A DNA stretch of 64,000 nucleotides from Maribacter zhoushanensis (lineage in GTDB: Bacteria; Bacteroidota; Bacteroidia; Flavobacteriales; Flavobacteriaceae). Below the pieces are notes generated by a model. It had not been told where the DNA came from, searched no databases, and saw nothing but the letters and a program-made list of their open reading frames with translations. The DNA lies in assembly GCF_029350975.1 (NCBI RefSeq), contig NZ_JARKMR010000009.1:1-64000 (forward strand), read 5' to 3'. A program made the translations under genes and the position numbers. Below, one piece after another: positions 1-64,000 of this stretch (positions within the stretch are counted from its first letter, which is position 1; the number at the start of each line of letters is the position of its first letter).

Positions 1-77
1 GGCTGTTGGCTGTTGGCTGTTGGCTGTTGGCTGTTGGCTGTTGGCTGTTGGCTGTTGGCTGTTGGCTGTTGGCTGTT
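1..77. repeat. Heptanucleotide tandem repeat (GGCTGTT)x11
   Basis: Eleven perfect copies of the 7-bp unit GGCTGTT run from the first base of the window and probably continue to its left. The array ends 30 bp before the stop codon of the minus-strand TRIC-like gene. A 7-bp unit is not a multiple of three and no gene reads through the visible part. It looks like a slippage-prone intergenic microsatellite. Perfect identity between units implies recent expansion or homogenisation. Confidence 0.98.
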
Positions 78-78
78 A

Positions 79-99
79 ATATTTAGCTTCGCTAAATAT
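79..99. terminator. Hairpin between the heptamer array and the TRIC-like gene
   Basis: The left arm ATATTTAGC pairs with the right arm GCTAAATAT around a 3-base loop, a 9-bp stem. It sits just 3' of the minus-strand gene at 108-719, so it could end that transcript. No clear T run follows on the minus strand because the heptamer array starts there, so termination is only a possibility. Confidence 0.4.
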
Positions 100-107
100 A
101 TAAATCT

Positions 108-719
108 TCACTTTTCTACTCGATAAATATTTGGCAGCGAAATTTTAAAACGCACCGCCAACACTCTCATGATAATGATTGTCACAATTGCCATGGAATA
201 CGCAATGGTATTCTGTATGGGAAACTGAATTAAAAGAAAATACACCAGTCCGCCTAAAATACAGACCGTTGCATAAATTTCTTTTCTAAATATTACAGGT
301 ATTTCATTGCATAATATATCTCTGATTACACCGCCAAAAGATGCTGTAATTGTACCCAAGGCAATGCACATAACCGGTGAGAGATCTGCCGCCAATCCTT
401 TTTCTATACCTACCATTGTATATAACCCTATACCAATTGTATCAAAAAGGAAAAGTGATTTTCTAACATATTTCAATTGCTTTACAAAGATAATCGCCAA
501 CAAAACGGTCATTACTATAATGAGCAAGTGCATAGGTGCATTCAACCACCCTACTGGTCTAATACCAATTAACAGATCCCGCAAAGTACCACCACCAACT
601 GCCGTTACAAAGGCTATAATAAACACACCAAAGGCATCAAGTCTTTTATCCATTGCAACCAAAACTCCTGATATGGCAAATGCAATAGTTCCTAAAATAT
701 CTATGATGAAATAAAACAT
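108..719 (-). CDS. TRIC/UPF0126 family membrane protein (cation channel-like)
   Basis: This 203-residue protein is almost entirely hydrophobic, with about seven predicted membrane spans. It contains the two internal UPF0126 repeats, each marked by a glycine-rich loop followed by Arg-Asp: GGGTLRD near residues 42-48 and GGVIRD near 129-134. The bacterial family (YadS/YicG-like) is related to trimeric intracellular cation channels, and some members conduct monovalent cations. Its length is normal for the family. It is followed on the minus strand by a hairpin and the heptamer array and lies 3 bp downstream of the RDD gene, so the two are probably cotranscribed. Family assignment is firm; the ion carried is not known from sequence. 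Confidence 0.9.
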   Translation of the reverse strand: MFYFIIDILGTIAFAISGVLVAMDKRLDAFGVFIIAFVTAVGGGTLRDLLIGIRPVGWLNAPMHLLIIVMTVLLAIIFVKQLKYVRKSLFLFDTIGIGLYTMVGIEKGLAADLSPVMCIALGTITASFGGVIRDILCNEIPVIFRKEIYATVCILGGLVYFLLIQFPIQNTIAYSMAIVTIIIMRVLAVRFKISLPNIYRVEK

Positions 720-722
720 TAA

Positions 723-1448
723 TTATAGCTTTTGAGTAAAGTAGTTATAATCTTTCAATACAGTATCTAAATATTGCTTATCATATAAATCTGAATTGGT
801 CTGCAATATACTATCAACTTTATCTCTAAGCGCTTTCATCGTTTTAAAATCATTACTTTTCTTAGCTATACTAAAAGTTTCTTTGATCAGTCTTACATCT
901 TTATCTGTCAGCATGGTAACGTTCACAAATTTAGGTACGTAAGTATCTTCAACTTCTTCTAAAATAGTGTGCGAAACTTTAGTTTTATTTTTAGTACTTA
1001 TTACCACAGTACCTGCCGCTGCATCACCCAATCTTTGTCTTTTTTCTGAAAATAAGATGGTAAGAATACCTATTGATCCAACAAAAAGCCAAATATCTAC
1101 CAAACGAAGCATCCAACGAATTAAATAATTACTCCAATTTACAGGTGAACCATCAACAGATACCACTCTCATCTTCATAATCATTTTGCCGACAGTTCTA
1201 CCATTAAAAATAATATGCATTAATAAACTATAAAACATTGCAGGCAAAGCAATTAAACCAACTATACCTCTTTGCGTCCACCCATCGTCATAGATATAAC
1301 CTATGGCATCGCCAATTAATTCCACCAAAAAATAATAGAGATATAATATAAAAGCATCTATAAAAAATGCCACTATTCGCTCACCAATACTAACAATAGT
1401 ATAATTAAGGTTCACATTTTGCGTTGTATTGATTTGGAGATTATTCAT
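723..1448 (-). CDS. RDD family membrane protein
   Basis: This 241-residue protein has an N-terminal RDD domain (about residues 15-150) with three hydrophobic segments and the characteristic Arg and Asp residues near the first span and before the last one. A polar helical tail follows (about 155-241). RDD proteins are poorly understood membrane proteins; some have been linked to ion exchange or stress tolerance. The gene diverges from the SpoIIM-like gene with only 33 bp between the two start codons. In many Bacteroidota an RDD gene stands beside this SpoIIM-MoxR-DUF58 cluster, so a shared role is plausible but inferred. Confidence 0.88.
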   Translation of the reverse strand: MNNLQINTTQNVNLNYTIVSIGERIVAFFIDAFILYLYYFLVELIGDAIGYIYDDGWTQRGIVGLIALPAMFYSLLMHIIFNGRTVGKMIMKMRVVSVDGSPVNWSNYLIRWMLRLVDIWLFVGSIGILTILFSEKRQRLGDAAAGTVVISTKNKTKVSHTILEEVEDTYVPKFVNVTMLTDKDVRLIKETFSIAKKSNDFKTMKALRDKVDSILQTNSDLYDKQYLDTVLKDYNYFTQKL

Positions 1449-1481
1449 TAAGTCTTAAATTTAACAAGGTAAAAATAGTTT

Positions 1482-2468
1482 ATGCGCGAAGCGGCTTTTG
1501 TAAAGCAAAATAAGGAAAAATGGATAGCATTTGAAAAAGCTGTCAACCTTGATGCTACTTCAAACCCAGATGAACTTGCCAATGGCTACATTCAACTGAC
1601 CAATGATTTAGCCTACGCGCAAACGTATTACGCAGAAAGTAAGACTTTATTGTATTTAAACGAATTAGCTTCACAGGCACACCAAAAAATTTACAAGAAT
1701 AAAAAGGAAAGTAAAAACCGAATTAAAAGTTTTTGGCTTACCGAATTCCCACTTTTTTTTAAACAATATCATAGTTCACTAGGCGTTGCTTTTTTAATAT
1801 TTATAATTGCTTCTGCCATTGGTTCATTATCTGCTTTGAACGACGCTACCTTTGTTCGTTTAATTTTAGGGGATGCATATGTAAACGAAACGCTAAATAA
1901 TATTGCTAATGGCGACCCTGCCGCCATTTATAAAGGAGGTAGTGAAATTGGATCATTTTTAGGCATTACCATTAATAATATACGCGTTGCTTTTCTGGCA
2001 TTTGCCTTTGGTGTAATTACCAGCATAGGTACCGGTTATATTTTATTTAGTAACGGAGTAATGCTTGGTGCTTTCATAACATTCTTTTATACCAAAGGTG
2101 TTTTTTTTGAAGCTAACAAGCAAATTTGGCTGCATGGTACAATTGAAATTTCAGTAATTATAATTGCTGGTTGTGCCGGTATAATAATGGGAAACAGTAT
2201 TCTTTTCCCAAAAACGTATTCTAGACGCGTGTCTTTTATGAAAGGCGCTAAAGACGGTTTAAAAGTTGTAGTTAGCACCATTCCGTTCTTTATTATAGCT
2301 GGTTTTATTGAAGGTTTTATTACCCGATATACAGGTATGCCAAATTGGTTGGCATTTCTAATAATTGGCGCTTCTCTATTCTTAATTATATTTTATTACA
2401 TAGCATACCCGATCATACTTAATAACCAACATGAAAGACAATTACATACCGTTACGAGTAAACCGTGA
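1482..2468 (+). CDS. Stage II sporulation protein M (SpoIIM)-like membrane protein
   Basis: This 328-residue protein has a polar, helical N-terminal region of about 90 residues, then about five or six membrane spans. The pattern matches the SpoIIM-like proteins annotated across non-sporulating Bacteroidota. In Bacillus, SpoIIM works with SpoIID and SpoIIP in peptidoglycan remodelling during engulfment, but neither partner is visible here, so sporulation is not implied. It is the first gene of a six-gene plus-strand operon, and its 3' end overlaps the next gene by 38 bp. The ATG at 1482 is only 33 bp from the divergent RDD start, so promoter elements must overlap the RDD coding region or be very compact. 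Confidence 0.85.
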   Translation: MREAAFVKQNKEKWIAFEKAVNLDATSNPDELANGYIQLTNDLAYAQTYYAESKTLLYLNELASQAHQKIYKNKKESKNRIKSFWLTEFPLFFKQYHSSLGVAFLIFIIASAIGSLSALNDATFVRLILGDAYVNETLNNIANGDPAAIYKGGSEIGSFLGITINNIRVAFLAFAFGVITSIGTGYILFSNGVMLGAFITFFYTKGVFFEANKQIWLHGTIEISVIIIAGCAGIIMGNSILFPKTYSRRVSFMKGAKDGLKVVVSTIPFFIIAGFIEGFITRYTGMPNWLAFLIIGASLFLIIFYYIAYPIILNNQHERQLHTVTSKP

Positions 2469-3369
2469 TTTTGGCGGAATAGTAACCGTTTACTTCGACT
2501 TTTTTAAACAGAATATTAAAAACTTTACCAATGTTTTTATAAGCTATAATGGTGTTTTCTTAATAGGACTTTTAATTACAAGCTATTTATTAGTATCGGG
2601 GTTTTTAGGAATGATCGCTCAAGAATCTAGCAGTAATTCTTTTGCTGCCGGAAATGAATTTGAGCAAGACTATTTTATTTATCTTGGTCTAGGCGGCTTT
2701 TTGTTCGTCATCATTTTTTTAGGCGTAGCTTTCTTAAACTATTCGCTATCTACCAGCTACATGATCAAATATGTTGAGACCAGAGATGAAAACGTAGATA
2801 AAAAAGAGGTTTGGCAACTAGCTAAAAGTCAATTTGGCAACATCTTCTTATTCGTATTGCTACTAATACCTATTTACATTGTATTTCTTATTGCAGCGGT
2901 AATATTAGCTATCATTCCCTTATTAGGTTTTATAGGTCAATATATAGTCCAATTCTTTTTAACTGCTTGGGTAGGAGTTTCATTTTTTGATATGCTTCAG
3001 AAGAAGAAAGGTGTTACAGAAGCTCTAGGCGAAGGTTGGAAATTAGTAACCACTAACTTTTGGAAATCTGTAGGCGTCAATTTTATATTAGGTTTTTTAC
3101 TAGGTATTTTGCTCATGATTGCGCTATTTGTTCCAGGTATTATCGTAGGCATTTACACCTTTCATGTTGTTGAAAATAATGTAGACTACTCCCACTCTAT
3201 CGTTTCTACCATAGTTTACACTTTAGGTACTTGTATTGTGTTAATAATTGCTGTGTATGGCCAATGTCTATCGCAATTTGTAAACGGTATTCTCTATTAC
3301 GCATTACATGAAAAAACTTATAATGAAAACACAAGGGCAACAATTGAACAAATAGGTCAAAACGATTAG
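2431..3369 (+). CDS. Multi-pass membrane protein of the SpoIIM-MoxR-DUF58 operon
   Basis: This 312-residue integral membrane protein has about six hydrophobic segments separated by short polar loops, with no enzymatic motif that I can see. Its overall look recalls the membrane domains found in some glycerophosphodiester phosphodiesterases and DUF975/DUF4013-type proteins, but I cannot assign it to one. It starts with ATG inside the 3' end of the SpoIIM-like gene (38-bp overlap), so translation is probably coupled. The next gene starts 1 bp after its stop. The operon context suggests it is a structural part of the same membrane assembly. Confidence 0.8.
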   Translation: MKDNYIPLRVNRDFGGIVTVYFDFFKQNIKNFTNVFISYNGVFLIGLLITSYLLVSGFLGMIAQESSSNSFAAGNEFEQDYFIYLGLGGFLFVIIFLGVAFLNYSLSTSYMIKYVETRDENVDKKEVWQLAKSQFGNIFLFVLLLIPIYIVFLIAAVILAIIPLLGFIGQYIVQFFLTAWVGVSFFDMLQKKKGVTEALGEGWKLVTTNFWKSVGVNFILGFLLGILLMIALFVPGIIVGIYTFHVVENNVDYSHSIVSTIVYTLGTCIVLIIAVYGQCLSQFVNGILYYALHEKTYNENTRATIEQIGQND

Positions 3370-3370
3370 G

Positions 3371-4093
3371 TTGAAATACACTATTCTTATCATATTCTTT
3401 CAGTTAACTACCCTTTCTGCAATTGCACAGGGTACAAATGACAGTATCATAAAGGTTGATTCGTCGTCTGTATTGACCGTACGAAGTAATGACGAAGATC
3501 TTAGTAAAAAATATATAGGAGATGAGTTCAATTACACCTTTAAAACTGGTGAATCTCAAAACCTACTTGCCCGCTTTATTAATTGGGTGGGACAAGGTTT
3601 ACATAATGTATTTGGTATCAATATTTCACCACAGCTGCTAGAACTCATTGAATACTTTATCTATTTCTTGCTAATAATTCTAGTTGTATATCTTGTTGTA
3701 AAATTGCTGATAAATGAAAATTTCAATTCCCTTTTTCAGAAAAAAGCCAAAGCTGTTAGCGATATCAATTTAACTGAAGAGCATATTGAAGGTATTGATA
3801 TAAATGAATTATTGAATACTGCCATTGAACAAAAAGACTACCGTCTTGCCATACGCTATCAGTTTCTGCTTACGCTACAAAAGCTGTCTAAAAAAGATAT
3901 TATAGAATGGCATTTTGATAAAACAAATTCAGACTATTTCGCTGAAATTGAGCAACCGGAAATAAAAAAAGGTTTTAAAAAAATAGCCTACCTATATGAT
4001 TATATATGGTATGGCGAGCAGGCAATTGATGATATTAAATACACGAAGTCGGTTTTAGATTTTGAATCGATAAACAAACAAATTCAACTATAA
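3371..4093 (+). CDS. DUF4129 domain membrane protein
   Basis: This 240-residue protein has a cleavable-type signal peptide (residues 1-20, ending in AIAQG), an extracytoplasmic stretch, one membrane span near residues 88-112, and a cytoplasmic C-terminal region (about 145-225) with the DUF4129 pattern seen next to transglutaminase-like and MoxR/DUF58 genes. The start is a TTG at 3371, 1 bp after the preceding stop. I accept it because it gives a clean signal peptide and no ATG gives a better one. DUF4129 has no established biochemical function. Its place between the membrane protein and DUF4350 genes is the usual order in flavobacteria. Confidence 0.82.
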   Translation: MKYTILIIFFQLTTLSAIAQGTNDSIIKVDSSSVLTVRSNDEDLSKKYIGDEFNYTFKTGESQNLLARFINWVGQGLHNVFGINISPQLLELIEYFIYFLLIILVVYLVVKLLINENFNSLFQKKAKAVSDINLTEEHIEGIDINELLNTAIEQKDYRLAIRYQFLLTLQKLSKKDIIEWHFDKTNSDYFAEIEQPEIKKGFKKIAYLYDYIWYGEQAIDDIKYTKSVLDFESINKQIQL

Positions 4094-4094
4094 A

Positions 4095-5315
4095 TTGGGC
4101 AAGCGTTCTAAAATAATACTCGGGCTTTTGATTGCGGTGCTAATTGGTATCATCGTAACAGAAATAGTACGCCCAAGACCCATAAACTGGAGACCTTCAT
4201 ACACATCTGTATCTAAAATTCCGTTTGGCTGTTTTGTGCTTTTTAATGAATTACCCAATATTTTTTCTAACAGTGAAATTGAATCTGTAGAAAGCAGCAT
4301 GTATGATGCGCTTATACACCGAGACAGCACTATACCTTCTAATTATATTATCATCAACGATTATATCTACTTAGATGAACAGGAAACCAATCAGGTTTTA
4401 AAATATGTAGCAAACGGTAATCAAGTTTTTATCGCTACCAATAATCTAACTGGGCAGTTGGCCGACACATTAAATATAGAAGTCACACAACAGTATGGTA
4501 TTCAAGAAGATTCGGTCAAAGCTTCTTTCACCAATAAAAATTTTAAACAGAAAAATTTCTTTTTTACAAGAGGGGTCAACCCAAGTTATTTTGCAAGTGT
4601 TGATACCGTAAACACAGAAATATTAGGACACTTACAGTTCAAAACTTCTAACTTTTTAGAGGATAATAATGATGAAATTAAAGTACAACCTAACTTCATT
4701 AAAACATCTTTTGGAAAAGGTAATTTCATAATAAACACGCTACCTGTTGCCTACACTAATTTTTATATGTTAGGTGATAATACCAAATACAGTACACAGA
4801 GTTTTTCTTATTTAAACGATAACCTATTGTATTGGGACGACTATAAGAAATCTGGAAGAAAAGTGATTACTTCACCCATGCGTTTTGTATTGAATCAGCC
4901 CGCATTAAAATGGAGTTATTATCTATTGGTAATTGGTTTACTATTATTTGTAATTTTTAAAGCAAAAAGAGAACAACGAATTATACCTGTAATAAAACCT
5001 TTAGAAAACTCATCTGTAGCTTTTGCAAAAACTGTAGGATCTCTCTATTACCAGAATAAAGACTACACCAATTTAAACCATAAAAAAATTACCTACTTTT
5101 TAACCTACGTTAGAAATAGATATTATGTTAACACAACAGTTCTTGATGAAAATTTCATCACCCAACTAAGTGCAAAAGCTGGAAAATCTAAAGATGATAC
5201 AAAAACATTAATAGAACTCATACTTCGTCTAAAAAATAAACCTGTACATACTGAACAAGACTCTTTAGTACTGGTTCAGAAAATAAATACATTTAAACAA
5301 TCTTATGGAAGATAA
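4095..5315 (+). CDS. DUF4350 domain membrane protein
   Basis: This 406-residue protein has an N-terminal membrane anchor (about residues 5-23), an extracytoplasmic DUF4350-type region of roughly 40-250 that resembles a glutamine-amidotransferase-like fold without obvious catalytic residues, a second membrane span near 274-292, and a cytoplasmic tail. It begins with TTG at 4095, directly after the DUF4129 stop, and overlaps the MoxR start by 11 bp. DUF4350 proteins regularly occur between DUF4129 and MoxR genes. The function is unknown; a scaffold or sensor in the membrane is only a guess. Confidence 0.82.
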   Translation: MGKRSKIILGLLIAVLIGIIVTEIVRPRPINWRPSYTSVSKIPFGCFVLFNELPNIFSNSEIESVESSMYDALIHRDSTIPSNYIIINDYIYLDEQETNQVLKYVANGNQVFIATNNLTGQLADTLNIEVTQQYGIQEDSVKASFTNKNFKQKNFFFTRGVNPSYFASVDTVNTEILGHLQFKTSNFLEDNNDEIKVQPNFIKTSFGKGNFIINTLPVAYTNFYMLGDNTKYSTQSFSYLNDNLLYWDDYKKSGRKVITSPMRFVLNQPALKWSYYLLVIGLLLFVIFKAKREQRIIPVIKPLENSSVAFAKTVGSLYYQNKDYTNLNHKKITYFLTYVRNRYYVNTTVLDENFITQLSAKAGKSKDDTKTLIELILRLKNKPVHTEQDSLVLVQKINTFKQSYGR

Positions 5316-6303
5316 TACACAAGATGAAAACAACGTAGAATTTAATTCGCGTATAGACCTCACCAAACTTCAAGAATCTGTAGCTAAGGTAAAGTCAGAG
5401 TTAGGAAAAGTCATCATAGGCCAACAAGATATGATCGAGTTGTTGATAGTTTCTATTTTAGCGAACGGTCATTCACTTATTGAAGGTGTGCCGGGTGTAG
5501 CCAAAACAGTAACGGCAAAACTTTTAGCCAAGACCATGAACGTAGATTTTAGTAGAATTCAATTTACGCCAGATTTAATGCCAAGTGATATTTTAGGAAC
5601 TTCTATATTTAACGTGAAGACCTCTGAATTTGAATTTAAAAAGGGGCCTATTTTCTCAAATATTATATTGATTGATGAGATAAACCGTGCACCTGCCAAA
5701 ACCCAAGCAGCTCTTTTTGAAGCCATGGCAGAAAGACAGATTACCATTGACGGAAATGAATTTGAAATGCAACCTCCATTTCTGGTATTTGCTACTCAAA
5801 ATCCTGTTGAACAAGAAGGTACATATAGATTACCGGAAGCGCAATTAGATCGTTTCTTGTTTAAAATAAATGTCCACTACCCTACCTTAGAAGAAGAAAT
5901 ACAGATACTAGAAAACAAACATCAACAAAAAAACACCAATGTTGAAGCATTAATAGATTCTGTTCTTTCTGCAGAACAAATAGCCGCTTATCAACTGGTG
6001 ATAAAAGATATTATTGTTGAAGATAATTTACTGAAGTATATAGCGGCTATAGTCAACAACACAAGAACTAATGCCAACTTATATTTAGGTGCATCGCCAA
6101 GGGCTTCTATTGCCATTTTAGATGCTTCTAAAGCGGTTGCAGCTATCAATGGAAGAGATTTTATTACTCCAGATGATATCAAGAAAGTAGTTGGACCTAT
6201 TTTAGGACATAGAATCATTTTAACTCCTGAAAGAGAAATGGAAGGCTATACTGCAGAAAAAATGATCAATGACCTTATTCAGACCATTGAAATTCCTAGA
6301 TAA
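5305..6303 (+). CDS. MoxR family AAA+ ATPase
   Basis: This 332-residue cytoplasmic AAA+ ATPase shows Walker A GVPGVAKT at residues 61-68, Walker B LIDE at 121-124 followed by the MoxR signature NRAPAKTQAALFEAMAERQ, sensor 1 within FATQNP, and the LPEAQLDRF arginine-finger region. MoxR proteins are chaperone-like ATPases that often act with VWA-type or DUF58 proteins in assembling or activating protein complexes. It overlaps the DUF4350 gene by 11 bp and precedes DUF58 by 6 bp, so it is almost certainly coexpressed with the membrane components. Its client here is unknown. Confidence 0.95.
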   Translation: MEDNTQDENNVEFNSRIDLTKLQESVAKVKSELGKVIIGQQDMIELLIVSILANGHSLIEGVPGVAKTVTAKLLAKTMNVDFSRIQFTPDLMPSDILGTSIFNVKTSEFEFKKGPIFSNIILIDEINRAPAKTQAALFEAMAERQITIDGNEFEMQPPFLVFATQNPVEQEGTYRLPEAQLDRFLFKINVHYPTLEEEIQILENKHQQKNTNVEALIDSVLSAEQIAAYQLVIKDIIVEDNLLKYIAAIVNNTRTNANLYLGASPRASIAILDASKAVAAINGRDFITPDDIKKVVGPILGHRIILTPEREMEGYTAEKMINDLIQTIEIPR

Positions 6304-6309
6304 ACAATT

Positions 6310-7644
6310 GTGAAAAACGTATTCAAAAATATATTTCTTCAAAAAAGATTTTTCCTAGTTTTAACGGGAATCATCCTATGCTTTTTGGTATCCTATATTT
6401 TTGAGAATATCACATTTATTGCCAAGCTACTTTTCTATTTGTTTTTAGCAGTAATAATCGTTGACATCATACTTCTATTTTTATCAAAAGGTAAAATAGT
6501 AGCAGACAGAATAGTACCTGACAAACTTTCTAACGGCGATGAAAACAGTATTAAAATAAAAGTCACCAATCAATACTTATTTTCTAGCCGAGTCAATATT
6601 ATAGACGAACTGCCTTTTCAATTTCAGAAAAGGGATTTTAATTTTCACAGCCTATTAAAATCAGGCGAACAAAAATTTTACACCTATAATGTTAGACCTG
6701 TTGAACGCGGGGTTTATAGCTTTGGCAATTTAAATGTTTTCTCCACTTCACCTATTGGATTTTTAGCTAAAAAATATACGTTTGATCAGGGCAAAGAAGT
6801 ACCTGTTTATCCGTCGTTTTTACAGCTTCGTAAATATGACCTTTTAGCTTTTAGTAACCGTCTGCTTGAATTCGGAATCAAGAAGATTAGGCGTATTGGA
6901 CACACGACGGAGTTTGAACAAATCAAGGATTATATACAAGGTGATGATATTAGAAATATAAATTGGAAGGCGACCGCCAAAAGGGGTCAGTTGATGGTCA
7001 ATCAGTTTCAAGATGAAAAATCGCAACCCATATATTCTATTATAGATAAAGGTAGGGTAATGAAAATGCCTTTTAAATCTCTTAGCTTATTAGATTACGC
7101 TATCAATGCAACATTGGTCATTAGCAATATAGCCTTAAAAAAGAATGATAAGGCAGGTATGTTTTCTTTTAGTAACAAGATAGAAAACAGAGTGGTTGCT
7201 GAACGTAGAAGTTCTCAAATGAACCTTATTCTTGAAACATTATATAATCTTAGAACCAATTTTGTAGAAAGTGATTTTAGTAGATTGTATATTGATGTTA
7301 AAAGGCATTTACCACAACGAAGCCTATTATTGTTGTACACAAACTTTGAAACTTTAGATGCACTACATCGTCAATTACCCTATTTACAAGCTATAGCAAA
7401 ACAACACTTATTAGTTGTTATTTTCTTTGAAAACACAGAGCTTTTCTCTTATGCACAAGAAAAGCCAAATAACACGCTAGAAATTTATGAGCAGACCATT
7501 GCAGAGAAATTCATATACGAAAAACAATTGGTAGTGAACGAGCTTAGAAAGTATGGTATACAGACTATTTTGACCAAACCTGAAGACCTGACCATTAATA
7601 CTATTAACAAATATCTTGAAATTAAAGCGAAAGGTCTTTTATAG
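6310..7644 (+). CDS. DUF58 domain protein, MoxR partner
   Basis: This 444-residue protein has two N-terminal membrane segments (about residues 12-30 and 35-55), an extracytoplasmic beta-rich region, then the DUF58 core. The core carries the hallmark YIQGDDIRNINWKATAK at about 205-225, and a VWA-like fold follows to the C-terminus. DUF58 proteins are regular partners of MoxR ATPases. The start is a GTG at 6310. This is the last gene of the six-gene operon and converges on the minus-strand gene at 7646 with 1 bp between stops. Family assignment is firm; the process served is not established. Confidence 0.9.
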   Translation: MKNVFKNIFLQKRFFLVLTGIILCFLVSYIFENITFIAKLLFYLFLAVIIVDIILLFLSKGKIVADRIVPDKLSNGDENSIKIKVTNQYLFSSRVNIIDELPFQFQKRDFNFHSLLKSGEQKFYTYNVRPVERGVYSFGNLNVFSTSPIGFLAKKYTFDQGKEVPVYPSFLQLRKYDLLAFSNRLLEFGIKKIRRIGHTTEFEQIKDYIQGDDIRNINWKATAKRGQLMVNQFQDEKSQPIYSIIDKGRVMKMPFKSLSLLDYAINATLVISNIALKKNDKAGMFSFSNKIENRVVAERRSSQMNLILETLYNLRTNFVESDFSRLYIDVKRHLPQRSLLLLYTNFETLDALHRQLPYLQAIAKQHLLVVIFFENTELFSYAQEKPNNTLEIYEQTIAEKFIYEKQLVVNELRKYGIQTILTKPEDLTINTINKYLEIKAKGLL

Positions 7645-7645
7645 A

Positions 7646-8116
7646 TTACCGAATTAGATAAGCAGCTTGTAGTTCTGAAGTGATATCACCAGTGCCATTT
7701 TCTACAAATACCGGCAATTGAATTTCATTGGTATTATCTAGCTGAGCAACTAAACAGCCACAGCTTTTGCCTCTTCTATTACCACCTCTACCTTTACCAC
7801 CATTTCCGGTAAAAACTTCCAAAGCCAGAGCAGATATCACTCCGCCTAAAGTAGTAAATACAACATCTCTTGTTTCCCAATCTGCTCCTCTTGAAGAATC
7901 ATATATGGCTTCTTTTGCCATACCTGCTACAAAGGCACTACCAACAGCTCCAGCCCATGTCCATGCTCTGTCTCCATCAGATAGTTTATGTGCAGCGTAA
8001 CCACCAGCTCCTCCAATTACTATACCTGCACCTAGATGCTTAGCAGCATCTGCGCTATCCTGCGCATACATGTTGGCTAAAGACAATAACAGAAATATAC
8101 CAACGAAACATTTCAT
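7646..8116 (-). CDS. Small exported protein, YfiM/DUF2279-like
   Basis: This 156-residue protein has a signal peptide (residues 1-18, ending MYAQ) and then a hydrophobic, glycine-rich region with the pattern KHLGAG, GGAGGYAAH, AGMAKEAIYDS and DVVFTTLGG. That spacing recalls YfiM-like and DUF2279 small envelope proteins. A basic glycine-rich segment with two Cys (GKSCGC) follows at about 111-124. A role in the envelope is likely from the signal peptide; no reaction can be named. It stands alone on the minus strand, tail to tail with the DUF58 operon. Confidence 0.7.
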   Translation of the reverse strand: MKCFVGIFLLLSLANMYAQDSADAAKHLGAGIVIGGAGGYAAHKLSDGDRAWTWAGAVGSAFVAGMAKEAIYDSSRGADWETRDVVFTTLGGVISALALEVFTGNGGKGRGGNRRGKSCGCLVAQLDNTNEIQLPVFVENGTGDITSELQAAYLIR

Positions 8117-8285
8117 AATACTGAGGGATTTTTTTTGAATAACGTTTTTATTTAAAGAAAAGTATATGTAGCAACATTTGGCAATAGTAAAATTCCAAGT
8201 AATTAAATGTACTTTTAAAGCAGTAAATTTTAGTAAAGTTTAAACTTAAATCTCGACTAAAAATCTATCTAGATAAGGATACAAA

Positions 8286-8999
8286 ATGAAAACTATAATA
8301 CATAAATCTAACACAAGAGGGCATGCAGACCACGGTTGGTTAAATTCATACCACAGCTTTAGTTTTGGTAATTATCATAATCCAGAACGAATGAATTTTG
8401 GAGCATTACGTGTTTTAAATGACGACACGGTTGCCGCTGGTCGCGGTTTCGGAACTCACCCGCATAGAAACATGGAGATTATATCCATTCCATTAGAAGG
8501 TGACCTTCAACATATGGACAACATGGGGAATTCTACCGTTATTAAATCTGGAGATGTACAAATGATGAGCGCAGGTACGGGAGTTTCTCATAGTGAGTTT
8601 AACAAAAACAAAGATAAAGAGGTAAAATTTTTGCAGATCTGGATTATTCCGAACAAAGAAGAGGTTACCCCGCGTTATGACCAAATCTCAATTGAAGATA
8701 TAGCCACAAAGAACAGTTTATACCAAATACTTTCTCCCAACACAGATGATGCCGGTGTATGGATCCACCAAAATGCTTGGTTTCATCTTGGCGAATACGA
8801 ATCTGGAATTACAGATTCTTATGATTTAAAGGATAAGGGTAACGGTGTATATATTTTTGTTTTGGACGGCGAAATAGAAATTGCGAATAAGCAATTAGGT
8901 AAACGTGACGGATTAGGAATATGGGAAACTGACACTTTTAATTTTAAAACGAACCAGGCATCTAAAATACTTTTTATGGAAGTTCCTATGGTTTTTTAA
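8286..8999 (+). CDS. Pirin family protein
   Basis: This 237-residue bicupin carries the four metal-ligand positions expected of pirins: H58 and H60 in THPHRNMEI, and H102 and E104 in SHSEF. The N-terminal cupin is strongly conserved and the C-terminal one is more variable, as usual. Bacterial pirins of this size (YhhW-like) bind iron and some have quercetin dioxygenase activity, but physiological roles differ. The gene is monocistronic, with its own promoter region of about 170 bp and an intrinsic terminator 43 bp after the stop. Confidence 0.93.
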   Translation: MKTIIHKSNTRGHADHGWLNSYHSFSFGNYHNPERMNFGALRVLNDDTVAAGRGFGTHPHRNMEIISIPLEGDLQHMDNMGNSTVIKSGDVQMMSAGTGVSHSEFNKNKDKEVKFLQIWIIPNKEEVTPRYDQISIEDIATKNSLYQILSPNTDDAGVWIHQNAWFHLGEYESGITDSYDLKDKGNGVYIFVLDGEIEIANKQLGKRDGLGIWETDTFNFKTNQASKILFMEVPMVF

Positions 9000-9042
9000 A
9001 ATGAAGTGCTGATTTTTCATTTTAAACTACAAAAAACAATAT

Positions 9043-9070
9043 AAGACACTAAATAAAAGTGTCTTTTTTT
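9043..9070 (+). terminator. Intrinsic terminator after pirin gene
   Basis: The arms AAGACACT and AGTGTCTT form an 8-bp stem around a 7-base loop (AAATAAA) and are followed by a run of T residues. The hairpin lies about 45 bp past the pirin stop and is oriented for plus-strand transcription. Confidence 0.85.
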
Positions 9071-9260
9071 ATTAAAAACGCTACTACTTTATTATATTTA
9101 AGTAAAATATGATAATATTTATAGCTCCCCCAATTAATCATATTATTCTAATCAGATTAACATAAAATCATAGTCTATTTGATTTCTAATGGTGTTTCTA
9201 TAAATACATAGAACTCACTTTTTACGTACTAAAAAAGTCACTTTTACTAAAATAAACAGC

Positions 9261-10643
9261 TTGTCTAAACTTAATTCGACTTCAAATGATAACAGTCTAA
9301 AAAGCAGAAACTTTTTAGATGAATTTGGACTAATAACCATTGTGTCCAGTATTTTTACTTTTGCCGTATTTATATATACACTATTATTTCATTCTTATCC
9401 TGAACAGATTTTAGCAGGTATTGTAGCTATTGGTTTCGGTATCGGTTTTTTGTTAAACCGACTAAAACTTCACCGTGCTACCAGAATTTATATGACACTG
9501 TTTCCTCCGGTAATGTTCATGACCTTAATATTTTTGATAGGAGGCTTTTTCGGTCAAGCAGTTGCATTTGCGACTATGGGTTTTTTAGCGTTCATAGGTT
9601 TTAGAAGAAACCCTAAATTAAGAAATCTAATTATTGCTTTTGATATTCTAGCATTTATAGTCCCCACAATTTACATCTCTATTTACGGACCCATTTTAGG
9701 TACCATTGATGTACCTTTTGATGAGATTTTTGCGTTCTTAGCCTGTTTAGGCTGGCTTTCCCTAACCTTTAGAATGTATGACCAAAATAAAACTAGAACG
9801 TACACTACAGATTTAGAAAATCATATTGAAGCTTTAAAAGAAAGTGAGCTGAACTTAAAAAAGGCTCAAAATGATTTAAAAATGCAAAACAGCAAATTAG
9901 CCGTTTTAAACAATGAACTTAAATTAAAAAACACACATATAGAGGAATTTACCTTCATAGTTACACATGACTTAAGAGGACCCTTAAACAATATCAATGT
10001 AATTGCTACAGAATTAGAAAAACAACATGCTACATCAAATTATGCAAATTTCAGCAGCTATTTAAAACATTTACAAGGCAGTTCTACAAGACTGACAAAC
10101 CTAGTAGAAGGACTTTTAAAATATGCCGAAATTGGTAATTCTAGCGAAATGGAAACCATAGATATTGCAAAAGTGGTACGGTTAGTATTAGATGACTTTT
10201 CAGAAAGAATAAAAGAGACAAATGCCACGATTACTATTGGTGACTTGCCTACAATTACTGCAAGACCAAATGATATTGGAATGCTGTTTCAAAATTTAAT
10301 ACACAACGCACTAAAATTTAAAAACAGCTCCAAAGACCCCATAATTACTATTGCATCTGAAAAAAAAGAGCAAGAATATCTTTTTAGCGTCAAAGATAAT
10401 GGCATTGGTATTCCCAAAGAACATCAAGCAAACATTTTTAATGCATTTCATAAACTTCATAATCAATCGAAATTTGAAGGCTCTGGTATTGGGCTTTATG
10501 GCAGTAAAAAAATAGTTGATCATCACTTAGGTAAAATATGGGTAGAATCAGAAGAAAATGTTGGTAGTACCTTTTATTTTACGATTAACACCAATTCATT
10601 AGAAATGAACAAAGTACAGGGACATTCTATTAGTCTAAACTAA
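9261..10643 (+). CDS. Membrane-bound sensor histidine kinase (orphan)
   Basis: This 460-residue kinase has about five or six N-terminal membrane spans (residues 25-170), a coiled-coil linker (about 180-225), a HisKA dimerisation domain with the phosphoacceptor His236 in THDLRGP, and an HATPase domain with N box LFQNLIHNALKF, G1 box DNGIGI and G2 box GSGIGLYG. No response regulator gene is adjacent, so its partner lies elsewhere. The start is a TTG at 9261; no in-frame ATG would keep the first membrane spans. The sensing module is all membrane, without a visible extracytoplasmic ligand domain, so a membrane-state or quinone-type signal is possible but unproven. Confidence 0.93.
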   Translation: MSKLNSTSNDNSLKSRNFLDEFGLITIVSSIFTFAVFIYTLLFHSYPEQILAGIVAIGFGIGFLLNRLKLHRATRIYMTLFPPVMFMTLIFLIGGFFGQAVAFATMGFLAFIGFRRNPKLRNLIIAFDILAFIVPTIYISIYGPILGTIDVPFDEIFAFLACLGWLSLTFRMYDQNKTRTYTTDLENHIEALKESELNLKKAQNDLKMQNSKLAVLNNELKLKNTHIEEFTFIVTHDLRGPLNNINVIATELEKQHATSNYANFSSYLKHLQGSSTRLTNLVEGLLKYAEIGNSSEMETIDIAKVVRLVLDDFSERIKETNATITIGDLPTITARPNDIGMLFQNLIHNALKFKNSSKDPIITIASEKKEQEYLFSVKDNGIGIPKEHQANIFNAFHKLHNQSKFEGSGIGLYGSKKIVDHHLGKIWVESEENVGSTFYFTINTNSLEMNKVQGHSISLN

Positions 10644-10671
10644 AAAAGAGGTTAACTTAAATTAAATTATC

Positions 10672-10893
10672 ATGAATACAAATTATATAAAAATATACGG
10701 CGGTAATAGTATAGAAGCAAAACGCATTGAAATAGCGTTGAAAGAGAATAATATTGCTCCTATACTTAAAGATGAAAAAGAATCTGCTCGCCTAGCTGGT
10801 TTTGGAACGCCGCTGTCAGAATTTATAGAGATTTATGTAAATAAAGATGAAGAAGAAAAAGCTTTAGCTATCATTACTGAACTTAACAGTTAA
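10672..10893 (+). CDS. DUF2007 family small protein
   Basis: This 73-residue soluble protein matches the DUF2007 family, described as putative prokaryotic signal-transducing proteins. It has a ferredoxin-like beta-alpha-beta pattern, beginning with a strand and the segment SIEAKRIEIALKENNI, and ends in an acidic/lysine-rich helix. It follows the histidine kinase by 28 bp on the same strand and precedes a strong terminator, so it is probably cotranscribed with the kinase. Whether it takes part in that signalling path is an inference from position. Confidence 0.85.
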   Translation: MNTNYIKIYGGNSIEAKRIEIALKENNIAPILKDEKESARLAGFGTPLSEFIEIYVNKDEEEKALAIITELNS

Positions 10894-10900
10894 AAACATA

Positions 10901-10930
10901 AAAAAGCCTCCATTTAGGGAGGCTTTTTTT
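10901..10930. terminator. Bidirectional intrinsic terminator
   Basis: A 9-bp stem (AAAGCCTCC paired with GGAGGCTTT, loop ATTTAG) has an A run on its left and a T run on its right. It can therefore end both the plus-strand kinase/DUF2007 transcript and the minus-strand DUF1080 transcript that converge here. Confidence 0.92.
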
Positions 10931-10949
10931 CTAATACTTTATTCTAAAA

Positions 10950-11885
10950 TCACCCCTTAGTTAAAGATGTTATTTCTAATTTTCTAAATTCTACAGGACC
11001 ATGATCACCTTGTATCATTATTGGTCCGGCTTCTGCTTCATTATTATCTAAAGCTCCACCAGTCATTGCTTCAATATTTTGATTAGAGATAATTGTTTTT
11101 CCGTTCGCTACAATAGTAACTCTTCTTCCTATCAAAGTAATATCATAAGTCTGCCATTCTCCAGCTTTCTTTGCTACATTTTCATTGGGAGTTAACAATC
11201 CATAAATTCCACCAAAATATATGGAAGATGGTTCTAGACCAATATTATCGGCTATCTGCACCTCATAACGCCCTCTTAAATACATACCACTATTACTACC
11301 TTCTGGGTATCTAAATTCTGCATGTAGTTTAAAATCTTTAAATTTTTCTTCTGAAACTAAATTAACCCCGGGTTTAGAGCTGGTTAATATGCCATCTAAT
11401 ACCGCCCATTGATTTCCCGGCTTAATTGTCCAGCCTTTTAAATTTTTACCATTAAATAACTTTACCGTCTTCCCTTCTTTCGCATTATCATAATATGGAA
11501 GTTTTGGTGATTTGGTAGCCGTCCAATTATACGTCTTTCCATCTACATATATCATAGTACCTTCTAAACCTTCTCCTACTATTTTTCCTTCAAATTCCAT
11601 ATTGGCCGCTCCCGGTTCCCATTGTGGCGGAATTTCAAATGAAAATAATTCGCCATGCTTTTCAATTTCTGCAACTGGTCTTGCACTACCGAAAGCATAC
11701 GTAAACCTTCCGATTAAGGTATTGGTACCAGAATGTCTTATTTCTAACCATGATGGTAATTTCTTCCCTTCTTGATCTATTGTTAAATTCCATTTCCCTT
11801 CTAATGGATGACCTTCTTGAGCTTGTAACAGGGTTAAATTAATAGCCATCAAAAAAATGAAGGCAGCTGTTTTTATAGTATTCAT
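10950..11885 (-). CDS. Secreted DUF1080 (3-keto-disaccharide hydrolase-like) protein
   Basis: I place the start at the ATG at 11885, giving 311 residues with a signal peptide ending in LLQAQ; the open frame extends 17 codons upstream without improving it. The C-terminal half is a DUF1080 domain (about residues 135-308): a concanavalin-like beta sandwich, with KLFNGKNLKGW at its start and the EFRYPEGSNSGMYLRGRYE block inside. Some DUF1080 enzymes hydrolyse 3-keto-glycosides. The first third forms a separate beta-rich unit. It diverges from the PVC-type cytochrome lipoprotein, a pairing often seen in Planctomycetota and Bacteroidota oxidative sugar loci. The substrate cannot be told. Confidence 0.88.
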   Translation of the reverse strand: MNTIKTAAFIFLMAINLTLLQAQEGHPLEGKWNLTIDQEGKKLPSWLEIRHSGTNTLIGRFTYAFGSARPVAEIEKHGELFSFEIPPQWEPGAANMEFEGKIVGEGLEGTMIYVDGKTYNWTATKSPKLPYYDNAKEGKTVKLFNGKNLKGWTIKPGNQWAVLDGILTSSKPGVNLVSEEKFKDFKLHAEFRYPEGSNSGMYLRGRYEVQIADNIGLEPSSIYFGGIYGLLTPNENVAKKAGEWQTYDITLIGRRVTIVANGKTIISNQNIEAMTGGALDNNEAEAGPIMIQGDHGPVEFRKLEITSLTKG

Positions 11886-12050
11886 ATAAATATTGGTTTG
11901 ATAAGTAATCAAATATAAAGGAACTTTTGAACACACTTTCTTAACGTTGAAATAAATTATGTTTTAAATTCAAATTGATAAATCTATACCATATATGGTT
12001 AATAATTTACCTACAATTCATTTTTTAGCTTAGTTATCTACATTATTCGC

Positions 12051-12058
12051 TACATTTA
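12051..12058 (+). promoter_or_regulatory. Candidate -7 box for the cytochrome lipoprotein gene
   Basis: TACATTTA matches the Bacteroidota TAnnTTTG -7 consensus in seven of eight positions and lies 23 bp before the ATG at 12082. I see no convincing -33 element, so this is only a candidate. The divergent DUF1080 gene shares the same 196-bp intergenic region. Confidence 0.3.
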
Positions 12059-12081
12059 AGTATCAATTCAACCAAACAACA

Positions 12082-15000
12082 ATGACATTTTTTAAAAAAT
12101 TGCTTTTAGGGACTATATCCCTATTGTTTCTTTGCGCTTCTTGCATAAATAAAAAACCTGTTGAAATACCGTTGACCATACAACAAGACAGTACCGATCT
12201 TATTGAGATGGCCAAGCTTGCCAGAGAAACCATTACGGCAGATATAGCTGAAGGACTAAAACTAAGTCTTTGGGCTTCTGACTCCTTAGCTCCAGACCCA
12301 ATTGCGCTGGATATTGACAATGAAGGCAACGTGTACATTACACGCTCCAACAGAAATAAAAACTCGGAGTTTGATATTCGCGGACATAGAGATTGGATGA
12401 CGGCATCAATAGCATTAGAATCTGTTGAAGATAGAAGAGCCTTTTTACATAAAACTTTTGCTCCTGAACTCAGTGACGAAAATGATTGGTTTCCTGATTT
12501 AAACAATGACAGTATTCATGACTGGCATGACCTTGCCGTAGAACAAGATGAAATATGGATGTTACAAGATACCGATGATGATGGTATTGCAGATATTTCT
12601 ACCCAAATCATGAATGACTTTAGTAATGAAATTAATGATGTTGCTGGTGCACTTTTAGTCCGTGACGAAGATGTCTTTGTTGGTATTGGTCCTGGCATGT
12701 ATCGCCTAACAGATACTAACGATGATAAAATTTTAGATGAAAAAACGAGTATTGCAGAGGGTTTTGCCGTACACATTGGTTTTAGTGGTCACGGTATGTC
12801 TGGTGCTATTGAAGGTCCTGACGGTAAAATATATTGGGGCATTGGTGATATTGGTGCAAATATAACCACCGTAGATGGTGAAAACCATAAATACCCTAAC
12901 GAAGGGGTTATTGTAAGAAGTAATCCTGATGGAACAGACTTTGAAGTTTTTGCACACGGACTACGTAATACCCACGAGTTTGTTTTTGATGCCTACGGTA
13001 ATATTATTTCATCTGATAACGACGGTGACCACAAAGGCGAAAGTGAGCGCTTGGTTCATATTGTAGAAGGTTCCGATGCCGGTTGGAGGGCAAATTGGCA
13101 ATATGGAAAATATACAGATCCAAAAAACAACGGCTACAATGTATGGATGGATGAAAAATTGTTCACTCCACGCTGGGAAGGTCAAGCTGCATATATTATG
13201 CCGCCTGTTCAAAATTTTCATAACGGCCCTACTGGAATGATATATAACCCTGGTACTGCTTTAGGTAAAAAATGGATGGATAAATTCTTCTTAGTAGAAT
13301 TTGTAGGTGACCCAAGCAGATCTCATATTTGGTCATTTGACCTACAACCAAAAGGTGCTTCGTTTGAATTAAAGAGTGACGAATCCATTTTATCCGGAGT
13401 ATTGCCAACAGGGATTGATTTTGGACCAGATGGCGCCTTATATCTGGCAGATTGGGTCAATGGATGGGGAACCAAGAATTACGGTAGAGTATGGAAACTT
13501 GACGTTACAGAACAAGATAATGACCTTGCTGAAGAAAGACTACAAACCCAGCAGTTGATGACACACAACTATAAAGATGAAAAGACCGATAGTTTGGTTG
13601 GTTTATTATCCTATGGCGATATGAGAATTCGCCAAAAAGCACAGTTTGAACTTGCCAAAAGAACTTTTTGGGGTTATCGTGCTTTAGAAAAAGCCATAAC
13701 TGAGGAAGAAAACCAATTGGCACGTATACATGCTATTTGGGGTATTGGTCAAATAGCTGCCAATGATGTAGATGAAGCTGAACCATTACTAAATTTACTA
13801 CATGACAAAGACCCTGAAATTATAGCACAAAGCGCAAAGGTCTTGGGCGATGTACTATATAAAAAAGCTGCGGATAGTTTAATAACTCTAACCACCCATG
13901 AAAATGACCGTGTAAAATTCTATGCGGCGCAAGCATTGGGAAGGTTAAAATATGAAAAAGCCATTGCCCCCTTGTTGACCATGATAGAAGCCAATAATGA
14001 TCAAGATCTCTACTTAAGACATGCCGCTGTTCTAGCCTTAGCTAGAATAGGAAATTCTGAACCGCTTTTAGCCCTTGCCAATAGTGACAATAGAAGTCTT
14101 AGAATTGCAGCGGTTATGGTCCTTAGAAAATTAAAAGATCCTAAAATATCTATATTTCTTTCTGATAAACACGAATATATTGTTACCGAAACTGCGCGAG
14201 CTATAAACGATGATCTGTCTATTGAGGCTGCGTTACCTGCATTAGCAGCAACGTTGAACAACGAAAAATTTAAATCTGAACCTTTGTTACGTAGGGCAAT
14301 CAATGCCGCTTTACGTGTAGGTGGTGATGAGCAATTAGATTTCCTTATCAATTTTGCAAAACGAAAAAGCGTTTCTAGCAATTTACGTGGTGAAGCGCTT
14401 GCTGCATTAGGCACTTGGAACAATCCATCACTTTTAGATCGTGTAGATGGTAGATATAGAGGAGAAATTAAAAGAGAAAACGGTCAGTTAGAAGAAAAAA
14501 TCAATAAAGATATACCGGCATTCCTTAAAGAAAGTCAACCTGAAATATTAATCGGAATTTCAAAAACTATCAGTGCTATAGGTATCACCGCTTACAATGA
14601 TGACTTCTACTCTATTCTTAAATCGAACAAATCACCTGAAGTTAAAACCGCAGTATTAAATGCCTTAGGGCAATTAAAATTCAATAAAATGGAAAGTGCC
14701 ATGTCTATTGGTATGCAAGATAAAAACGAACAGGTAAGAACTGCAGCCGTAGGTTTATTGAGCCAATTAAATATTTCAAAAGAGAAACTTCCCAAAATTG
14801 TAGATCCTATATTTAAAAATGGTTCTGTTTCCGAACAACAAAGAATGTTGAATGTTCTAGGTGATTTACCAGTTGATAATAGTAATGCCATACTTACCAG
14901 CTTAATCAATAAAGCTAGTAGAAATCAGCTAAAGCAAGGTATATTATTAGATTTAATGGAATCGGTAAAAGCTACTGAGAATCCAAAACTTATTGCACAG

Positions 15001-15513
15001 TTAGATAATTTGAAAAAAGCAGGATTTTCTGCAGATACTTTTCAAGAAACTCTATATGGAGGAAACTGGTGGGCAGGTAGATCTGTTTTCAACAACAACC
15101 CTACAGCGCAATGTGTACGTTGCCACTCTGTAAACGGTTCAGGTGGTGAAGTAGGTCCTAAATTAGATAATATTGGTAATGTCTTGGACAGACAGCAATT
15201 ATTAGAAGCGCTTATTGAACCGAGCAAAAGATTGGCTCCTGGTTATGGGAGCATAACAATCACTTTAAAAGACGGGCAAAAAGTTCAAGGCGTGTTAATA
15301 GAAGAAAATAATAAAGAGATTTTGCTAAGAACATCTGAAGCTGAACCTCTAAGAATTCCTTTAATGAGAATCGCTCAAAGAGAAAATTCAATGTCAGCCA
15401 TGCCTGCTATGGGTCGTATGATTTCTAGAAGAGAACTTCGAGATCTTATACAATACCTGGGCTCTTTAAGAAATAAAGTACGGATTATTGAAGGTGAAGA
15501 TAAAGAAGTATAG
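12082..15513 (+). CDS. PVC-type lipoprotein: dehydrogenase-like propeller, HEAT repeats, cytochrome c
   Basis: This 1143-residue lipoprotein has a signal peptide with lipobox LCASC, Cys22 probably being acylated. Residues about 45-475 form a beta-propeller of the membrane-bound dehydrogenase type common in Planctomycetota (GPDGKIYWGIGD, GIDFGPDGALYLADW). Residues about 500-985 are HEAT repeats. The C-terminus is a cytochrome c-like module with one haem site, CVRCH at 1011-1015, then the IEPSKRLAPGYGSITITL block typical of 'putative heme-binding domain' proteins. It probably oxidises a sugar or polyol at the envelope and hands electrons to a respiratory chain; that role is inferred. It diverges from the DUF1080 gene and its stop directly abuts the nitronate monooxygenase remnant. 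Confidence 0.93.
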   Translation: MTFFKKLLLGTISLLFLCASCINKKPVEIPLTIQQDSTDLIEMAKLARETITADIAEGLKLSLWASDSLAPDPIALDIDNEGNVYITRSNRNKNSEFDIRGHRDWMTASIALESVEDRRAFLHKTFAPELSDENDWFPDLNNDSIHDWHDLAVEQDEIWMLQDTDDDGIADISTQIMNDFSNEINDVAGALLVRDEDVFVGIGPGMYRLTDTNDDKILDEKTSIAEGFAVHIGFSGHGMSGAIEGPDGKIYWGIGDIGANITTVDGENHKYPNEGVIVRSNPDGTDFEVFAHGLRNTHEFVFDAYGNIISSDNDGDHKGESERLVHIVEGSDAGWRANWQYGKYTDPKNNGYNVWMDEKLFTPRWEGQAAYIMPPVQNFHNGPTGMIYNPGTALGKKWMDKFFLVEFVGDPSRSHIWSFDLQPKGASFELKSDESILSGVLPTGIDFGPDGALYLADWVNGWGTKNYGRVWKLDVTEQDNDLAEERLQTQQLMTHNYKDEKTDSLVGLLSYGDMRIRQKAQFELAKRTFWGYRALEKAITEEENQLARIHAIWGIGQIAANDVDEAEPLLNLLHDKDPEIIAQSAKVLGDVLYKKAADSLITLTTHENDRVKFYAAQALGRLKYEKAIAPLLTMIEANNDQDLYLRHAAVLALARIGNSEPLLALANSDNRSLRIAAVMVLRKLKDPKISIFLSDKHEYIVTETARAINDDLSIEAALPALAATLNNEKFKSEPLLRRAINAALRVGGDEQLDFLINFAKRKSVSSNLRGEALAALGTWNNPSLLDRVDGRYRGEIKRENGQLEEKINKDIPAFLKESQPEILIGISKTISAIGITAYNDDFYSILKSNKSPEVKTAVLNALGQLKFNKMESAMSIGMQDKNEQVRTAAVGLLSQLNISKEKLPKIVDPIFKNGSVSEQQRMLNVLGDLPVDNSNAILTSLINKASRNQLKQGILLDLMESVKATENPKLIAQLDNLKKAGFSADTFQETLYGGNWWAGRSVFNNNPTAQCVRCHSVNGSGGEVGPKLDNIGNVLDRQQLLEALIEPSKRLAPGYGSITITLKDGQKVQGVLIEENNKEILLRTSEAEPLRIPLMRIAQRENSMSAMPAMGRMISRRELRDLIQYLGSLRNKVRIIEGEDKEV

Positions 15514-15647
15514 TCATAAGGAGGAAAGTTCTGCTTTCCTCTTATTAAACTCTTTAATCATTTCCTTTACAATTTCACCAGCAGGTTTAATGTCGTGTAT
15601 CAACGCAGATACTTGACCTATTTCTAGTTCGCCATCTTCTAAGTCGC
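15514..15647 (-). pseudogene. Remnant copy of the nitronate monooxygenase 3' end
   Basis: Bases 15529-15647 match 17576-17694, the 3' end of the intact nitronate monooxygenase gene, in the same orientation: 113 of 119 positions identical with no gaps. The reading frame is still open and ends in its own TGA at 15514-15516, giving a C-terminus ...KAELSSL instead of ...KAEISNF. The upstream part of the gene is missing: similarity stops abruptly at 15647. The remnant's stop abuts the stop of the cytochrome lipoprotein gene. This looks like the displaced original 3' end left when the 2-kb segment carrying the next gene entered. Confidence 0.88.
15529..15647. repeat. 119-bp direct repeat, left copy
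   Basis: Left copy of a 119-bp direct repeat flanking the AT-rich orphan gene. It differs from the right copy (17576-17694) at six positions. The distance between repeat starts is 2047 bp. Confidence 0.95.
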
Positions 15648-15744
15648 AAAGTCAATATTCATTTTTTTATGGCATGTTAATTGAGAATACTACATTACTC
15701 TAAATAAACTTTTAACTCTTATAACCTGCTTTAAAACCACTCTT

Positions 15745-17571
15745 ATGAAAAAAGGTATTTTATTAGTTTTAGGCTTTTCGGTTTTGTTATTTTCTTTTCT
15801 TCAATGCAAGCCCAAACCAGATTTAATAGTTAAAAATCATCAAGAAGACCCATTTAAAAATACTATTACTTCGAGTCAATATTTTAAAATTGACACTAAA
15901 AATGATACCGTAATTTCTGGCGAGAATGGAACCACAATAGTATTTCAAAAAGGAAGTTTTTTAGATTCTGATAATAATATAGTCACTGATGATGTTGAAA
16001 TAGAATTAACCGAAGCGCTTACTATAGATGAGATGATTTTAAGTAACCTCACTACTATATCAGATGGAAAGCTTTTAGAGACTGATGGAATGATTTACTT
16101 TAATGCAACCGCTAAAGGCAGACAACTATTTGTAAATCCTGAAAAGCCTGTATATGTAGAAATTCCTACTGCCAATCGAAAATCAGGAATGTCTGTTTAC
16201 AAAGGTTTGCGAGATAAGAATGGGAATATGAATTGGGTAAATCCGATTCCGATAGAAAATTATCTTATTCCTTTAGATTTGTTTACGTTAGACTTTTTAC
16301 CTGACGGATTTGTTGAAACATTAGAAAAAGAAATGCCTTTTCTTAATAACCAGAAAGTGAATGAAAAGTTCGTTGATAGTTTATATTATAGCCTATACTT
16401 TAAAACTGGAAATGAAATTATAGAAGAAACTGTACCAGATACAAATGTTAGCGAATCCTATTATGATAAAGTAAATGAAAAAAAATTAGATTCAACTCAC
16501 TACTCAGAGTTTGACAATTCAGTTAACTATGGAGTTGATCCAGCTGCAATTAAAGCAATAAAAAATAATCAGTTTCAAAATACATTAATTGCCACAAAAC
16601 AATTTGAAGAAAGGCTTAAAGTCATGTTTAAAATTTGCCGAAGTGATATCATCGATATTTATGCACAAAATCTTGACAAGAATTTATGGGAAATAGACAG
16701 TATTGCTGCTAGCTTATTAGACGAGAATGTTTATCAAGAAGATTTTGAAAAATTTGCATCTCAAAAATGGACTAAAATAAAAGTTCCTAATAAAAACTTA
16801 CTACTCTTAAAAAGTTATTATGAAAATAGATTGCAATTAGTTAAAAATGAATTGACAGAGCAACGTAACAAAGCCGTTAAGGCAAACAATGAAAAGACAA
16901 AAGAAGCTATCGAATTAGTTGATAATTATAAAAAACTACTTAATAAAAGAGAAGCTTATAGAATGACTGGATATGGTTTTGAACTGACTGATATTGGCTG
17001 GATTAATATTGACAAAGGTACAATACCCAAAAATTGGGAATATTCGCCTTTAGATTTTTTAGTTACAAATGAAAATACCTTTGACAGGGCATATGGTTAT
17101 GTTATGTATACCTCAATAAAAAGCCTTTATCGTTTAAAAACAAATGACTCCAAAACGTTTTATGTTGGCAACCAAACCCAAAGAGAAATGATAATGCCTA
17201 AAGATGAGAAAGCAATTGGTATACTTCTCGCATATAAAAATAATCAAACCTTTTTAGATGTAATTAATTTTCAAACAAATACTGACGGTCTATTAAAATT
17301 TGATCTTCAAGAATATCCTGAAAGGGAAATTAAAAAGACATTAGCTCAGTTTGAAACTTCAAAACAAGAAAACTCTATACTAGAAGACTTAAAATATTTA
17401 GATGAGATTTATCTTGAAGAAATAAGACAAGAAAAACTATTAAGAGAAGAATATGTAATGCATCAATTATGGTCAGTTTCAAGAGCAAATGATACATCAT
17501 ACATGGAATTTGATAAAACCTATGCTATAGATTTGCTTATCGAAACTTGCTTAAATAATGTCAGAAATTAG
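15745..17571 (+). CDS. Orphan lipoprotein of unknown function, probably acquired
   Basis: This 608-residue predicted lipoprotein has signal peptide and lipobox FLQC, with Cys21 as the likely lipidation site. Residues about 50-150 are beta-rich (TVISGENGTTIVFQKGSF and an LLETDGMIYFNATAKGRQL block typical of Bacteroidota surface lipoproteins of unknown function). The middle (about 270-400) is helical with coiled-coil character. A C-terminal region from about 415 is mixed. I do not recognise a catalytic motif. Three lines I counted inside it have 14, 18 and 14 G+C per 60 bases, against 24 per 60 in one line from each flanking gene. It sits between the two 119-bp direct repeats, and its last 11 bp overlap the end of the nitronate monooxygenase gene. 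All this suggests horizontal acquisition. Confidence 0.85.
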   Translation: MKKGILLVLGFSVLLFSFLQCKPKPDLIVKNHQEDPFKNTITSSQYFKIDTKNDTVISGENGTTIVFQKGSFLDSDNNIVTDDVEIELTEALTIDEMILSNLTTISDGKLLETDGMIYFNATAKGRQLFVNPEKPVYVEIPTANRKSGMSVYKGLRDKNGNMNWVNPIPIENYLIPLDLFTLDFLPDGFVETLEKEMPFLNNQKVNEKFVDSLYYSLYFKTGNEIIEETVPDTNVSESYYDKVNEKKLDSTHYSEFDNSVNYGVDPAAIKAIKNNQFQNTLIATKQFEERLKVMFKICRSDIIDIYAQNLDKNLWEIDSIAASLLDENVYQEDFEKFASQKWTKIKVPNKNLLLLKSYYENRLQLVKNELTEQRNKAVKANNEKTKEAIELVDNYKKLLNKREAYRMTGYGFELTDIGWINIDKGTIPKNWEYSPLDFLVTNENTFDRAYGYVMYTSIKSLYRLKTNDSKTFYVGNQTQREMIMPKDEKAIGILLAYKNNQTFLDVINFQTNTDGLLKFDLQEYPEREIKKTLAQFETSKQENSILEDLKYLDEIYLEEIRQEKLLREEYVMHQLWSVSRANDTSYMEFDKTYAIDLLIETCLNNVRN

Positions 17572-18502
17572 AAATTTCTGCTTTCCTCTTATTAAACTCA
17601 TTCATCATCTCCTTTACAATTTCACCAGCAGGTTTAATGTCGTGTATCAACGCAGATACTTGACCTATTTCTAACTCACCATCTTCTAAGTCGCCTAAGA
17701 ACATACCTTTCTTGGCACGCCCTCTGCCTAAAAGCGTTTTTAATACTTCGGTAGTCGCTCCGTCAGAATATGCTTGTTGTACGTTGTTGTAGAATTTGTT
17801 TTTCACTAAACGAACGGGTGCCAGTTCTTTTAATGTCAAATGAGTATCTCCTTCCTTTGCCGCTACCACCACCTTTTTAAAACTATCATGATTAGAGGCT
17901 TCTTTACTTGCTACAAACCTACTACCAACCTGCACCCCATCGGCACCTAAAACCATAGCTGCCAGCATTGATTTACCCGTGGCGATACCTCCTGCGGCAA
18001 TTAAGGGAATTGTTATTTTTTCTTTCACTGCAGGAATCAAAACTAAAGTTGTTGTTTCATCCCTACCATTATGTCCGCCAGCTTCAAAACCTTCTGCCAC
18101 AACAGCATCTACTCCCGCTTCTTGTGCTTTCAAAGCGAATTTTAAGCTACTGACCACATGCACAACGGTTACTCCTTTTTCTTTTAAAAAAGATGTCCAA
18201 GTTTTAGGGTTTCCAGCAGATGTAAATACAATCTTTACCTCCTCTTCTATGATAATATCCATCAATTTATCAATGTCAGGATAGAGCATAGGAACATTAA
18301 CTGCAAAAGGTTTCGTAGTCGCATTTTTGCACTTTTGAATATGCTCACGCAAAACATCAGGGTACATGCTACCGGACCCAATGACTCCTAAACCTCCTGC
18401 ATTTGATACAGCACTGGCTAGTCTCCATCCGCTGGTCCAAATCATTCCTCCTTGAATTATTGGATATTCTATATTAAAAAGTTGGGTAATTCTGTTTTGC
18501 AT
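17561..18502 (-). CDS. NAD(P)H-dependent flavin oxidoreductase / nitronate monooxygenase family
   Basis: This 313-residue TIM-barrel FMN enzyme begins with the family signature (TQLFNIEYPIIQGGMIW), has the AGGLGVIGSG phosphate loop, and carries EAGGHNG at about 140-146 with the active-site His. The FMN-phosphate motifs AAGGIATG and GADGVQVGSRF follow. Members oxidise alkyl nitronates such as propionate-3-nitronate or act as enoyl-ACP reductase-like (FabK) oxidoreductases, so the exact substrate is open. Its last 11 bp overlap the convergent lipoprotein gene, and its 3' 119 bp are duplicated at 15529-15647, so the final residues may come from a donor strain. Confidence 0.9.
   Translation of the reverse strand: MQNRITQLFNIEYPIIQGGMIWTSGWRLASAVSNAGGLGVIGSGSMYPDVLREHIQKCKNATTKPFAVNVPMLYPDIDKLMDIIIEEEVKIVFTSAGNPKTWTSFLKEKGVTVVHVVSSLKFALKAQEAGVDAVVAEGFEAGGHNGRDETTTLVLIPAVKEKITIPLIAAGGIATGKSMLAAMVLGADGVQVGSRFVASKEASNHDSFKKVVVAAKEGDTHLTLKELAPVRLVKNKFYNNVQQAYSDGATTEVLKTLLGRGRAKKGMFLGDLEDGELEIGQVSALIHDIKPAGEIVKEMMNEFNKRKAEISNF
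17576..17694. repeat. 119-bp direct repeat, right copy
   Basis: Right copy of the direct repeat, forming the intact 3' end of the nitronate monooxygenase gene from the Glu codon of KAEISNF inward. It is 95% identical to the left copy, with mismatches clustered at both ends and a perfectly matching centre. Confidence 0.95.
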
Positions 18503-18590
18503 GTGCTATGTAAATGACTTAAATATCAATTAAAGAGTAAGAAGTAACATTTTAAAGATACTATTATGCCCCTAAAATGTAACCTATTAT

Positions 18591-19781
18591 TTAAGAAATT
18601 ACTCCAGAACCAATTAGGTCATCTTCTAAATACCAAGCTACAAATTGACCTTCGGTAATTGCCGACTGCATTTCTTTAAAATCTACATACATACCGCCTT
18701 CTACCTTGTATATTGTTGCTTCTTGTAGTTCTTGTCGGTATCTAATACGCGCTTTTACTTCTAGTTTTTCATCAATATTCAATGCTAGATCAGTTCGTAC
18801 CCAATGTAATTCTTCATCTTTTACAAATAAAGTTCTTCTATACAAACCCGGGTGCGCCTTACCTTGCCCGGTATAAATAATATTCTCATTTACATCGGTA
18901 TCTATTACGAATAAAGGCTCTTTTGTTCCGCCTACATGCAAACCTTTACGTTGCCCTTTGGTAAAATAATGGGCACCTTGGTGCTCACCCACAACTTTAC
19001 CATCTGTAAGATGATATACAGGTTTCTTTGCGTAAAATTCTAATTCAGCATTTTTATCATCAAAATTAGGCGTAGTTCGCTCATAAGCATCAAACCCAGC
19101 AGGCACTTCTACAATCTTTCCAGTTTTAGGTTTTAACTGTTGCTGTAAAAATTCTGGCAATCTTACTTTACCTATAAAACACAAACCTTGTGAATCTTTT
19201 TTATCTGCAGTAATCAAATTCATCTTTGCAGCAATTTCCCTTACCTGCGGCTTGGTCAACTCCCCTATCGGAAATAATGTTTTTGATAATTGTTCCTGCG
19301 AAAGTTGACATAAAAAATATGACTGGTCTTTATTACCATCTTTTCCTGCCAATAATTGATATGTTTCCGTACCATCCGCATTGTGCAAAGTTCCTTTTCT
19401 ACAATAATGCCCAGTGGCTACAAAGTCGGCACCCAACTGCATAGCAATTTTCATAAAGACATCAAATTTAATCTCTCTATTACAAAGCACATCAGGGTTT
19501 GGTGTGCGCCCCATTTCATATTCCTTAAACATATAGTCAACTATACGCTCTTTATACTCAGCACTTAAATCTACTGTTTGAAACGGAATACCCAATTTCT
19601 CAGCTACAATCAAAGCATCATTACTATCTTCTAACCACGGACATTCTTCTGATATCGTTACCGAATCATCATGCCAGTTCTTCATAAACAAACCAATGAC
19701 ATCATAGCCATGCTCCTTTAAAAGGTATGCTGCCACGCTTGAATCTACTCCTCCAGAAAGTCCTATTACTACTTTTTTCAT
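18591..19781 (-). CDS. mnmA: tRNA-specific 2-thiouridylase MnmA
   Basis: This 396-residue cytoplasmic enzyme installs sulfur at position 2 of the wobble uridine (U34) of tRNA-Lys, -Glu and -Gln. It has the N-terminal PP-loop [15 protein letters not shown] (residues 7-21), the [13 protein letters not shown] segment with one catalytic Cys, and the GLCFIGKV segment with the second. A C-terminal beta-barrel domain follows. Length and motifs are those of functional MnmA. It is monocistronic here, separated from the nitronate monooxygenase gene by 88 bp. Confidence 0.97.
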
Positions 19782-20085
19782 CTCTTCTACTTGGTCGATA
19801 CAAAATTACGAAATTTCATTTCAAAGTCTATTTTTTTCAAACACTGCTTTACCCATAATCCTTTAACGATAAGCTTAATAAAAACCAATGCTAAGCTCAT
19901 ATAGTCTTCACACATATTTTTTTTGAGTTAAAAATATTTTGTTAATCTTTTTTAAAAATTAGTTAAACAATAAATAACTGTCGTATTTTTAGAATTGTAC
20001 ATTATTTATTGCGATAAATGTATTTTAAATCATTCAATGTTAAACATAATTAAAACTTAATTAAACAATCTTTAAAAACACCGTT
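19782..20085. other. Intergenic region between mnmA and the fasciclin gene
   Basis: This 304-bp AT-rich gap lies between divergent genes and should hold promoters for mnmA (minus) and the fasciclin gene (plus). I see no ORF, tRNA or strong hairpin. T-rich stretches near 19917-19950 and 19985-20030 could contain promoter elements, but none matches TAnnTTTG exactly. Confidence 0.6.
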
Positions 20086-21633
20086 ATGAAAAAAATGCTG
20101 AGATTACGAAATTTTTTACTGCTACTTACTATTACCATGGTTACATGGTCATGTAGTGACGATGATGATGTGGAACCTATGATAGCCAACGAATTGACTA
20201 TCGTTGAAACCGCCCAAGCGGAAGATGCACTTTCTTCTTTGGTTGCCGCTCTTACAACTGCCGATAATTCTGAAGGAACCGATTTAGTAGGGACTTTGAG
20301 TTCTGACGGACCTTTTACCGTTTTTGCCCCAACAAACGATGCTTTCGATGCATTATTAAATCAATTAGATGATTTTGACTCACTTGCTGACTTTGATACA
20401 GATGAAGAAAGAGCAATTTTGACCTCTATCTTAACGTATCATGTAGTTTCTGGAGTTGCTGCAAACTCTTCAGATTTAACAAATGGCATGACGGTTACCA
20501 CCGTACAAGGTGAAGATTTAACTATTAATATTGATGGCGATGTATTTATTGATGATGCTACCGAAGTTGATGCTCAAGTAGTCATCGCAGATGTGGAAGC
20601 TAGCAATGGTATTGTTCATGTTATTGACAAAGTATTGTTACCACAAGCTATAATTGATGCTCTGAACGGAGAAGAAATGCCTGAGGAAAATGGAACACTT
20701 GTAGATATTGTTGTAGCTACTGAGCCATTATCTTTATTGGAAGCTGCTGTTATTAAAGCTGATTTAGTTGCAACCTTAAGTTCAGAAGGACCATTTACTG
20801 TTTTTGCCCCTACCGATGATGCCTTTGTAGCACTATTAGATGTATTAGGTGACGACTATAATAGTCTAGATGATTTTGATACCGACGAGGAAATTGCTCT
20901 TTTAACTAACATACTATTATATCATGTAATTGCTGCAGAAGTTAAATCTACAGATTTAGCTGCTGGCGAAGTTGCTACAGCATTTGAGAACAACAGCGTT
21001 GAAGTAATTTCTTCTGGCGACTCATTTGTAATAGGTGATGCTTCTGATACCGATGCAAATATTACAGGTGTTGACATTATGGCTTCTAACGGGGTTGCCC
21101 ATACCATCGATAAAGTTTTATTACCACAAGCGGCAATTGACTTTGTTGTTAGCTTACAATTAAAAACTATTGTAGACACAGCAGTTGCTACAGATGATTT
21201 AAGTTTATTGGTAGATGCTTTGGTACAAGCTGATGAAGGTTTGGTTGAGACACTTAATGGCGATGGTCCTTTTACAGTATTTGCACCTACAAATGATGCT
21301 TTTGTTGCTCTTTTAGATGCTTTAGGCGAAGATTATACTAGCCTAGCCGATTTTGATACAGAAGCTGAAAAGAGTTTATTAGTAACCATTCTTACCTATC
21401 ACGTGGTAGCAGGAACTGCCGCTTTTTCTACAGATTTAAGCAATGGACAATCTATTGAATCTTTTCAAGGTGAAAACGTAGGTATTAATATTAAAGAAGA
21501 TGGATCGGTACATGTAGAAGATGCAACCGAAGAGAATGCAACAGTAGTTATTGCAGATGTAGAAGCTAGTAACGGAGTTGTTCATGTTATTAACAAGGTT
21601 CTTTTGCCACAGGCAGCACTTGATGCACTATAA
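20086..21633 (+). CDS. Lipoprotein with three fasciclin (FAS1) domains
   Basis: This 515-residue acidic lipoprotein has a signal peptide with Cys23 in WSCSDDDD; the acidic run after Cys is the Bacteroidota export signal for surface lipoproteins. Three FAS1 domains follow at about residues 36-197, 203-353 and 357-515. Each has the GPFTVFAPTNDAF-type first conserved region, a YHV block and an ASNG(I/V)VH(V/T)I(D/N)KVLLPQA second conserved region. FAS1 domains mediate adhesion or extracellular polymer binding. Domains 1 and 3 resemble each other most (VVIADVEASNG in both), suggesting internal duplication. It is monocistronic with a strong terminator. Confidence 0.93.
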   Translation: MKKMLRLRNFLLLLTITMVTWSCSDDDDVEPMIANELTIVETAQAEDALSSLVAALTTADNSEGTDLVGTLSSDGPFTVFAPTNDAFDALLNQLDDFDSLADFDTDEERAILTSILTYHVVSGVAANSSDLTNGMTVTTVQGEDLTINIDGDVFIDDATEVDAQVVIADVEASNGIVHVIDKVLLPQAIIDALNGEEMPEENGTLVDIVVATEPLSLLEAAVIKADLVATLSSEGPFTVFAPTDDAFVALLDVLGDDYNSLDDFDTDEEIALLTNILLYHVIAAEVKSTDLAAGEVATAFENNSVEVISSGDSFVIGDASDTDANITGVDIMASNGVAHTIDKVLLPQAAIDFVVSLQLKTIVDTAVATDDLSLLVDALVQADEGLVETLNGDGPFTVFAPTNDAFVALLDALGEDYTSLADFDTEAEKSLLVTILTYHVVAGTAAFSTDLSNGQSIESFQGENVGINIKEDGSVHVEDATEENATVVIADVEASNGVVHVINKVLLPQAALDAL

Positions 21634-21660
21634 TTAACAACATTCAATTTCATACAAAAG

Positions 21661-21691
21661 AAAACCTCTCTACAAATAGAGAGGTTTTTTT
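21661..21691 (+). terminator. Intrinsic terminator after fasciclin gene
   Basis: The stem CCTCTCT/AGAGAGG with loop ACAAAT is extended by flanking AAAA/TTTT pairs and followed by T7. It is oriented for the plus strand, 27 bp past the stop. Confidence 0.92.
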
Positions 21692-21784
21692 ATGCCTTTA
21701 AACAGCTAACATCATTATACAACCTTTTAACATACAATAACCCACCCTTTACAACTAACTTTTTATAGAACCTTAAATAAATTA

Positions 21785-21866
21785 CATCTTTGACATCCCA
21801 AATCTTACCAAACCAAGCCTTAACAAATGGCAAAAGCCCTTTCAAAATTGAAAGGGCTTTTTTATT
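21785..21866 (+). ncRNA. Candidate small RNA between fasciclin and yidC genes
   Basis: After the fasciclin terminator there is a second plus-strand terminator at 21832-21866, with no gene between them. CATCTTTG at 21785-21792 is one base from the TAnnTTTG -7 consensus, preceded by an AT-rich stretch. Together they could produce a transcript of about 65-70 nt. The hairpin may equally be only the yidC terminator read from the other side, so this is weakly supported. Confidence 0.25.
21832..21866. terminator. Strong hairpin terminator downstream of yidC
   Basis: AAAAGCCCTTTCAA pairs with TTGAAAGGGCTTTT as a 14-bp arm match with only two bases between arms (effectively a 4-6-base loop). T6 follows on the plus strand and T4 on the minus strand. 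It lies 20 bp beyond the yidC stop and can act in either direction. Confidence 0.85.
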
Positions 21867-21885
21867 TTCAAAATATAAGAACTAT

Positions 21886-23739
21886 TTAATTCTTTTTCTG
21901 CGCTTCTGCTTGCTCCATCATTTCACGCATTTTCTTTTGGAACTTATTCTCCTTCTTAGGTTTCTTCTTATTTTCTTGTATCTGGGCATGAATCTTATCA
22001 TTATCTATAATAACATTCTTGATCACCAACATAATACCAATTGTAATAAGGTTAGATACGAAGTAATACAAACTTAAACCACTTGCATAGTTGTTAAAGA
22101 AAAACAACATCATAAACGGCATTAGGTACATGATAAATTTCATGTTAGGCATACCCGGCTGTGTTGGCATATTTTGACCTGTTGTCATATTCATATAAAA
22201 GAATATAGCTATAGATGCCAAAATTGGAAATAAACTTACGTGATCACCATAAAATGGAATAGAGAATCCTTCTGGGAATTGATAGATAGTATCAAAAGAA
22301 GAAAGGTCATCTGCCCATAAAAATGATTTTTGACGTAATGCGAACGATGTTGGGAAAAACATGAAAAGCGCATAGAAAATAGGCATTTGTATAACGGCGG
22401 GTATACAACCGCTCATGGGGCTCACCCCTGCCTTACCATACAACTTCATGGTTTCTTGTTGCTTCTTCATAGCATTGTCCTTGTACTTCTCCCCTAGCTC
22501 TGTAATTTCAGGTTTTAATACCTTCATCTTCGCTTGAGATAAATATGACTTGTAAGTTACAGGTGACATTGCCAAACGAACTAATATTGTCATAATTACA
22601 ATAGCAATACCGTAAGGGAAATACGTACTGATCAGACCATAGAAAGGTGTAAACACGTAACGGTTGATCCATCCAAAAATACCCCATCCAAAAGGAATAG
22701 AATCTACCAGACCTAAGTCTTCGTATTGAGATAAAGTATCAACATCTGTAGGACCAAAATACCAGTGTAAATCTTTAGATATTTCTCCGCCTTCCAAATC
22801 TACAGTTAAAGCCGATGCATATTTTTTAGTAAAACCAAAAGTTCTACTCTCCTCTTCTACTAAATTAACAGAGGTAAGATCCCCTCCTTTAAAAGGCTCA
22901 TCTGCTGCCAGTATACTGCTAAAAAAGTGCTGTCTGTAAGAAATCCACTTTATATCTTCTTCTGTTTCTTCATCATCACTACCTTCAGAAAGCTTACTTA
23001 TTTTACCATCTTCATGATTATAAGTTAAACGCGTATATCTGTTCTCGTATTGAATACTTTTTGAGTGGCGTATACCTTTTAACTTCCAATTTAAAGTTAC
23101 CGGTTTACTGGTACTGATCACATTATCCAAACCCTTTGACTTAATGGTAAAATCTACCAAATAGTCGTTCGGTTTAATAATATATCTATATTCTAAATAT
23201 TGATTGCTAGATGTCTTTGCTTTCAACGACAACACCTTGTTACCATTGTCATTTGACATTGTAGGCTCAAAGTATAGATCTTGAGTATTCAACATTCTAT
23301 TATCAGATGTCGCAAAATCTAAACCAAATGAAGCATTACCATCTTTTACCAAATATACCGGCACAGAATCATATGTAACAAATTGTTTCATTTTCGCTTC
23401 TACGATCTGTCCACCTTTATTACTAATCTTTAATAAAAGAACTTCATTCTCAAAAGTAGTAATGTCGTTAGAAGGTTTTGTAAAACCAAAAGCACCAATT
23501 TTTCCTTGGTAATTGGCAACTGCAGTAGAATCTTGTAAATCTAATTGCGGTACATCATTAATAACAGTTTCTGTTTCTGAATTTTCTGATGCCTTTGCAG
23601 CCTCTACTTGTTCTTGCTTTGCCTTTTCTGCCTCTAACTCTTCTGGAGTTGGTTGATTTTGGTAAAACATGAAGATGAGTATTCCAAAAATAAGCACAAA
23701 GCCTATAATGGATTGTACATCAAATTTCTTTTCTTCCAT
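21886..23739 (-). CDS. yidC: Membrane protein insertase YidC
   Basis: This 617-residue inner-membrane insertase inserts and folds membrane proteins, alone or with SecYEG. It has an N-terminal span (about residues 10-26), a large periplasmic beta-supersandwich domain (about 60-345) and the conserved five-span core (about 365-585), including YGIAIVIMTILVRLAMSP and the GCIPAVIQMPIFYALF block. A basic Lys-rich tail ends the protein, as is usual in Bacteroidota. Length is typical for Gram-negative YidC. It is downstream of pyrG on the same strand with a 90-bp gap that holds a candidate promoter. Confidence 0.97.
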   Translation of the reverse strand: MEEKKFDVQSIIGFVLIFGILIFMFYQNQPTPEELEAEKAKQEQVEAAKASENSETETVINDVPQLDLQDSTAVANYQGKIGAFGFTKPSNDITTFENEVLLLKISNKGGQIVEAKMKQFVTYDSVPVYLVKDGNASFGLDFATSDNRMLNTQDLYFEPTMSNDNGNKVLSLKAKTSSNQYLEYRYIIKPNDYLVDFTIKSKGLDNVISTSKPVTLNWKLKGIRHSKSIQYENRYTRLTYNHEDGKISKLSEGSDDEETEEDIKWISYRQHFFSSILAADEPFKGGDLTSVNLVEEESRTFGFTKKYASALTVDLEGGEISKDLHWYFGPTDVDTLSQYEDLGLVDSIPFGWGIFGWINRYVFTPFYGLISTYFPYGIAIVIMTILVRLAMSPVTYKSYLSQAKMKVLKPEITELGEKYKDNAMKKQQETMKLYGKAGVSPMSGCIPAVIQMPIFYALFMFFPTSFALRQKSFLWADDLSSFDTIYQFPEGFSIPFYGDHVSLFPILASIAIFFYMNMTTGQNMPTQPGMPNMKFIMYLMPFMMLFFFNNYASGLSLYYFVSNLITIGIMLVIKNVIIDNDKIHAQIQENKKKPKKENKFQKKMREMMEQAEAQKKN

Positions 23740-23784
23740 GTGGTGTTTCTAATTAATTGGATATATTTTGAATTTTTAAGAAAG

Positions 23785-23817
23785 CAAATATATGTCCAAA
23801 TATGGTGTTTATGCCAA
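23785..23817 (-). promoter_or_regulatory. Candidate Bacteroidota promoter for yidC
   Basis: On the minus strand a perfect TAnnTTTG -7 box (TATATTTG, at 23785-23792) lies 46 bp before the yidC ATG. A TTG that could serve as -33 element sits 22 bases further upstream. Spacing is at the long end of the known range. Confidence 0.4.
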
Positions 23818-23829
23818 TGTGGCATTAGT

Positions 23830-25461
<1,632 letters not shown>

Positions 25462-25496
25462 TTACGGGACACAAAGTTACAAATTGAGGTGAGAAC

Positions 25497-25739
25497 TTAA
25501 CGGGTTTCCTTAGGAAAATGTTTTTGTATTTTTCGAATTATTGATTCTAAGCCATTTGTTTTGATTTCTAGCATAGATTGCAATAAATCTCCCAATTTAC
25601 CATCAGGAAATCCTTTTTGATTAAACCATACCAAATAAGGCTCTGGTAAATCTATTAAATACCTTCCCTTATACTTACCAAATGGCATTCGGTAATGTGC
25701 CAATTCTATTAATTTTTCCTTATCAGGATTTATTTCCAT
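25497..25739 (-). CDS. DUF3820 family small protein
   Basis: This 80-residue protein has the DUF3820 core MPFGKYKGRYLIDLPEPYLVW, followed by GFPDGKLGDLLQ. The MPFGK(Y/H)KG motif also occurs beside DnaQ-type exonuclease domains, as in the gene at 54442-55218 (FSFGKHKGKKV), hinting at a nucleic-acid-related role. The name 'quorum-sensing-regulated virulence factor' used in databases is not supported by anything here. It lies 50 bp upstream of pyrG on the same strand and may share its transcript. Confidence 0.85.
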   Translation of the reverse strand: MEINPDKEKLIELAHYRMPFGKYKGRYLIDLPEPYLVWFNQKGFPDGKLGDLLQSMLEIKTNGLESIIRKIQKHFPKETR

Positions 25740-25788
25740 TATTAAATCTAAAAAATTATCTTTAAAAAAATCAACAACTCACAACAAC

Positions 25789-26658
25789 ATGAAACGAAGA
25801 AATTTTATTGGAACCTCAGCGGCTGCCTCTGTCGGATTCTTAACTACTTCAGCAGCAGTGGCAAACAATAAAAATACTAACGCTACCGCCAAATTAAAGT
25901 ACAATATTAACCATAGTGTTTGTTATTGGTGCTATGGAAGCATCCCTTTTGAAGATTTTCTTAAAAATTTAGTTGAACTAGATATACGTTCTGTTGATCT
26001 AGTAGGACCAGATGAATTTCCGCTTTTAAAGAAATACAATATCCACGCTGCTATGTGTTGGGGCGCTGGCATGGGAATCGAGAAAGGTTTTAACGACCTC
26101 TCTTTACATGATGAACTTATTGCAGATTACGAACGTGTTATTCCTTTGGTAGCCGAGGCTGGTTATACCAACCTAATATGTTTTAGTGGTAACAGAAATG
26201 GAATGAACGACCTAGTTGGTTTACGTAACTGTGCCATTGGATTAAAAAAATTAATGCCTTTGGCTGAAAAACACGGTGTTGTATTACAGATGGAACTTTT
26301 AAACAGTAAAGTGGACCATAAGGATTATATGTGCGACACTTCTGAATGGGGCGTATCTCTTTGCGAAGCTATTGGCTCTGAACATTTTAAATTGCTATAC
26401 GATATTTACCATATGCAAATTATGGAAGGTGATATTATCAGAAATATTGAAGACTACCACCATTACTACGGACATTACCATACCGGCGGAAACCCTGGCA
26501 GACATGAAATAGATGAAACACAAGAAATTTTCTACCCAGCAGTAATGAAAGCTATTTTAAAAACCGGATACAAAGGTCATGTAGCTCAAGAATTCATACC
26601 TAGTTGGGAAAACAAAATAGACGCTTTAAAACAAGGTGTAACTATTTGTGATGTATAA
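25789..26658 (+). CDS. Tat-exported hydroxypyruvate isomerase-like TIM-barrel protein
   Basis: This 289-residue protein starts with a twin-arginine signal (MKRRNFIGTSAAAS, cleavage near residue 25). A sugar-phosphate isomerase/epimerase-type TIM barrel follows. Likely metal ligands are Glu in LQMELLN, the D/H pair in LLYDIYHMQ, His in GHYHTGGNPGRHEID and Glu in VAQEFIPS. The pattern is that of hydroxypyruvate isomerase (Hyi)-like proteins, but exported members in Bacteroidota often belong to sugar loci with unknown substrates. The gene is monocistronic and diverges from DUF3820 by 49 bp. Confidence 0.88.
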   Translation: MKRRNFIGTSAAASVGFLTTSAAVANNKNTNATAKLKYNINHSVCYWCYGSIPFEDFLKNLVELDIRSVDLVGPDEFPLLKKYNIHAAMCWGAGMGIEKGFNDLSLHDELIADYERVIPLVAEAGYTNLICFSGNRNGMNDLVGLRNCAIGLKKLMPLAEKHGVVLQMELLNSKVDHKDYMCDTSEWGVSLCEAIGSEHFKLLYDIYHMQIMEGDIIRNIEDYHHYYGHYHTGGNPGRHEIDETQEIFYPAVMKAILKTGYKGHVAQEFIPSWENKIDALKQGVTICDV

Positions 26659-26715
26659 TTTAATCAACTAGTGGTTTTGTGATTTAGTTCAAAAATTACA
26701 AGTTGTTTTTAAGAA

Positions 26716-26752
26716 AAATTGTTGATTTCATTTTTAATGAAATCAACAATTT
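26716..26752. terminator. 17-bp perfect hairpin between convergent genes
   Basis: A perfect 17-bp inverted repeat (arms 26716-26732 and 26736-26752) with a 3-base T loop lies between the convergent Hyi-like and DUF922 genes. The arms begin with AAATT and end with AATTT. No long T run follows, so it is probably a transcription end or mRNA-stabilising structure rather than a textbook terminator. Confidence 0.6.
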
Positions 26753-26824
26753 AAATAATGAATTTTTAGAACTGGAACCTAAAAGTAAATAATTACTTCA
26801 CTAAACCACTATTCCCCTTTTAAT

Positions 26825-27361
26825 CTAATGTTCTTTTAAAGCCTCGGCTATCTCTTCTACCCAACGCTTTTGGACCACTAAATTTCTTGAATAATTAGTT
26901 TCTGAATCGTATTTATTTTGAAAATCGTTCAGCTGGCGAATGGTAGCTTTATAGATTTTACGAATTTCTTCTTTTACATTCTTAGTGAATTTTGTCTCTG
27001 ACAATTGCTTACGCAATTTACGTGCGTAAAGCTCGGTAATATCAAAATGTAATTGTTCGTGCAACAAGGTAACATCATTGCACAACTTAGGTTTATACCA
27101 TGACTTTGTTGGATAGAAATAGGCAAACACTTTATAATCTACCTGTAATTCATTATTCTCGTAAAATGTGGAAAAGCGATAGGTTATACCACTTGCCGTG
27201 GTTGCTGCAGCCCTTGAGGTTATTGGAGCATCACCTTTAAAATCATTCCAAGTAAATCTAAAATCAGGTTTCCACGACATTACTTCTTGGCTCTGAACAT
27301 TAAAAATGTTCAGAAGCGCTAATAAAAATAATATGGAACGTACCTTTTTTATAAGTCCCAA
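26825..27361 (-). CDS. DUF922 secreted protein (putative zinc protease)
   Basis: This 178-residue protein has a signal peptide (residues 1-24, ending NVQSQ) and the DUF922 pattern, including WNDFKG near residue 38 and HEQLHFDITELYARKLR with an HExxH motif (HEQLH). DUF922 is described as a putative secreted zinc-dependent protease; no member that I know of has a clear physiological substrate. The start is a TTG at 27361, chosen because it alone provides the signal peptide; this overlaps the 3' end of the OsmC gene by 13 bp, so translation is probably coupled. Confidence 0.85.
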   Translation of the reverse strand: MGLIKKVRSILFLLALLNIFNVQSQEVMSWKPDFRFTWNDFKGDAPITSRAAATTASGITYRFSTFYENNELQVDYKVFAYFYPTKSWYKPKLCNDVTLLHEQLHFDITELYARKLRKQLSETKFTKNVKEEIRKIYKATIRQLNDFQNKYDSETNYSRNLVVQKRWVEEIAEALKEH

Positions 27362-27753
27362 TTATATGTGATTACCTTCTCTATATCTGGATGTAAACTA
27401 TAGTGCACAGGGCATGTATTTGCCGTGTGCACTAAAATTTTTCTGTTTTTATCTGAAATTTCTTTAGGTAAATGCACCTCTACTTCAATCTTAGCTATTC
27501 TTCTAGGTGAAGCTGCCATGTGCTTGGTTACAGATGCCGTAGTACCTTTAAGATCTACTTCTAACCCGTTTGCCTTAATACCCATCATTGTCAACATACA
27601 ACTTGCCAAACCTGTTGCAACGGTATCGGTAGGTGAAAATGCCTGACCCAATCCGTTGTTATCTACTGGCGCATCGGTAACAAAAGAATCGTTAGATTTT
27701 AAATGAACACACTCTGTTCTTAACTCACCGTTGTACGTTACTTTTGACGTCAT
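27349..27753 (-). CDS. OsmC family protein
   Basis: This 134-residue protein matches the OsmC/Ohr fold and retains the two redox Cys positions: LASCMLTMMG in the middle and NTCPVHYSL near the C-terminus. OsmC and Ohr proteins reduce organic hydroperoxides with thiols. The sequence is closer to the general OsmC (YhfA-like) group than to typical Ohr. It is 1 bp downstream of the LysM gene and overlaps DUF922, so it belongs to a small minus-strand operon from guaA onward. Confidence 0.92.
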   Translation of the reverse strand: MTSKVTYNGELRTECVHLKSNDSFVTDAPVDNNGLGQAFSPTDTVATGLASCMLTMMGIKANGLEVDLKGTTASVTKHMAASPRRIAKIEVEVHLPKEISDKNRKILVHTANTCPVHYSLHPDIEKVITYNWDL

Positions 27754-27754
27754 T

Positions 27755-29971
27755 CTACTCTATAGTTTTTATTCTTAAATCATCTATCATCATAATATAA
27801 GACGACTGGTTATAATACCCAGCAACACCTTTTCTCTGATAATTGAATTTATTACCGCTGTACTCCGTTTCACCAATAAACCTTGAAACATCCATTAAGC
27901 TATTATTGTAAGCAAGTTTTAGCAATAGATCATACGTAAGATCAAATCCTCTAACCGCATACTTATCCGGATCATCGCCAAAACGTTTTCTATAACGCTC
28001 AACAAATGAATTATTTTTTACTTGACGATTTACCGAAGGATAGGTAAATTTTAAGTTGGACAAATGTGTGTTTGAAATCACATCTTTTTCGAAAGCCGAG
28101 TTCATATCTGTAGTAAACATTCTTACACTCACTTTATCTTTACCTAACAAAGGATCAAACGCTGTATTATTGAATGAATTTAAAATGGATACTACACTTG
28201 CAATTAATTTATAGTTATCAGATTCCACAAAAACCCAATTAGGTACTTGGTCAGATAATAGAGTCTGCAATTTATCTCTATTAATACCAATATTTTTCTC
28301 CTCTTCTTTAACTACCACCACTTTAGCAGAAGGAAATCTTTCAAGGATAGCATCTTTCTCCTTTTTATTATCCTCATCTGCAATGATTAAAAGTGTTTCT
28401 TCTTTATGGTTGGTCTCCACATAATCTAACATATGTTTCCACAAGACTTCTTCATCTGTATAAGAAAAGAATACATTATCTAAACTTAAATCGCTTTTAG
28501 CAGGTACGGGAGCAACTACAGGAACATTAAATTTTGAAGCCTGCACAGCAGTTTCTTTCAGCGAAGGCATATCTAAAGGACCAAAAACGGCACTATAACC
28601 ACCTAATTGCTCGCCTTGTAAAATTTGTTTTGTCTTACCTAAATCTAATTGATTATCAAAAGTTTTCACATCAATGGAAACCCCTAATGATTTCATAGAA
28701 TCTATAGCTACCAAAGCACCGGAATATAGACCTAAACTATATTTTAAGCTATTTCTATTGTCAATGATTTTTTCGGTTGCCGTTTTGTTGCTTAAATCTA
28801 GTTTATCTAATCTAAACGGCAATAAGAACAATACTTTCGGTTTTACAGTAGTGTTTATACTGTCTAATAAATTTACCTTATCCAACACCAAAGCATTTCT
28901 AACTTCAAAATCACCTACCTTATTTTTTGGCAATTTTAAAACCATCCCTGCTTTTAAACCGTCTTTTAAATCAGGATTTAAGGCTACCAATTCTGCCCAA
29001 GTCATACCAAACTTTCTGGTCAACCTAAACTCATTCTGTTTTGGTTTTACTTCGTAAAAAATGTAGTTATCCGTATTAATTTCCCCTGTCTCTACTTTTT
29101 GCTCAGGAATACGAATAATCATTCCTTCCTTTAAACCACCTCTTTCAGTGATTTCAGGATTTAAACGAACTATTTCATCTGATTTAACTCCGAATTCCTT
29201 TTCCAAACGATAGAAATTCATTTTAGCAGGTACCGTATATGAAGTATATAATTGTGTTACCTGATTTTTTACGGTACTACCCGCCATTTTAGGCATTAAA
29301 AGCTCGTAACCTTCTGATAAATAATTATTAGCTGCAGACAAACCTGGGTTTAATTCTAGCATTCTTTCTACGGTAATGCCATATTTATGAGCTATACTCC
29401 ATCTTGTTTCTTTTGCCGCAACAATGTACTTTTCTAAATCACCTGCATTATCAACAACCTCTTCAACTTTAGGAGCTCGGTATTTAGGAATACGAAGATC
29501 CATTTTCTTTTGAAGTGGCGAAGCGTACAACTTAGGATTATATTTCTTCAGCTCATCCTCTGTAATATTATACATTTGAGCAATTCCAAAAATGGTTTCT
29601 TTCTTCTTGACACGATGCTCAGTATAACCAATAGGCTCTCTAGATTTTACAGAATCTTTAACGACACTGGTATTTACCGTTGTTGTCACCGGACTTGAAG
29701 TAGGGGTATTAGAAATAGGTGCGCTTGTCTGCTCAACTATCTTTTTACCCGGAACTACCAGTATAGTATTTGATCTTAATTTCTGACCTTCTTTAATTTC
29801 TTTGTTATACTGTAATATACTTGAGGTTGAAACCCCGTACATTTTAGAAATGCTTTCTAAAGTTTCTCCTGATCTTACTTGGTGGGTATTGAATTTTTGC
29901 GCCATTGCCGTGCAAGACACTAACAAACAAAAAGACCCTATTAAGTAAATTTGATTAAACATGTATTTCAT
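27755..29971 (-). CDS. Exported protein with five LysM modules and a type-1 periplasmic-binding-like domain
   Basis: This 738-residue protein has a signal peptide ending near residue 25 (TAMAQ). Five LysM-type modules follow at about residues 29-75, 118-163, 181-228, 244-290 and 305-349; the first three are most canonical. A C-terminal region (about 380-738) resembles type-1 periplasmic-binding-protein or amino-acid receptor folds (NLLDS..VKPKVLFLLPF start, GGYSAVFGPLD). LysM modules bind peptidoglycan, so the binding domain may be held at the wall. It lies 1 bp after guaA's stop and 1 bp before osmC. An alternative ATG at 29962 is three codons in. Confidence 0.9.
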   Translation of the reverse strand: MKYMFNQIYLIGSFCLLVSCTAMAQKFNTHQVRSGETLESISKMYGVSTSSILQYNKEIKEGQKLRSNTILVVPGKKIVEQTSAPISNTPTSSPVTTTVNTSVVKDSVKSREPIGYTEHRVKKKETIFGIAQMYNITEDELKKYNPKLYASPLQKKMDLRIPKYRAPKVEEVVDNAGDLEKYIVAAKETRWSIAHKYGITVERMLELNPGLSAANNYLSEGYELLMPKMAGSTVKNQVTQLYTSYTVPAKMNFYRLEKEFGVKSDEIVRLNPEITERGGLKEGMIIRIPEQKVETGEINTDNYIFYEVKPKQNEFRLTRKFGMTWAELVALNPDLKDGLKAGMVLKLPKNKVGDFEVRNALVLDKVNLLDSINTTVKPKVLFLLPFRLDKLDLSNKTATEKIIDNRNSLKYSLGLYSGALVAIDSMKSLGVSIDVKTFDNQLDLGKTKQILQGEQLGGYSAVFGPLDMPSLKETAVQASKFNVPVVAPVPAKSDLSLDNVFFSYTDEEVLWKHMLDYVETNHKEETLLIIADEDNKKEKDAILERFPSAKVVVVKEEEKNIGINRDKLQTLLSDQVPNWVFVESDNYKLIASVVSILNSFNNTAFDPLLGKDKVSVRMFTTDMNSAFEKDVISNTHLSNLKFTYPSVNRQVKNNSFVERYRKRFGDDPDKYAVRGFDLTYDLLLKLAYNNSLMDVSRFIGETEYSGNKFNYQRKGVAGYYNQSSYIMMIDDLRIKTIE

Positions 29972-29972
29972 A

Positions 29973-31505
29973 CTATTCCCATTCTATTGTTGCTGGCGGC
30001 TTTGAACTTATATCATATACGACACGATTGACCCCAGGGACTTTATTAATGATATCATTTGATGTTTTTTGTAAAAATTCGTACGGTAAGTTCACCCAAT
30101 CGGCAGTCATACCATCCGTACTTTCTACAGCTCTAAGCGCAACACATTTTTCGTACGTACGCTCATCACCCATTACACCAACACTGTTTACAGGTAATAA
30201 CATGGCACCTGCCTGCCAAACTTTATCGTATAAATCCCATTTTTTTAATCCATCTATAAAAATAGCATCTACTTCTTGTAAAATAGCCACTTTCTCTGGC
30301 GTAATATCCCCAAGAATACGAATTGCCAAACCAGGACCTGGAAAAGGATGTCTACCCAACAATGCCTTGTCTATACCTAAGCTTGCCCCTACTCTTCTTA
30401 CCTCATCTTTAAACAACATCTTCAAAGGCTCTACCACTTTCAATTTCATATAATCCGGTAAACCACCAACATTATGGTGACTCTTTATGGTTTGTGACGG
30501 ACCACCTGTTGCAGAAACAGATTCTATAACATCAGGATAAATAGTACCCTGCGCTAACCATTTTGCATTCTCAACTAAATGTGACTCATCATCAAAAACT
30601 TCTACAAATACACGACCAATTGTTTTTCTTTTGGTTTCTGGATCACTCTCACCAGCCAAATCATCCAAAAAACGTGCCGAAGCATCTACGCCTTTTACAT
30701 TTAAGCCCATACCCTCGTATTGTTTCAATACATCGGTAAACTCATTTTTTCTTAAAAGACCATTGTTTACAAATATGCAGTGAAGGTTTTTACCTATAGC
30801 CTTATGTAACAATACCGCTGCTACAGAAGAATCTACACCACCAGATAATCCTAAAATCACCTTTTCATCACCAATCTTTTCTTTTAACTCCGCCACCGTT
30901 TTATCAACAAATGCATCTGGAGTCCAAGTTTGTTCCATTCCGGCAATATGCACCAAAAAATTCTCCAATACTTGTTTTCCATCCTTGGAATGATACACTT
31001 CTGGGTGAAACTGAATTGCGTAGGTTTCTTCTCCCTGAAACTTAAAAGCTGCATTTTCTACATCATGGGTACTTGCCAATAATGTTGTGTTTTCCGGCAA
31101 ATGTTTAATAGTATCCGCATGGCTCATCCACACTTGGCTGCCTGTATCTACCTTGTCAAAAAATGGTTCGTCTTCCTTAATAAAACTAAGGTTGGCACGA
31201 CCATATTCTCTTGTATTGGATTTTTCTACACTACCACCGTGAAAATGTGCCAAATACTGAGCGCCATAACATACGCCCAATAATGGTTTTTTACCACGTA
31301 TTTCAGATAGATCCGGGTGAACGGCATCTTCACCTCTTACCGATAAAGGAGATCCAGAAAGAATCACCGCTTTGTAGTCAGAAAGATCTTCGGGTAGTTT
31401 ATTATAAGGTTTAATTTCAGAGAAAATATTTAGCTCACGTACGCGTCTTCCAATCAATTGGGTGTATTGTGAACCAAAATCTAGTATCAGGACTTTATTT
31501 TGCAT
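29973..31505 (-). CDS. guaA: GMP synthase (glutamine-hydrolysing)
   Basis: This 510-residue enzyme converts XMP to GMP with glutamine and ATP. The class-I amidotransferase domain has nucleophile Cys79 in LLGVCYGAQ and His-Glu in QFHPEVYHS. The ATP pyrophosphatase domain has the PP-loop [15 protein letters not shown]. The dimerisation domain ends in the conserved [11 protein letters not shown] place the start at the ATG at 31505 ([13 protein letters not shown]), matching other flavobacterial GuaA; an upstream in-frame start would add five residues. It heads the operon guaA-LysM-osmC-DUF922. Confidence 0.97.
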
Positions 31506-31578
31506 GGGCAAAAATAGCAAATTGACCGTTTCTGAAAAGTATCTTTCGTTATATTTAATCCATATTTAAAAAAATTTC

Positions 31579-32304
31579 ATGAAACACATTAGTGCATTTA
31601 TTTTTGGAGCAGCAATTGTTATAGCCGCATATTTTTTGGGCAACGCATATATACAAAGGGCGAACCCGCCTCAGATGATTTCTGTTACCGGTTTGGGCAA
31701 CGAAAATTTCACCTCTGATTTAATTGTTTGGGAAGGTCAATTTTCTACAAACAGCACTATATTAAAGACTGCTTTTGACCAATTAAATAGAGATAAAGAG
31801 ATTGTACGCCAATATTTAACCTCTAAAGGCATTGATGCAAACAGCATAATTTTTAATAGTGTGCAGACTACCGAAATGCGAGATAACCAGTATGAAAATG
31901 GTAATTACGTTGGTAGTATGTTCAGGGGCTACCAATTAATTCAAACCTTAAAAATAGAATCTGAAGATGTTGCTTTAATTGAAGGTGTATCTAGAGAGAT
32001 AACAGAATTATTGAATAAAGGTGTTCAGTTCAACTCTTCGCCACCTAGATATTATTACACAAAATTAGCGGATCTTAAAATTGAAATGATTTCAAAAGCT
32101 ACCGAAGATGCCAGAATACGCGCCGAAAAAATAGCTGAAAACGCAGGTAGTAATTTAGGTGATTTGGTTTCTGCAAATATGGGCGTATTTCAAATTACAG
32201 GTCAGAATTCTGGTGAAGACTACAGTTGGGGCGGTGCATACAATACCTCATCTAAAAACAAAACAGCGTCTATAACTATGCGCTTAGAATACAAAGTGAA
32301 GTAA
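31579..32304 (+). CDS. SIMPL domain (DUF541) exported protein
   Basis: This 241-residue protein has an N-terminal membrane anchor or signal (residues 4-24) and a SIMPL/DUF541 domain from about 35 to 240, with the expected VTGLGNENFTSDL start and repeated NS(V/P) loops. Bacterial SIMPL-domain proteins such as BP26 of Brucella form large periplasmic assemblies, but function is undefined. It is monocistronic, divergent from guaA, and followed by a terminator. Confidence 0.9.
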   Translation: MKHISAFIFGAAIVIAAYFLGNAYIQRANPPQMISVTGLGNENFTSDLIVWEGQFSTNSTILKTAFDQLNRDKEIVRQYLTSKGIDANSIIFNSVQTTEMRDNQYENGNYVGSMFRGYQLIQTLKIESEDVALIEGVSREITELLNKGVQFNSSPPRYYYTKLADLKIEMISKATEDARIRAEKIAENAGSNLGDLVSANMGVFQITGQNSGEDYSWGGAYNTSSKNKTASITMRLEYKVK

Positions 32305-32360
32305 TGTTCTACTTTGATCAATGTCATTTACCGATCTGGTAAAGAATATATTAAATATAA

Positions 32361-32385
32361 AAGCCCGGTAATCACCCGGGCTTTT
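32361..32385. terminator. Intrinsic terminator after SIMPL gene
   Basis: AAGCCCGG pairs with CCGGGCTT around a 7-base loop, followed on the plus strand by TT and an AT-rich tail. It lies 57 bp past the SIMPL stop and can also end a minus-strand transcript. Confidence 0.8.
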
Positions 32386-32446
32386 CATTCAACCAATTAT
32401 CAAACCGAATACCTAATAAATCTTTTTCATAACAATCTGTATTCAC
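32372..32446 (-). other. Candidate micro-ORF containing CYEKD
   Basis: A minus-strand frame starts with GTG at 32446 and encodes 24 residues beginning (M)NTDCYEKDLLGI and ending NEKPG, with its stop inside the loop of the terminator at 32361-32385. Its CYEK(E/D) core and underlying 16-base DNA (15 of 16 matching) recur in the minus-strand micro-ORF at 63265-63300, which also precedes a hairpin. Chance is possible. Confidence 0.2.
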
Positions 32447-32606
32447 ACGCTAAGTCGTAACATTTACACTAACCTTACAATTGTAAATAAACTTTCCAGA
32501 TAACATCAATTTTCCGGTTGTATAGACTGGCATATAACGATATCTTCCTTGTAATGATATCTCCTTAATTATTATCATAGTATTTTTACTATTTACAGAC
32601 ACTAAT

Positions 32607-33152
32607 ATGATCGATTCATTTTTTGAGGAATTAAGTAATGAAATACATAATGGGGTTACTGAAAGAGGACATCCGTTCAGATTCATAACCATGGCAACGG
32701 TAGGCAACGAAACTACTGCTCGCCTACGTACCGTAGTCCTTAGAGAGTTCAATGACGATTTACGTTTAACTATTTACACAGATGGTCGTACTCAAAAGAT
32801 GAAACATATTGCCGTAAATAATAAGGTTAGCTTTCTGTTATATCATCCTGAAAAAATGCTACAGCTTAAAGTTGAAGGTATTGCACAAGTAGTTACCGAC
32901 ACCAATAGATTAAACACGACCTGGCAAAATATTCAACCCAACAGCCGAAAAGACTACATTACAGAACATAGCCCTGGAAGTGCAATTAAAAATCCTGATC
33001 ATGTGGAATATATTGAAGATAAAAACCATTTCACCATGATTGATATTATTCCATTAAAAATTGAATATCTTAAATTAAAAAGACCCAATCATATCAGGGT
33101 ACTTTTTACGAAAGCCGATAATAAATGGAACGGTGAGTTTTTAGTTCCTTAA
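32607..33152 (+). CDS. Pyridoxamine 5'-phosphate oxidase-like FMN-binding protein
   Basis: This 181-residue protein has the split-barrel FMN-binding fold of the pyridoxamine 5'-phosphate oxidase family: FRFITMATVGNETTARLRTVVLREF at the FMN phosphate region, TDGRTQKMKHI, and a C-terminal W/R region (FTMIDIIPLKIEYLKL). It is shorter than classical PdxH (about 210-220 residues) and lacks its clear C-terminal substrate motif, so I call it a family member rather than PdxH. It converges on the GT39-like gene with a 4-bp overlap. Confidence 0.88.
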   Translation: MIDSFFEELSNEIHNGVTERGHPFRFITMATVGNETTARLRTVVLREFNDDLRLTIYTDGRTQKMKHIAVNNKVSFLLYHPEKMLQLKVEGIAQVVTDTNRLNTTWQNIQPNSRKDYITEHSPGSAIKNPDHVEYIEDKNHFTMIDIIPLKIEYLKLKRPNHIRVLFTKADNKWNGEFLVP

Positions 33153-34525
33153 TCTATATAGAAATAAAGATTTTCTTTTTCTTTACCAAAACCTATGAGA
33201 CTATCTACAGGTGAAGCCTGTTTCACTACAGATGGACCGATAGTTATTTCAACTGTTCTTTCGTATTGCAATTCCAAACCGGTTAACGAATAGTCATCTG
33301 CGGAAAGTATAATTGAATCAGGATGCAGTAAACGTATGTTACCCGCATACGTAACGTTGGGTAATACCCATTGATAATCATCATAACTCTGATGCAATTT
33401 TTGGGAAATGGGCTCAAAACCAAAATGAACGGACGAGGGTATGTTAAATACTTTTTCTATTGGCGTTCTTATAGTTTGAATAACTATTGCGCAAATAAAA
33501 ACCCAATACCCTAAAGCAACTAATTTTTGAACGTTTTTAAAACTTACAGATTCTGTCAACAGAATAACAAAAGGAATAAAAAGTGGCAATAACCATCTAG
33601 TTTCTATTTTCTTACTTTGAAAGATTAGAAAAAATAAACCTAAGACCATTAATTGCGCAAAAAACATTTTAACAAACCAATTAAATTTTAGCTTATTGAA
33701 ACTAACATATTTTGAGAAATAGCCTAAGCAGAGAACCACTAGAACAGGAAACAATAAAACAAGCAAGCCTTTTAAATAAATTAAAATGGGCAGAAACGAA
33801 AAGCCCAATTTTGCATCTTTTATTCCTATTTTCTCTTCTACACTAGATGCTAAAAAAGTTTGAAATTCATCAGGACCTAATAACCAATAGATATGTGGCA
33901 CTACAATTAAAGCAGAAACAAAAACCGATATAAGTATTTTAGGGTTGAAAACAATTGCTCTTAATTCCTTATCCCACAGAACAACTAGTGCAAAGGTTAC
34001 CAGAAAAAATATATAATTGTATTTGGACATCATACCCATACCTACAAACAAACCAAATAAGAGATAATTTATAATAGATTTCCTTGCTATCAACACTTGT
34101 ATGCAGTAATAAGAAGCTACAACACTGAAACATAACAAGCTGGTATGCGAAAGCCTACGAAAGGTAAAATCGATATATACCGGTACCAAAACAAGTGCCA
34201 ACACTGCCAATTTAGATTTGTCAGCATCTTTAATTCGCAGTCCAGAAAATTTATATAACAATAATAATGTACCTGTAAACAATACTCCTCTAAGTGAAGA
34301 GAACGCTAACTTACCTACACCAAATATGTTGTTAAAACCATATTGTATCCATGTGTAAAGTGGTGGTTGATCGTCATAACCCCAACGAAGCCATTGTGAA
34401 TAATATGCTTGCTCCGCATCTTCTAGCTCTAAAGCACTTTTAAAAAACGTAATTAATGTAATGGCTAGAAATGAAAAAATGGCAAGTATCGCTATCTTAT
34501 CTAAAGATACTTTCTTACCAAACAT
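33149..34525 (-). CDS. GT39/ArnT-like glycosyltransferase membrane protein
   Basis: This 458-residue membrane protein has about ten or eleven spans. The first extracytoplasmic loop holds the acidic motif LELEDAEQAYYSQ, with the Asp/Glu expected of GT-C enzymes that use polyprenyl-phosphate sugars, followed by YDDQPPLYTW. It resembles the PMT_2 group (dolichyl-phosphate-mannose- or ArnT-like transferases). The acceptor, lipid or protein, is unknown. Its start directly abuts the bshC stop, so the two are probably cotranscribed. Confidence 0.85.
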   Translation of the reverse strand: MFGKKVSLDKIAILAIFSFLAITLITFFKSALELEDAEQAYYSQWLRWGYDDQPPLYTWIQYGFNNIFGVGKLAFSSLRGVLFTGTLLLLYKFSGLRIKDADKSKLAVLALVLVPVYIDFTFRRLSHTSLLCFSVVASYYCIQVLIARKSIINYLLFGLFVGMGMMSKYNYIFFLVTFALVVLWDKELRAIVFNPKILISVFVSALIVVPHIYWLLGPDEFQTFLASSVEEKIGIKDAKLGFSFLPILIYLKGLLVLLFPVLVVLCLGYFSKYVSFNKLKFNWFVKMFFAQLMVLGLFFLIFQSKKIETRWLLPLFIPFVILLTESVSFKNVQKLVALGYWVFICAIVIQTIRTPIEKVFNIPSSVHFGFEPISQKLHQSYDDYQWVLPNVTYAGNIRLLHPDSIILSADDYSLTGLELQYERTVEITIGPSVVKQASPVDSLIGFGKEKENLYFYID

Positions 34526-36130
34526 TTATTGTTGCGTAATTACGGTAAAACTTAAATCTAAGGGATTTAAAGCCTCAAATAACATAGGCACTAAATCTTC
34601 GCCATAAGCCAAATAAAATTCCGAAAAATTTGACTGACGCTCTTGAAGAGATTGGTTAGGAAACATTTCATTTTGTAGTTCCGTCATACGCACTACATGA
34701 TCTTTCAACTTTCTTTTCTGCGCTTGCAACAGGCGTTTCTCCAAAGCATCCAATCCTTTTTTCTGCTTTACCTCTTGTGCTTTTACGGCACCTAAAAAAG
34801 ATTTATCGGTCTTTTCAGCAAGTTCATACATATCTTTAAACTGCTTTTCTAACAATTTTTTCTGTGGTGAAAAGTCGATATCTATATTTGAAATTTCTCT
34901 AATCTTTTTATTGATAAGATTGTTTTGTTTTAAGAAAACATCCGTCTTAGAGATATTCATTTTCTCTAATTTATCAGCTTGTTTTTCCGTAATGATCAAT
35001 GCTGAATTTCTAACCAATAAAATTGGAAATGGAACATTCATCGCCTCAAATGCCGCTTTTAATTCAAACCAATAGGCAATCTCACCGCCACCACCAATAT
35101 AACAGAGGTTTGGTAAAATAACTTCTTGGTATAAAGGTCTAGCGATTACATTAGGTGAAAAACGCTCTGGGTGCATATTCATCTCTTCTACTAACTCTTC
35201 TTTAGTAAAAGAAAATGACGTTTCATTTACAATATACTGCCCTTTACTTTCTATGATTCTTTCACGAATACCTTCTTTTAAATAGAAATAATTGATTTCA
35301 CGCGGATTAACCTGTACCGGGTAATCAGATGAAATAGCTTCTATTTGCGTAATGCTTTCAGATACTTTCTTGAACGCCGTTTGTTCAAAAATATCTTTCT
35401 TCATGTAAGGCACAAGTGTCTTTTTTAAGTCGACATCATCTCCATCTACAATAACTAATCCGTAATCCTTGAAAATTTCATTTGCTAAAAATCGGGTTGC
35501 ATCCGTTAGGTTATCGTGCTTTAAATACGCATTTTCAAATAGGTCTTTTAACACCTTGGCATTCTTACTGTCTCCAATAGTTCTGGAATACAACGAAAAA
35601 ACCTCTTCTAAACCTTCCGTTGGCAAATGCCCAACAGCACCAGATGCTTCTTTATTCCACTGAAATTTTAATCCTTTGAAATTAAAATAGTTGATTTCGT
35701 CAAAATCATGATCCTCCGTAGCCATCCAATAGATGGGTACAAAATTACTATCAGGAAACTCCTTTTTTAATTGCTTTGTTAAATTAATAGTAGATATAAT
35801 CTTGTATAAAAAATATAACGGACCGGTAAATAAATTTAACTGATGACCGGTAACTATAGTAAAGGTGTTCTTCTCCTTTAACAACTCAATATTAGCAGCC
35901 GTACCTTTAGAGGTATCAGTATTTTTATATTGGTTTTGCATTGAAGAATACAACACATCTCTTTGAGCTTGGGTAAAATGCTTTCCCTTTTCTTCTATCT
36001 GCCCTTTAAAGCCTTCCATATCGGGAAACCGATTATATAAATGTTTAAGCTTAATATCTGCTGCAGTGTAATCGCAAATTAATTTCGAAAAATAACCCGT
36101 TTTTGCTAAGGGCAAACAATCAATATCCAT
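34526..36130 (-). CDS. bshC: Bacillithiol biosynthesis cysteine-adding enzyme BshC
   Basis: This 534-residue protein matches BshC over its full length: the start with DCLPLAKTGYFSKLICDY, the central HQLNLFTGPLYFLYKI, TEDHDFDEINYF and GGGGEIAYWFELKAAFE blocks, and the C-terminal coiled-coil ending in SFTVITQQ. BshC attaches Cys to glucosaminyl-malate, the last step of bacillithiol synthesis. Its presence implies the cell makes bacillithiol rather than relying on glutathione; bshA and bshB are not in the window. It lies upstream of the GT39-like gene with no gap. Confidence 0.95.
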   Translation of the reverse strand: MDIDCLPLAKTGYFSKLICDYTAADIKLKHLYNRFPDMEGFKGQIEEKGKHFTQAQRDVLYSSMQNQYKNTDTSKGTAANIELLKEKNTFTIVTGHQLNLFTGPLYFLYKIISTINLTKQLKKEFPDSNFVPIYWMATEDHDFDEINYFNFKGLKFQWNKEASGAVGHLPTEGLEEVFSLYSRTIGDSKNAKVLKDLFENAYLKHDNLTDATRFLANEIFKDYGLVIVDGDDVDLKKTLVPYMKKDIFEQTAFKKVSESITQIEAISSDYPVQVNPREINYFYLKEGIRERIIESKGQYIVNETSFSFTKEELVEEMNMHPERFSPNVIARPLYQEVILPNLCYIGGGGEIAYWFELKAAFEAMNVPFPILLVRNSALIITEKQADKLEKMNISKTDVFLKQNNLINKKIREISNIDIDFSPQKKLLEKQFKDMYELAEKTDKSFLGAVKAQEVKQKKGLDALEKRLLQAQKRKLKDHVVRMTELQNEMFPNQSLQERQSNFSEFYLAYGEDLVPMLFEALNPLDLSFTVITQQ

Positions 36131-36301
36131 ATAAAAAGTAAATACTTGGTAAATATAAAACCCTTTCGTTTTACATTTCCTAAATATAAGTTAATTACCG
36201 TTAGTATTAAATACTTGAATTCTCGTCAAAATACGCAGTAAATGAAGATCAATTTGCATTTATTTTAATAGATTTGGCTCACTCTCAACACAAATAACTA
36301 T

Positions 36302-38755
36302 ATGAAACTAATTCTACGCTACGTATTACTTTTTATTCCACTTTTAGGTTTGGCCCAATTAAAATCTCCTTCAGAGTTTTTAGGCTACGAACTAGGAACA
36401 CAATTTACAAGACATCATGAAGTTGTTGATTATTACCAATATTTAGCCGAAGCTGAACCTCAGCGTATGAGCCTTATGGAATATGGTAAAACCAATGAAC
36501 GCCGACCTTTGTTGTTGGCTACAATTTCTACTAAAGAAAACATGCAAAACCTTGATAAAATTAAGGAAGAGCATATGAAAGGAATCAATGGTGAAGGCTC
36601 TCCAGATAAAGCAATCGTTTGGTTAAGTTATAATGTACATGGCAATGAAAGCGTAAGTACAGAAGCTTCAATGCAAACCATTTACGACCTTTTTACCACA
36701 AAAAGCAGCTACCTAGAGAATATAGTAGTACTAATTGACCCATGTATTAACCCAGACGGTAGAGATCGCTATGTTAACTGGTACAACCAATTTAAAAATT
36801 CACCCAACCAAGTAGATCCAAATAGCAAGGAGCACCATGAGAATTGGTGGAGCGGTCGTAGTAACCACTACATGTTCGATCTTAATAGAGATTGGGCTTG
36901 GCTTACGCAAGTTGAAAGTCAACAGCGTTTAAAGCAGTTTAATAAATGGTTACCTCATGTTCACGTAGATTTTCATGAGCAAGGTGTTGACAACCCATAT
37001 TACTTTGCCCCTGCTGCAGAACCCTTTCATGAGGTAATTACAGATTTTCAAAGAGAGTTTCAAGAAACTATTGGTAAAAACCATGCTAAATATTTTGACG
37101 AAAATGGTTGGTTCTATTTTACCAAAGAGGTATTCGATCTATTATACCCTAGTTATGGTGACACCTACCCTACCTACAACGGTGGTATTGGTATGACTTA
37201 TGAGCAAGGTGGTAGTGGTCGTGCTGGCTTAGCAATTACAACTAGTATTGGTGACACCCTTACTTTAAAAGATAGAATAGCACATCACTTAACTACCGGT
37301 TTATCTACGGTAGAAGTGGCATCTAAAAACGTTTCTAAATTGAATGATGAGTTCAAGAAATTCTACCTTAACAAGAATTTCAAATACAAAAGTTATGTAT
37401 TAAATGGTAACCCTGATAAAATTGAAGCTCTTGCAGACTTATTAAGCAAGCATGAAATTGAATACCAAGCAGGATCAAATACAACAGTCAAAGGCTACAA
37501 CTATGCTACAGGTAAATCTGGTTCATTAAAAAGTACTGACAAAAGTTTAGTAATTTCTTCAAATCAGCCAAAAAGCACTTTGGTAAAGGTATTATTTGAG
37601 CCAATGGCAAAATTAAGTGATTCTGTCACCTATGATATTACCGCATGGTCCTTACCATATGCCTACGGATTAGATGCTATCGCCAGCGAAAGTAATCTAA
37701 GTGGTTCTTCTGATGTATTAAATACAACTGAATTAAAGAGTATTGATGCTGACAAATACGCTTATTTAGCAGATTGGAACAGTATGAAAGATGCTAGATT
37801 CTTGGCTGAATTATTACGTAATAAAGTACGAGTGCGTTACGCCCATAAGCCTTTTACCTTAGACGGGATTTCTCATGATCGTGGTACATTAATCATTACA
37901 AAAGGTGATAACAAGCACCTAAAAAACTTTAACGAGGTTCTTAAAACTGCATCTACCAACCACTCTAAAAATTTGATTTCCACTAATACAGGTTTTGTTG
38001 AAAGCGGTAAAGATTTTGGTTCCGGTTATGTTGATGTGATTCAAAACTTAAACATCGCCGTACTATCTGGAAAGCCTACCTCAACGCTTCGTTTTGGAGA
38101 AATCTGGAACTTTTTTGAACAACAACTAGACTACCCAATTTCCGTATTGGATGAGACTTATTTTGGTCGCGTTGACCTTGCAAAATATGACATTTTGATA
38201 TTACCTGACGGACGTGGCTATAACAGTTTCTTAAGTACATACAATAAAGAGAAAATTAAAGATTGGGTAAAACGTGGTGGTAAATTAATTGCCATGGGTG
38301 GTGCAATTGATGGTATTACAACCTCGGACGAAGATTTTGAACTCTCTGAAAAAGAAATGCCAAAAGACACTTCTAATACTATTGAATCTTTTGAAATTTC
38401 TGAAAGAGAACAGATTAAATCAGCAATTACAGGAGCTATTTTTAAAGCAACGGTTGATAATACAAACCCGTTGGCTTATGGATATGACGACACCTACTTC
38501 ACCCTTAAACTAGGTGCACGATCTTATAATTATTTAGAAAACGGTAGCGCTGTTTATTTAAGTGAAGGTGCCAACGAACCTGTATCTGGATTCGCAGGTA
38601 GCGAAGCAAAGAAAAAAATTGCCGAAACCTTAATCTTCGGAACAGAAGATATGGGTCGTGGTCAAGTGATATACATGGTAGACAACCCATTGTTTAGAGG
38701 TTTTTGGGAAAATGGAAAACTATTTTTCGCCAATGCCTTATTCATGGTAAAATAG
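36302..38755 (+). CDS. Secreted M14 family zinc carboxypeptidase
   Basis: This 817-residue exported protein has a signal peptide ending GLAQL (about residue 19). The M14 catalytic domain (about 35-330) has zinc ligands His113 and Glu116 in NVHGNE and the third ligand His in HVDFHEQG; MTYEQGG is the probable site of the catalytic Glu. The remaining C-terminal half contains a segment resembling a class-I glutamine-amidotransferase fold (about 575-690, LILPDGRGYNSF) without an obvious catalytic Cys. This architecture is common in marine Bacteroidota and is probably used for peptide degradation. Confidence 0.92.
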   Translation: MKLILRYVLLFIPLLGLAQLKSPSEFLGYELGTQFTRHHEVVDYYQYLAEAEPQRMSLMEYGKTNERRPLLLATISTKENMQNLDKIKEEHMKGINGEGSPDKAIVWLSYNVHGNESVSTEASMQTIYDLFTTKSSYLENIVVLIDPCINPDGRDRYVNWYNQFKNSPNQVDPNSKEHHENWWSGRSNHYMFDLNRDWAWLTQVESQQRLKQFNKWLPHVHVDFHEQGVDNPYYFAPAAEPFHEVITDFQREFQETIGKNHAKYFDENGWFYFTKEVFDLLYPSYGDTYPTYNGGIGMTYEQGGSGRAGLAITTSIGDTLTLKDRIAHHLTTGLSTVEVASKNVSKLNDEFKKFYLNKNFKYKSYVLNGNPDKIEALADLLSKHEIEYQAGSNTTVKGYNYATGKSGSLKSTDKSLVISSNQPKSTLVKVLFEPMAKLSDSVTYDITAWSLPYAYGLDAIASESNLSGSSDVLNTTELKSIDADKYAYLADWNSMKDARFLAELLRNKVRVRYAHKPFTLDGISHDRGTLIITKGDNKHLKNFNEVLKTASTNHSKNLISTNTGFVESGKDFGSGYVDVIQNLNIAVLSGKPTSTLRFGEIWNFFEQQLDYPISVLDETYFGRVDLAKYDILILPDGRGYNSFLSTYNKEKIKDWVKRGGKLIAMGGAIDGITTSDEDFELSEKEMPKDTSNTIESFEISEREQIKSAITGAIFKATVDNTNPLAYGYDDTYFTLKLGARSYNYLENGSAVYLSEGANEPVSGFAGSEAKKKIAETLIFGTEDMGRGQVIYMVDNPLFRGFWENGKLFFANALFMVK

Positions 38756-38763
38756 AAATTTGT

Positions 38764-38958
38764 ATGAAAGAATATAAAGTTGAAACCCTTATTTTTTACT
38801 CGAAATTTACATTTGACAAAAATCATTTAGCAAAATCATCGAATAAAGAAATTCAAGAAAAATTGAACGAATACGCTAAAAATGGCTGGCGTTTAGTATC
38901 CACCGATACTACTGAATTTGGATTGGCAATGTATATTTATTTATATTTTGAAAAGTAG
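38764..38958 (+). CDS. DUF4177 domain small protein
   Basis: This 64-residue protein starts at the ATG at 38764 (MKEYKVETLIF); the open frame extends 20 codons further upstream, overlapping the M14 gene, but that part has no family character. It has the DUF4177 core with LNEYAKNGWRLVST. DUF4177 members are small proteins of unknown function. It is 8 bp after the peptidase stop and is followed by a strong terminator, so it is probably the last gene of that transcript. Confidence 0.85.
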   Translation: MKEYKVETLIFYSKFTFDKNHLAKSSNKEIQEKLNEYAKNGWRLVSTDTTEFGLAMYIYLYFEK

Positions 38959-38985
38959 AAAACACAAATACAACATCTAGTTTAG

Positions 38986-39029
38986 ATATCCCTGAAACAG
39001 CTAAAATCGTTTCAGGGATATTTTATTTT
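38986..39029 (+). terminator. Intrinsic terminator after DUF4177 gene
   Basis: A perfect 13-bp stem (ATATCCCTGAAAC with GTTTCAGGGATAT, loop of 10 bases) is followed by TTTATTTT. It lies 27 bp past the DUF4177 stop. Confidence 0.9.
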
Positions 39030-39117
39030 ATGGCTACATGGCATCGTTCCCAACAAATTCGCATCTTTTGCGTTTAAAATAGAAGACACTAAACTGTTAG
39101 TGCAAAAACCACCACCA

Positions 39118-41484
39118 ATGCCAAACAACCAAGATCAAATAAATGCATTAATGCAAAAGTTAGAACTGCTTTTAAAAAAGCAGCAAGACTTTAATATTGA
39201 GGTAAATGAAATTCGCAGGGATATTCAAATTCTTAGAAATACTCAGGCAATAAAATTCAACGAAGAGCCTACCGAACAAACAACTAAACCTGAAGTGGGA
39301 AGTATTGAAAAAGAGGCTTCAATAACTGATAAAGCAGTAGAAATTGAAACACCTGCTCCTGTTCAAGCTCCAATAGAAATTGCTTCTATACAAGAAGAAC
39401 CTAAAAAGATTCCTGAAAAGAAAATAAAGCTTCCAAAAGGCAAATCTAACCTAGAGAAATTTATTGGAGAAAATCTTATTAATAAAATTGGAATACTAAT
39501 TACCGTAATCGGTGTTGGTATCGGTGCAAAATATTCTATAGAAAATAATTTAATTAGTCCGCTGACCAGAATTATATTAGGCTATTTGGTAGGCTTAGGG
39601 TTATTAGGATTTGGATTTAAATTAAAAGCTAAATACGAAAGTTACAGTGCTGTACTTGTTAGTGGGGCCTTAGCTATTTTGTATTTCTTGACATTTATCG
39701 CTTATGACCTTTATGGTTTATTTCCGCAAATGGCAGCCTTTGGCATTATGCTACTGTTCACCGTCTTTGGTGTAGTAGCCGCAATTAATTATAACAAACA
39801 GATTATTGCACATATAGGTCTTGTTGGGGCTTATGCCGTTCCATTTCTATTAAGTAATGATTCTGGTAATGTCACAGCCCTATTCAGCTATATTGCCTTA
39901 ATCAATATTGGACTATTAGTTATTTCGTTTAAAAAATACTGGAAAGCCCTCTACTATGTAGCCTTTGCTTTCACTTGGCTTATTTATGGTTCTTGGTATA
40001 TATTTTCAAGTTATAGTGAAGATTTCACTTTAGGCTTTGCTTTTTTAGCGATATTCTTTTCATTATTCTACGCTACATTCCTAGCTTTTAAATTAATAAA
40101 ATCAGAAAAATTTCAAGTTGGTGATATTCTTCTCATCATGCTTAATTCTTTCATTTTCTATGGTTTTGGCATTGCCTGGCTATACGATCACGAAGGCGGC
40201 GAATTTTATTTGGGCTTGTTTACCTTATTAAATGCAATAATCCATTTTGCCGTAACCGTGCTAATTTTCAAAAGAAAATTAGCAGATAGAAAGCTGTTCT
40301 TTTTAACTTCTGGCTTTGTACTCACTTTTATAACAATTGCGGTACCTGTGCAGTTAGACGGTAACTGGGTAACACTTATTTGGGCTCTTGAAGCTGCTCT
40401 TTTATTTTGGATAGGACGTACTAAAAAAGTAGGTTTCTATGAATACCTATCATATATTTTAGCAGCCTTGGCATTTTTAAGTCTTACATTAGATTGGGCT
40501 GAAACCTACTCTTGGCGAATTACTTCTTATAACTGGAGTTTAATTACAAACACTACCTTTTTAACTTCTATACTTTGTGCAGCTGCATTTGGCTTCATGA
40601 ATTGGATTCAAGTAAAAAACGACCTTGAAAAGAAGTCTGTGGTACAAAAGATTATGCTCATAGGTATACCCGCCTTGTTACTGAGTACTTTATACTTTGC
40701 GTTCTATCTTGAAATTGAACAGTATTGGAACAATGCATTTCAAGCATCAAAAATAGAAATATCAGATAATGATAGTTACTACCCTGAATTCAACTATAAT
40801 TTAAAAGACCTGAAATCAATTTGGATCTTATTATATTCAATCTTTTTTATAAGTATTTTAAGTTTAGCGAATATCCATAAAATTAAAAATAAAATATTGG
40901 GTATCGCAACTTTGATTGCCTCACTATTTATTACGTTGACATTCTTAACAGACGGACTATATACCTTAAGCGAATTACGAGAAAACTACCTAACACAAGA
41001 GCTTGCCGAATATTATAATATAGGTATATACAACATCTATATTCGGTATATCTCCTTTGTATTTTTTGCTTTATTATTGTTTGTTATTTACAAATTAGCT
41101 CAACAACAGTACTTTAAATTCAATTATAAAATTCCGTTTGAAATTCTGATGCATACCGTAATTATTTGGGTAGCAAGTAGTGAATTACTGAATTGGATGG
41201 ATTTATCTGGCTCTAACCAATCTTATAAACTAGGGCTCAGTATTCTCTGGGGTATTTACGCACTTTTATTGATTGCTCTAGGCATATGGAAAAAGAAAAA
41301 ACACCTACGCATTGGTGCTATTGCGCTTTTTTCCATCACATTGATCAAATTGTTTTTCTACGATATATCATCATTAAATACCATCTCAAAGACCATCGTA
41401 TTTGTTTCTCTAGGTGTTCTTTTATTGATTATTTCATTTCTTTACAACAAATACAAACACATTATTTCAGATGATTCAAAATAA
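39118..41484 (+). CDS. DUF2339 multi-span membrane protein
   Basis: This protein of about 788 residues begins with a coiled-coil (residues 3-45) and a Glu/Pro-rich linker, then the DUF2339 signature LEKFIGENLINKIGILITVIGVGIGAKYSIENNLISP followed by more than 20 hydrophobic segments. I choose the ATG at 39118 (MPNNQDQINAL); an in-frame GTG at 39100 would add six residues. DUF2339 has no assigned function. The next gene, DUF3999, overlaps its end by 14 bp; the pair recurs in many bacteria and probably forms one envelope complex, an inference from context. Confidence 0.88.
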   Translation: MPNNQDQINALMQKLELLLKKQQDFNIEVNEIRRDIQILRNTQAIKFNEEPTEQTTKPEVGSIEKEASITDKAVEIETPAPVQAPIEIASIQEEPKKIPEKKIKLPKGKSNLEKFIGENLINKIGILITVIGVGIGAKYSIENNLISPLTRIILGYLVGLGLLGFGFKLKAKYESYSAVLVSGALAILYFLTFIAYDLYGLFPQMAAFGIMLLFTVFGVVAAINYNKQIIAHIGLVGAYAVPFLLSNDSGNVTALFSYIALINIGLLVISFKKYWKALYYVAFAFTWLIYGSWYIFSSYSEDFTLGFAFLAIFFSLFYATFLAFKLIKSEKFQVGDILLIMLNSFIFYGFGIAWLYDHEGGEFYLGLFTLLNAIIHFAVTVLIFKRKLADRKLFFLTSGFVLTFITIAVPVQLDGNWVTLIWALEAALLFWIGRTKKVGFYEYLSYILAALAFLSLTLDWAETYSWRITSYNWSLITNTTFLTSILCAAAFGFMNWIQVKNDLEKKSVVQKIMLIGIPALLLSTLYFAFYLEIEQYWNNAFQASKIEISDNDSYYPEFNYNLKDLKSIWILLYSIFFISILSLANIHKIKNKILGIATLIASLFITLTFLTDGLYTLSELRENYLTQELAEYYNIGIYNIYIRYISFVFFALLLFVIYKLAQQQYFKFNYKIPFEILMHTVIIWVASSELLNWMDLSGSNQSYKLGLSILWGIYALLLIALGIWKKKKHLRIGAIALFSITLIKLFFYDISSLNTISKTIVFVSLGVLLLIISFLYNKYKHIISDDSK

Positions 41485-42697
41485 TAAACTACTGGTAATG
41501 CTTGCCTTTGTGATGACTTCTTTCTGTTTCGGGCAGATGGAACAGTACTCTAATAAAATAGAATTAAAGGGTATAGAGAATCAATGGCATGCCATAGATA
41601 TACCAAATGATGTATTTTCAGAAGTGAATACCAATATGAGTGACATTCGTATTTATGGGGTCACCGCTAACGATACTATTGAAGCACCTTACCTTCATAA
41701 GGTTTCTAAAGCAGAAAATTCTAATTCAGAGATATCTTTTAACCTACTGAACAGCGTTAATAACTCTAAAGGTTATTTCTACACCTATGAACTGCCGCAA
41801 AAAGAAACCATTAATGAGATACTATTAAATATACAAGACCTAAATTTTAATTGGGAAGTAACTCTTGAAGGAAGCCAATATCAGAAGCAATGGTTCACTA
41901 TTCTTAAAGACTATCGTATATTGTCAATTAATAATGACCAAACTAATTATTCGTTCACCACATTAAAGTTTCCCGATGCCAATTATAGATACTATAGAAT
42001 ACAGATTAAAAGCGCTGAAAAGCCGAATCTAACATCAGTAAACATTCTTAAAAAGGCAATAAAGGCTGCGGAATACCGTGATTATAAAATAGAGACTTTT
42101 AAAGTCACCCAAGAGGAAAAGAAAACTATAATAGATATTGATTTAAACAAGCGAGTTCCTTTAAACTTACTGGAACTAACCGTTGATGACAACATTGATT
42201 ATTACAGATCTGTCTCTATTCAATACTTAGCAGATAGTGTAAAGACCGAAAAAGGGTTCTATTATAATTATAGCCCCTTGGCTACTAGAACACTTTCATC
42301 TATGGAAGATAATAGTTTTCAATTACCAGGTACGTTAGCGAATAAAGTGCGAGTAATTGTGTTGAACAACGACAATCAGCCATTAAAAATATCAGGAGCA
42401 AAGCTTAAAGGGTATATACATACATTGACCACAAGGTTTATAGAACCAGCTACTTACTATTTAGTTTATGGTAAGTCTAATACTAATTTTCCTAATTACG
42501 ATATTTCAAAAACTACGGTTTCTTTACCTAAGAATATTACTAAACTAGACTTTGGTAACGTAATCAAAATACCTAAACCAGTACTTGAAACAACCAATCC
42601 TCTTTTTGAAAACAAATGGTGGTTGTGGGTAATCATTGGTGTTGTGATCGCCTTGCTTGGCTATTTCACTATTGGTATGATGAAGAAGGAGCTATAG
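41471..42697 (+). CDS. DUF3999 exported membrane-anchored protein
   Basis: This 408-residue protein has a signal peptide (about residues 1-22, ending FGQ), an extracytoplasmic beta-rich DUF3999 region of about 30-370 (FSEVNTNMSDIRIYGV, YYRIQIKSAEKP) and a C-terminal membrane span at about 382-402 with a short basic tail. It overlaps the DUF2339 gene by 14 bp, so their translation is likely coupled. The discoidin-like beta domain could bind a saccharide or a partner protein, but this is unproven. Confidence 0.88.
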   Translation: MIQNNKLLVMLAFVMTSFCFGQMEQYSNKIELKGIENQWHAIDIPNDVFSEVNTNMSDIRIYGVTANDTIEAPYLHKVSKAENSNSEISFNLLNSVNNSKGYFYTYELPQKETINEILLNIQDLNFNWEVTLEGSQYQKQWFTILKDYRILSINNDQTNYSFTTLKFPDANYRYYRIQIKSAEKPNLTSVNILKKAIKAAEYRDYKIETFKVTQEEKKTIIDIDLNKRVPLNLLELTVDDNIDYYRSVSIQYLADSVKTEKGFYYNYSPLATRTLSSMEDNSFQLPGTLANKVRVIVLNNDNQPLKISGAKLKGYIHTLTTRFIEPATYYLVYGKSNTNFPNYDISKTTVSLPKNITKLDFGNVIKIPKPVLETTNPLFENKWWLWVIIGVVIALLGYFTIGMMKKEL

Positions 42698-42783
42698 ATT
42701 ATTTAAAACAAACCTTTTTCTTATAAGCCCATAGCTAACTCAATATCAACAATATTTTTTGTATTACCACGAGCAACAGCAAA

Positions 42784-42812
42784 CTCTATTTAGGTTTTAA
42801 CACTAAATAGAG
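42784..42812 (+). terminator. Hairpin downstream of DUF3999
   Basis: CTCTATTTAG pairs with CTAAATAGAG (10 bp) around a 9-base loop, followed by CAATAAAATTT. It lies about 87 bp beyond the stop of the DUF3999 gene and is a weak terminator candidate. Confidence 0.55.
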
Positions 42813-42905
42813 CAATAAAATTTAGATTACTACTGACATTACTGATCTCTTCAGATAATTCTGAAAATTAGTGCGGATTTAAGCTATGCTACCTAGTAAG
42901 CTAAA

Positions 42906-44210
42906 CTATGAAACCGGTTCACCGTAAAGGTCAAAATCAGCTGCCTCTGTAATCTTTACATTGACAAACTCACCTTGTTTTACGTAATGCTTAGTTGCAT
43001 CAATTAAAACCTCGTTGTCTACATCTGGCGAATCAAACTCAGTTCTTCCTATAAAGTGATTTCCTTCTTTACGATCTATTATACAACGAAACGTCTCCCC
43101 TACTTTCTTTTGGTTCAATTCCCAAGATATTTGAGATTGTATTTCCATGATAATATTAGCACGCTCTTGTTTTACTTCTTCCGGAACATCGTCTACCAAA
43201 GTATAAGCATGGGTATTTTCTTCATGACTATAAGTAAAACAACCCAAACGCTCAAAACGCATAGAGGTTACCCAGTTTTTAAGAATCTCAAAATCTTCTT
43301 CAGTTTCACCAGGGTACCCAACAATTAATGTAGTCCTTATTGTCATTTCTGGAACAGCGGCCCTAAACTCCTTAAGTAATTTCGTTGTTTTGGCTTCTGT
43401 AGTACCACGACGCATACTTTTAAGAATACGGTCAGATATATGCTGTAACGGAATATCTAGATAGTTACAAACCTTTGGTTCTCTGTTCATCACATCTAAC
43501 ACATCCATTGGGAAACCTGCAGGAAATGCATAATGCAAACGTATCCATTCTATTCCTTCAACCTTTACCAAAGCTTCTAAAAGTTCAGCAAGATTTCTCT
43601 TCTTGTATAAATCTAGCCCATAATATGTAAGATCCTGGGCTATCAAAATCAGTTCTTTTACGCCTTTAGCCGCAAGTTTTTCTGCTTCCGTCACCAATTC
43701 TTCTATAGGTGTACTTTTGTGTTTACCTCTCATTAAAGGTATAGCACAGAACGAACAAGGTCTATCACAACCTTCTGCAATTTTTAAATAGGCGTAGTTC
43801 TTAGGTGTGGTCGTTAAACGTTCACCTATCAACTCATGCTTATAATCTGCTCCTAAAGCTTTTAATAAACCTGGCAACTCACTGGTACCAAAGTATTCAT
43901 CTACATTAGGAATCTCTTTTTGCAAGTCTGGCTTGTAACGTTCACTTAAGCAACCAGTAACAAAAACTTTATCTACGGCACCATCTTCTTTCTTTTGAAC
44001 ATATTCTAAAATGGTATTAACACTTTCTTCTTTTGCATTAGCGATAAAGCCACAGGTGTTAATTACAACTATATTTCCTTCTTCTTCATGCACAACTTCT
44101 TTGTCGTTAGCCTTTAATTGGCCCATGAGTACTTCAGAATCATATACATTCTTTGAACAACCTAGAGTTACTACGTTGATTTTGTTCTTCTTAAGGGTTT
44201 TTGTCCTCAT
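42906..44210 (-). CDS. rimO: Ribosomal protein S12 methylthiotransferase RimO
   Basis: This 434-residue radical-SAM enzyme methylthiolates an Asp of ribosomal protein S12. The N-terminal UPF0004 domain has three Cys for an auxiliary Fe-S cluster (VTLGCSKN, INTCGF, VTGCLSERY). The radical-SAM core has CDRPCSFC (CxxxCxxC), and the C-terminus has a TRAM domain. The RimO-type layout rather than MiaB is supported by the start sequence and the GCDRPCSFCAIPLMRG block. The gene is monocistronic, with a candidate promoter just upstream. Confidence 0.95.
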   Translation of the reverse strand: MRTKTLKKNKINVVTLGCSKNVYDSEVLMGQLKANDKEVVHEEEGNIVVINTCGFIANAKEESVNTILEYVQKKEDGAVDKVFVTGCLSERYKPDLQKEIPNVDEYFGTSELPGLLKALGADYKHELIGERLTTTPKNYAYLKIAEGCDRPCSFCAIPLMRGKHKSTPIEELVTEAEKLAAKGVKELILIAQDLTYYGLDLYKKRNLAELLEALVKVEGIEWIRLHYAFPAGFPMDVLDVMNREPKVCNYLDIPLQHISDRILKSMRRGTTEAKTTKLLKEFRAAVPEMTIRTTLIVGYPGETEEDFEILKNWVTSMRFERLGCFTYSHEENTHAYTLVDDVPEEVKQERANIIMEIQSQISWELNQKKVGETFRCIIDRKEGNHFIGRTEFDSPDVDNEVLIDATKHYVKQGEFVNVKITEAADFDLYGEPVS

Positions 44211-44226
44211 AATATAAATTGGGGTG

Positions 44227-44256
44227 CAAAAATACGATTTGGCTATTTAAAAACGT
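44227..44256 (-). promoter_or_regulatory. Candidate promoter for rimO
   Basis: On the minus strand TATTTTTG, a perfect TAnnTTTG -7 box, lies at 44227-44234, 16 bp before the rimO ATG. A T-rich GTTTT stretch sits about 19 bases further upstream where a -33 element is expected. Confidence 0.35.
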
Positions 44257-44327
44257 TAGATATGGACAAATTTACTTGTAATCTTTATTTGATTACAGTT
44301 TATGTATACCCAAATCTTAAATTAACC

Positions 44328-45452
44328 ATGAAATTCTCCCAATATTTCAGGCTATTTGCCCTATCGTTAATTGTAGCCTCATGCTCAAGTGATTCTGAAC
44401 CTACTTCAGAAACTGGCAAGAGTGGTACACCACCCGTAACAGCTACATTACCTACAGAAACATATTTTCCACCCATTTCAAGAGCTAATGAATGGGAAAC
44501 CATATCTATGGAAACATTAGGTTGGAACGAAGACGAAGTAAGCAACCTATATTTCTTCTTAGAAAATAATAACACCGATGCCTTTATTGTACTAAAAGAT
44601 GGCCGCATAGTTATTGAAAAATACTTTGGCGATTTTAAGTCAGATGATAATCATGCATGGAATTCTGCCGGAAAAAATTTAACGGCCATGTTAACCGGTA
44701 TTGCTCAAGAAGAAGGGTATTTTGATATTACAGACACTACCTCTACCTATTTAGGCGAGGGTTGGTCTAGCATGCCTTTAGAACAAGAATTGAACATCAC
44801 CATAAAAAATCAATTGACCATGACTACGGGTCTAGATTACAACATGGATGATATTTTCTGTACAGAGCCAGAATGCCTGTCTTATTTAAATGACCCTAGC
44901 ACTTTTTGGTATTACCATAATGCACCATACACATTACTTGATGATGTTATTGCTAATGCTACGGAAACCGATTTCAATTCCTATTTCTCAGAAAAAATAA
45001 AAGAACCAATAGGCATGCAAGGCTTATTTATTGAAATAGGCTATAATAATGTATTCTTTAGTTCCGCTAGAAGCATGGCACGTTTTGGTATTTTAAACTT
45101 AAACGAAGGTTATTGGGACGGACTCTCTATTCTTTCTGACCAGAGTTACTTTAACGCCATGACCAATACTTCTCAAAATTTAAACCTTTCTTACGGATAC
45201 CTGTATTGGTTAAATGGTAAGAGTAGTTTTAGATTACCTAGTTCTATTGAAGAATATTCAGGCAGTTTAATACCAAATGCACCTGATGACTTATATGCCG
45301 GCTTAGGGCTCAACGACCAAAAATTATATATGGTTCCAAGTTTAGATTTAGTGGTTGTTCGTATGGGCGGAGCCAGTAATGAAGAACTATTAGGTCCTTC
45401 TAGTTTTGATAATGAAATCTGGGGATTACTAAATGCTATTATGGAGCAATAG
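44328..45452 (+). CDS. Serine hydrolase lipoprotein (beta-lactamase class C/esterase family)
   Basis: I place the start at the ATG at 44328, giving 374 residues with a lipoprotein signal (VASCSSDSE); the frame extends 22 codons upstream without a better signal. The beta-lactamase-related domain has its SxxK motif in NSAGKNLTAML, with Ser as nucleophile, and a downstream YLYWLNGKSSF region. Such proteins act as esterases, peptidases or beta-lactam-related hydrolases, so resistance should not be assumed. The acidic residues after the lipid Cys suggest surface export. It diverges from rimO by 117 bp. Confidence 0.9.
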   Translation: MKFSQYFRLFALSLIVASCSSDSEPTSETGKSGTPPVTATLPTETYFPPISRANEWETISMETLGWNEDEVSNLYFFLENNNTDAFIVLKDGRIVIEKYFGDFKSDDNHAWNSAGKNLTAMLTGIAQEEGYFDITDTTSTYLGEGWSSMPLEQELNITIKNQLTMTTGLDYNMDDIFCTEPECLSYLNDPSTFWYYHNAPYTLLDDVIANATETDFNSYFSEKIKEPIGMQGLFIEIGYNNVFFSSARSMARFGILNLNEGYWDGLSILSDQSYFNAMTNTSQNLNLSYGYLYWLNGKSSFRLPSSIEEYSGSLIPNAPDDLYAGLGLNDQKLYMVPSLDLVVVRMGGASNEELLGPSSFDNEIWGLLNAIMEQ

Positions 45453-45536
45453 ATTTTTCCATTTTAAAATACCATCTGGCATGACCTATTTAATACATAG
45501 CGAATAAGTATCCTTACTTTTGTACAAAATTGCAAA

Positions 45537-46139
45537 ATGAATTTTAGAAGCATTGCCGAAGCAAGATATACGACTAAAAAATTTGACCCGACAAGAAGAG
45601 TTCCCGATTCGCAAATAGCGGATTTAAAACATATATTAAAACTAAGTCCGTCTTCTATTAACAGCCAACCTTGGTTGTTCACATTCGTTTCTAACAAACA
45701 GGTGAAAGATGAATTAGCTAATGCTTCATATTCAAATGCATCCAAGATTAAAGATGCCAGCCATTTGGTAGTATTTAGTGTAATGGATAATCTGGAAGAA
45801 TTTGAAAAGCGGGTCGAAGAAAATCTACTTGAAAACTCTATAAAATTTTACAAACAATTTGTAAAAACTCAACCCGAAGAGAAAACCATAAATTGGTTAT
45901 CTCAACAAGTCTATATCACTTTAGGGTTCTTCTTAGCTGCCTGCGCAAGCATGGAAATAGATTCCACACCTATGGAAGGTATTGAACCAAAAAAGTATAA
46001 AGAAATTTTAAATATTGAAGACCATAAAGTACTCTTTTCAGTTGCTTTGGGCTACAGACATTTAGAAGATGACACACAACCTAATTTAATAGGTAAATCT
46101 CGTTTGGCGGCAGATACCGTGATACAATCTATTGATTAA
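45537..46139 (+). CDS. Nitroreductase family NAD(P)H-dependent FMN oxidoreductase
   Basis: This 200-residue protein has the nitroreductase fold. The FMN-binding stretch near the N-terminus is ARYTTKKFDP, and SPSSINSQPWLFTFV lies at about 38-52. A conserved Gly/Arg region near the C-terminus precedes LIGKSRLAADTVI. Members reduce nitro compounds, quinones or flavins with NAD(P)H, and the substrate cannot be told. It is 84 bp after the serine hydrolase on the same strand and converges on the phosphoesterase gene with 10 bp between stops. Confidence 0.92.
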   Translation: MNFRSIAEARYTTKKFDPTRRVPDSQIADLKHILKLSPSSINSQPWLFTFVSNKQVKDELANASYSNASKIKDASHLVVFSVMDNLEEFEKRVEENLLENSIKFYKQFVKTQPEEKTINWLSQQVYITLGFFLAACASMEIDSTPMEGIEPKKYKEILNIEDHKVLFSVALGYRHLEDDTQPNLIGKSRLAADTVIQSID

Positions 46140-46149
46140 ACAATTTTTA

Positions 46150-46995
46150 TTAAACTTCTTTAGAAAGCTCAAATACCGTTATTTCTGGTCTTACATTAAA
46201 ACGAACTTGTCGTAAACAACCTAAAGCACTATTAATATATAAGGTTCTACCATCTTTTAAATCTTTTACACCGGCATCGTAATTTTTATTTTTAACCGGT
46301 AAAATAAGTGGTGGCAAAAAAGGTGGTTTTACTTGTCCGCCATGAGTATGACCTGAAAGTATCCAACCTTTAAAGTTATTCCACACAGGTAGATCACATA
46401 CATCCGGATTGTGACATAGGGTAATATTTGCCAATTCAGGATTGTATTTTGCCATAGTTTTTTCGGGGTAAAAATTACTTCCCCAAAAATCATCCATCCC
46501 TAAAAAATTGAGTCCGTTTATCTCTACCGCATCATTACGTAACATAGTTACCCCTGAATCTTCTAAACTTTCTGTAATATTTTGCGCAACCGGCTCTTCT
46601 ACAAAATCAATCCCGTAATCATGATTTCCTAAAATACCAATGGTTCCTAATGACCCTTTAACCACATATTGCAGTACCTCTTGTAATTGTGTTATTTGCT
46701 CATTATCTTCATAGGTAACATAATCACCTGTATATACCACAAAATCTGGATGTAATTCTTGAGCTTCTTTAAATGAATCTATTATGTACTGATAATCAAA
46801 AGAATTACCGATATGAATATCACTGATTTGCATTACCGTTTTACCAACTAGCGCATCTGGTAAATTTTTTAAAGGCATTTTTAAATACACAAAATGCATC
46901 CAAAACGGTTCTATCTGCCAACTATATAATCCCGTCAGCAAACCTAACCCAGCTACCCACCGAAAAGTCTTTTTTATAAAACCCCTTCTTTTCAT
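46150..46995 (-). CDS. Membrane-anchored metallophosphoesterase
   Basis: This 281-residue protein has a basic N-terminus (MKRRGFIKK), a hydrophobic anchor (about residues 12-30), and the calcineurin-like motifs in order: SDIHIG (DxH), TGDYV (GDxx), GNHD (GNHD), LCHNPD (H) and SGHTHGGQ (GHxH). The layout is that of YkuE/YaeI-like membrane phosphoesterases, some of which act on UDP-diacylglucosamine-type lipids, but the substrate here is open. It lies 15 bp downstream of the amidase gene on the same strand. Confidence 0.93.
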   Translation of the reverse strand: MKRRGFIKKTFRWVAGLGLLTGLYSWQIEPFWMHFVYLKMPLKNLPDALVGKTVMQISDIHIGNSFDYQYIIDSFKEAQELHPDFVVYTGDYVTYEDNEQITQLQEVLQYVVKGSLGTIGILGNHDYGIDFVEEPVAQNITESLEDSGVTMLRNDAVEINGLNFLGMDDFWGSNFYPEKTMAKYNPELANITLCHNPDVCDLPVWNNFKGWILSGHTHGGQVKPPFLPPLILPVKNKNYDAGVKDLKDGRTLYINSALGCLRQVRFNVRPEITVFELSKEV

Positions 46996-47010
46996 TTTAA
47001 GCCATCAAAT

Positions 47011-48687
47011 TTAGTTTTGGTAGTCTTTTGGCAACACTCGATTTGGAAACTTTTCTTCATAAGATTTCCCTAATCTCAACAAATTTGCTTCTGAGAACTG
47101 TTTTCCTATAAAAGTCAAACTAATTGGCTCTCCCGTATTTTTATAACCCATTGGCACGGTTAAGGCTGGATATTTAGCCACAGCTGCATAACCAGCATGA
47201 TAATTATTAATTGAGAGTACAGCATCTAGCTTGTGCTTATCCATCGCATTATCAAAGAAAGTGCGTCCGTTTTTTTCAAGATTAGATTTTATCTCCTCTA
47301 ATTCAGCAGTTGTAGTAGAATCTGAAAGTATACCATTGAACAATGCTTGCCCGTAGGGTATTCTCACCAACGAATCTTGATTATTAAAAATAACCGCATC
47401 TGTAACTGAAGAAATTTTCACCAATTTAGGGTCCGTATATTCTTTTAGATACGACTTCAAATCGTTACGCATATCAATATTTAAAATGCTTAAAAAACCA
47501 TTCATAGCAACTTCTGGCGGTGTAAATTCAACTATGGTAGCACCAGCTTCTTTTAAATCCTCTATGGTCTTTTTGTAAATACTATCGGTTTGTATCAACT
47601 CTTTAATTGCACCTAATCTCATATCAGAAAATGGAATTGGATGTAACCCAGCCGATAAAACACCAGGAAAATTATCTTCAACAGAAGCGGAATCTAATTC
47701 ATCATAACCCAACATTGCCGATAATAAGATTGCATTGTCCTTTACATTTTTTGTCATTGGACCAGAAGTATCTAAAGTACTAGAAATAGGAACAATACCA
47801 GACCTACTTAACAATCCTATTGTAGGTTTTAGACCTACTACAGAATTTTGGCTACTTGGCGACAATATAGACCCAGAAGTCTCAGTACCTACCGCCGCAA
47901 CTGCATAATTAGCTGCTACAGCAGTTCCACTTCCAGAACTTGAACCGCCCGTTTCAAAAACTCTTCGTCCATATGGATTTAGAGTTTGACCACCATAGGC
48001 ACTATACCCCACAGGGCAACCTGAGCATAAAAAATAAGCCCATTCACTTAAGTTGACCTTACCCAAAATCAAGGCTCCGTTCTTTTTTAATTGCTGAACT
48101 ATAAACGAATCATCTACTTCATTATCCATTAAAGCAATTGAACCCGCAGTAGTTTTCATACCTAACGTATTAATGTTGTCTTTCAACAAAATAGGCATAC
48201 CATAAATGGGATGTTGAATTTTCGTTACCACCCCCTTTTCACTTAACCTATCTAACTCTCGTGCTTGTTCTATTACATCTTTATTTAAAGCAATTACCGT
48301 ATTTAAGGTAGTAGTATTATCCAGTTCATATTTATAGATGCGATGCAAATAAAACAAAACCAGATTTTCATAAGTAAGCCTACCTTCTTTGATATGATTT
48401 CGAATTACAAAAATATCTTGCTCCAAAATCATAGGAAGCAACTTCTGATACTCCGCTTCCGTCAGCTTAGAAACTTCTTCGTATAGCGGACTAAATACTT
48501 CATTTTTATCTAAAATCTTAGATTGTATCAACTTGTATTGCATGCGTCCATTTTCATGATCGGCGTTAGCAGCAACTTCAATAGAATCGTTATAAGGTGT
48601 CCAAAGAACTACTTCTTCTTTATTTTCCTGCTCATTTTTACAAGCACTCAATAAAATGATGACTAATAACAAAAAATACTTTTTCAT
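47011..48687 (-). CDS. Amidase signature family lipoprotein
   Basis: The ATG at 48687 gives 558 residues with lipobox LLSAC, Cys16 in the mature form; the upstream extension overlaps the DUF2911 gene and adds no signal. The amidase signature is complete: Lys in PILLKDNINTLG, and the Gly/Ser-rich block GGSSSGSGTAVAANYA ending in GTETSGSI, giving the Ser-cisSer-Lys triad. It is an exported amidase of unknown substrate; Glu-tRNA amidotransferase subunit A is cytoplasmic and is excluded by the lipoprotein signal. It follows DUF2911 by 4 bp. Confidence 0.92.
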   Translation of the reverse strand: MKKYFLLLVIILLSACKNEQENKEEVVLWTPYNDSIEVAANADHENGRMQYKLIQSKILDKNEVFSPLYEEVSKLTEAEYQKLLPMILEQDIFVIRNHIKEGRLTYENLVLFYLHRIYKYELDNTTTLNTVIALNKDVIEQARELDRLSEKGVVTKIQHPIYGMPILLKDNINTLGMKTTAGSIALMDNEVDDSFIVQQLKKNGALILGKVNLSEWAYFLCSGCPVGYSAYGGQTLNPYGRRVFETGGSSSGSGTAVAANYAVAAVGTETSGSILSPSSQNSVVGLKPTIGLLSRSGIVPISSTLDTSGPMTKNVKDNAILLSAMLGYDELDSASVEDNFPGVLSAGLHPIPFSDMRLGAIKELIQTDSIYKKTIEDLKEAGATIVEFTPPEVAMNGFLSILNIDMRNDLKSYLKEYTDPKLVKISSVTDAVIFNNQDSLVRIPYGQALFNGILSDSTTTAELEEIKSNLEKNGRTFFDNAMDKHKLDAVLSINNYHAGYAAVAKYPALTVPMGYKNTGEPISLTFIGKQFSEANLLRLGKSYEEKFPNRVLPKDYQN

Positions 48688-48691
48688 ACGA

Positions 48692-49573
48692 TTATCTATT
48701 TGTTTGGTGTAATGCTTTCCAGCGCTCAATATCATTTTTGTTCAAGCGAACAAATTCATCTTTACCTTCTTTTTCAGCTAACTTGATAGAAATGTTAGAT
48801 GCCTTAATAGCAGCTTCATAATTTTGTAAATCTCCTAATATTAAAGATCGTACTCTATGAAAGTAATAGGTATCACCCCGCAGTTTAATTGCTTTATCAA
48901 CATAACTTAGCGCTTCTTGCAACTTTAAACCTTGTTCTTGATAATATCTTGCAATTTCATAATACGTCTGTGCCGTAGGAGCATTTGATAGCATTTCAAC
49001 TATCTGGTCTTGCATGATAGACTTCGTATCAAAGTTTACAGGAAAAGCAATTTGAGTAGTTCCCCAATTTAAATGTATAGATGCTCCGTTATGACCAATA
49101 TCATCGAACGAAATTAGAAAAGTCTCTTGAAAATCTTGTTTGTGCGTAGGTACAACCCCAATTCTTAATGCATCTTCTTTGGCATTATATTTTGCCCTGC
49201 CATCACCCCAATGTGTAATATTATTATGAAAAACTATTTGCCATTCTTCTTCCTCAGGAAAAGCATATAAGGCATAAGTACCTTTTTCAAGTTTCTTACC
49301 ATTAACCAATACATTGGTACTAAAAGTAATTTTCGTAGACTCATTGGCTCCTACCCTCCAAATACGACCGTTTGGCACCAGACCAGGTTCTCCGTTAGGT
49401 TGATTACCAAATAAAGTGCGACCCTTGGCAGACGGCCTAGAATATTCTATAGTAATTTTTGAAAGTCCAATTTCTTGTTCAATCTTGGCAAACGGACTAG
49501 CTTTTGGGTGGTTCATTTGCCCCCTGCTCAGATTACATAATAAAAGAGGAAGTAAGAACCAGCCGTATCTCAA
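48692..49573 (-). CDS. DUF2911 exported protein with C-terminal TPR-like helices
   Basis: This 293-residue protein has a signal peptide from a TTG start at 49573 (ending NLSRGQ). The DUF2911 domain (about residues 25-175) includes GKTLFG-type RGRTLFGNQPNGEP, IWRVGANESTKITFS and THWGDGRAKY. A helical region with TPR character follows (about 195-285). DUF2911 is of unknown function. It is 2 bp downstream of ftsY and 4 bp upstream of the amidase, so ftsY-DUF2911-amidase-phosphoesterase may form one transcript. The TTG is chosen because the next ATG would lose the signal. Confidence 0.88.
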   Translation of the reverse strand: MRYGWFLLPLLLCNLSRGQMNHPKASPFAKIEQEIGLSKITIEYSRPSAKGRTLFGNQPNGEPGLVPNGRIWRVGANESTKITFSTNVLVNGKKLEKGTYALYAFPEEEEWQIVFHNNITHWGDGRAKYNAKEDALRIGVVPTHKQDFQETFLISFDDIGHNGASIHLNWGTTQIAFPVNFDTKSIMQDQIVEMLSNAPTAQTYYEIARYYQEQGLKLQEALSYVDKAIKLRGDTYYFHRVRSLILGDLQNYEAAIKASNISIKLAEKEGKDEFVRLNKNDIERWKALHQTNR

Positions 49574-49575
49574 TT

Positions 49576-50532
49576 TTAAATTTTAAAGAATGAATCTACA
49601 AATTCATGTTTATTGAATGCCTGTAAATCTTCTATACCTTCCCCTACACCAATATACTTCACCGGTATTTTAAATTGATCAGATATTCCAATAACCACAC
49701 CACCTTTTGCCGTACCATCTAATTTGGTAATTGCCAAAGCAGTTACTTCTGTAGCCTTTGTAAATTGTTTTGCTTGCTCAAATGCATTTTGACCTGTAGA
49801 ACCATCTAGCACCAACAATACTTCATGCGGTGTATCTTCAACTACTTTTTGCATGACACGTTTAACCTTGGTAAGCTCGTTCATTAAGTTCACCTTATTA
49901 TGTAAACGCCCTGCAGTATCTATAATAACAACGTCTGCATCTTGAGTGACAGCAGAACTTAAGGTATCAAAAGCAACAGAAGCGGGATCACTACCCATTT
50001 GCTGTTTTACGATAGGAACATCTACCCTATCTGCCCAAACCTGTAACTGATCAATAGCAGCTGCCCTAAAAGTATCTGCAGCACCTAATACCACTTTTAA
50101 ACCTTGGTTTTTAAATCTATGTGCCAGCTTACCAATAGTGGTTGTTTTACCAACACCATTTACACCAACTACCATGATTACATATGGTTTTTTATCTTTT
50201 GGTATTTGAATATCGCCAGTTTCGCTGTCATTGGTTTCAGAAAGAAGACCAGCAATTTCAGCTCTTAAAATAGAATTTAGCTCATCCGTACCTACATACT
50301 TGTCACGAGCAACTCTTGCTTCTATTCTTTCGATTATCTTTAATGTAGTATCTACACCAACATCTGAAGAAACCAGTACCTCTTCAAGATTATCAAGTAC
50401 GTCATCATCTACTTTTGACTTACCGGCAACCGCTTTTCCTAACTTAGAGAAAAAGCTAGTTTTAGTTTTTTCCAAACCTTTATCCAAGGTTTCCTTTTTC
50501 TGAGAAGAAAATATTTTTTTAAATAAGCTCAT
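49576..50532 (-). CDS. ftsY: Signal recognition particle receptor FtsY
   Basis: This 318-residue GTPase docks SRP-ribosome complexes at the membrane. It has an N domain (about 20-100) and the NG GTPase motifs GVNGVGKTTTIGKLA (G1), DTFRAAAIDQL (G2), DTAGRLHN (G3) and TKLDGTAKGG (G4). It lacks the long acidic A domain of E. coli FtsY and has a short basic N-terminus instead, as is usual in Bacteroidota. It lies downstream of the ribosomal protein cluster, with a terminator between. Confidence 0.98.
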   Translation of the reverse strand: MSLFKKIFSSQKKETLDKGLEKTKTSFFSKLGKAVAGKSKVDDDVLDNLEEVLVSSDVGVDTTLKIIERIEARVARDKYVGTDELNSILRAEIAGLLSETNDSETGDIQIPKDKKPYVIMVVGVNGVGKTTTIGKLAHRFKNQGLKVVLGAADTFRAAAIDQLQVWADRVDVPIVKQQMGSDPASVAFDTLSSAVTQDADVVIIDTAGRLHNKVNLMNELTKVKRVMQKVVEDTPHEVLLVLDGSTGQNAFEQAKQFTKATEVTALAITKLDGTAKGGVVIGISDQFKIPVKYIGVGEGIEDLQAFNKHEFVDSFFKI

Positions 50533-50564
50533 TGTTTATCCTATGGTTATTCAAATATAAAAAT

Positions 50565-50592
50565 TAAAAAGCCCCTTTCGTAGGAAAGGGGC
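50565..50592 (-). terminator. Intrinsic terminator after the L28-L33-DUF4295 cluster
   Basis: GCCCCTTTC pairs with GAAAGGGGC (9 bp) around the 4-base loop GTAG. Read on the minus strand it is followed by TTTTTAATTTTT, so it is oriented to end the ribosomal protein transcript before ftsY. Confidence 0.88.
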
Positions 50593-50618
50593 TCAATAAC
50601 TACTAAAAGTTATATTTC

Positions 50619-50771
50619 TTATTTCTTGGCAATCCAAGCATCTACCAATTCTGGTGGCATTACTTGTTCTACAAAAACGTAAGCACCTGATTTTGGTGAC
50701 TTAACCATTTTTATAGCTTTTGTCAATCTTTTAGAACTTGTCTGTAAACTTGCTACGGTCTTCTTAGCCAT
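50619..50771 (-). CDS. DUF4295 family small basic protein
   Basis: This 50-residue basic protein reads MAKKTVASLQTSSKRL and ends in VDAWIAKK; the ATG is at 50771 and the TAA at 50619-50621. Its start resembles ribosomal proteins and it follows rpmG by 35 bp. A DUF4295 gene at this place is typical of Bacteroidota and the protein is probably a small ribosome-associated protein. That role is inferred from location and charge, not shown. Confidence 0.93.
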   Translation of the reverse strand: MAKKTVASLQTSSKRLTKAIKMVKSPKSGAYVFVEQVMPPELVDAWIAKK

Positions 50772-50806
50772 GACTTATATTTTTTGTGATTCTCTAAAGT
50801 GAAAAT

Positions 50807-50989
50807 CTATTTAATTTCTTTATGAACGGTCATTCTCTTAAGAATAGGATTGAATTTTTTAATTTCCAATCTCTCAGGAGTGTTCTTCTTATTCTTGGTA
50901 GTGATATATCTTGAAGTACCTGGTTGACCAGATTCTTTATGCTCGGTGCATTCTAATATAACTTGTATTCTATTACCTTTCTTTGCCAT
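50807..50989 (-). CDS. rpmG: 50S ribosomal protein L33
   Basis: This 60-residue protein of the large ribosomal subunit starts [17 protein letters not shown] and includes [19 protein letters not shown]. Only one Cys (Cys14) is present; the two CxxC pairs of zinc-binding L33 are missing, so this is the C-minus (zinc-independent) form. It lies 21 bp downstream of rpmB and 35 bp upstream of DUF4295. Confidence 0.97.
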
Positions 50990-51010
50990 CTTATCGCTCT
51001 ATTTTCCAGA

Positions 51011-51250
51011 TTACTTAATAACGAATCCTTTTGCTTTTGCTTCTTTTAAAACAGCAGATATACCTTTCTTATTGATACTTTTTAAAGCTCTTGTAGAAAC
51101 TTTAAGTGTTATCCAACGGTCTTCTTCTGGAATGTAAAAACGTTTCTTAGATAGATTTACATCAAATCTTCTTCTAGTTTTATTAATGGAAAACGAAACA
51201 TTGTTTCCAAACATCGCCTTCTTACCCGTAATTTCACAAACTTTTGACAT
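51011..51250 (-). CDS. rpmB: 50S ribosomal protein L28
   Basis: This 79-residue protein of the large subunit starts MSKVCEITGKKAMFGNNVSFS and has the expected NKTRRRFDVNL and LKVSTRALKSINKKG blocks. Length is normal. It is the first gene of the rpmB-rpmG-DUF4295 operon and lies 69 bp downstream of the cinA stop on the same strand. Confidence 0.98.
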   Translation of the reverse strand: MSKVCEITGKKAMFGNNVSFSINKTRRRFDVNLSKKRFYIPEEDRWITLKVSTRALKSINKKGISAVLKEAKAKGFVIK

Positions 51251-51319
51251 CGTGCTGACTTTTTCTTTTAAACAGGGTGCAAATTTATATCTTTTTTATC
51301 GTTCCAACAACAATAAAGA

Positions 51320-52570
51320 TCACATTTTTAAAATTTCTTTTTGAAGGAGCTCAAATGCCTTATTTACAGACTTTTCCACAACTCTCTCACGGGTGCTTCC
51401 CATTTGAAATTCTTTCACGTATTTAGACTTAGGACCATCTATCGCTATAAATACCGTTCCTACCTCTGCATTAGAATCTCCTTTTGTTGGTCCTGCATTC
51501 CCAGTCGTAGCTATTGCAAAGTCGGTTTTCATCAATTCTTTTGCCCCTTTTGCCATTGCCAAAGCAACTTCCGCACTAACAACAGAATGTTGTTCTACAA
51601 CTTCCTTAGACACATTTAATACATTAATCTTTGCCTCTGTAGCATAACTGACAACGCTACCTTTAAAATAATTAGAAGCTCCGGGCATTGAAGTAATTTT
51701 CTCCGCAATTTTACCTCCCGTAAAACTTTCTGCGGTAGACAAGGTCAAATTTTTACCGGTCAACATTTTAGCAACGATCTCCTCTAAACTTTCATCATCT
51801 TCAAGTCCAAAGATAATATCGTTAATCAACGGATATAATTTTTCAATTTCGGCGCTCATTGCAGATTCCAGTTCATCAAAATCAGGTCCCTTACTAGATA
51901 AACGTAACCTCACCTTGCCCAAATTAGGCAAATAAGCTAATTTAATATGAGAAGGCAACGCATCTTCCCAAGCTTCTATGCGCTTGGCAATTGCACTTTC
52001 ACCCATACCATAGGTAACTACAGTTCTATGGATGATATGTGGTCTTTTATAATAAGATGCCAATTTAGGAATCACAGATTCAGTCATTAGGCGCTTCATT
52101 TCAAAAGGCACACCGGGCATTGAAATAAATGTAACCTCATTTTCCCTTATCAACATTCCAGGAGCTGTACCATTGGCATTATGCAAAACCTCAGCCTTAC
52201 TAGGCACCAAGGCTTGCATTCTATTAATATCGGATATTGGGGTGTTACTTATATATTTTGCAAACAATTCTTCTACATGTGCCAGCACTTCTGCGTTCTC
52301 AACAAGTTGATCATTAAAGAACTCGCATAAAGTGTGTTTGGTAATATCATCTTTAGTAGGTCCTAGCCCACCGGTAATGATGACGACATCTACACGTTCT
52401 GATGCATCTTTAAAAGCATTTAACAAATGCGTGCGTTCATCTTGTATTGAAGTAATTTGATAAACGGAAATGCCTATTTTATTCAGTTCTTTACCAATAA
52501 ATGCGGAATTGGTATCTATAACTTGACCAATGAGAATTTCATCGCCAATTGTAATTATTTCGGCAAGCAT
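51320..52570 (-). CDS. cinA: CinA-like protein (nicotinamide-nucleotide amidohydrolase)
   Basis: This 416-residue protein has an N-terminal MoCF/COG1058 domain (about residues 1-170, starting [24 protein letters not shown]) and a C-terminal CinA domain (about 260-410) with [15 protein letters not shown] and [12 protein letters not shown]. Family members cleave nicotinamide mononucleotide and related pyridine nucleotides; the competence link is specific to some Gram-positives. Its start shares one base with the Hpt gene's stop, indicating coupled translation. Confidence 0.95.
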
Positions 52571-52908
52571 TATAACTGAAAGTCATTTTTTAATTCTGCC
52601 ACAACCTGATTTATATCTGTCTTTAGCATTGGAAATCTTTTTTCAATCTCAGCCATATTTGCCTCTTGCTTACCCAAAGTTTCTAATTCTAAGGCTATGG
52701 CACGTGTTTGTTCCATTCCTAACAAATCTACATTTGGCTTTATTTTATGCGCAAGTTTATACACTTGGTCATGGTCTTTTTCTTCAAGGGCTTTTTCTAA
52801 AGCTTCTAAATCTTCAGGTACTTCTTCCAAAAAAACAGATATAACAGAATTTATAAAATCCTGATCCCCCTCTGCCATCTCGTTAATCTTATCCAGGTTA
52901 TAAATCAT
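52570..52908 (-). CDS. Hpt (histidine phosphotransfer) domain protein
   Basis: This 112-residue all-helical protein has a single Hpt domain with His54 in [15 protein letters not shown] at the expected place of the phosphoryl-accepting His. The usual KGS after the His is replaced by KPNVD. Stand-alone Hpt proteins relay phosphate between hybrid kinases and regulators, none of which is close by. It sits inside a coupled housekeeping operon: its stop touches the cinA start and its start touches the FAH stop. Confidence 0.85.
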
Positions 52909-53519
52909 TATTTAATTTTTAAGGTAAAAAGCTCTTTATCTTCCAAACTACCCGTAAGATAGTCATTTGGACTTATTTTCCCAACACCCGCAGGTGTTCC
53001 GGTAAAAATAATATCTCCTTTTTTTAACATAAAGAACGTTGAAACATAGGCAATTATTTCATCTACCTTCCAAAGCATTAGACTTGTATTGCCTTCTTGC
53101 ACGACCTGGTCATTTTTTGTAAGCTTAAAATTAAGGTTATTAATATCCTTGAAATCAGTTTTAGGCAACCATTCTCCTATTACCGCAGCACCATCAAATC
53201 CTTTCGCTTTTTCCCAAGGCAGCCCTTTTTCTTTTAATTTAGATTGCAAATCTCTTGCCGTAAAATCAATTCCCAATCCAACTTCATCATAATATGTAGG
53301 CGCAAATTCTTTACTGATATGCTTACCAACTTTTTTAATTTTCACCAAGACCTCAACTTCATAATGCACATTATCCGAAAATTCTGGAATATAGAAATCT
53401 TGCTGTTTTGGCAATACCGATGAATCTGGCTTTATAAAAACAACCGGTTCCTCTGGTCTTTCATTCTTAAGCTCATTAATATGTGCCGCGTAATTTCTAC
53501 CTATACATATAATTTTCAT
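52908..53519 (-). CDS. Fumarylacetoacetate hydrolase family protein (FAHD1-like)
   Basis: This 203-residue protein covers the FAH catalytic fold with MKIICIGRNYAAHINEL at the start, Glu-rich metal site YEVEVLVKIKK, DFTARDLQ and the C-terminal GTPAGVG. Small FAH proteins of this type (FAHD1-like) act as acylpyruvate hydrolases or oxaloacetate decarboxylases, so the reaction is not certain. It overlaps the Hpt gene by one base and follows the CarboxypepD_reg gene by 6 bp. Confidence 0.93.
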   Translation of the reverse strand: MKIICIGRNYAAHINELKNERPEEPVVFIKPDSSVLPKQQDFYIPEFSDNVHYEVEVLVKIKKVGKHISKEFAPTYYDEVGLGIDFTARDLQSKLKEKGLPWEKAKGFDGAAVIGEWLPKTDFKDINNLNFKLTKNDQVVQEGNTSLMLWKVDEIIAYVSTFFMLKKGDIIFTGTPAGVGKISPNDYLTGSLEDKELFTLKIK

Positions 53520-53525
53520 TGGGAC

Positions 53526-54440
53526 TTATTTTTTCTTAGACAATTTTAAACTAATGGCCGGTATTAAATTTTCGTTATTACCTGGTGCCTTTATTCCAAA
53601 TTCATTCCACTCGCCCATACCGTAAACCATAGTTTTAAAATTTTGGTTCTTTTGATATACCGCAGCGAATGTAGGTGCAAAACGATCTTCTACCACTTTC
53701 TTATTTGTAATAGCATGCTTATATGTATTCGTATACCAGTTATAAGGAAGAAAAATCCATTCTAGACCAATATACACACCTTCATCTGGCATTCTTATAC
53801 CCATACTAGAAAGATCTATAGAGACATAATCTTCTTCTGTAGAACTTTCTAAAATAATGCTTTTACGAATTAAATCATGATCCGGTTTACGTGTTTTTTT
53901 ATCTACATCATAAACACGTAACCTAAATTTAGATGAAGCTCTTTTAAACTTACTGTTCTGTTGTACATGAATAGTAATTTTCTGTAAATACTTTTTAGCA
54001 GCACCTATATTTGGAAAATACAACGCCAATACCCAAGGGGTTTCGGCTGAAGAAAATCCGCTCTTAATACTATATGAACTCACAGGATTCAACACTTGTG
54101 AATCTCCTAAGCTTTGAGAAACCACAACTTCTTCAAGCTCAAAAGTTTCTTCTTTCATGTAAATTTTCTTCTTTTCTGAAATTACCCTTGCAGGCATTAT
54201 CGTGTCTTTAAAACCTAAAGCTGAAATATGCACCTCACGCTCTAAATACGATTCAGGTACATCTATATAAAAATATCCTTCTTCGTCACTAGAGGTTCCT
54301 TTAAGCGTTTTTAGAAAACTAATATTAGCATATGGCACAGCAGTTTTCGTTTTATCATCATATACATGCCCTTCTACCAAAACTTCTTGAGCATGACCAA
54401 CACCCATTATCAATAAAAACAATACTAAACAAATTCTCAT
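53526..54440 (-). CDS. Exported CarboxypepD_reg-like domain protein
   Basis: This 304-residue protein has a signal peptide (residues 1-17, ending GHAQ) and a carboxypeptidase regulatory-like beta-sandwich (about 20-110: VEGHVYDDKTKTAVPYANISF, GTSSDEEGYFYIDV). A beta-rich C-terminal region of unknown kind follows (about 120-300). Such N-terminal domains occur in TonB-dependent transporters, but no plug or barrel follows, so it is a free periplasmic or surface protein. It lies 1 bp downstream of the exonuclease gene. Confidence 0.85.
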   Translation of the reverse strand: MRICLVLFLLIMGVGHAQEVLVEGHVYDDKTKTAVPYANISFLKTLKGTSSDEEGYFYIDVPESYLEREVHISALGFKDTIMPARVISEKKKIYMKEETFELEEVVVSQSLGDSQVLNPVSSYSIKSGFSSAETPWVLALYFPNIGAAKKYLQKITIHVQQNSKFKRASSKFRLRVYDVDKKTRKPDHDLIRKSIILESSTEEDYVSIDLSSMGIRMPDEGVYIGLEWIFLPYNWYTNTYKHAITNKKVVEDRFAPTFAAVYQKNQNFKTMVYGMGEWNEFGIKAPGNNENLIPAISLKLSKKK

Positions 54441-54441
54441 T

Positions 54442-55218
54442 TTAACCTAATTTATTATTGAGTTTGCTCAGTTTAATTTGAGTAAGAATCTTTTTGGTGT
54501 ACAATGGAAAATCCGCGTTAAGCATCCAACCAAAATAACCTGGTTCTTTTTCTAAAACAGCATGCACTTTTTTACCTTTATGCTTACCAAATGAAAATAC
54601 CTCTTCACCATCTTCATCTAATGCAATAAAACCGGCAAAATCTACAGATTGCTTTCTTCTTGAAAATTCTGATAGTTTTTTAATATTGTTTTCTAAATCA
54701 GGATATCTATCTAACTGAGAAAGCAGCACCTCATAAGTAGCATTGGTATCTGCAGCAGCACTATGGGCATCTGTAAGATTTTTGTCACAATAAAACTTAT
54801 ACGCAGCTTCAAGTGTGCGCTTTTCCATTTTATGAAAAATGGTCTGCACATCTACAGATACCGTATTTTTCATATCAAAATCAATATCTGCACGTAATAG
54901 TTCTTCTGCCAATAATGGAATATCAAATCGGTCAGAATTAAATCCGCCTAAATCGCTATCCTTTATAATCTTATAGATTTCTTTAGAAAGCTCTTTAAAT
55001 GTTGGCTCGTTAGCTACCTTTTCATTGGTAATACCATGAACGGCAATTACCTCTTCTGGTATCTCCATCTCCGGATTCACCAACCATGTTTTACTTTCCT
55101 TATTTCCGTTAGGATATACCTTTAATATCGCTATTTCAACAATACGATCTTTTGCTACATTGATCCCAGTTGTCTCTAAATCAAAGAAGCAAATGGGTCT
55201 GGTAAGCTTTAATTCCAT
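54442..55218 (-). CDS. DnaQ-like 3'-5' exonuclease with C-terminal FGKHKGK motif
   Basis: The ATG at 55218 gives 258 residues; an upstream extension of 15 codons is not exonuclease-like. The DEDDh exonuclease motifs are visible: FFDLETTG (Asp, Glu), NSDRFDIPLL (Asp) and DAHSAAADT (His, Asp). A C-terminal segment (about 205-250, FSFGKHKGKKVHAVLEKEPGY) is similar to the DUF3820 protein in this window. It is the first gene of the coupled minus-strand run to cinA and may act as a proofreading or repair exonuclease. Confidence 0.93.
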   Translation of the reverse strand: MELKLTRPICFFDLETTGINVAKDRIVEIAILKVYPNGNKESKTWLVNPEMEIPEEVIAVHGITNEKVANEPTFKELSKEIYKIIKDSDLGGFNSDRFDIPLLAEELLRADIDFDMKNTVSVDVQTIFHKMEKRTLEAAYKFYCDKNLTDAHSAAADTNATYEVLLSQLDRYPDLENNIKKLSEFSRRKQSVDFAGFIALDEDGEEVFSFGKHKGKKVHAVLEKEPGYFGWMLNADFPLYTKKILTQIKLSKLNNKLG

Positions 55219-55357
55219 ACAAGTTCTACTTTTAACAAAAATACACTTTCGTTTATTAGGCACATAAAGTTACTTGCGATTAATTTTATTTCTAGATTAA
55301 AAAAGTTTAGAAGAACGCTGATCAACTCTATTTTATTTAGCCCAAACTGTTACAAAA

Positions 55358-55398
55358 ACAAACACCCCATTATACATTTTGTATAATGGGGTGTTTGT
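55358..55398. terminator. Strong 18-bp hairpin terminator
   Basis: A perfect 18-bp stem (arms 55358-55375 and 55381-55398) with the 5-base loop ATTTT lies between E2 and the exonuclease gene. The minus-strand reading ends in GTTTTTGTAAC, fitting an end for the E2 transcript. Confidence 0.88.
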
Positions 55399-55419
55399 AA
55401 TTATAATATGATTCTAGGT

Positions 55420-56859
55420 TTACACCTCTCTGTTTACATCCCAAGCTTCTAAGTAATCTGCTACAGCTTTTGCGAACATACTACCTAAAGCACCGTTTAC
55501 AACCCTGTGATCATAACTGTGAGATAAATACATTTTGCTACGTACAGCAATTACATCGCCTTCCGATGTTTCAATAACCGAAGGAATCTTTCTTATAGCA
55601 CCCAATGCCATAATACCTACCTGTGGCTGATTGATTATTGGAGTTCCAAATACACTACCAAAAGTACCAACATTGGTTACGGTATACGTACCGCCCTGCA
55701 CCTCATCTGGCTTAAGCTCATTATTTCTAGAACGGTTTGCCAAGTCATTTACAACTTTAGCTATACCCAGTAAATTTAACTGATCGGCATTTTTAATTAC
55801 TGGTACTATTAAATTACCATCTGGTAATGCTGCCGCCATACCTATATTAATATTCTTCTTTTTTATAACGGTATCACCATCAACAGAAATATTCATCATT
55901 GGATATTTCTTCAATGCCATAGCTACGGCCTCCATAAAAATTGGAGTGAACGTAAATTTCTCTCCTTCTCTCTTAAAGAAAGCATCTTTAATTTTATTAC
56001 GCCATGTAACAATATTGGTTACATCTACTTCTATAAAACTTTGTACATGTGCAGATGTTGTTACACTATCTGTCATATGCTTGGCAATTAATTTGCCCAT
56101 TCTGGTCATGGGTACTACCTCATCTCCACGAGAAACTTGCATTTTAGGTTTTTCTGGAGCGGGCTTGCTTGCTGGAGTTGGCGCCGGTGCTACTGGTGCT
56201 GCTTTAGCCGCAACTTCAGGTACTGCAACTTTCTCTTGTGCAGGTGTTGGCTCTGCAACCTTAACCGGTACCTCTACCCTATCTTGTACAACTACCCTTT
56301 CTGGAGCAGCAACTTTTTCAACAGGTTTACTATCTCCGGTTTTAACGTAGTTTAATATATCATCTTTGGTAACCCTACCGTCTTTTCCTGTTCCAGGAAT
56401 TGTCTCCAGTACTTCAAAAGAAATACCTTCTTCTTTTGCTATGTTCTTAACTAGCGGAGAATAAAAACGATCAGAGGTTCCATTTAACTGAACGGTAGAT
56501 GTCTCTGCCCTTGCATGCATTACCACTGATTCTGCAGCAGCCACCATTTCTTGTAGAACCGGCTCTGGCTCTTCTACTTCATGAACAGTATCCGCAACAT
56601 CACTAACATCAACATCCCCTCCTACTTGAATTATTGCAACAGTTTGCCCTACCTCTACAACGTCATCAACATTAAAGCATTTTTCAATTAAAACACCATC
56701 AACTTCACTTGGCACTTCACTATCAACCTTATCCGTAGCAATTTCAAAAATGGCCTCATCCATCTCAATCGTATCGCCTACCTCTTTCAACCATGACGTC
56801 AATGTTGCTTCTGCAACACTCTCTCCCATACGTGGTAGTTTCAATTCAAATTTTGACAT
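55420..56859 (-). CDS. 2-oxo acid dehydrogenase E2 (dihydrolipoyl acyltransferase)
   Basis: This 479-residue E2 has one lipoyl domain (residues 1-77, lipoyl Lys in ATDKVDSE), an Ala/Pro/Val-rich linker, a peripheral-subunit-binding domain (about 132-170: FYSPLVKNIAKEEG), another AP-rich linker and a catalytic domain (about 245-479). The active-site His451 is present in DHRVVNG, but the usual Asp of HxxxDG is Asn455. The family includes branched-chain and pyruvate E2; the single lipoyl domain suggests a branched-chain-type complex, though E1 and E3 are not adjacent. It is monocistronic here with a strong terminator. Confidence 0.92.
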   Translation of the reverse strand: MSKFELKLPRMGESVAEATLTSWLKEVGDTIEMDEAIFEIATDKVDSEVPSEVDGVLIEKCFNVDDVVEVGQTVAIIQVGGDVDVSDVADTVHEVEEPEPVLQEMVAAAESVVMHARAETSTVQLNGTSDRFYSPLVKNIAKEEGISFEVLETIPGTGKDGRVTKDDILNYVKTGDSKPVEKVAAPERVVVQDRVEVPVKVAEPTPAQEKVAVPEVAAKAAPVAPAPTPASKPAPEKPKMQVSRGDEVVPMTRMGKLIAKHMTDSVTTSAHVQSFIEVDVTNIVTWRNKIKDAFFKREGEKFTFTPIFMEAVAMALKKYPMMNISVDGDTVIKKKNINIGMAAALPDGNLIVPVIKNADQLNLLGIAKVVNDLANRSRNNELKPDEVQGGTYTVTNVGTFGSVFGTPIINQPQVGIMALGAIRKIPSVIETSEGDVIAVRSKMYLSHSYDHRVVNGALGSMFAKAVADYLEAWDVNREV

Positions 56860-56948
56860 ATCGATAATTTAAAGCTTGTTTTGTTTATGTTTTTTGCAAA
56901 AATAATAAAATAAATACCTTTTTATTGATATTTAACGAAAAATAGATA

Positions 56949-57569
56949 CTAATCTTGTCTTAACGACCCTTCAAATGGCACTCTATTTAAGATACTTCTT
57001 CCAAGAGTGACCTCATCTGCATATTCCAATTCATCGCCAACGGCTATTCCTCTTGCTATCGTAGATGTTTTTACATCTAAGCCCTCTAGTTGTCTAAAAA
57101 TGTAAAAATTGGTAGTATCGCCCTCCATAGTAGAACTCAACGCAAAAATTAACTCCTTTATTACGCCCTTTCTTACTTTATCAATTAAGGTTCCTATTTT
57201 CAGATTTTGGGGACCTATACCTTCCATTGGCGAAATCTTACCACCTAGTACATGATATTTTCCTCTAAACTGACCAGTGTTTTCAATTGCCATTACATCT
57301 CTAATATCTTCAACAACACATACCAATGCACTATCTCTCTTAGGATTTGCACATATTTCACACATTGTAGTGTCTGAAATATTGTGGCAATTCTCACAAA
57401 ATTGAATTCTACCCCTTAAATCTACCAAAGATGTAGAAAGGTTTTCTGTGCGTTGCTCTGGTTGTTTCAACAAGTGCAATACCAAACGTAATGCAGTTCG
57501 CTTACCAATACCAGGTAACTGCGAAACTTCATACACTGCGTTTTCCAATAATTTTGATGAAAAATCCAT
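56949..57569 (-). CDS. recR: Recombination mediator protein RecR
   Basis: This 206-residue protein acts with RecO and RecF in loading RecA at gapped DNA. It has the N-terminal helix-hairpin-helix ([13 protein letters not shown]), the zinc-binding Cys58, Cys61, Cys70 and Cys73 ([16 protein letters not shown]) and the Toprim domain with [12 protein letters not shown]. Full length. It lies 89 bp upstream of the E2 gene on the same strand and diverges from the symporter gene by 202 bp. Confidence 0.97.
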
Positions 57570-57771
57570 AGGCTAATATGGCCATAAATTTACGATTAAA
57601 CTTGAAAAGCTAATCGTATAGTTTTCTTAAAATTTAACAAAAACACATATATCATTGACACTATCATTTTCTACACTTCTACTAAATCTATTTTTGTGTT
57701 TAATTTAATGGCGATAAATCTCTTTACCGTACCTCATTTAACTTTTTGTAATTTGCCGCAAATTTTACAGC

Positions 57772-59259
57772 ATGAACGCTTCTCATATCTTATTATTGAT
57801 TACCGGTTACTTCGTTTTACTCTTGGTCATTTCATACTTCACTGGTAAAAATGACTCTAACGAAGATTTCTTTAAGGCCGGTAAACAATCACCTTGGTAC
57901 TTGGTAGCTTTTGGTATGGTAGGAGCTTCACTTTCTGGGGTAACATTTATTTCTGTACCGGGCTGGGTAGATGTTTCGCAATTTAGTTACATGCAAGTGG
58001 TATTTGGGTACTTTCTTGGCTATATGGTTACTGCCTTTGTACTTCTACCTATTTACTACAAACAAAACGTAACTTCTATTTATGAGTACTTAGATAATAG
58101 GTTTGGCTTTGTTAGTTATAAAGTAGGTGCAATTTCTTTTTTCATTTCTCGTGTTCTTGGGGCAGCATTTCGTTTGTTCCTAGTCGCTATTGTTTTGCAA
58201 CAGTTTGTATTCGATGCTTGGAATGTTCCCTTTGAAATTACCGTAATTCTCTCTATTCTACTTATTTGGATCTATACTTTTAAAGGCGGAATAAAGACTA
58301 TAGTTTGGACGGACACCTTACAGACCTTGTTTATGTTAGTTTCCGTTGGACTCTCTATCTATTTTATATTGGATAAAATGAACTGGACATTCATTGAGTT
58401 TTTAAACTCCCCTGAATTAGGACAGTACAGCAAAACATTTTTTACCGATGACCTTTCTTCTAAAAACCATTTGGTAAAATCATTCTTGGGCGGAATGTTC
58501 ATTACCATTTGTATGACAGGACTTGATCAAGATATGATGCAAAAAAACTTAACGTGTAGAAATCTAGGTGAAGCCCAAAAAAACATGGTTAGCTTTAGTA
58601 TTGTATTGGTCGTAGTCACTTTTATATTTATGCTATTAGGCGCACTACTTTTCATTTATGCAGATGCACACAGTATTGCGCTACCCTTGATGGACGGGTC
58701 TCCCAAATCTGACCTTCTATTTCCTGAAATTGCGCTAAATAGTGGATTAGGCATAACCGTAGCCGTTACTTTTATGTTAGGCTTAATTGCCGCAGCCTAC
58801 AGTAGTGCCGATAGCGCACTTACTTCGTTGACCACCTCTTTCTGCGTAGATTTTCTTGACACAGAAAAGAAACCTGAACAAGCAGCAAAAAAGATTCGTA
58901 GAATTACGCATATTGGCATGAGCGTATTATTGATTCTAGTGGTAATTTCATTTAAGTATATATTGGATAAAAATGTAATTGACGGGCTTCTTACCGTTGC
59001 TTCATACACCTATGGTCCATTATTGGGATTATTCTCTTTCGGCATATTTACCAAGCACCAAATTAAGGACAAGTATGTTTGGATCGTAGCCCTAGTTTGT
59101 GTGACAATTATTCTTGTTTTAGCTAAGCTACCCAGTTCTTATTTTGGCGGCTACATCTTCGGTTATGAACTTTTACCGTTGAATGGTCTGCTAACCTTTG
59201 TAGGATTATGGCTCATTCGTAAAAAAAATACAACTACCAAAATCAAGGATATCGCTTAG
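57772..59259 (+). CDS. Sodium:solute symporter (SSS) family protein
   Basis: This 495-residue transporter has about 13 membrane spans and SSS hallmarks: [14 protein letters not shown] near the first spans, [14 protein letters not shown], and the [21 protein letters not shown] block (about 338-358) that forms part of the sodium site. The substrate may be a sugar, amino acid, carboxylate or nucleoside and cannot be told. It overlaps the convergent CoA-binding gene by 4 bp. Confidence 0.93.
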
Positions 59260-59615
59260 TATTGACGAGTTCCCAAAAGCACTAAAGTACACGCTACATC
59301 CACCTCTACACCATTGTTTTCTAGTAATTTATAAAACTCAGGGTTTTCGGTTCCGGGATTAAAAATCACCCTTTTTGGAGCTAAAGAAATGATGTGTTGA
59401 TAATATTCTTCTTGTCTTTTTGGATTTATATATAGGGTAATTGTATGAATATCACTAATTTTGTCTAAAGTATTACTGATATTGACACCAGAAACCTCAC
59501 CTTCTCTTAAACCATAAGCCAAGGTTTCTACACCCGAATCTACGAGTCGATGTATGGCAATGTTGCTATATCGATTTGGTTTTAAAGAGGCTCCGAACAC
59601 AAGGGTCTTTTTCAT
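59256..59615 (-). CDS. CoA-binding domain protein (YccU-like)
   Basis: This 119-residue single-domain Rossmann protein starts [22 protein letters not shown] and matches the CoA-binding family, with the conserved [14 protein letters not shown] segment near 85-98. The domain is like the CoA-binding part of succinyl-CoA synthetase alpha. Function is unknown. It converges with the symporter gene by a 4-bp overlap. Confidence 0.9.
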
Positions 59616-60015
59616 GATAAAAAAATGTTAAAAGTTCACTAATATGTAACTAATCAGACAATATTTCGTCTATTAGTAAAGTTAGATACTCTTACGAGTT
59701 TAAAAATATTGTTGGTAACGCTATATGTTTATAGTTAATGGTTAGTGTTTAGTATAGCCTATCAGCATTTGAAGCCCGGCTTCCAATTTATTTTGGAATG
59801 TTCGGGTTTCTTTATTTTAAACACTTTGCTAAAAAAAGAACTTCGTATCACAAAAACTCCACTTTACGATAGCAAAACGAATCCTATAGTAACATTTAAA
59901 ACATAATTACGTCTATTACTTTATATAGGGATGTTTAATAAAGAAGATTGGTTGGTTTTTTCTTATTAAGTAAAACTATATAGCACCCATTGCTTAAGCT
60001 ATGGGTGCTTTATTT
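59616..60015. other. 400-bp gene-free region with two hairpins
   Basis: Both flanking genes are on the minus strand, yet the gap holds two hairpins whose T-rich tails point along the plus strand (59771-59815 and 59982-60017). There is also a loose TTAATG/TTAGTG repeat around 59730-59755. I see no ORF with coding character and no tRNA. It may hold the promoter of the CoA-binding gene, the end of fabH, and possibly a small RNA. Confidence 0.5.
59771..59815 (+). terminator. Imperfect hairpin with T-rich tail
   Basis: GAAGCCCG...TTCCAA pairs imperfectly with TTGGAA...CGGGTTTC (one G:T pair and an internal loop), followed by TTTATTTT. It looks like a plus-strand terminator, although no plus-strand gene is visible just before it apart from the symporter gene ending 510 bp upstream. 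Confidence 0.45.
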
Positions 60016-60017
60016 TT
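59982..60017. terminator. Hairpin adjacent to fabH 3' end
   Basis: AGCACCCAT pairs with ATGGGTGCT (9 bp) around a 10-base loop, followed on the plus strand by TTTATTTTT. It touches the fabH stop at 60016-60018 and can serve as the fabH terminator, though its better T run is on the other strand. Confidence 0.65.
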
Positions 60018-61026
60018 ACCACTTAATCATAACACTACCCCAAGTAAAACCACTACCAAATGCGGCTAATACCACTAGGTCACCACTTTTTACCTTACCT
60101 TCTTCCCAAGCTTCTGTAAGTGCAATAGGAATAGATGCAGCGGTTGTGTTACCATATTTCATAATATTATTGAAAACCTGGTCATCACTAAGCTGAAATT
60201 TCTTTTGAATAAATTGAGATATTCTCAAATTGGCTTGATGCGGTACCAATAAATCAATATCGGCTGCATTTAATTTATTTTTCTCCAATCCTTCTACTAT
60301 GACTTCGCTAAAGCGAACTACAGCATTTTTAAATACAAACTGACCATTCATATGCGGAAAGTAAGATTCATCATTTGGATCATTGTCCTCCATGATATCC
60401 GTTACCCATCTATTACCCATACCAGGTGCAATTAAAGATAACTCTTCTGCATGCTGACCTTCTGAATGTAAATGCGTAGACAAAATACCTTTTGTAGTAT
60501 CTTCTTCTCTAGTCAATACTGCCGCGCCGGCACCATCACCAAAAATTACAGATACTCCCCTACCTCTGGTAGTCATATCCAATCCGTGAGAATGTAATTC
60601 TGAACCTATAACAAGTACATTTTTGTACATACCCGTTTTTATATACTGATCTGCAATAGAAATTGCATATACAAAACCAGAACATTGATTACGCACATCT
60701 AATGCACCTACGGTTTTAATACCTAAATCTCGTTGCACTAATACACCAGGACCAGGAAAATAATAATCAGGACTCAATGTGGCAAAAACGATAAAATCAA
60801 TATCGTCTTTATCTATACCTGCTCTTTCAATAGCAATTTTAGCGGCTTTTACACCCATAGTTGTGGTTGTGTCTCCATCACCCTTAACTACATGTCTTCT
60901 TTCTTTAATACCGGTTCTTTCTTGAATCCAAGCATCATTAGTATCCATCACTTTTGACAAATCATCGTTTGTCACTACGTTTTCAGGTACATAATGACCT
61001 AAGCCGATTATTTTTGAATTATACAT
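60016..61026 (-). CDS. fabH: Beta-ketoacyl-ACP synthase III FabH
   Basis: This 336-residue condensing enzyme starts fatty-acid synthesis by joining acyl-CoA to malonyl-ACP. It carries the Cys-His-Asn triad: Cys115 in VRNQCSGFVYA, His in LLVPHQANLRI, and Asn in MKYGNTTAAS. The thiolase-like fold, GDGAGAAVL and the final GSGFTWGSVMIKW are typical. Length is normal. It is monocistronic, 117 bp downstream of the UbiB-like kinase gene. Confidence 0.95.
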   Translation of the reverse strand: MYNSKIIGLGHYVPENVVTNDDLSKVMDTNDAWIQERTGIKERRHVVKGDGDTTTTMGVKAAKIAIERAGIDKDDIDFIVFATLSPDYYFPGPGVLVQRDLGIKTVGALDVRNQCSGFVYAISIADQYIKTGMYKNVLVIGSELHSHGLDMTTRGRGVSVIFGDGAGAAVLTREEDTTKGILSTHLHSEGQHAEELSLIAPGMGNRWVTDIMEDNDPNDESYFPHMNGQFVFKNAVVRFSEVIVEGLEKNKLNAADIDLLVPHQANLRISQFIQKKFQLSDDQVFNNIMKYGNTTAASIPIALTEAWEEGKVKSGDLVVLAAFGSGFTWGSVMIKW

Positions 61027-61142
61027 AGTAATATTTTAATCCTGATAAACCTCAGGTTGAATTAGTGTTGCAATATAAACAACTATTAAGAAATTTTTAT
61101 GAAAACATAACGATCATCTAGCTTGCTAGAACAGTAAAATAG

Positions 61143-62453
61143 TTAGTTTAAATATTTCTTGTAATCGTTTACCTTAATATATGCCTTTAGATCATGTAGT
61201 AAATTATAAAGTCCAAAAAATGTACGGTTCATGTACAAAAAGTGCTTTGAACCTCTATTACCGTTCATTTTACGTATTTGCTTATCCGAAGAAAACTGTT
61301 CTCCTAAATCTGCTATTTTTCCCCAAAAAACCTCATCGCCAAAATCAAAATCCTCATTATGAAACGGTGATGTAAATAAGCTTAACAATTGGTGAAATAT
61401 AGATTTAAAAAATAATATATCTTCCGGGGTATCGGTCTGCATTAAGATTTCAAGCTCGTACAGTTTTTCTGTAAATTTTTCATCATCTGATATCACTTCT
61501 GCCCTTGCAAGTTCAAAATAAGGAACATAAAAAGAATCTGGTACTTCTTTAATACAACCAAAGTCAATAGCAATAAGTTCTTCTTCTTCATTCACCAAAA
61601 AATTACCTGGATGCGGATCGGCATGAACTTTTCGCAACCCATGAATTTGAAACATATAGAAATCCCATAATGCCTGACCCAATTTATTGCCGGTAGCTTG
61701 AGAAAAACCAGCTTTTGTAAATTCACTTAAATGCTTTCCTGTCATCCAGTCCATCGTAATAATGCGCTGACTTGAAAGGTCTGTATAATATTCAGGAAAA
61801 TTAATGTTTGGTATTACTTTGCACGCCTCAGTAATCTCTTTACTTTGAGCTACTTCTAAGATATAATCGGTTTCTTCAACCAATTTATTTTCAACTTCTT
61901 TAAAATATTTATCGGAATCTTTTCCTTGTAAATTGAACATACGGATTGCAATAGGTTTCACTATTGCCAAATCGCTACTTATACTTTGGGCAACACCGGG
62001 ATATTGAATTTTTACAGCTAAGTTCTTACCGTCTTTAGTTGCCTTATGCACCTGACCTATACTGGCAGCGTTTATAGAATCTTTATCGAACGTATCAAAA
62101 ACATCTTCAGGATATTTATCTAAATACTTTTTAAATGTCTTTCTAACCAATGGAGCAGATAAAGGGGGAACTGAAAATTGTGACAGCGAAAACTTTTCTA
62201 CATATGCATTTGGCAGTAAATTCTTTTCCATGCTCAGCATCTGTGCAACTTTAAGCGCACTACCCTTCAATGATTTTAATCCGTCATATATGTCTGCGGC
62301 ATTATCTTCATTCAACTCATCTTTTGTAGTATCCGGATTAATAATTTTCTTACCAATATACTTGGCATAATTACCGCCGATCTTTGCACCGGTCTTTACC
62401 AGTTTACTTGCCCGCTCTATTTTTCCGGTAGGTATTTTATCTAAAGTTTTCAT
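61143..62453 (-). CDS. ABC1/AarF/UbiB family atypical kinase
   Basis: This 436-residue protein has the UbiB/ADCK kinase-like fold: the KxGQ region appears as LKVAQMLS (residues 67-74, Ala replacing Gly), the nucleotide-binding loop as NAASIGQVHKA, Lys in LAVKIQYPG, the catalytic loop HADPHPGN and IDFG in the metal site. No C-terminal membrane spans are apparent. Members regulate isoprenoid quinone synthesis or lipid handling, and this one probably has a role of that kind. It lies 15 bp downstream of a TetR-like gene. Confidence 0.92.
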   Translation of the reverse strand: MKTLDKIPTGKIERASKLVKTGAKIGGNYAKYIGKKIINPDTTKDELNEDNAADIYDGLKSLKGSALKVAQMLSMEKNLLPNAYVEKFSLSQFSVPPLSAPLVRKTFKKYLDKYPEDVFDTFDKDSINAASIGQVHKATKDGKNLAVKIQYPGVAQSISSDLAIVKPIAIRMFNLQGKDSDKYFKEVENKLVEETDYILEVAQSKEITEACKVIPNINFPEYYTDLSSQRIITMDWMTGKHLSEFTKAGFSQATGNKLGQALWDFYMFQIHGLRKVHADPHPGNFLVNEEEELIAIDFGCIKEVPDSFYVPYFELARAEVISDDEKFTEKLYELEILMQTDTPEDILFFKSIFHQLLSLFTSPFHNEDFDFGDEVFWGKIADLGEQFSSDKQIRKMNGNRGSKHFLYMNRTFFGLYNLLHDLKAYIKVNDYKKYLN

Positions 62454-62468
62454 GCTGTATGTATTAGA

Positions 62469-63122
62469 TTAGGCAAACTTTTCTTTATAAAGGAATTTTC
62501 CAAAATCCAGAATATTCTCTAAAGGTGTATTATCAAATACATCAAAAATGGTATTGACAGATTTTTCAATGGCAACATCTGTTTTTTCAAATGAAGCGGA
62601 GTCGTCAGATTTCCAGAAATTCATTAAAAACATGGTTTGCAACCACGCCCCTTCTGAAAATAATTGCGGATTATGCTTCGTAATTTTCAAGTTCTTATCG
62701 GCATTACCATCAGCAATTAAGCCTTTTGCATATTCTTTTACATTCTTTCTTAAATCCTTTAATTGTTCTAAACTTTTAAGAGGGCTTGCGGCATTATCCA
62801 TGACAAACAATACATAACTTCTATTTAAAGTAAGTACTTCAAAAAAGGTGTAAAAGAAGGTGAGCATTTTATCTCTATTCGTAAATTCTTGATACTCGGC
62901 ATTTTTATGAATAACATTTACCGTGTTTTCAAAGAAAGTATTCCAAATTCCTTTTTTTAGTGCATTGATTGAACCATAGTATAGGTAAAAATCTGATTCT
63001 TCAATAGCGTTTACTTTACAGAACTTGTAGACCGTCTTTGGTAATTGCTCGTGCTCAAGCACGTAGTCCATGAACATAGTAATGATTGAATCTTTTGTTA
63101 CTTTTTTAGCTTTAGCAGACAT
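62469..63122 (-). CDS. TetR family-like regulator paired with UbiB kinase
   Basis: This 217-residue helical protein has an N-terminal segment of about 55 residues that fits a TetR-type helix-turn-helix (TKDSIITMFMDYVLE, then TVYKFCKVNAIEESDFYLYYGS with the Y-Y-x-F-type recognition helix) and a C-terminal ligand-binding-like helical domain (about 75-215). The match is weaker than in classical TetR proteins. It precedes the kinase by 15 bp in one operon. It may control or sense for the kinase, but whether it still binds DNA cannot be judged from sequence. Confidence 0.8.
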   Translation of the reverse strand: MSAKAKKVTKDSIITMFMDYVLEHEQLPKTVYKFCKVNAIEESDFYLYYGSINALKKGIWNTFFENTVNVIHKNAEYQEFTNRDKMLTFFYTFFEVLTLNRSYVLFVMDNAASPLKSLEQLKDLRKNVKEYAKGLIADGNADKNLKITKHNPQLFSEGAWLQTMFLMNFWKSDDSASFEKTDVAIEKSVNTIFDVFDNTPLENILDFGKFLYKEKFA

Positions 63123-63202
63123 ATCTAATTATTTTATTATAAGGTACGATGCAGATTTCACAGTTAGAAGTTTTTATGAAACATTAGCTTATATTTAATA
63201 AA

Positions 63203-63228
63203 AACGTGCTATCAGGTGATAGCACGTT
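63203..63228 (-). terminator. Hairpin with minus-strand T run upstream of the tetR-like gene
   Basis: AACGTGCTATCA pairs with TGATAGCACGTT (12 bp, two bases between arms). On the minus strand it is followed by TTTTATT. It lies 81 bp before the tetR-like start, so it would stop a minus-strand transcript that begins between here and htpG, either a separate small RNA or an attenuated leader. Confidence 0.75.
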
Positions 63229-63264
63229 CCTAAACAACCTAACCAATAAATAATCAACATGTGA

Positions 63265-63300
63265 TTATGCGTAAAATTCTTTTTCATAGCAATTTTTCAT
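63265..63300 (-). other. Candidate micro-ORF MKNCYEKEFYA
   Basis: The minus-strand ATG at 63300 opens an 11-residue frame, MKNCYEKEFYA, ending in TAA at 63265. A perfect -7 box (TATATTTG, 63311-63318) lies 10 bp upstream and the hairpin terminator 36 bp downstream. The CYEK(E/D) core recurs at 32372-32446. It could be a leader peptide or a fortuitous ORF in a small RNA. Confidence 0.25.
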
Positions 63301-63310
63301 AATCACATTA

Positions 63311-63318
63311 CAAATATA
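63311..63318 (-). promoter_or_regulatory. Candidate -7 box of a minus-strand promoter
   Basis: TATATTTG on the minus strand is a perfect TAnnTTTG box, with a weak TTTA at a spacing of 18 bases as possible -33. It could drive the tetR-UbiB operon or a short transcript ending at 63203. Confidence 0.4.
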
Positions 63319-63383
63319 CATTATGTTTAACTTTTTTAAACATTAATTAAACAAAAATATTTGTTAAACTTTCTCACGACCAA

Positions 63384-63428
63384 AACTGTCAGTTTGTCAC
63401 AATAATCTATTGTGGTATTTTTTTTGAC
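63384..63428 (+). promoter_or_regulatory. Candidate htpG control region: TGTCA repeats and sigma-54-like element
   Basis: TGTCA-GTT-TGTCA (63387-63399) forms a direct repeat, and CACAATA-ATC-TATTGTG (63398-63414) is a perfect 7-bp inverted repeat. TGGTAT-N5-TTGAC (63413-63428) has the exact spacing of the sigma-54 -24/-12 consensus TGGCAC-N5-TTGC, with three mismatches. This would put a start near 63440, about 54 bp before htpG. CIRCE is absent. Confidence 0.35.
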
Positions 63429-63492
63429 CAATAGCAACGAACAATCATTATTAACAATGGCCGCACTGACTGTGGCATAAAAAATATAAGAA

Positions 63493-64000
63493 ATGGCAAC
63501 AGGTAAAATTAATGTGTCCGTAGACAACATTTTTCCACTGATCAAGAAGTTCTTGTACAGTGATCATGAAATTTTTCTAAGAGAATTAATTTCAAACGCA
63601 ACAGATGCAACCTTAAAAATGAAGCACTTGACCACTATTGGCGAGGCAAAGGTTGAATATGGTAACCCTATAATAGAGGTTAAAGCAGATAAAGAAGGAA
63701 AAAAACTGCATATCATTGACCAAGGTCTTGGTATGACAGAAGAAGAAGTTAAGAAATATATTAACGAAGTAGCCTTTTCTGGCGCTGAAGAGTTCTTGAA
63801 TAAATATGAAGACTCTGCTAAAGATTCAGGAATTATAGGTCATTTTGGACTTGGATTCTATTCTGCCTTTATGGTTGCCCATAAAGTAGAGATTATTACC
63901 AAGAGTTTTAAAGATGAACCAGCGGTTCATTGGTCTTGTGACGGTTCTCCTGAATTTATCATGGAGCCTGCTGAAAAAGAAACCCGTGGTACAGAAATTA
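63493..64000 (+). CDS. htpG: Molecular chaperone HtpG (Hsp90), 5' part
   Basis: The frame opens with ATG at 63493 (MATGKINVSVDNIFPLIKKF) and runs off the right edge after 169 codons; the full family length is about 600-630 residues. The GHKL ATP-binding motifs are visible: FLRELISNATDA (N box, with Ala instead of the more common Ser before Asp), DQGLGMT and GHFGLGFYSAFMV. HtpG is an ATP-dependent chaperone, usually heat-inducible. Regulation may involve the repeats at 63384-63428. It is divergent from the tetR-like gene. Confidence 0.96.
   Translation, partial: MATGKINVSVDNIFPLIKKFLYSDHEIFLRELISNATDATLKMKHLTTIGEAKVEYGNPIIEVKADKEGKKLHIIDQGLGMTEEEVKKYINEVAFSGAEEFLNKYEDSAKDSGIIGHFGLGFYSAFMVAHKVEIITKSFKDEPAVHWSCDGSPEFIMEPAEKETRGTEI

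Follow-up and report, generated by a model that had tools for sequence, protein, structure and literature searches.

A mobile single-gene cassette that lacks its own recombinase gene, found at the end of a nitronate monooxygenase gene in six Maribacter genomes

How can a foreign gene settle at the end of another gene and leave that gene whole? The question is raised by a locus in a 64,000-nucleotide stretch of the Maribacter zhoushanensis genome (the window; genome G000), in which a predicted lipoprotein gene lies between two direct copies of the 3' end of a nitronate monooxygenase (NMO) family gene (Table 1). Positions 15529–15647 and 17576–17694 are identical at 113 of 119 positions, a recount that confirms the repeat described in a first-pass annotation made from the letters of the window; the same pair appears as 142 nt at 89% identity in the repeat-family listing and as 124 nt at 94% in BLAST. 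As described there, the left copy reads in frame to ...KAELSSL and a stop, and the intact NMO gene ends in ...KAEISNF. The NMO gene matches PF03060 at 210 bits (Pfam) and the FabK model TIGR03151 at 318.5 bits, under the model's cut-off of 453.1. In every carrier its stop sits within the last codons of the lipoprotein gene, so the cassette supplies the NMO stop. On the plus strand the left copy folds into a hairpin of −13.9 kcal/mol (z −3.65), the sequence of which is also present, by eye, at most empty sites, while the same region of the right copy reaches −5.3 kcal/mol (z −1.30) and has not kept the hairpin; a simple terminator scan of 15400–17800 listed no terminator. In G000 the left copy is the former NMO 3' end, terminator hairpin included, and the right copy is its near twin, closed by a stop from the cassette; only the final few bases, stop codon included, are clearly of cassette origin. 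An assembly artefact or chance is excluded because the arrangement recurs in five other genomes, in one of which (G033) it lies on a single 4.78-Mb contig.

Table 1. Features of the NMO–lipoprotein locus, in window positions.
Feature	Position	Strand	Basis
Upstream lipoprotein gene (cyt; DUF7133, HEAT repeats, cytochrome c domain)	12082..15513	+	Pfam scan, synteny
Terminator-like hairpin in left copy	15519..15543		Fold, empty-site sequences
Left copy, remnant of original NMO 3' end, now non-coding	15524..15647	-	Repeat search, BLAST, alignments
Decayed left junction	15648..15669		Alignment of carriers
Mobile cassette: 5' region, lipoprotein gene and stop	15669..17571	+	Identity between carriers
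608-aa predicted lipoprotein gene	15745..17571	+	ORF, profile scans, dN/dS
Tail-to-tail overlap of NMO and lipoprotein genes	17561..17571		ORF positions, gaps
Right copy, present 3' end of intact NMO	17571..17694	-	Repeat search, BLAST
NMO family gene, target kept intact	17561..18502	-	PF03060

The protein encoded between the copies has a signal-peptide-like start with ...FLQC (by eye), which makes it a predicted lipoprotein. No family match was obtained in Pfam, NCBIfam or PADLOC; PHROGs gave one weak match of unknown function (E 0.053), and PDB sequences gave weak matches (best E 0.059). The gene had been called an orphan, which holds for families but not for long relatives, found in genome G249 (42% over residues 14–607) and in a Lutibacter MAG (39% over residues 19–514). 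The Lutibacter relative (L081, 6208–7683) stands tail to tail with trpA and so likewise adjoins the end of a housekeeping gene, and no long direct repeat was found at this locus. The dN/dS values among carriers are 0.15–0.31, so the protein is kept by purifying selection, and it presumably gives a selectable surface trait; its AlphaFold model is poor (mean pLDDT 43.3 on 4 sequences). Phage or plasmid cargo is rejected, since we found no relatives in phages or viral contigs and a single plasmid match with 21% coverage. The low G+C content noted earlier is real for the insert as a whole (28.8% at 15648–17575 vs 34.5% for the window), and the lipoprotein frame has the lowest GC among the 35 frames of at least 250 codons in the window, counted from stop to stop so that some may not be genes. 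However, its GC3 of 20.7 is equal to that of a fasciclin gene, so the low GC is partly due to amino-acid make-up. The fasciclin domain of this gene (20086–21633) is matched in three stretches, and its longest frame differs among near genus mates (about 495–833 aa).

To place the arrangement in the genus, we ourselves sorted 36 Maribacter genomes by the content of the interval between cyt and NMO. The lipoprotein gene with both NMO 3' copies is found in six: the window genome, Maribacter spongiicola DSM 25233 (G003), a Maribacter MAG (G008), G011, G025 and G033. One genome (G019) has a decayed lipoprotein copy. The site is empty in 15 (G001, G004, G012, G013, G015, G016, G018, G021, G022, G024, G026, G027, G028, G031 and G035), where cyt and NMO lie next to each other, −4 to 32 bp apart. 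A DUF5004 gene of about 175 aa occupies the interval in eight (G002, G005, G007, G010, G014, G023, G029 and G030), four have no cytochrome gene at the locus (G006, G009, G017 and G032), and two were not scorable (G020 ends inside NMO, and G034 is without a close NMO). An Acyl_transf_3 gene lies in the interval of two of these genomes, together with the DUF5004 gene in G010 and beside the decayed lipoprotein gene in G019; both the DUF5004 and the Acyl_transf_3 genes are unrelated to the lipoprotein gene. When direct copies were looked for at E 0.01, all six carriers had them. No copies were recovered from 14 further genomes, 13 from the genus and one from the family, in which the interval is otherwise filled or cyt is missing. 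The first-pass annotation had proposed an insertion and suggested looking for an empty site in relatives; the insertion is borne out by the genomes in which cyt directly adjoins an intact NMO. The same gene order in all relatives, with the lipoprotein following the species tree, was not seen. Its suggestion of a recurrent slot holds in so far as the same cassette occurs in six species and other genes occur in the interval, but those lack 3'-end copies. Tandem duplication of NMO is rejected, because 15 genomes of the genus are empty and the left copy continues into the native terminator.

Several further observations concern the surveyed genomes. In G020 the contig (L051) opens at NMO codon 275, close to where the repeat has its inner edge, which a duplicated 3' end might explain, and this 68%-complete genome gave no lipoprotein match. 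The Acyl_transf_3 genes of G019 (L038, 8079–9044) and G010 (L070, 4915–5724) are related and belong to distant genus members. In the distant G010, the acyltransferase gene is colinear with the cytochrome gene, with a single overall identity of 68.5% over 1.8 kb, so the acyltransferase gene is probably old at the locus and lost elsewhere. Fragmentation of rpoB, of a gyrB-type gene and of cyt suggests a low-quality assembly for G010 (L070). A wider scan of the window genome, covering 1.606 Mb of 4.257 Mb (38%), listed 49 repeat pairs of 60–700 nt, at least 78% identical and 0.5–9 kb apart, among which the NMO pair was the sole one judged to be an intact 3' end and a non-coding remnant around one gene. 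A short 77-bp pair on C10 (49227/49804) touches a gene end. Small contigs of the window genome are filled by very long repetitive open frames, L168 (C5, 199–16047, 5282 aa) and L169 (C6, 769–13482, 4237 aa).

There is good support for movement of the cassette from species to species. In the rpoB+gyrB comparison, the distribution of carriers requires six changes among 18 scored genomes (of 25 rows, 7 that were decayed, rearranged or distant did not enter the count) and again six in a second count among 20 genomes. The six carriers as one clade were rejected (AU p 7e-23, and 4e-7 without two gyrB-only rows). The flanking genes make G000 and G008 neighbours, and their placement as lipoprotein sisters was rejected (AU p 0.0003); the lipoprotein trees are weakly resolved and the alleles mosaic. 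Comparison of synonymous distances revealed lipoprotein dS values of 0.08–0.46 between carriers, against 0.32–1.87 for four neighbouring genes (c4, cyt, NMO and mnmA), which lie above the lipoprotein in 15 of 15 pairs. The dS of rpoB exceeds that of the lipoprotein in 10 of 10 pairs, one nearly tied, and that of gyrB in 13 of 15, the exceptions being G000–G008 and G033–G025. Between G000 and G003, dS is 0.08 for the lipoprotein, 1.03 for NMO and 1.54 for cyt. Outside G008, the cassette is 88–99% identical in 200-bp bins between carriers, and its short non-coding 5' region is likewise similar. The scattered carriers and the low lipoprotein dS agree with the mobile gene proposed earlier. The locus is a one-gene mobile cassette at the NMO 3' end in six Maribacter genomes, without a recombinase gene of its own; one gene crosses species borders into the same address in six species without an adjacent mobility gene, and the duplicated gene end accounts for the survival of the target gene.

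Analysis of the inner left junction indicated how the cassette may have been founded. One alignable junction is common to all six carriers, which points to one founding insertion followed by spread between species. It is least decayed in G025, where the left copy still matches NMO as far as CCTTTTTT, at a distance of about 150 bp from the stop of NMO. Beyond this point it continues as cassette, with ATTTATGGCATG where NMO itself has GGCACG. The junction lies at T6/GGCA, the right end lies inside NMO homology, and the donor is known solely as the decayed copy in G019. There, the decayed lipoprotein gene has the same tail-to-tail position relative to NMO, with the Acyl_transf_3 gene before it, and a search found no left copy. 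The G019 sequence is 63–67% identical to the cassette right of the junction and 35–43% left of it, suggesting a donor-like arrangement. The c4 gene of G019 encodes a 3-keto-disaccharide hydrolase domain.

We then compared carriers with one another and the left with the right copies. Between G000 and G003, identity rises from 79 to 99% at 15605–15614 and falls from 95 to 83% at 17571–17601, inside the two copies. The fitted tract runs from 15583–15612 to 17564–17735 for G003–G011 and from 15605–15617 to 17706–17751 for G000–G011. Fits for the other 12 carrier pairs are broader or displaced, with the right end often inside the last part of the lipoprotein gene; in several, including all five with G008, the breakpoints are outside the copies or broad, and the G008 pairs are uninformative. 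The left and right copies agree in 73 of 76 columns in G000 (the next best among other aligned sequences being 66–67), in 71 of 76 in G033, and in 54–62 of 76 in G003, G011, G025 and G008. In these last four genomes the copies match different backgrounds, and in G000 and G033 both are likely local. The 5% divergence in the window had been read as a new 3' end from another strain. For G000 the divergence does not show this, since its copies are each other's closest match and both look local; that assignment is drawn from their private likeness, with no close empty relative among the genomes compared. Judged by sequence likeness, a foreign 3' end may fit G011 and G003, each with two copies of different backgrounds. 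The foreign part of the right copy comprises about the last 43 columns in G011, the last 20–25 in G025 (vs G018), and the last 16–24 in G008 (vs most empty genomes).

The closest view of a crossover is offered by G011 and the empty genomes G021 and G035, the flanks of which are 93–99% identical in most bins. The left copy of G011 has one mismatch to G021 in columns 0–39, none in 42–52 and five in 53–82, and seven to G035 in 53–82; columns 40–41 differ from both copies. Its right copy has 14 mismatches in columns 0–43 and few beyond. Read by eye, the mismatch columns show both copies of G011 switching within repeat columns 44–52, the left one out of native sequence into foreign and the right one the opposite way. 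Since both copies are able to switch there, one reciprocal crossover would suffice, as a gain or a loss; the signature comes from this one species pair. Automatic fitting put the left switch at column 123 when G021 was the reference and at 40 (28–123) when it was G035, and gave a tight position for the right switch alone (42–50); in G025 vs G018 the right switch falls at 20–25, and most other fits are broad. In this pair an occupied and an empty site have near-identical flanks, and the crossover can be placed within about 9 bp, which makes it a testable case. On rpoB+gyrB, G011 is placed beside G028. Over the c4-to-mnmA block and beyond, G011 (L036) is about 90–93% identical overall to G021/G035 (L047/L048), with bins to 99%, which, set against its placement with G028, suggests a larger exchanged segment.

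We infer the founding step and the recombining agent, and assign a probability of roughly 0.6 to founding by homologous recombination on the NMO side with a microhomology join, followed by RecA-type spread via the NMO 3' copies. In a G019-like lineage, the lipoprotein gene would have stood tail to tail with NMO. A piece of such DNA would have entered a genome with an empty site, recombining homologously in NMO on the right and joining on the left through the T6/GGCA microhomology at a point some 150 bp into the NMO 3' end of the recipient, and the outcome would have been an intact NMO with a spare old 3' end. During later spread, the 3'-end copies and the NMO sequence next to them would be the sites of recombination, leaving NMO whole and the old terminator still behind the neighbouring gene. 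The agent is most likely homologous recombination, and RecA-type recombination after DNA uptake would be the simplest form of it. DprA and ComEC-type genes are encoded in the genome; both are common, each in 10 of 14 control genomes, and are no proof of competence. As outlined in PMC7965970, natural competence was shown in some Flavobacteriaceae (Riemerella), and Flavobacterium johnsoniae showed none under the same conditions. No duplication of recipient DNA is expected from a simple linear double crossover, and the copies in G000 and G033 are too alike mid-repeat for a single crossover, so these two genomes need later gene conversion or a true target duplication. A tentative extension, which we hold to be possible though doubtful, makes the duplicated gene end a mobility device: recombination between the copies would free a circle with the gene and one NMO 3' end, which would enter any empty-site genome by one RecA crossover, with NMO always whole. 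If true, the cassette would be a self-targeting, recombinase-free mobile unit with host homologous recombination as its only 'enzyme'.

The closeness of the copies in G000 and G033 would also be expected if each arrival were a true insertion with a long target duplication, made by an unknown process that copies about 70–120 bp of the recipient's NMO end; carriers whose cassette has an especially close relative do tend to show the lowest left-right divergence (n = 6, with G003 as the exception). Gene conversion after an ordinary crossover would, however, give the same picture, the copies of four of the six carriers are only 54–62 of 76 alike, and the common inner left junction implies that the inner left copy travels with the cassette, so we regard this explanation as rather unlikely. 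That shared junction would equally suit an old insertion or tandem duplication in the carriers' ancestor, followed by many precise losses between the direct copies, with allelic exchange lowering dS. Direct repeats would permit exact loss, the lipoprotein alleles are mosaic, and G018 is empty within a carrier clade. Yet a dS of 0.08 where adjoining genes have 1.0–1.9 needs exchange anyway, the rejection of G000 and G008 as lipoprotein sisters despite their flanking genes speaks against it, and the copies are young in G000 and G033; this history seems unlikely.

Site-specific integration is more improbable still. Phage-like elements insert at icd or guaA and bring a replacement 3' end, and the NMO 3' region could be such an attachment site, with the cassette carrying the replacement and the integrase acting in trans or lost. 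The anatomy is the same, with a duplicated 3' end and a whole gene, and the single alignable left junction in all six carriers and the tight boundaries of the closest pair are in keeping with it. Nevertheless, the lipoprotein gene is the sole gene between the copies in all six carriers, with no recombinase-family match in Pfam, NCBIfam or PHROGs, in line with the earlier remark that no integrase was visible. The other interval occupants scanned are an acyltransferase and a DUF5004 protein, and the scan of 38% of the genome gave no second case. The right switch points also differ between G011 and G025, although later recombination could blur one core. The preferred reading remains founding by NMO-side homologous recombination with a microhomology join, and later homologous spread.

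Several known systems share parts of this picture. In icd/e14 and guaA islands, the element brings a replacement 3' end and the old one lies on the far side; those islands carry or derive from integrase-bearing elements, and none was seen at the Maribacter locus. The minimal mobile element of Neisseria consists of differing genes between two conserved genes, exchanged by transformation and homologous recombination without a recombinase. The Maribacter locus resembles it in its varied gene content without a recombinase, with lipoprotein, DUF5004 and Acyl_transf_3 genes as alternatives between cyt and NMO; to our knowledge, the concept includes no duplicated gene end. Homology-facilitated illegitimate recombination is known from Acinetobacter work. 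As outlined in PMC3240628, it is homologous at one end with an illegitimate join at the other, which fits the founding junction. It is known from laboratory transformation and conjugation, whereas here it is read from an old junction, and the later spread of the cassette, unlike it, looks homologous on both sides. The closest published kind is the 'insertion with long target duplication' of Helicobacter pylori (Nobusato et al. 2000, as summarized in PMC1643837, PMC3031569 and PMC4978471), often of restriction-modification genes, for which gene mobility was proposed. In both, as far as these accounts describe the pattern, one or more extra genes are enclosed by long direct copies of empty-site sequence; in Maribacter, 15 of 36 sites are empty and six hold the insert between direct copies of site sequence. 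The H. pylori cases, as summarized there, concern strains of one species, whereas the Maribacter cassette is one lipoprotein gene in six species, its inner junction is common to all six, and one pair allows a crossover to be located closely. The pattern published in 2000 gains a lipoprotein example outside Helicobacter.
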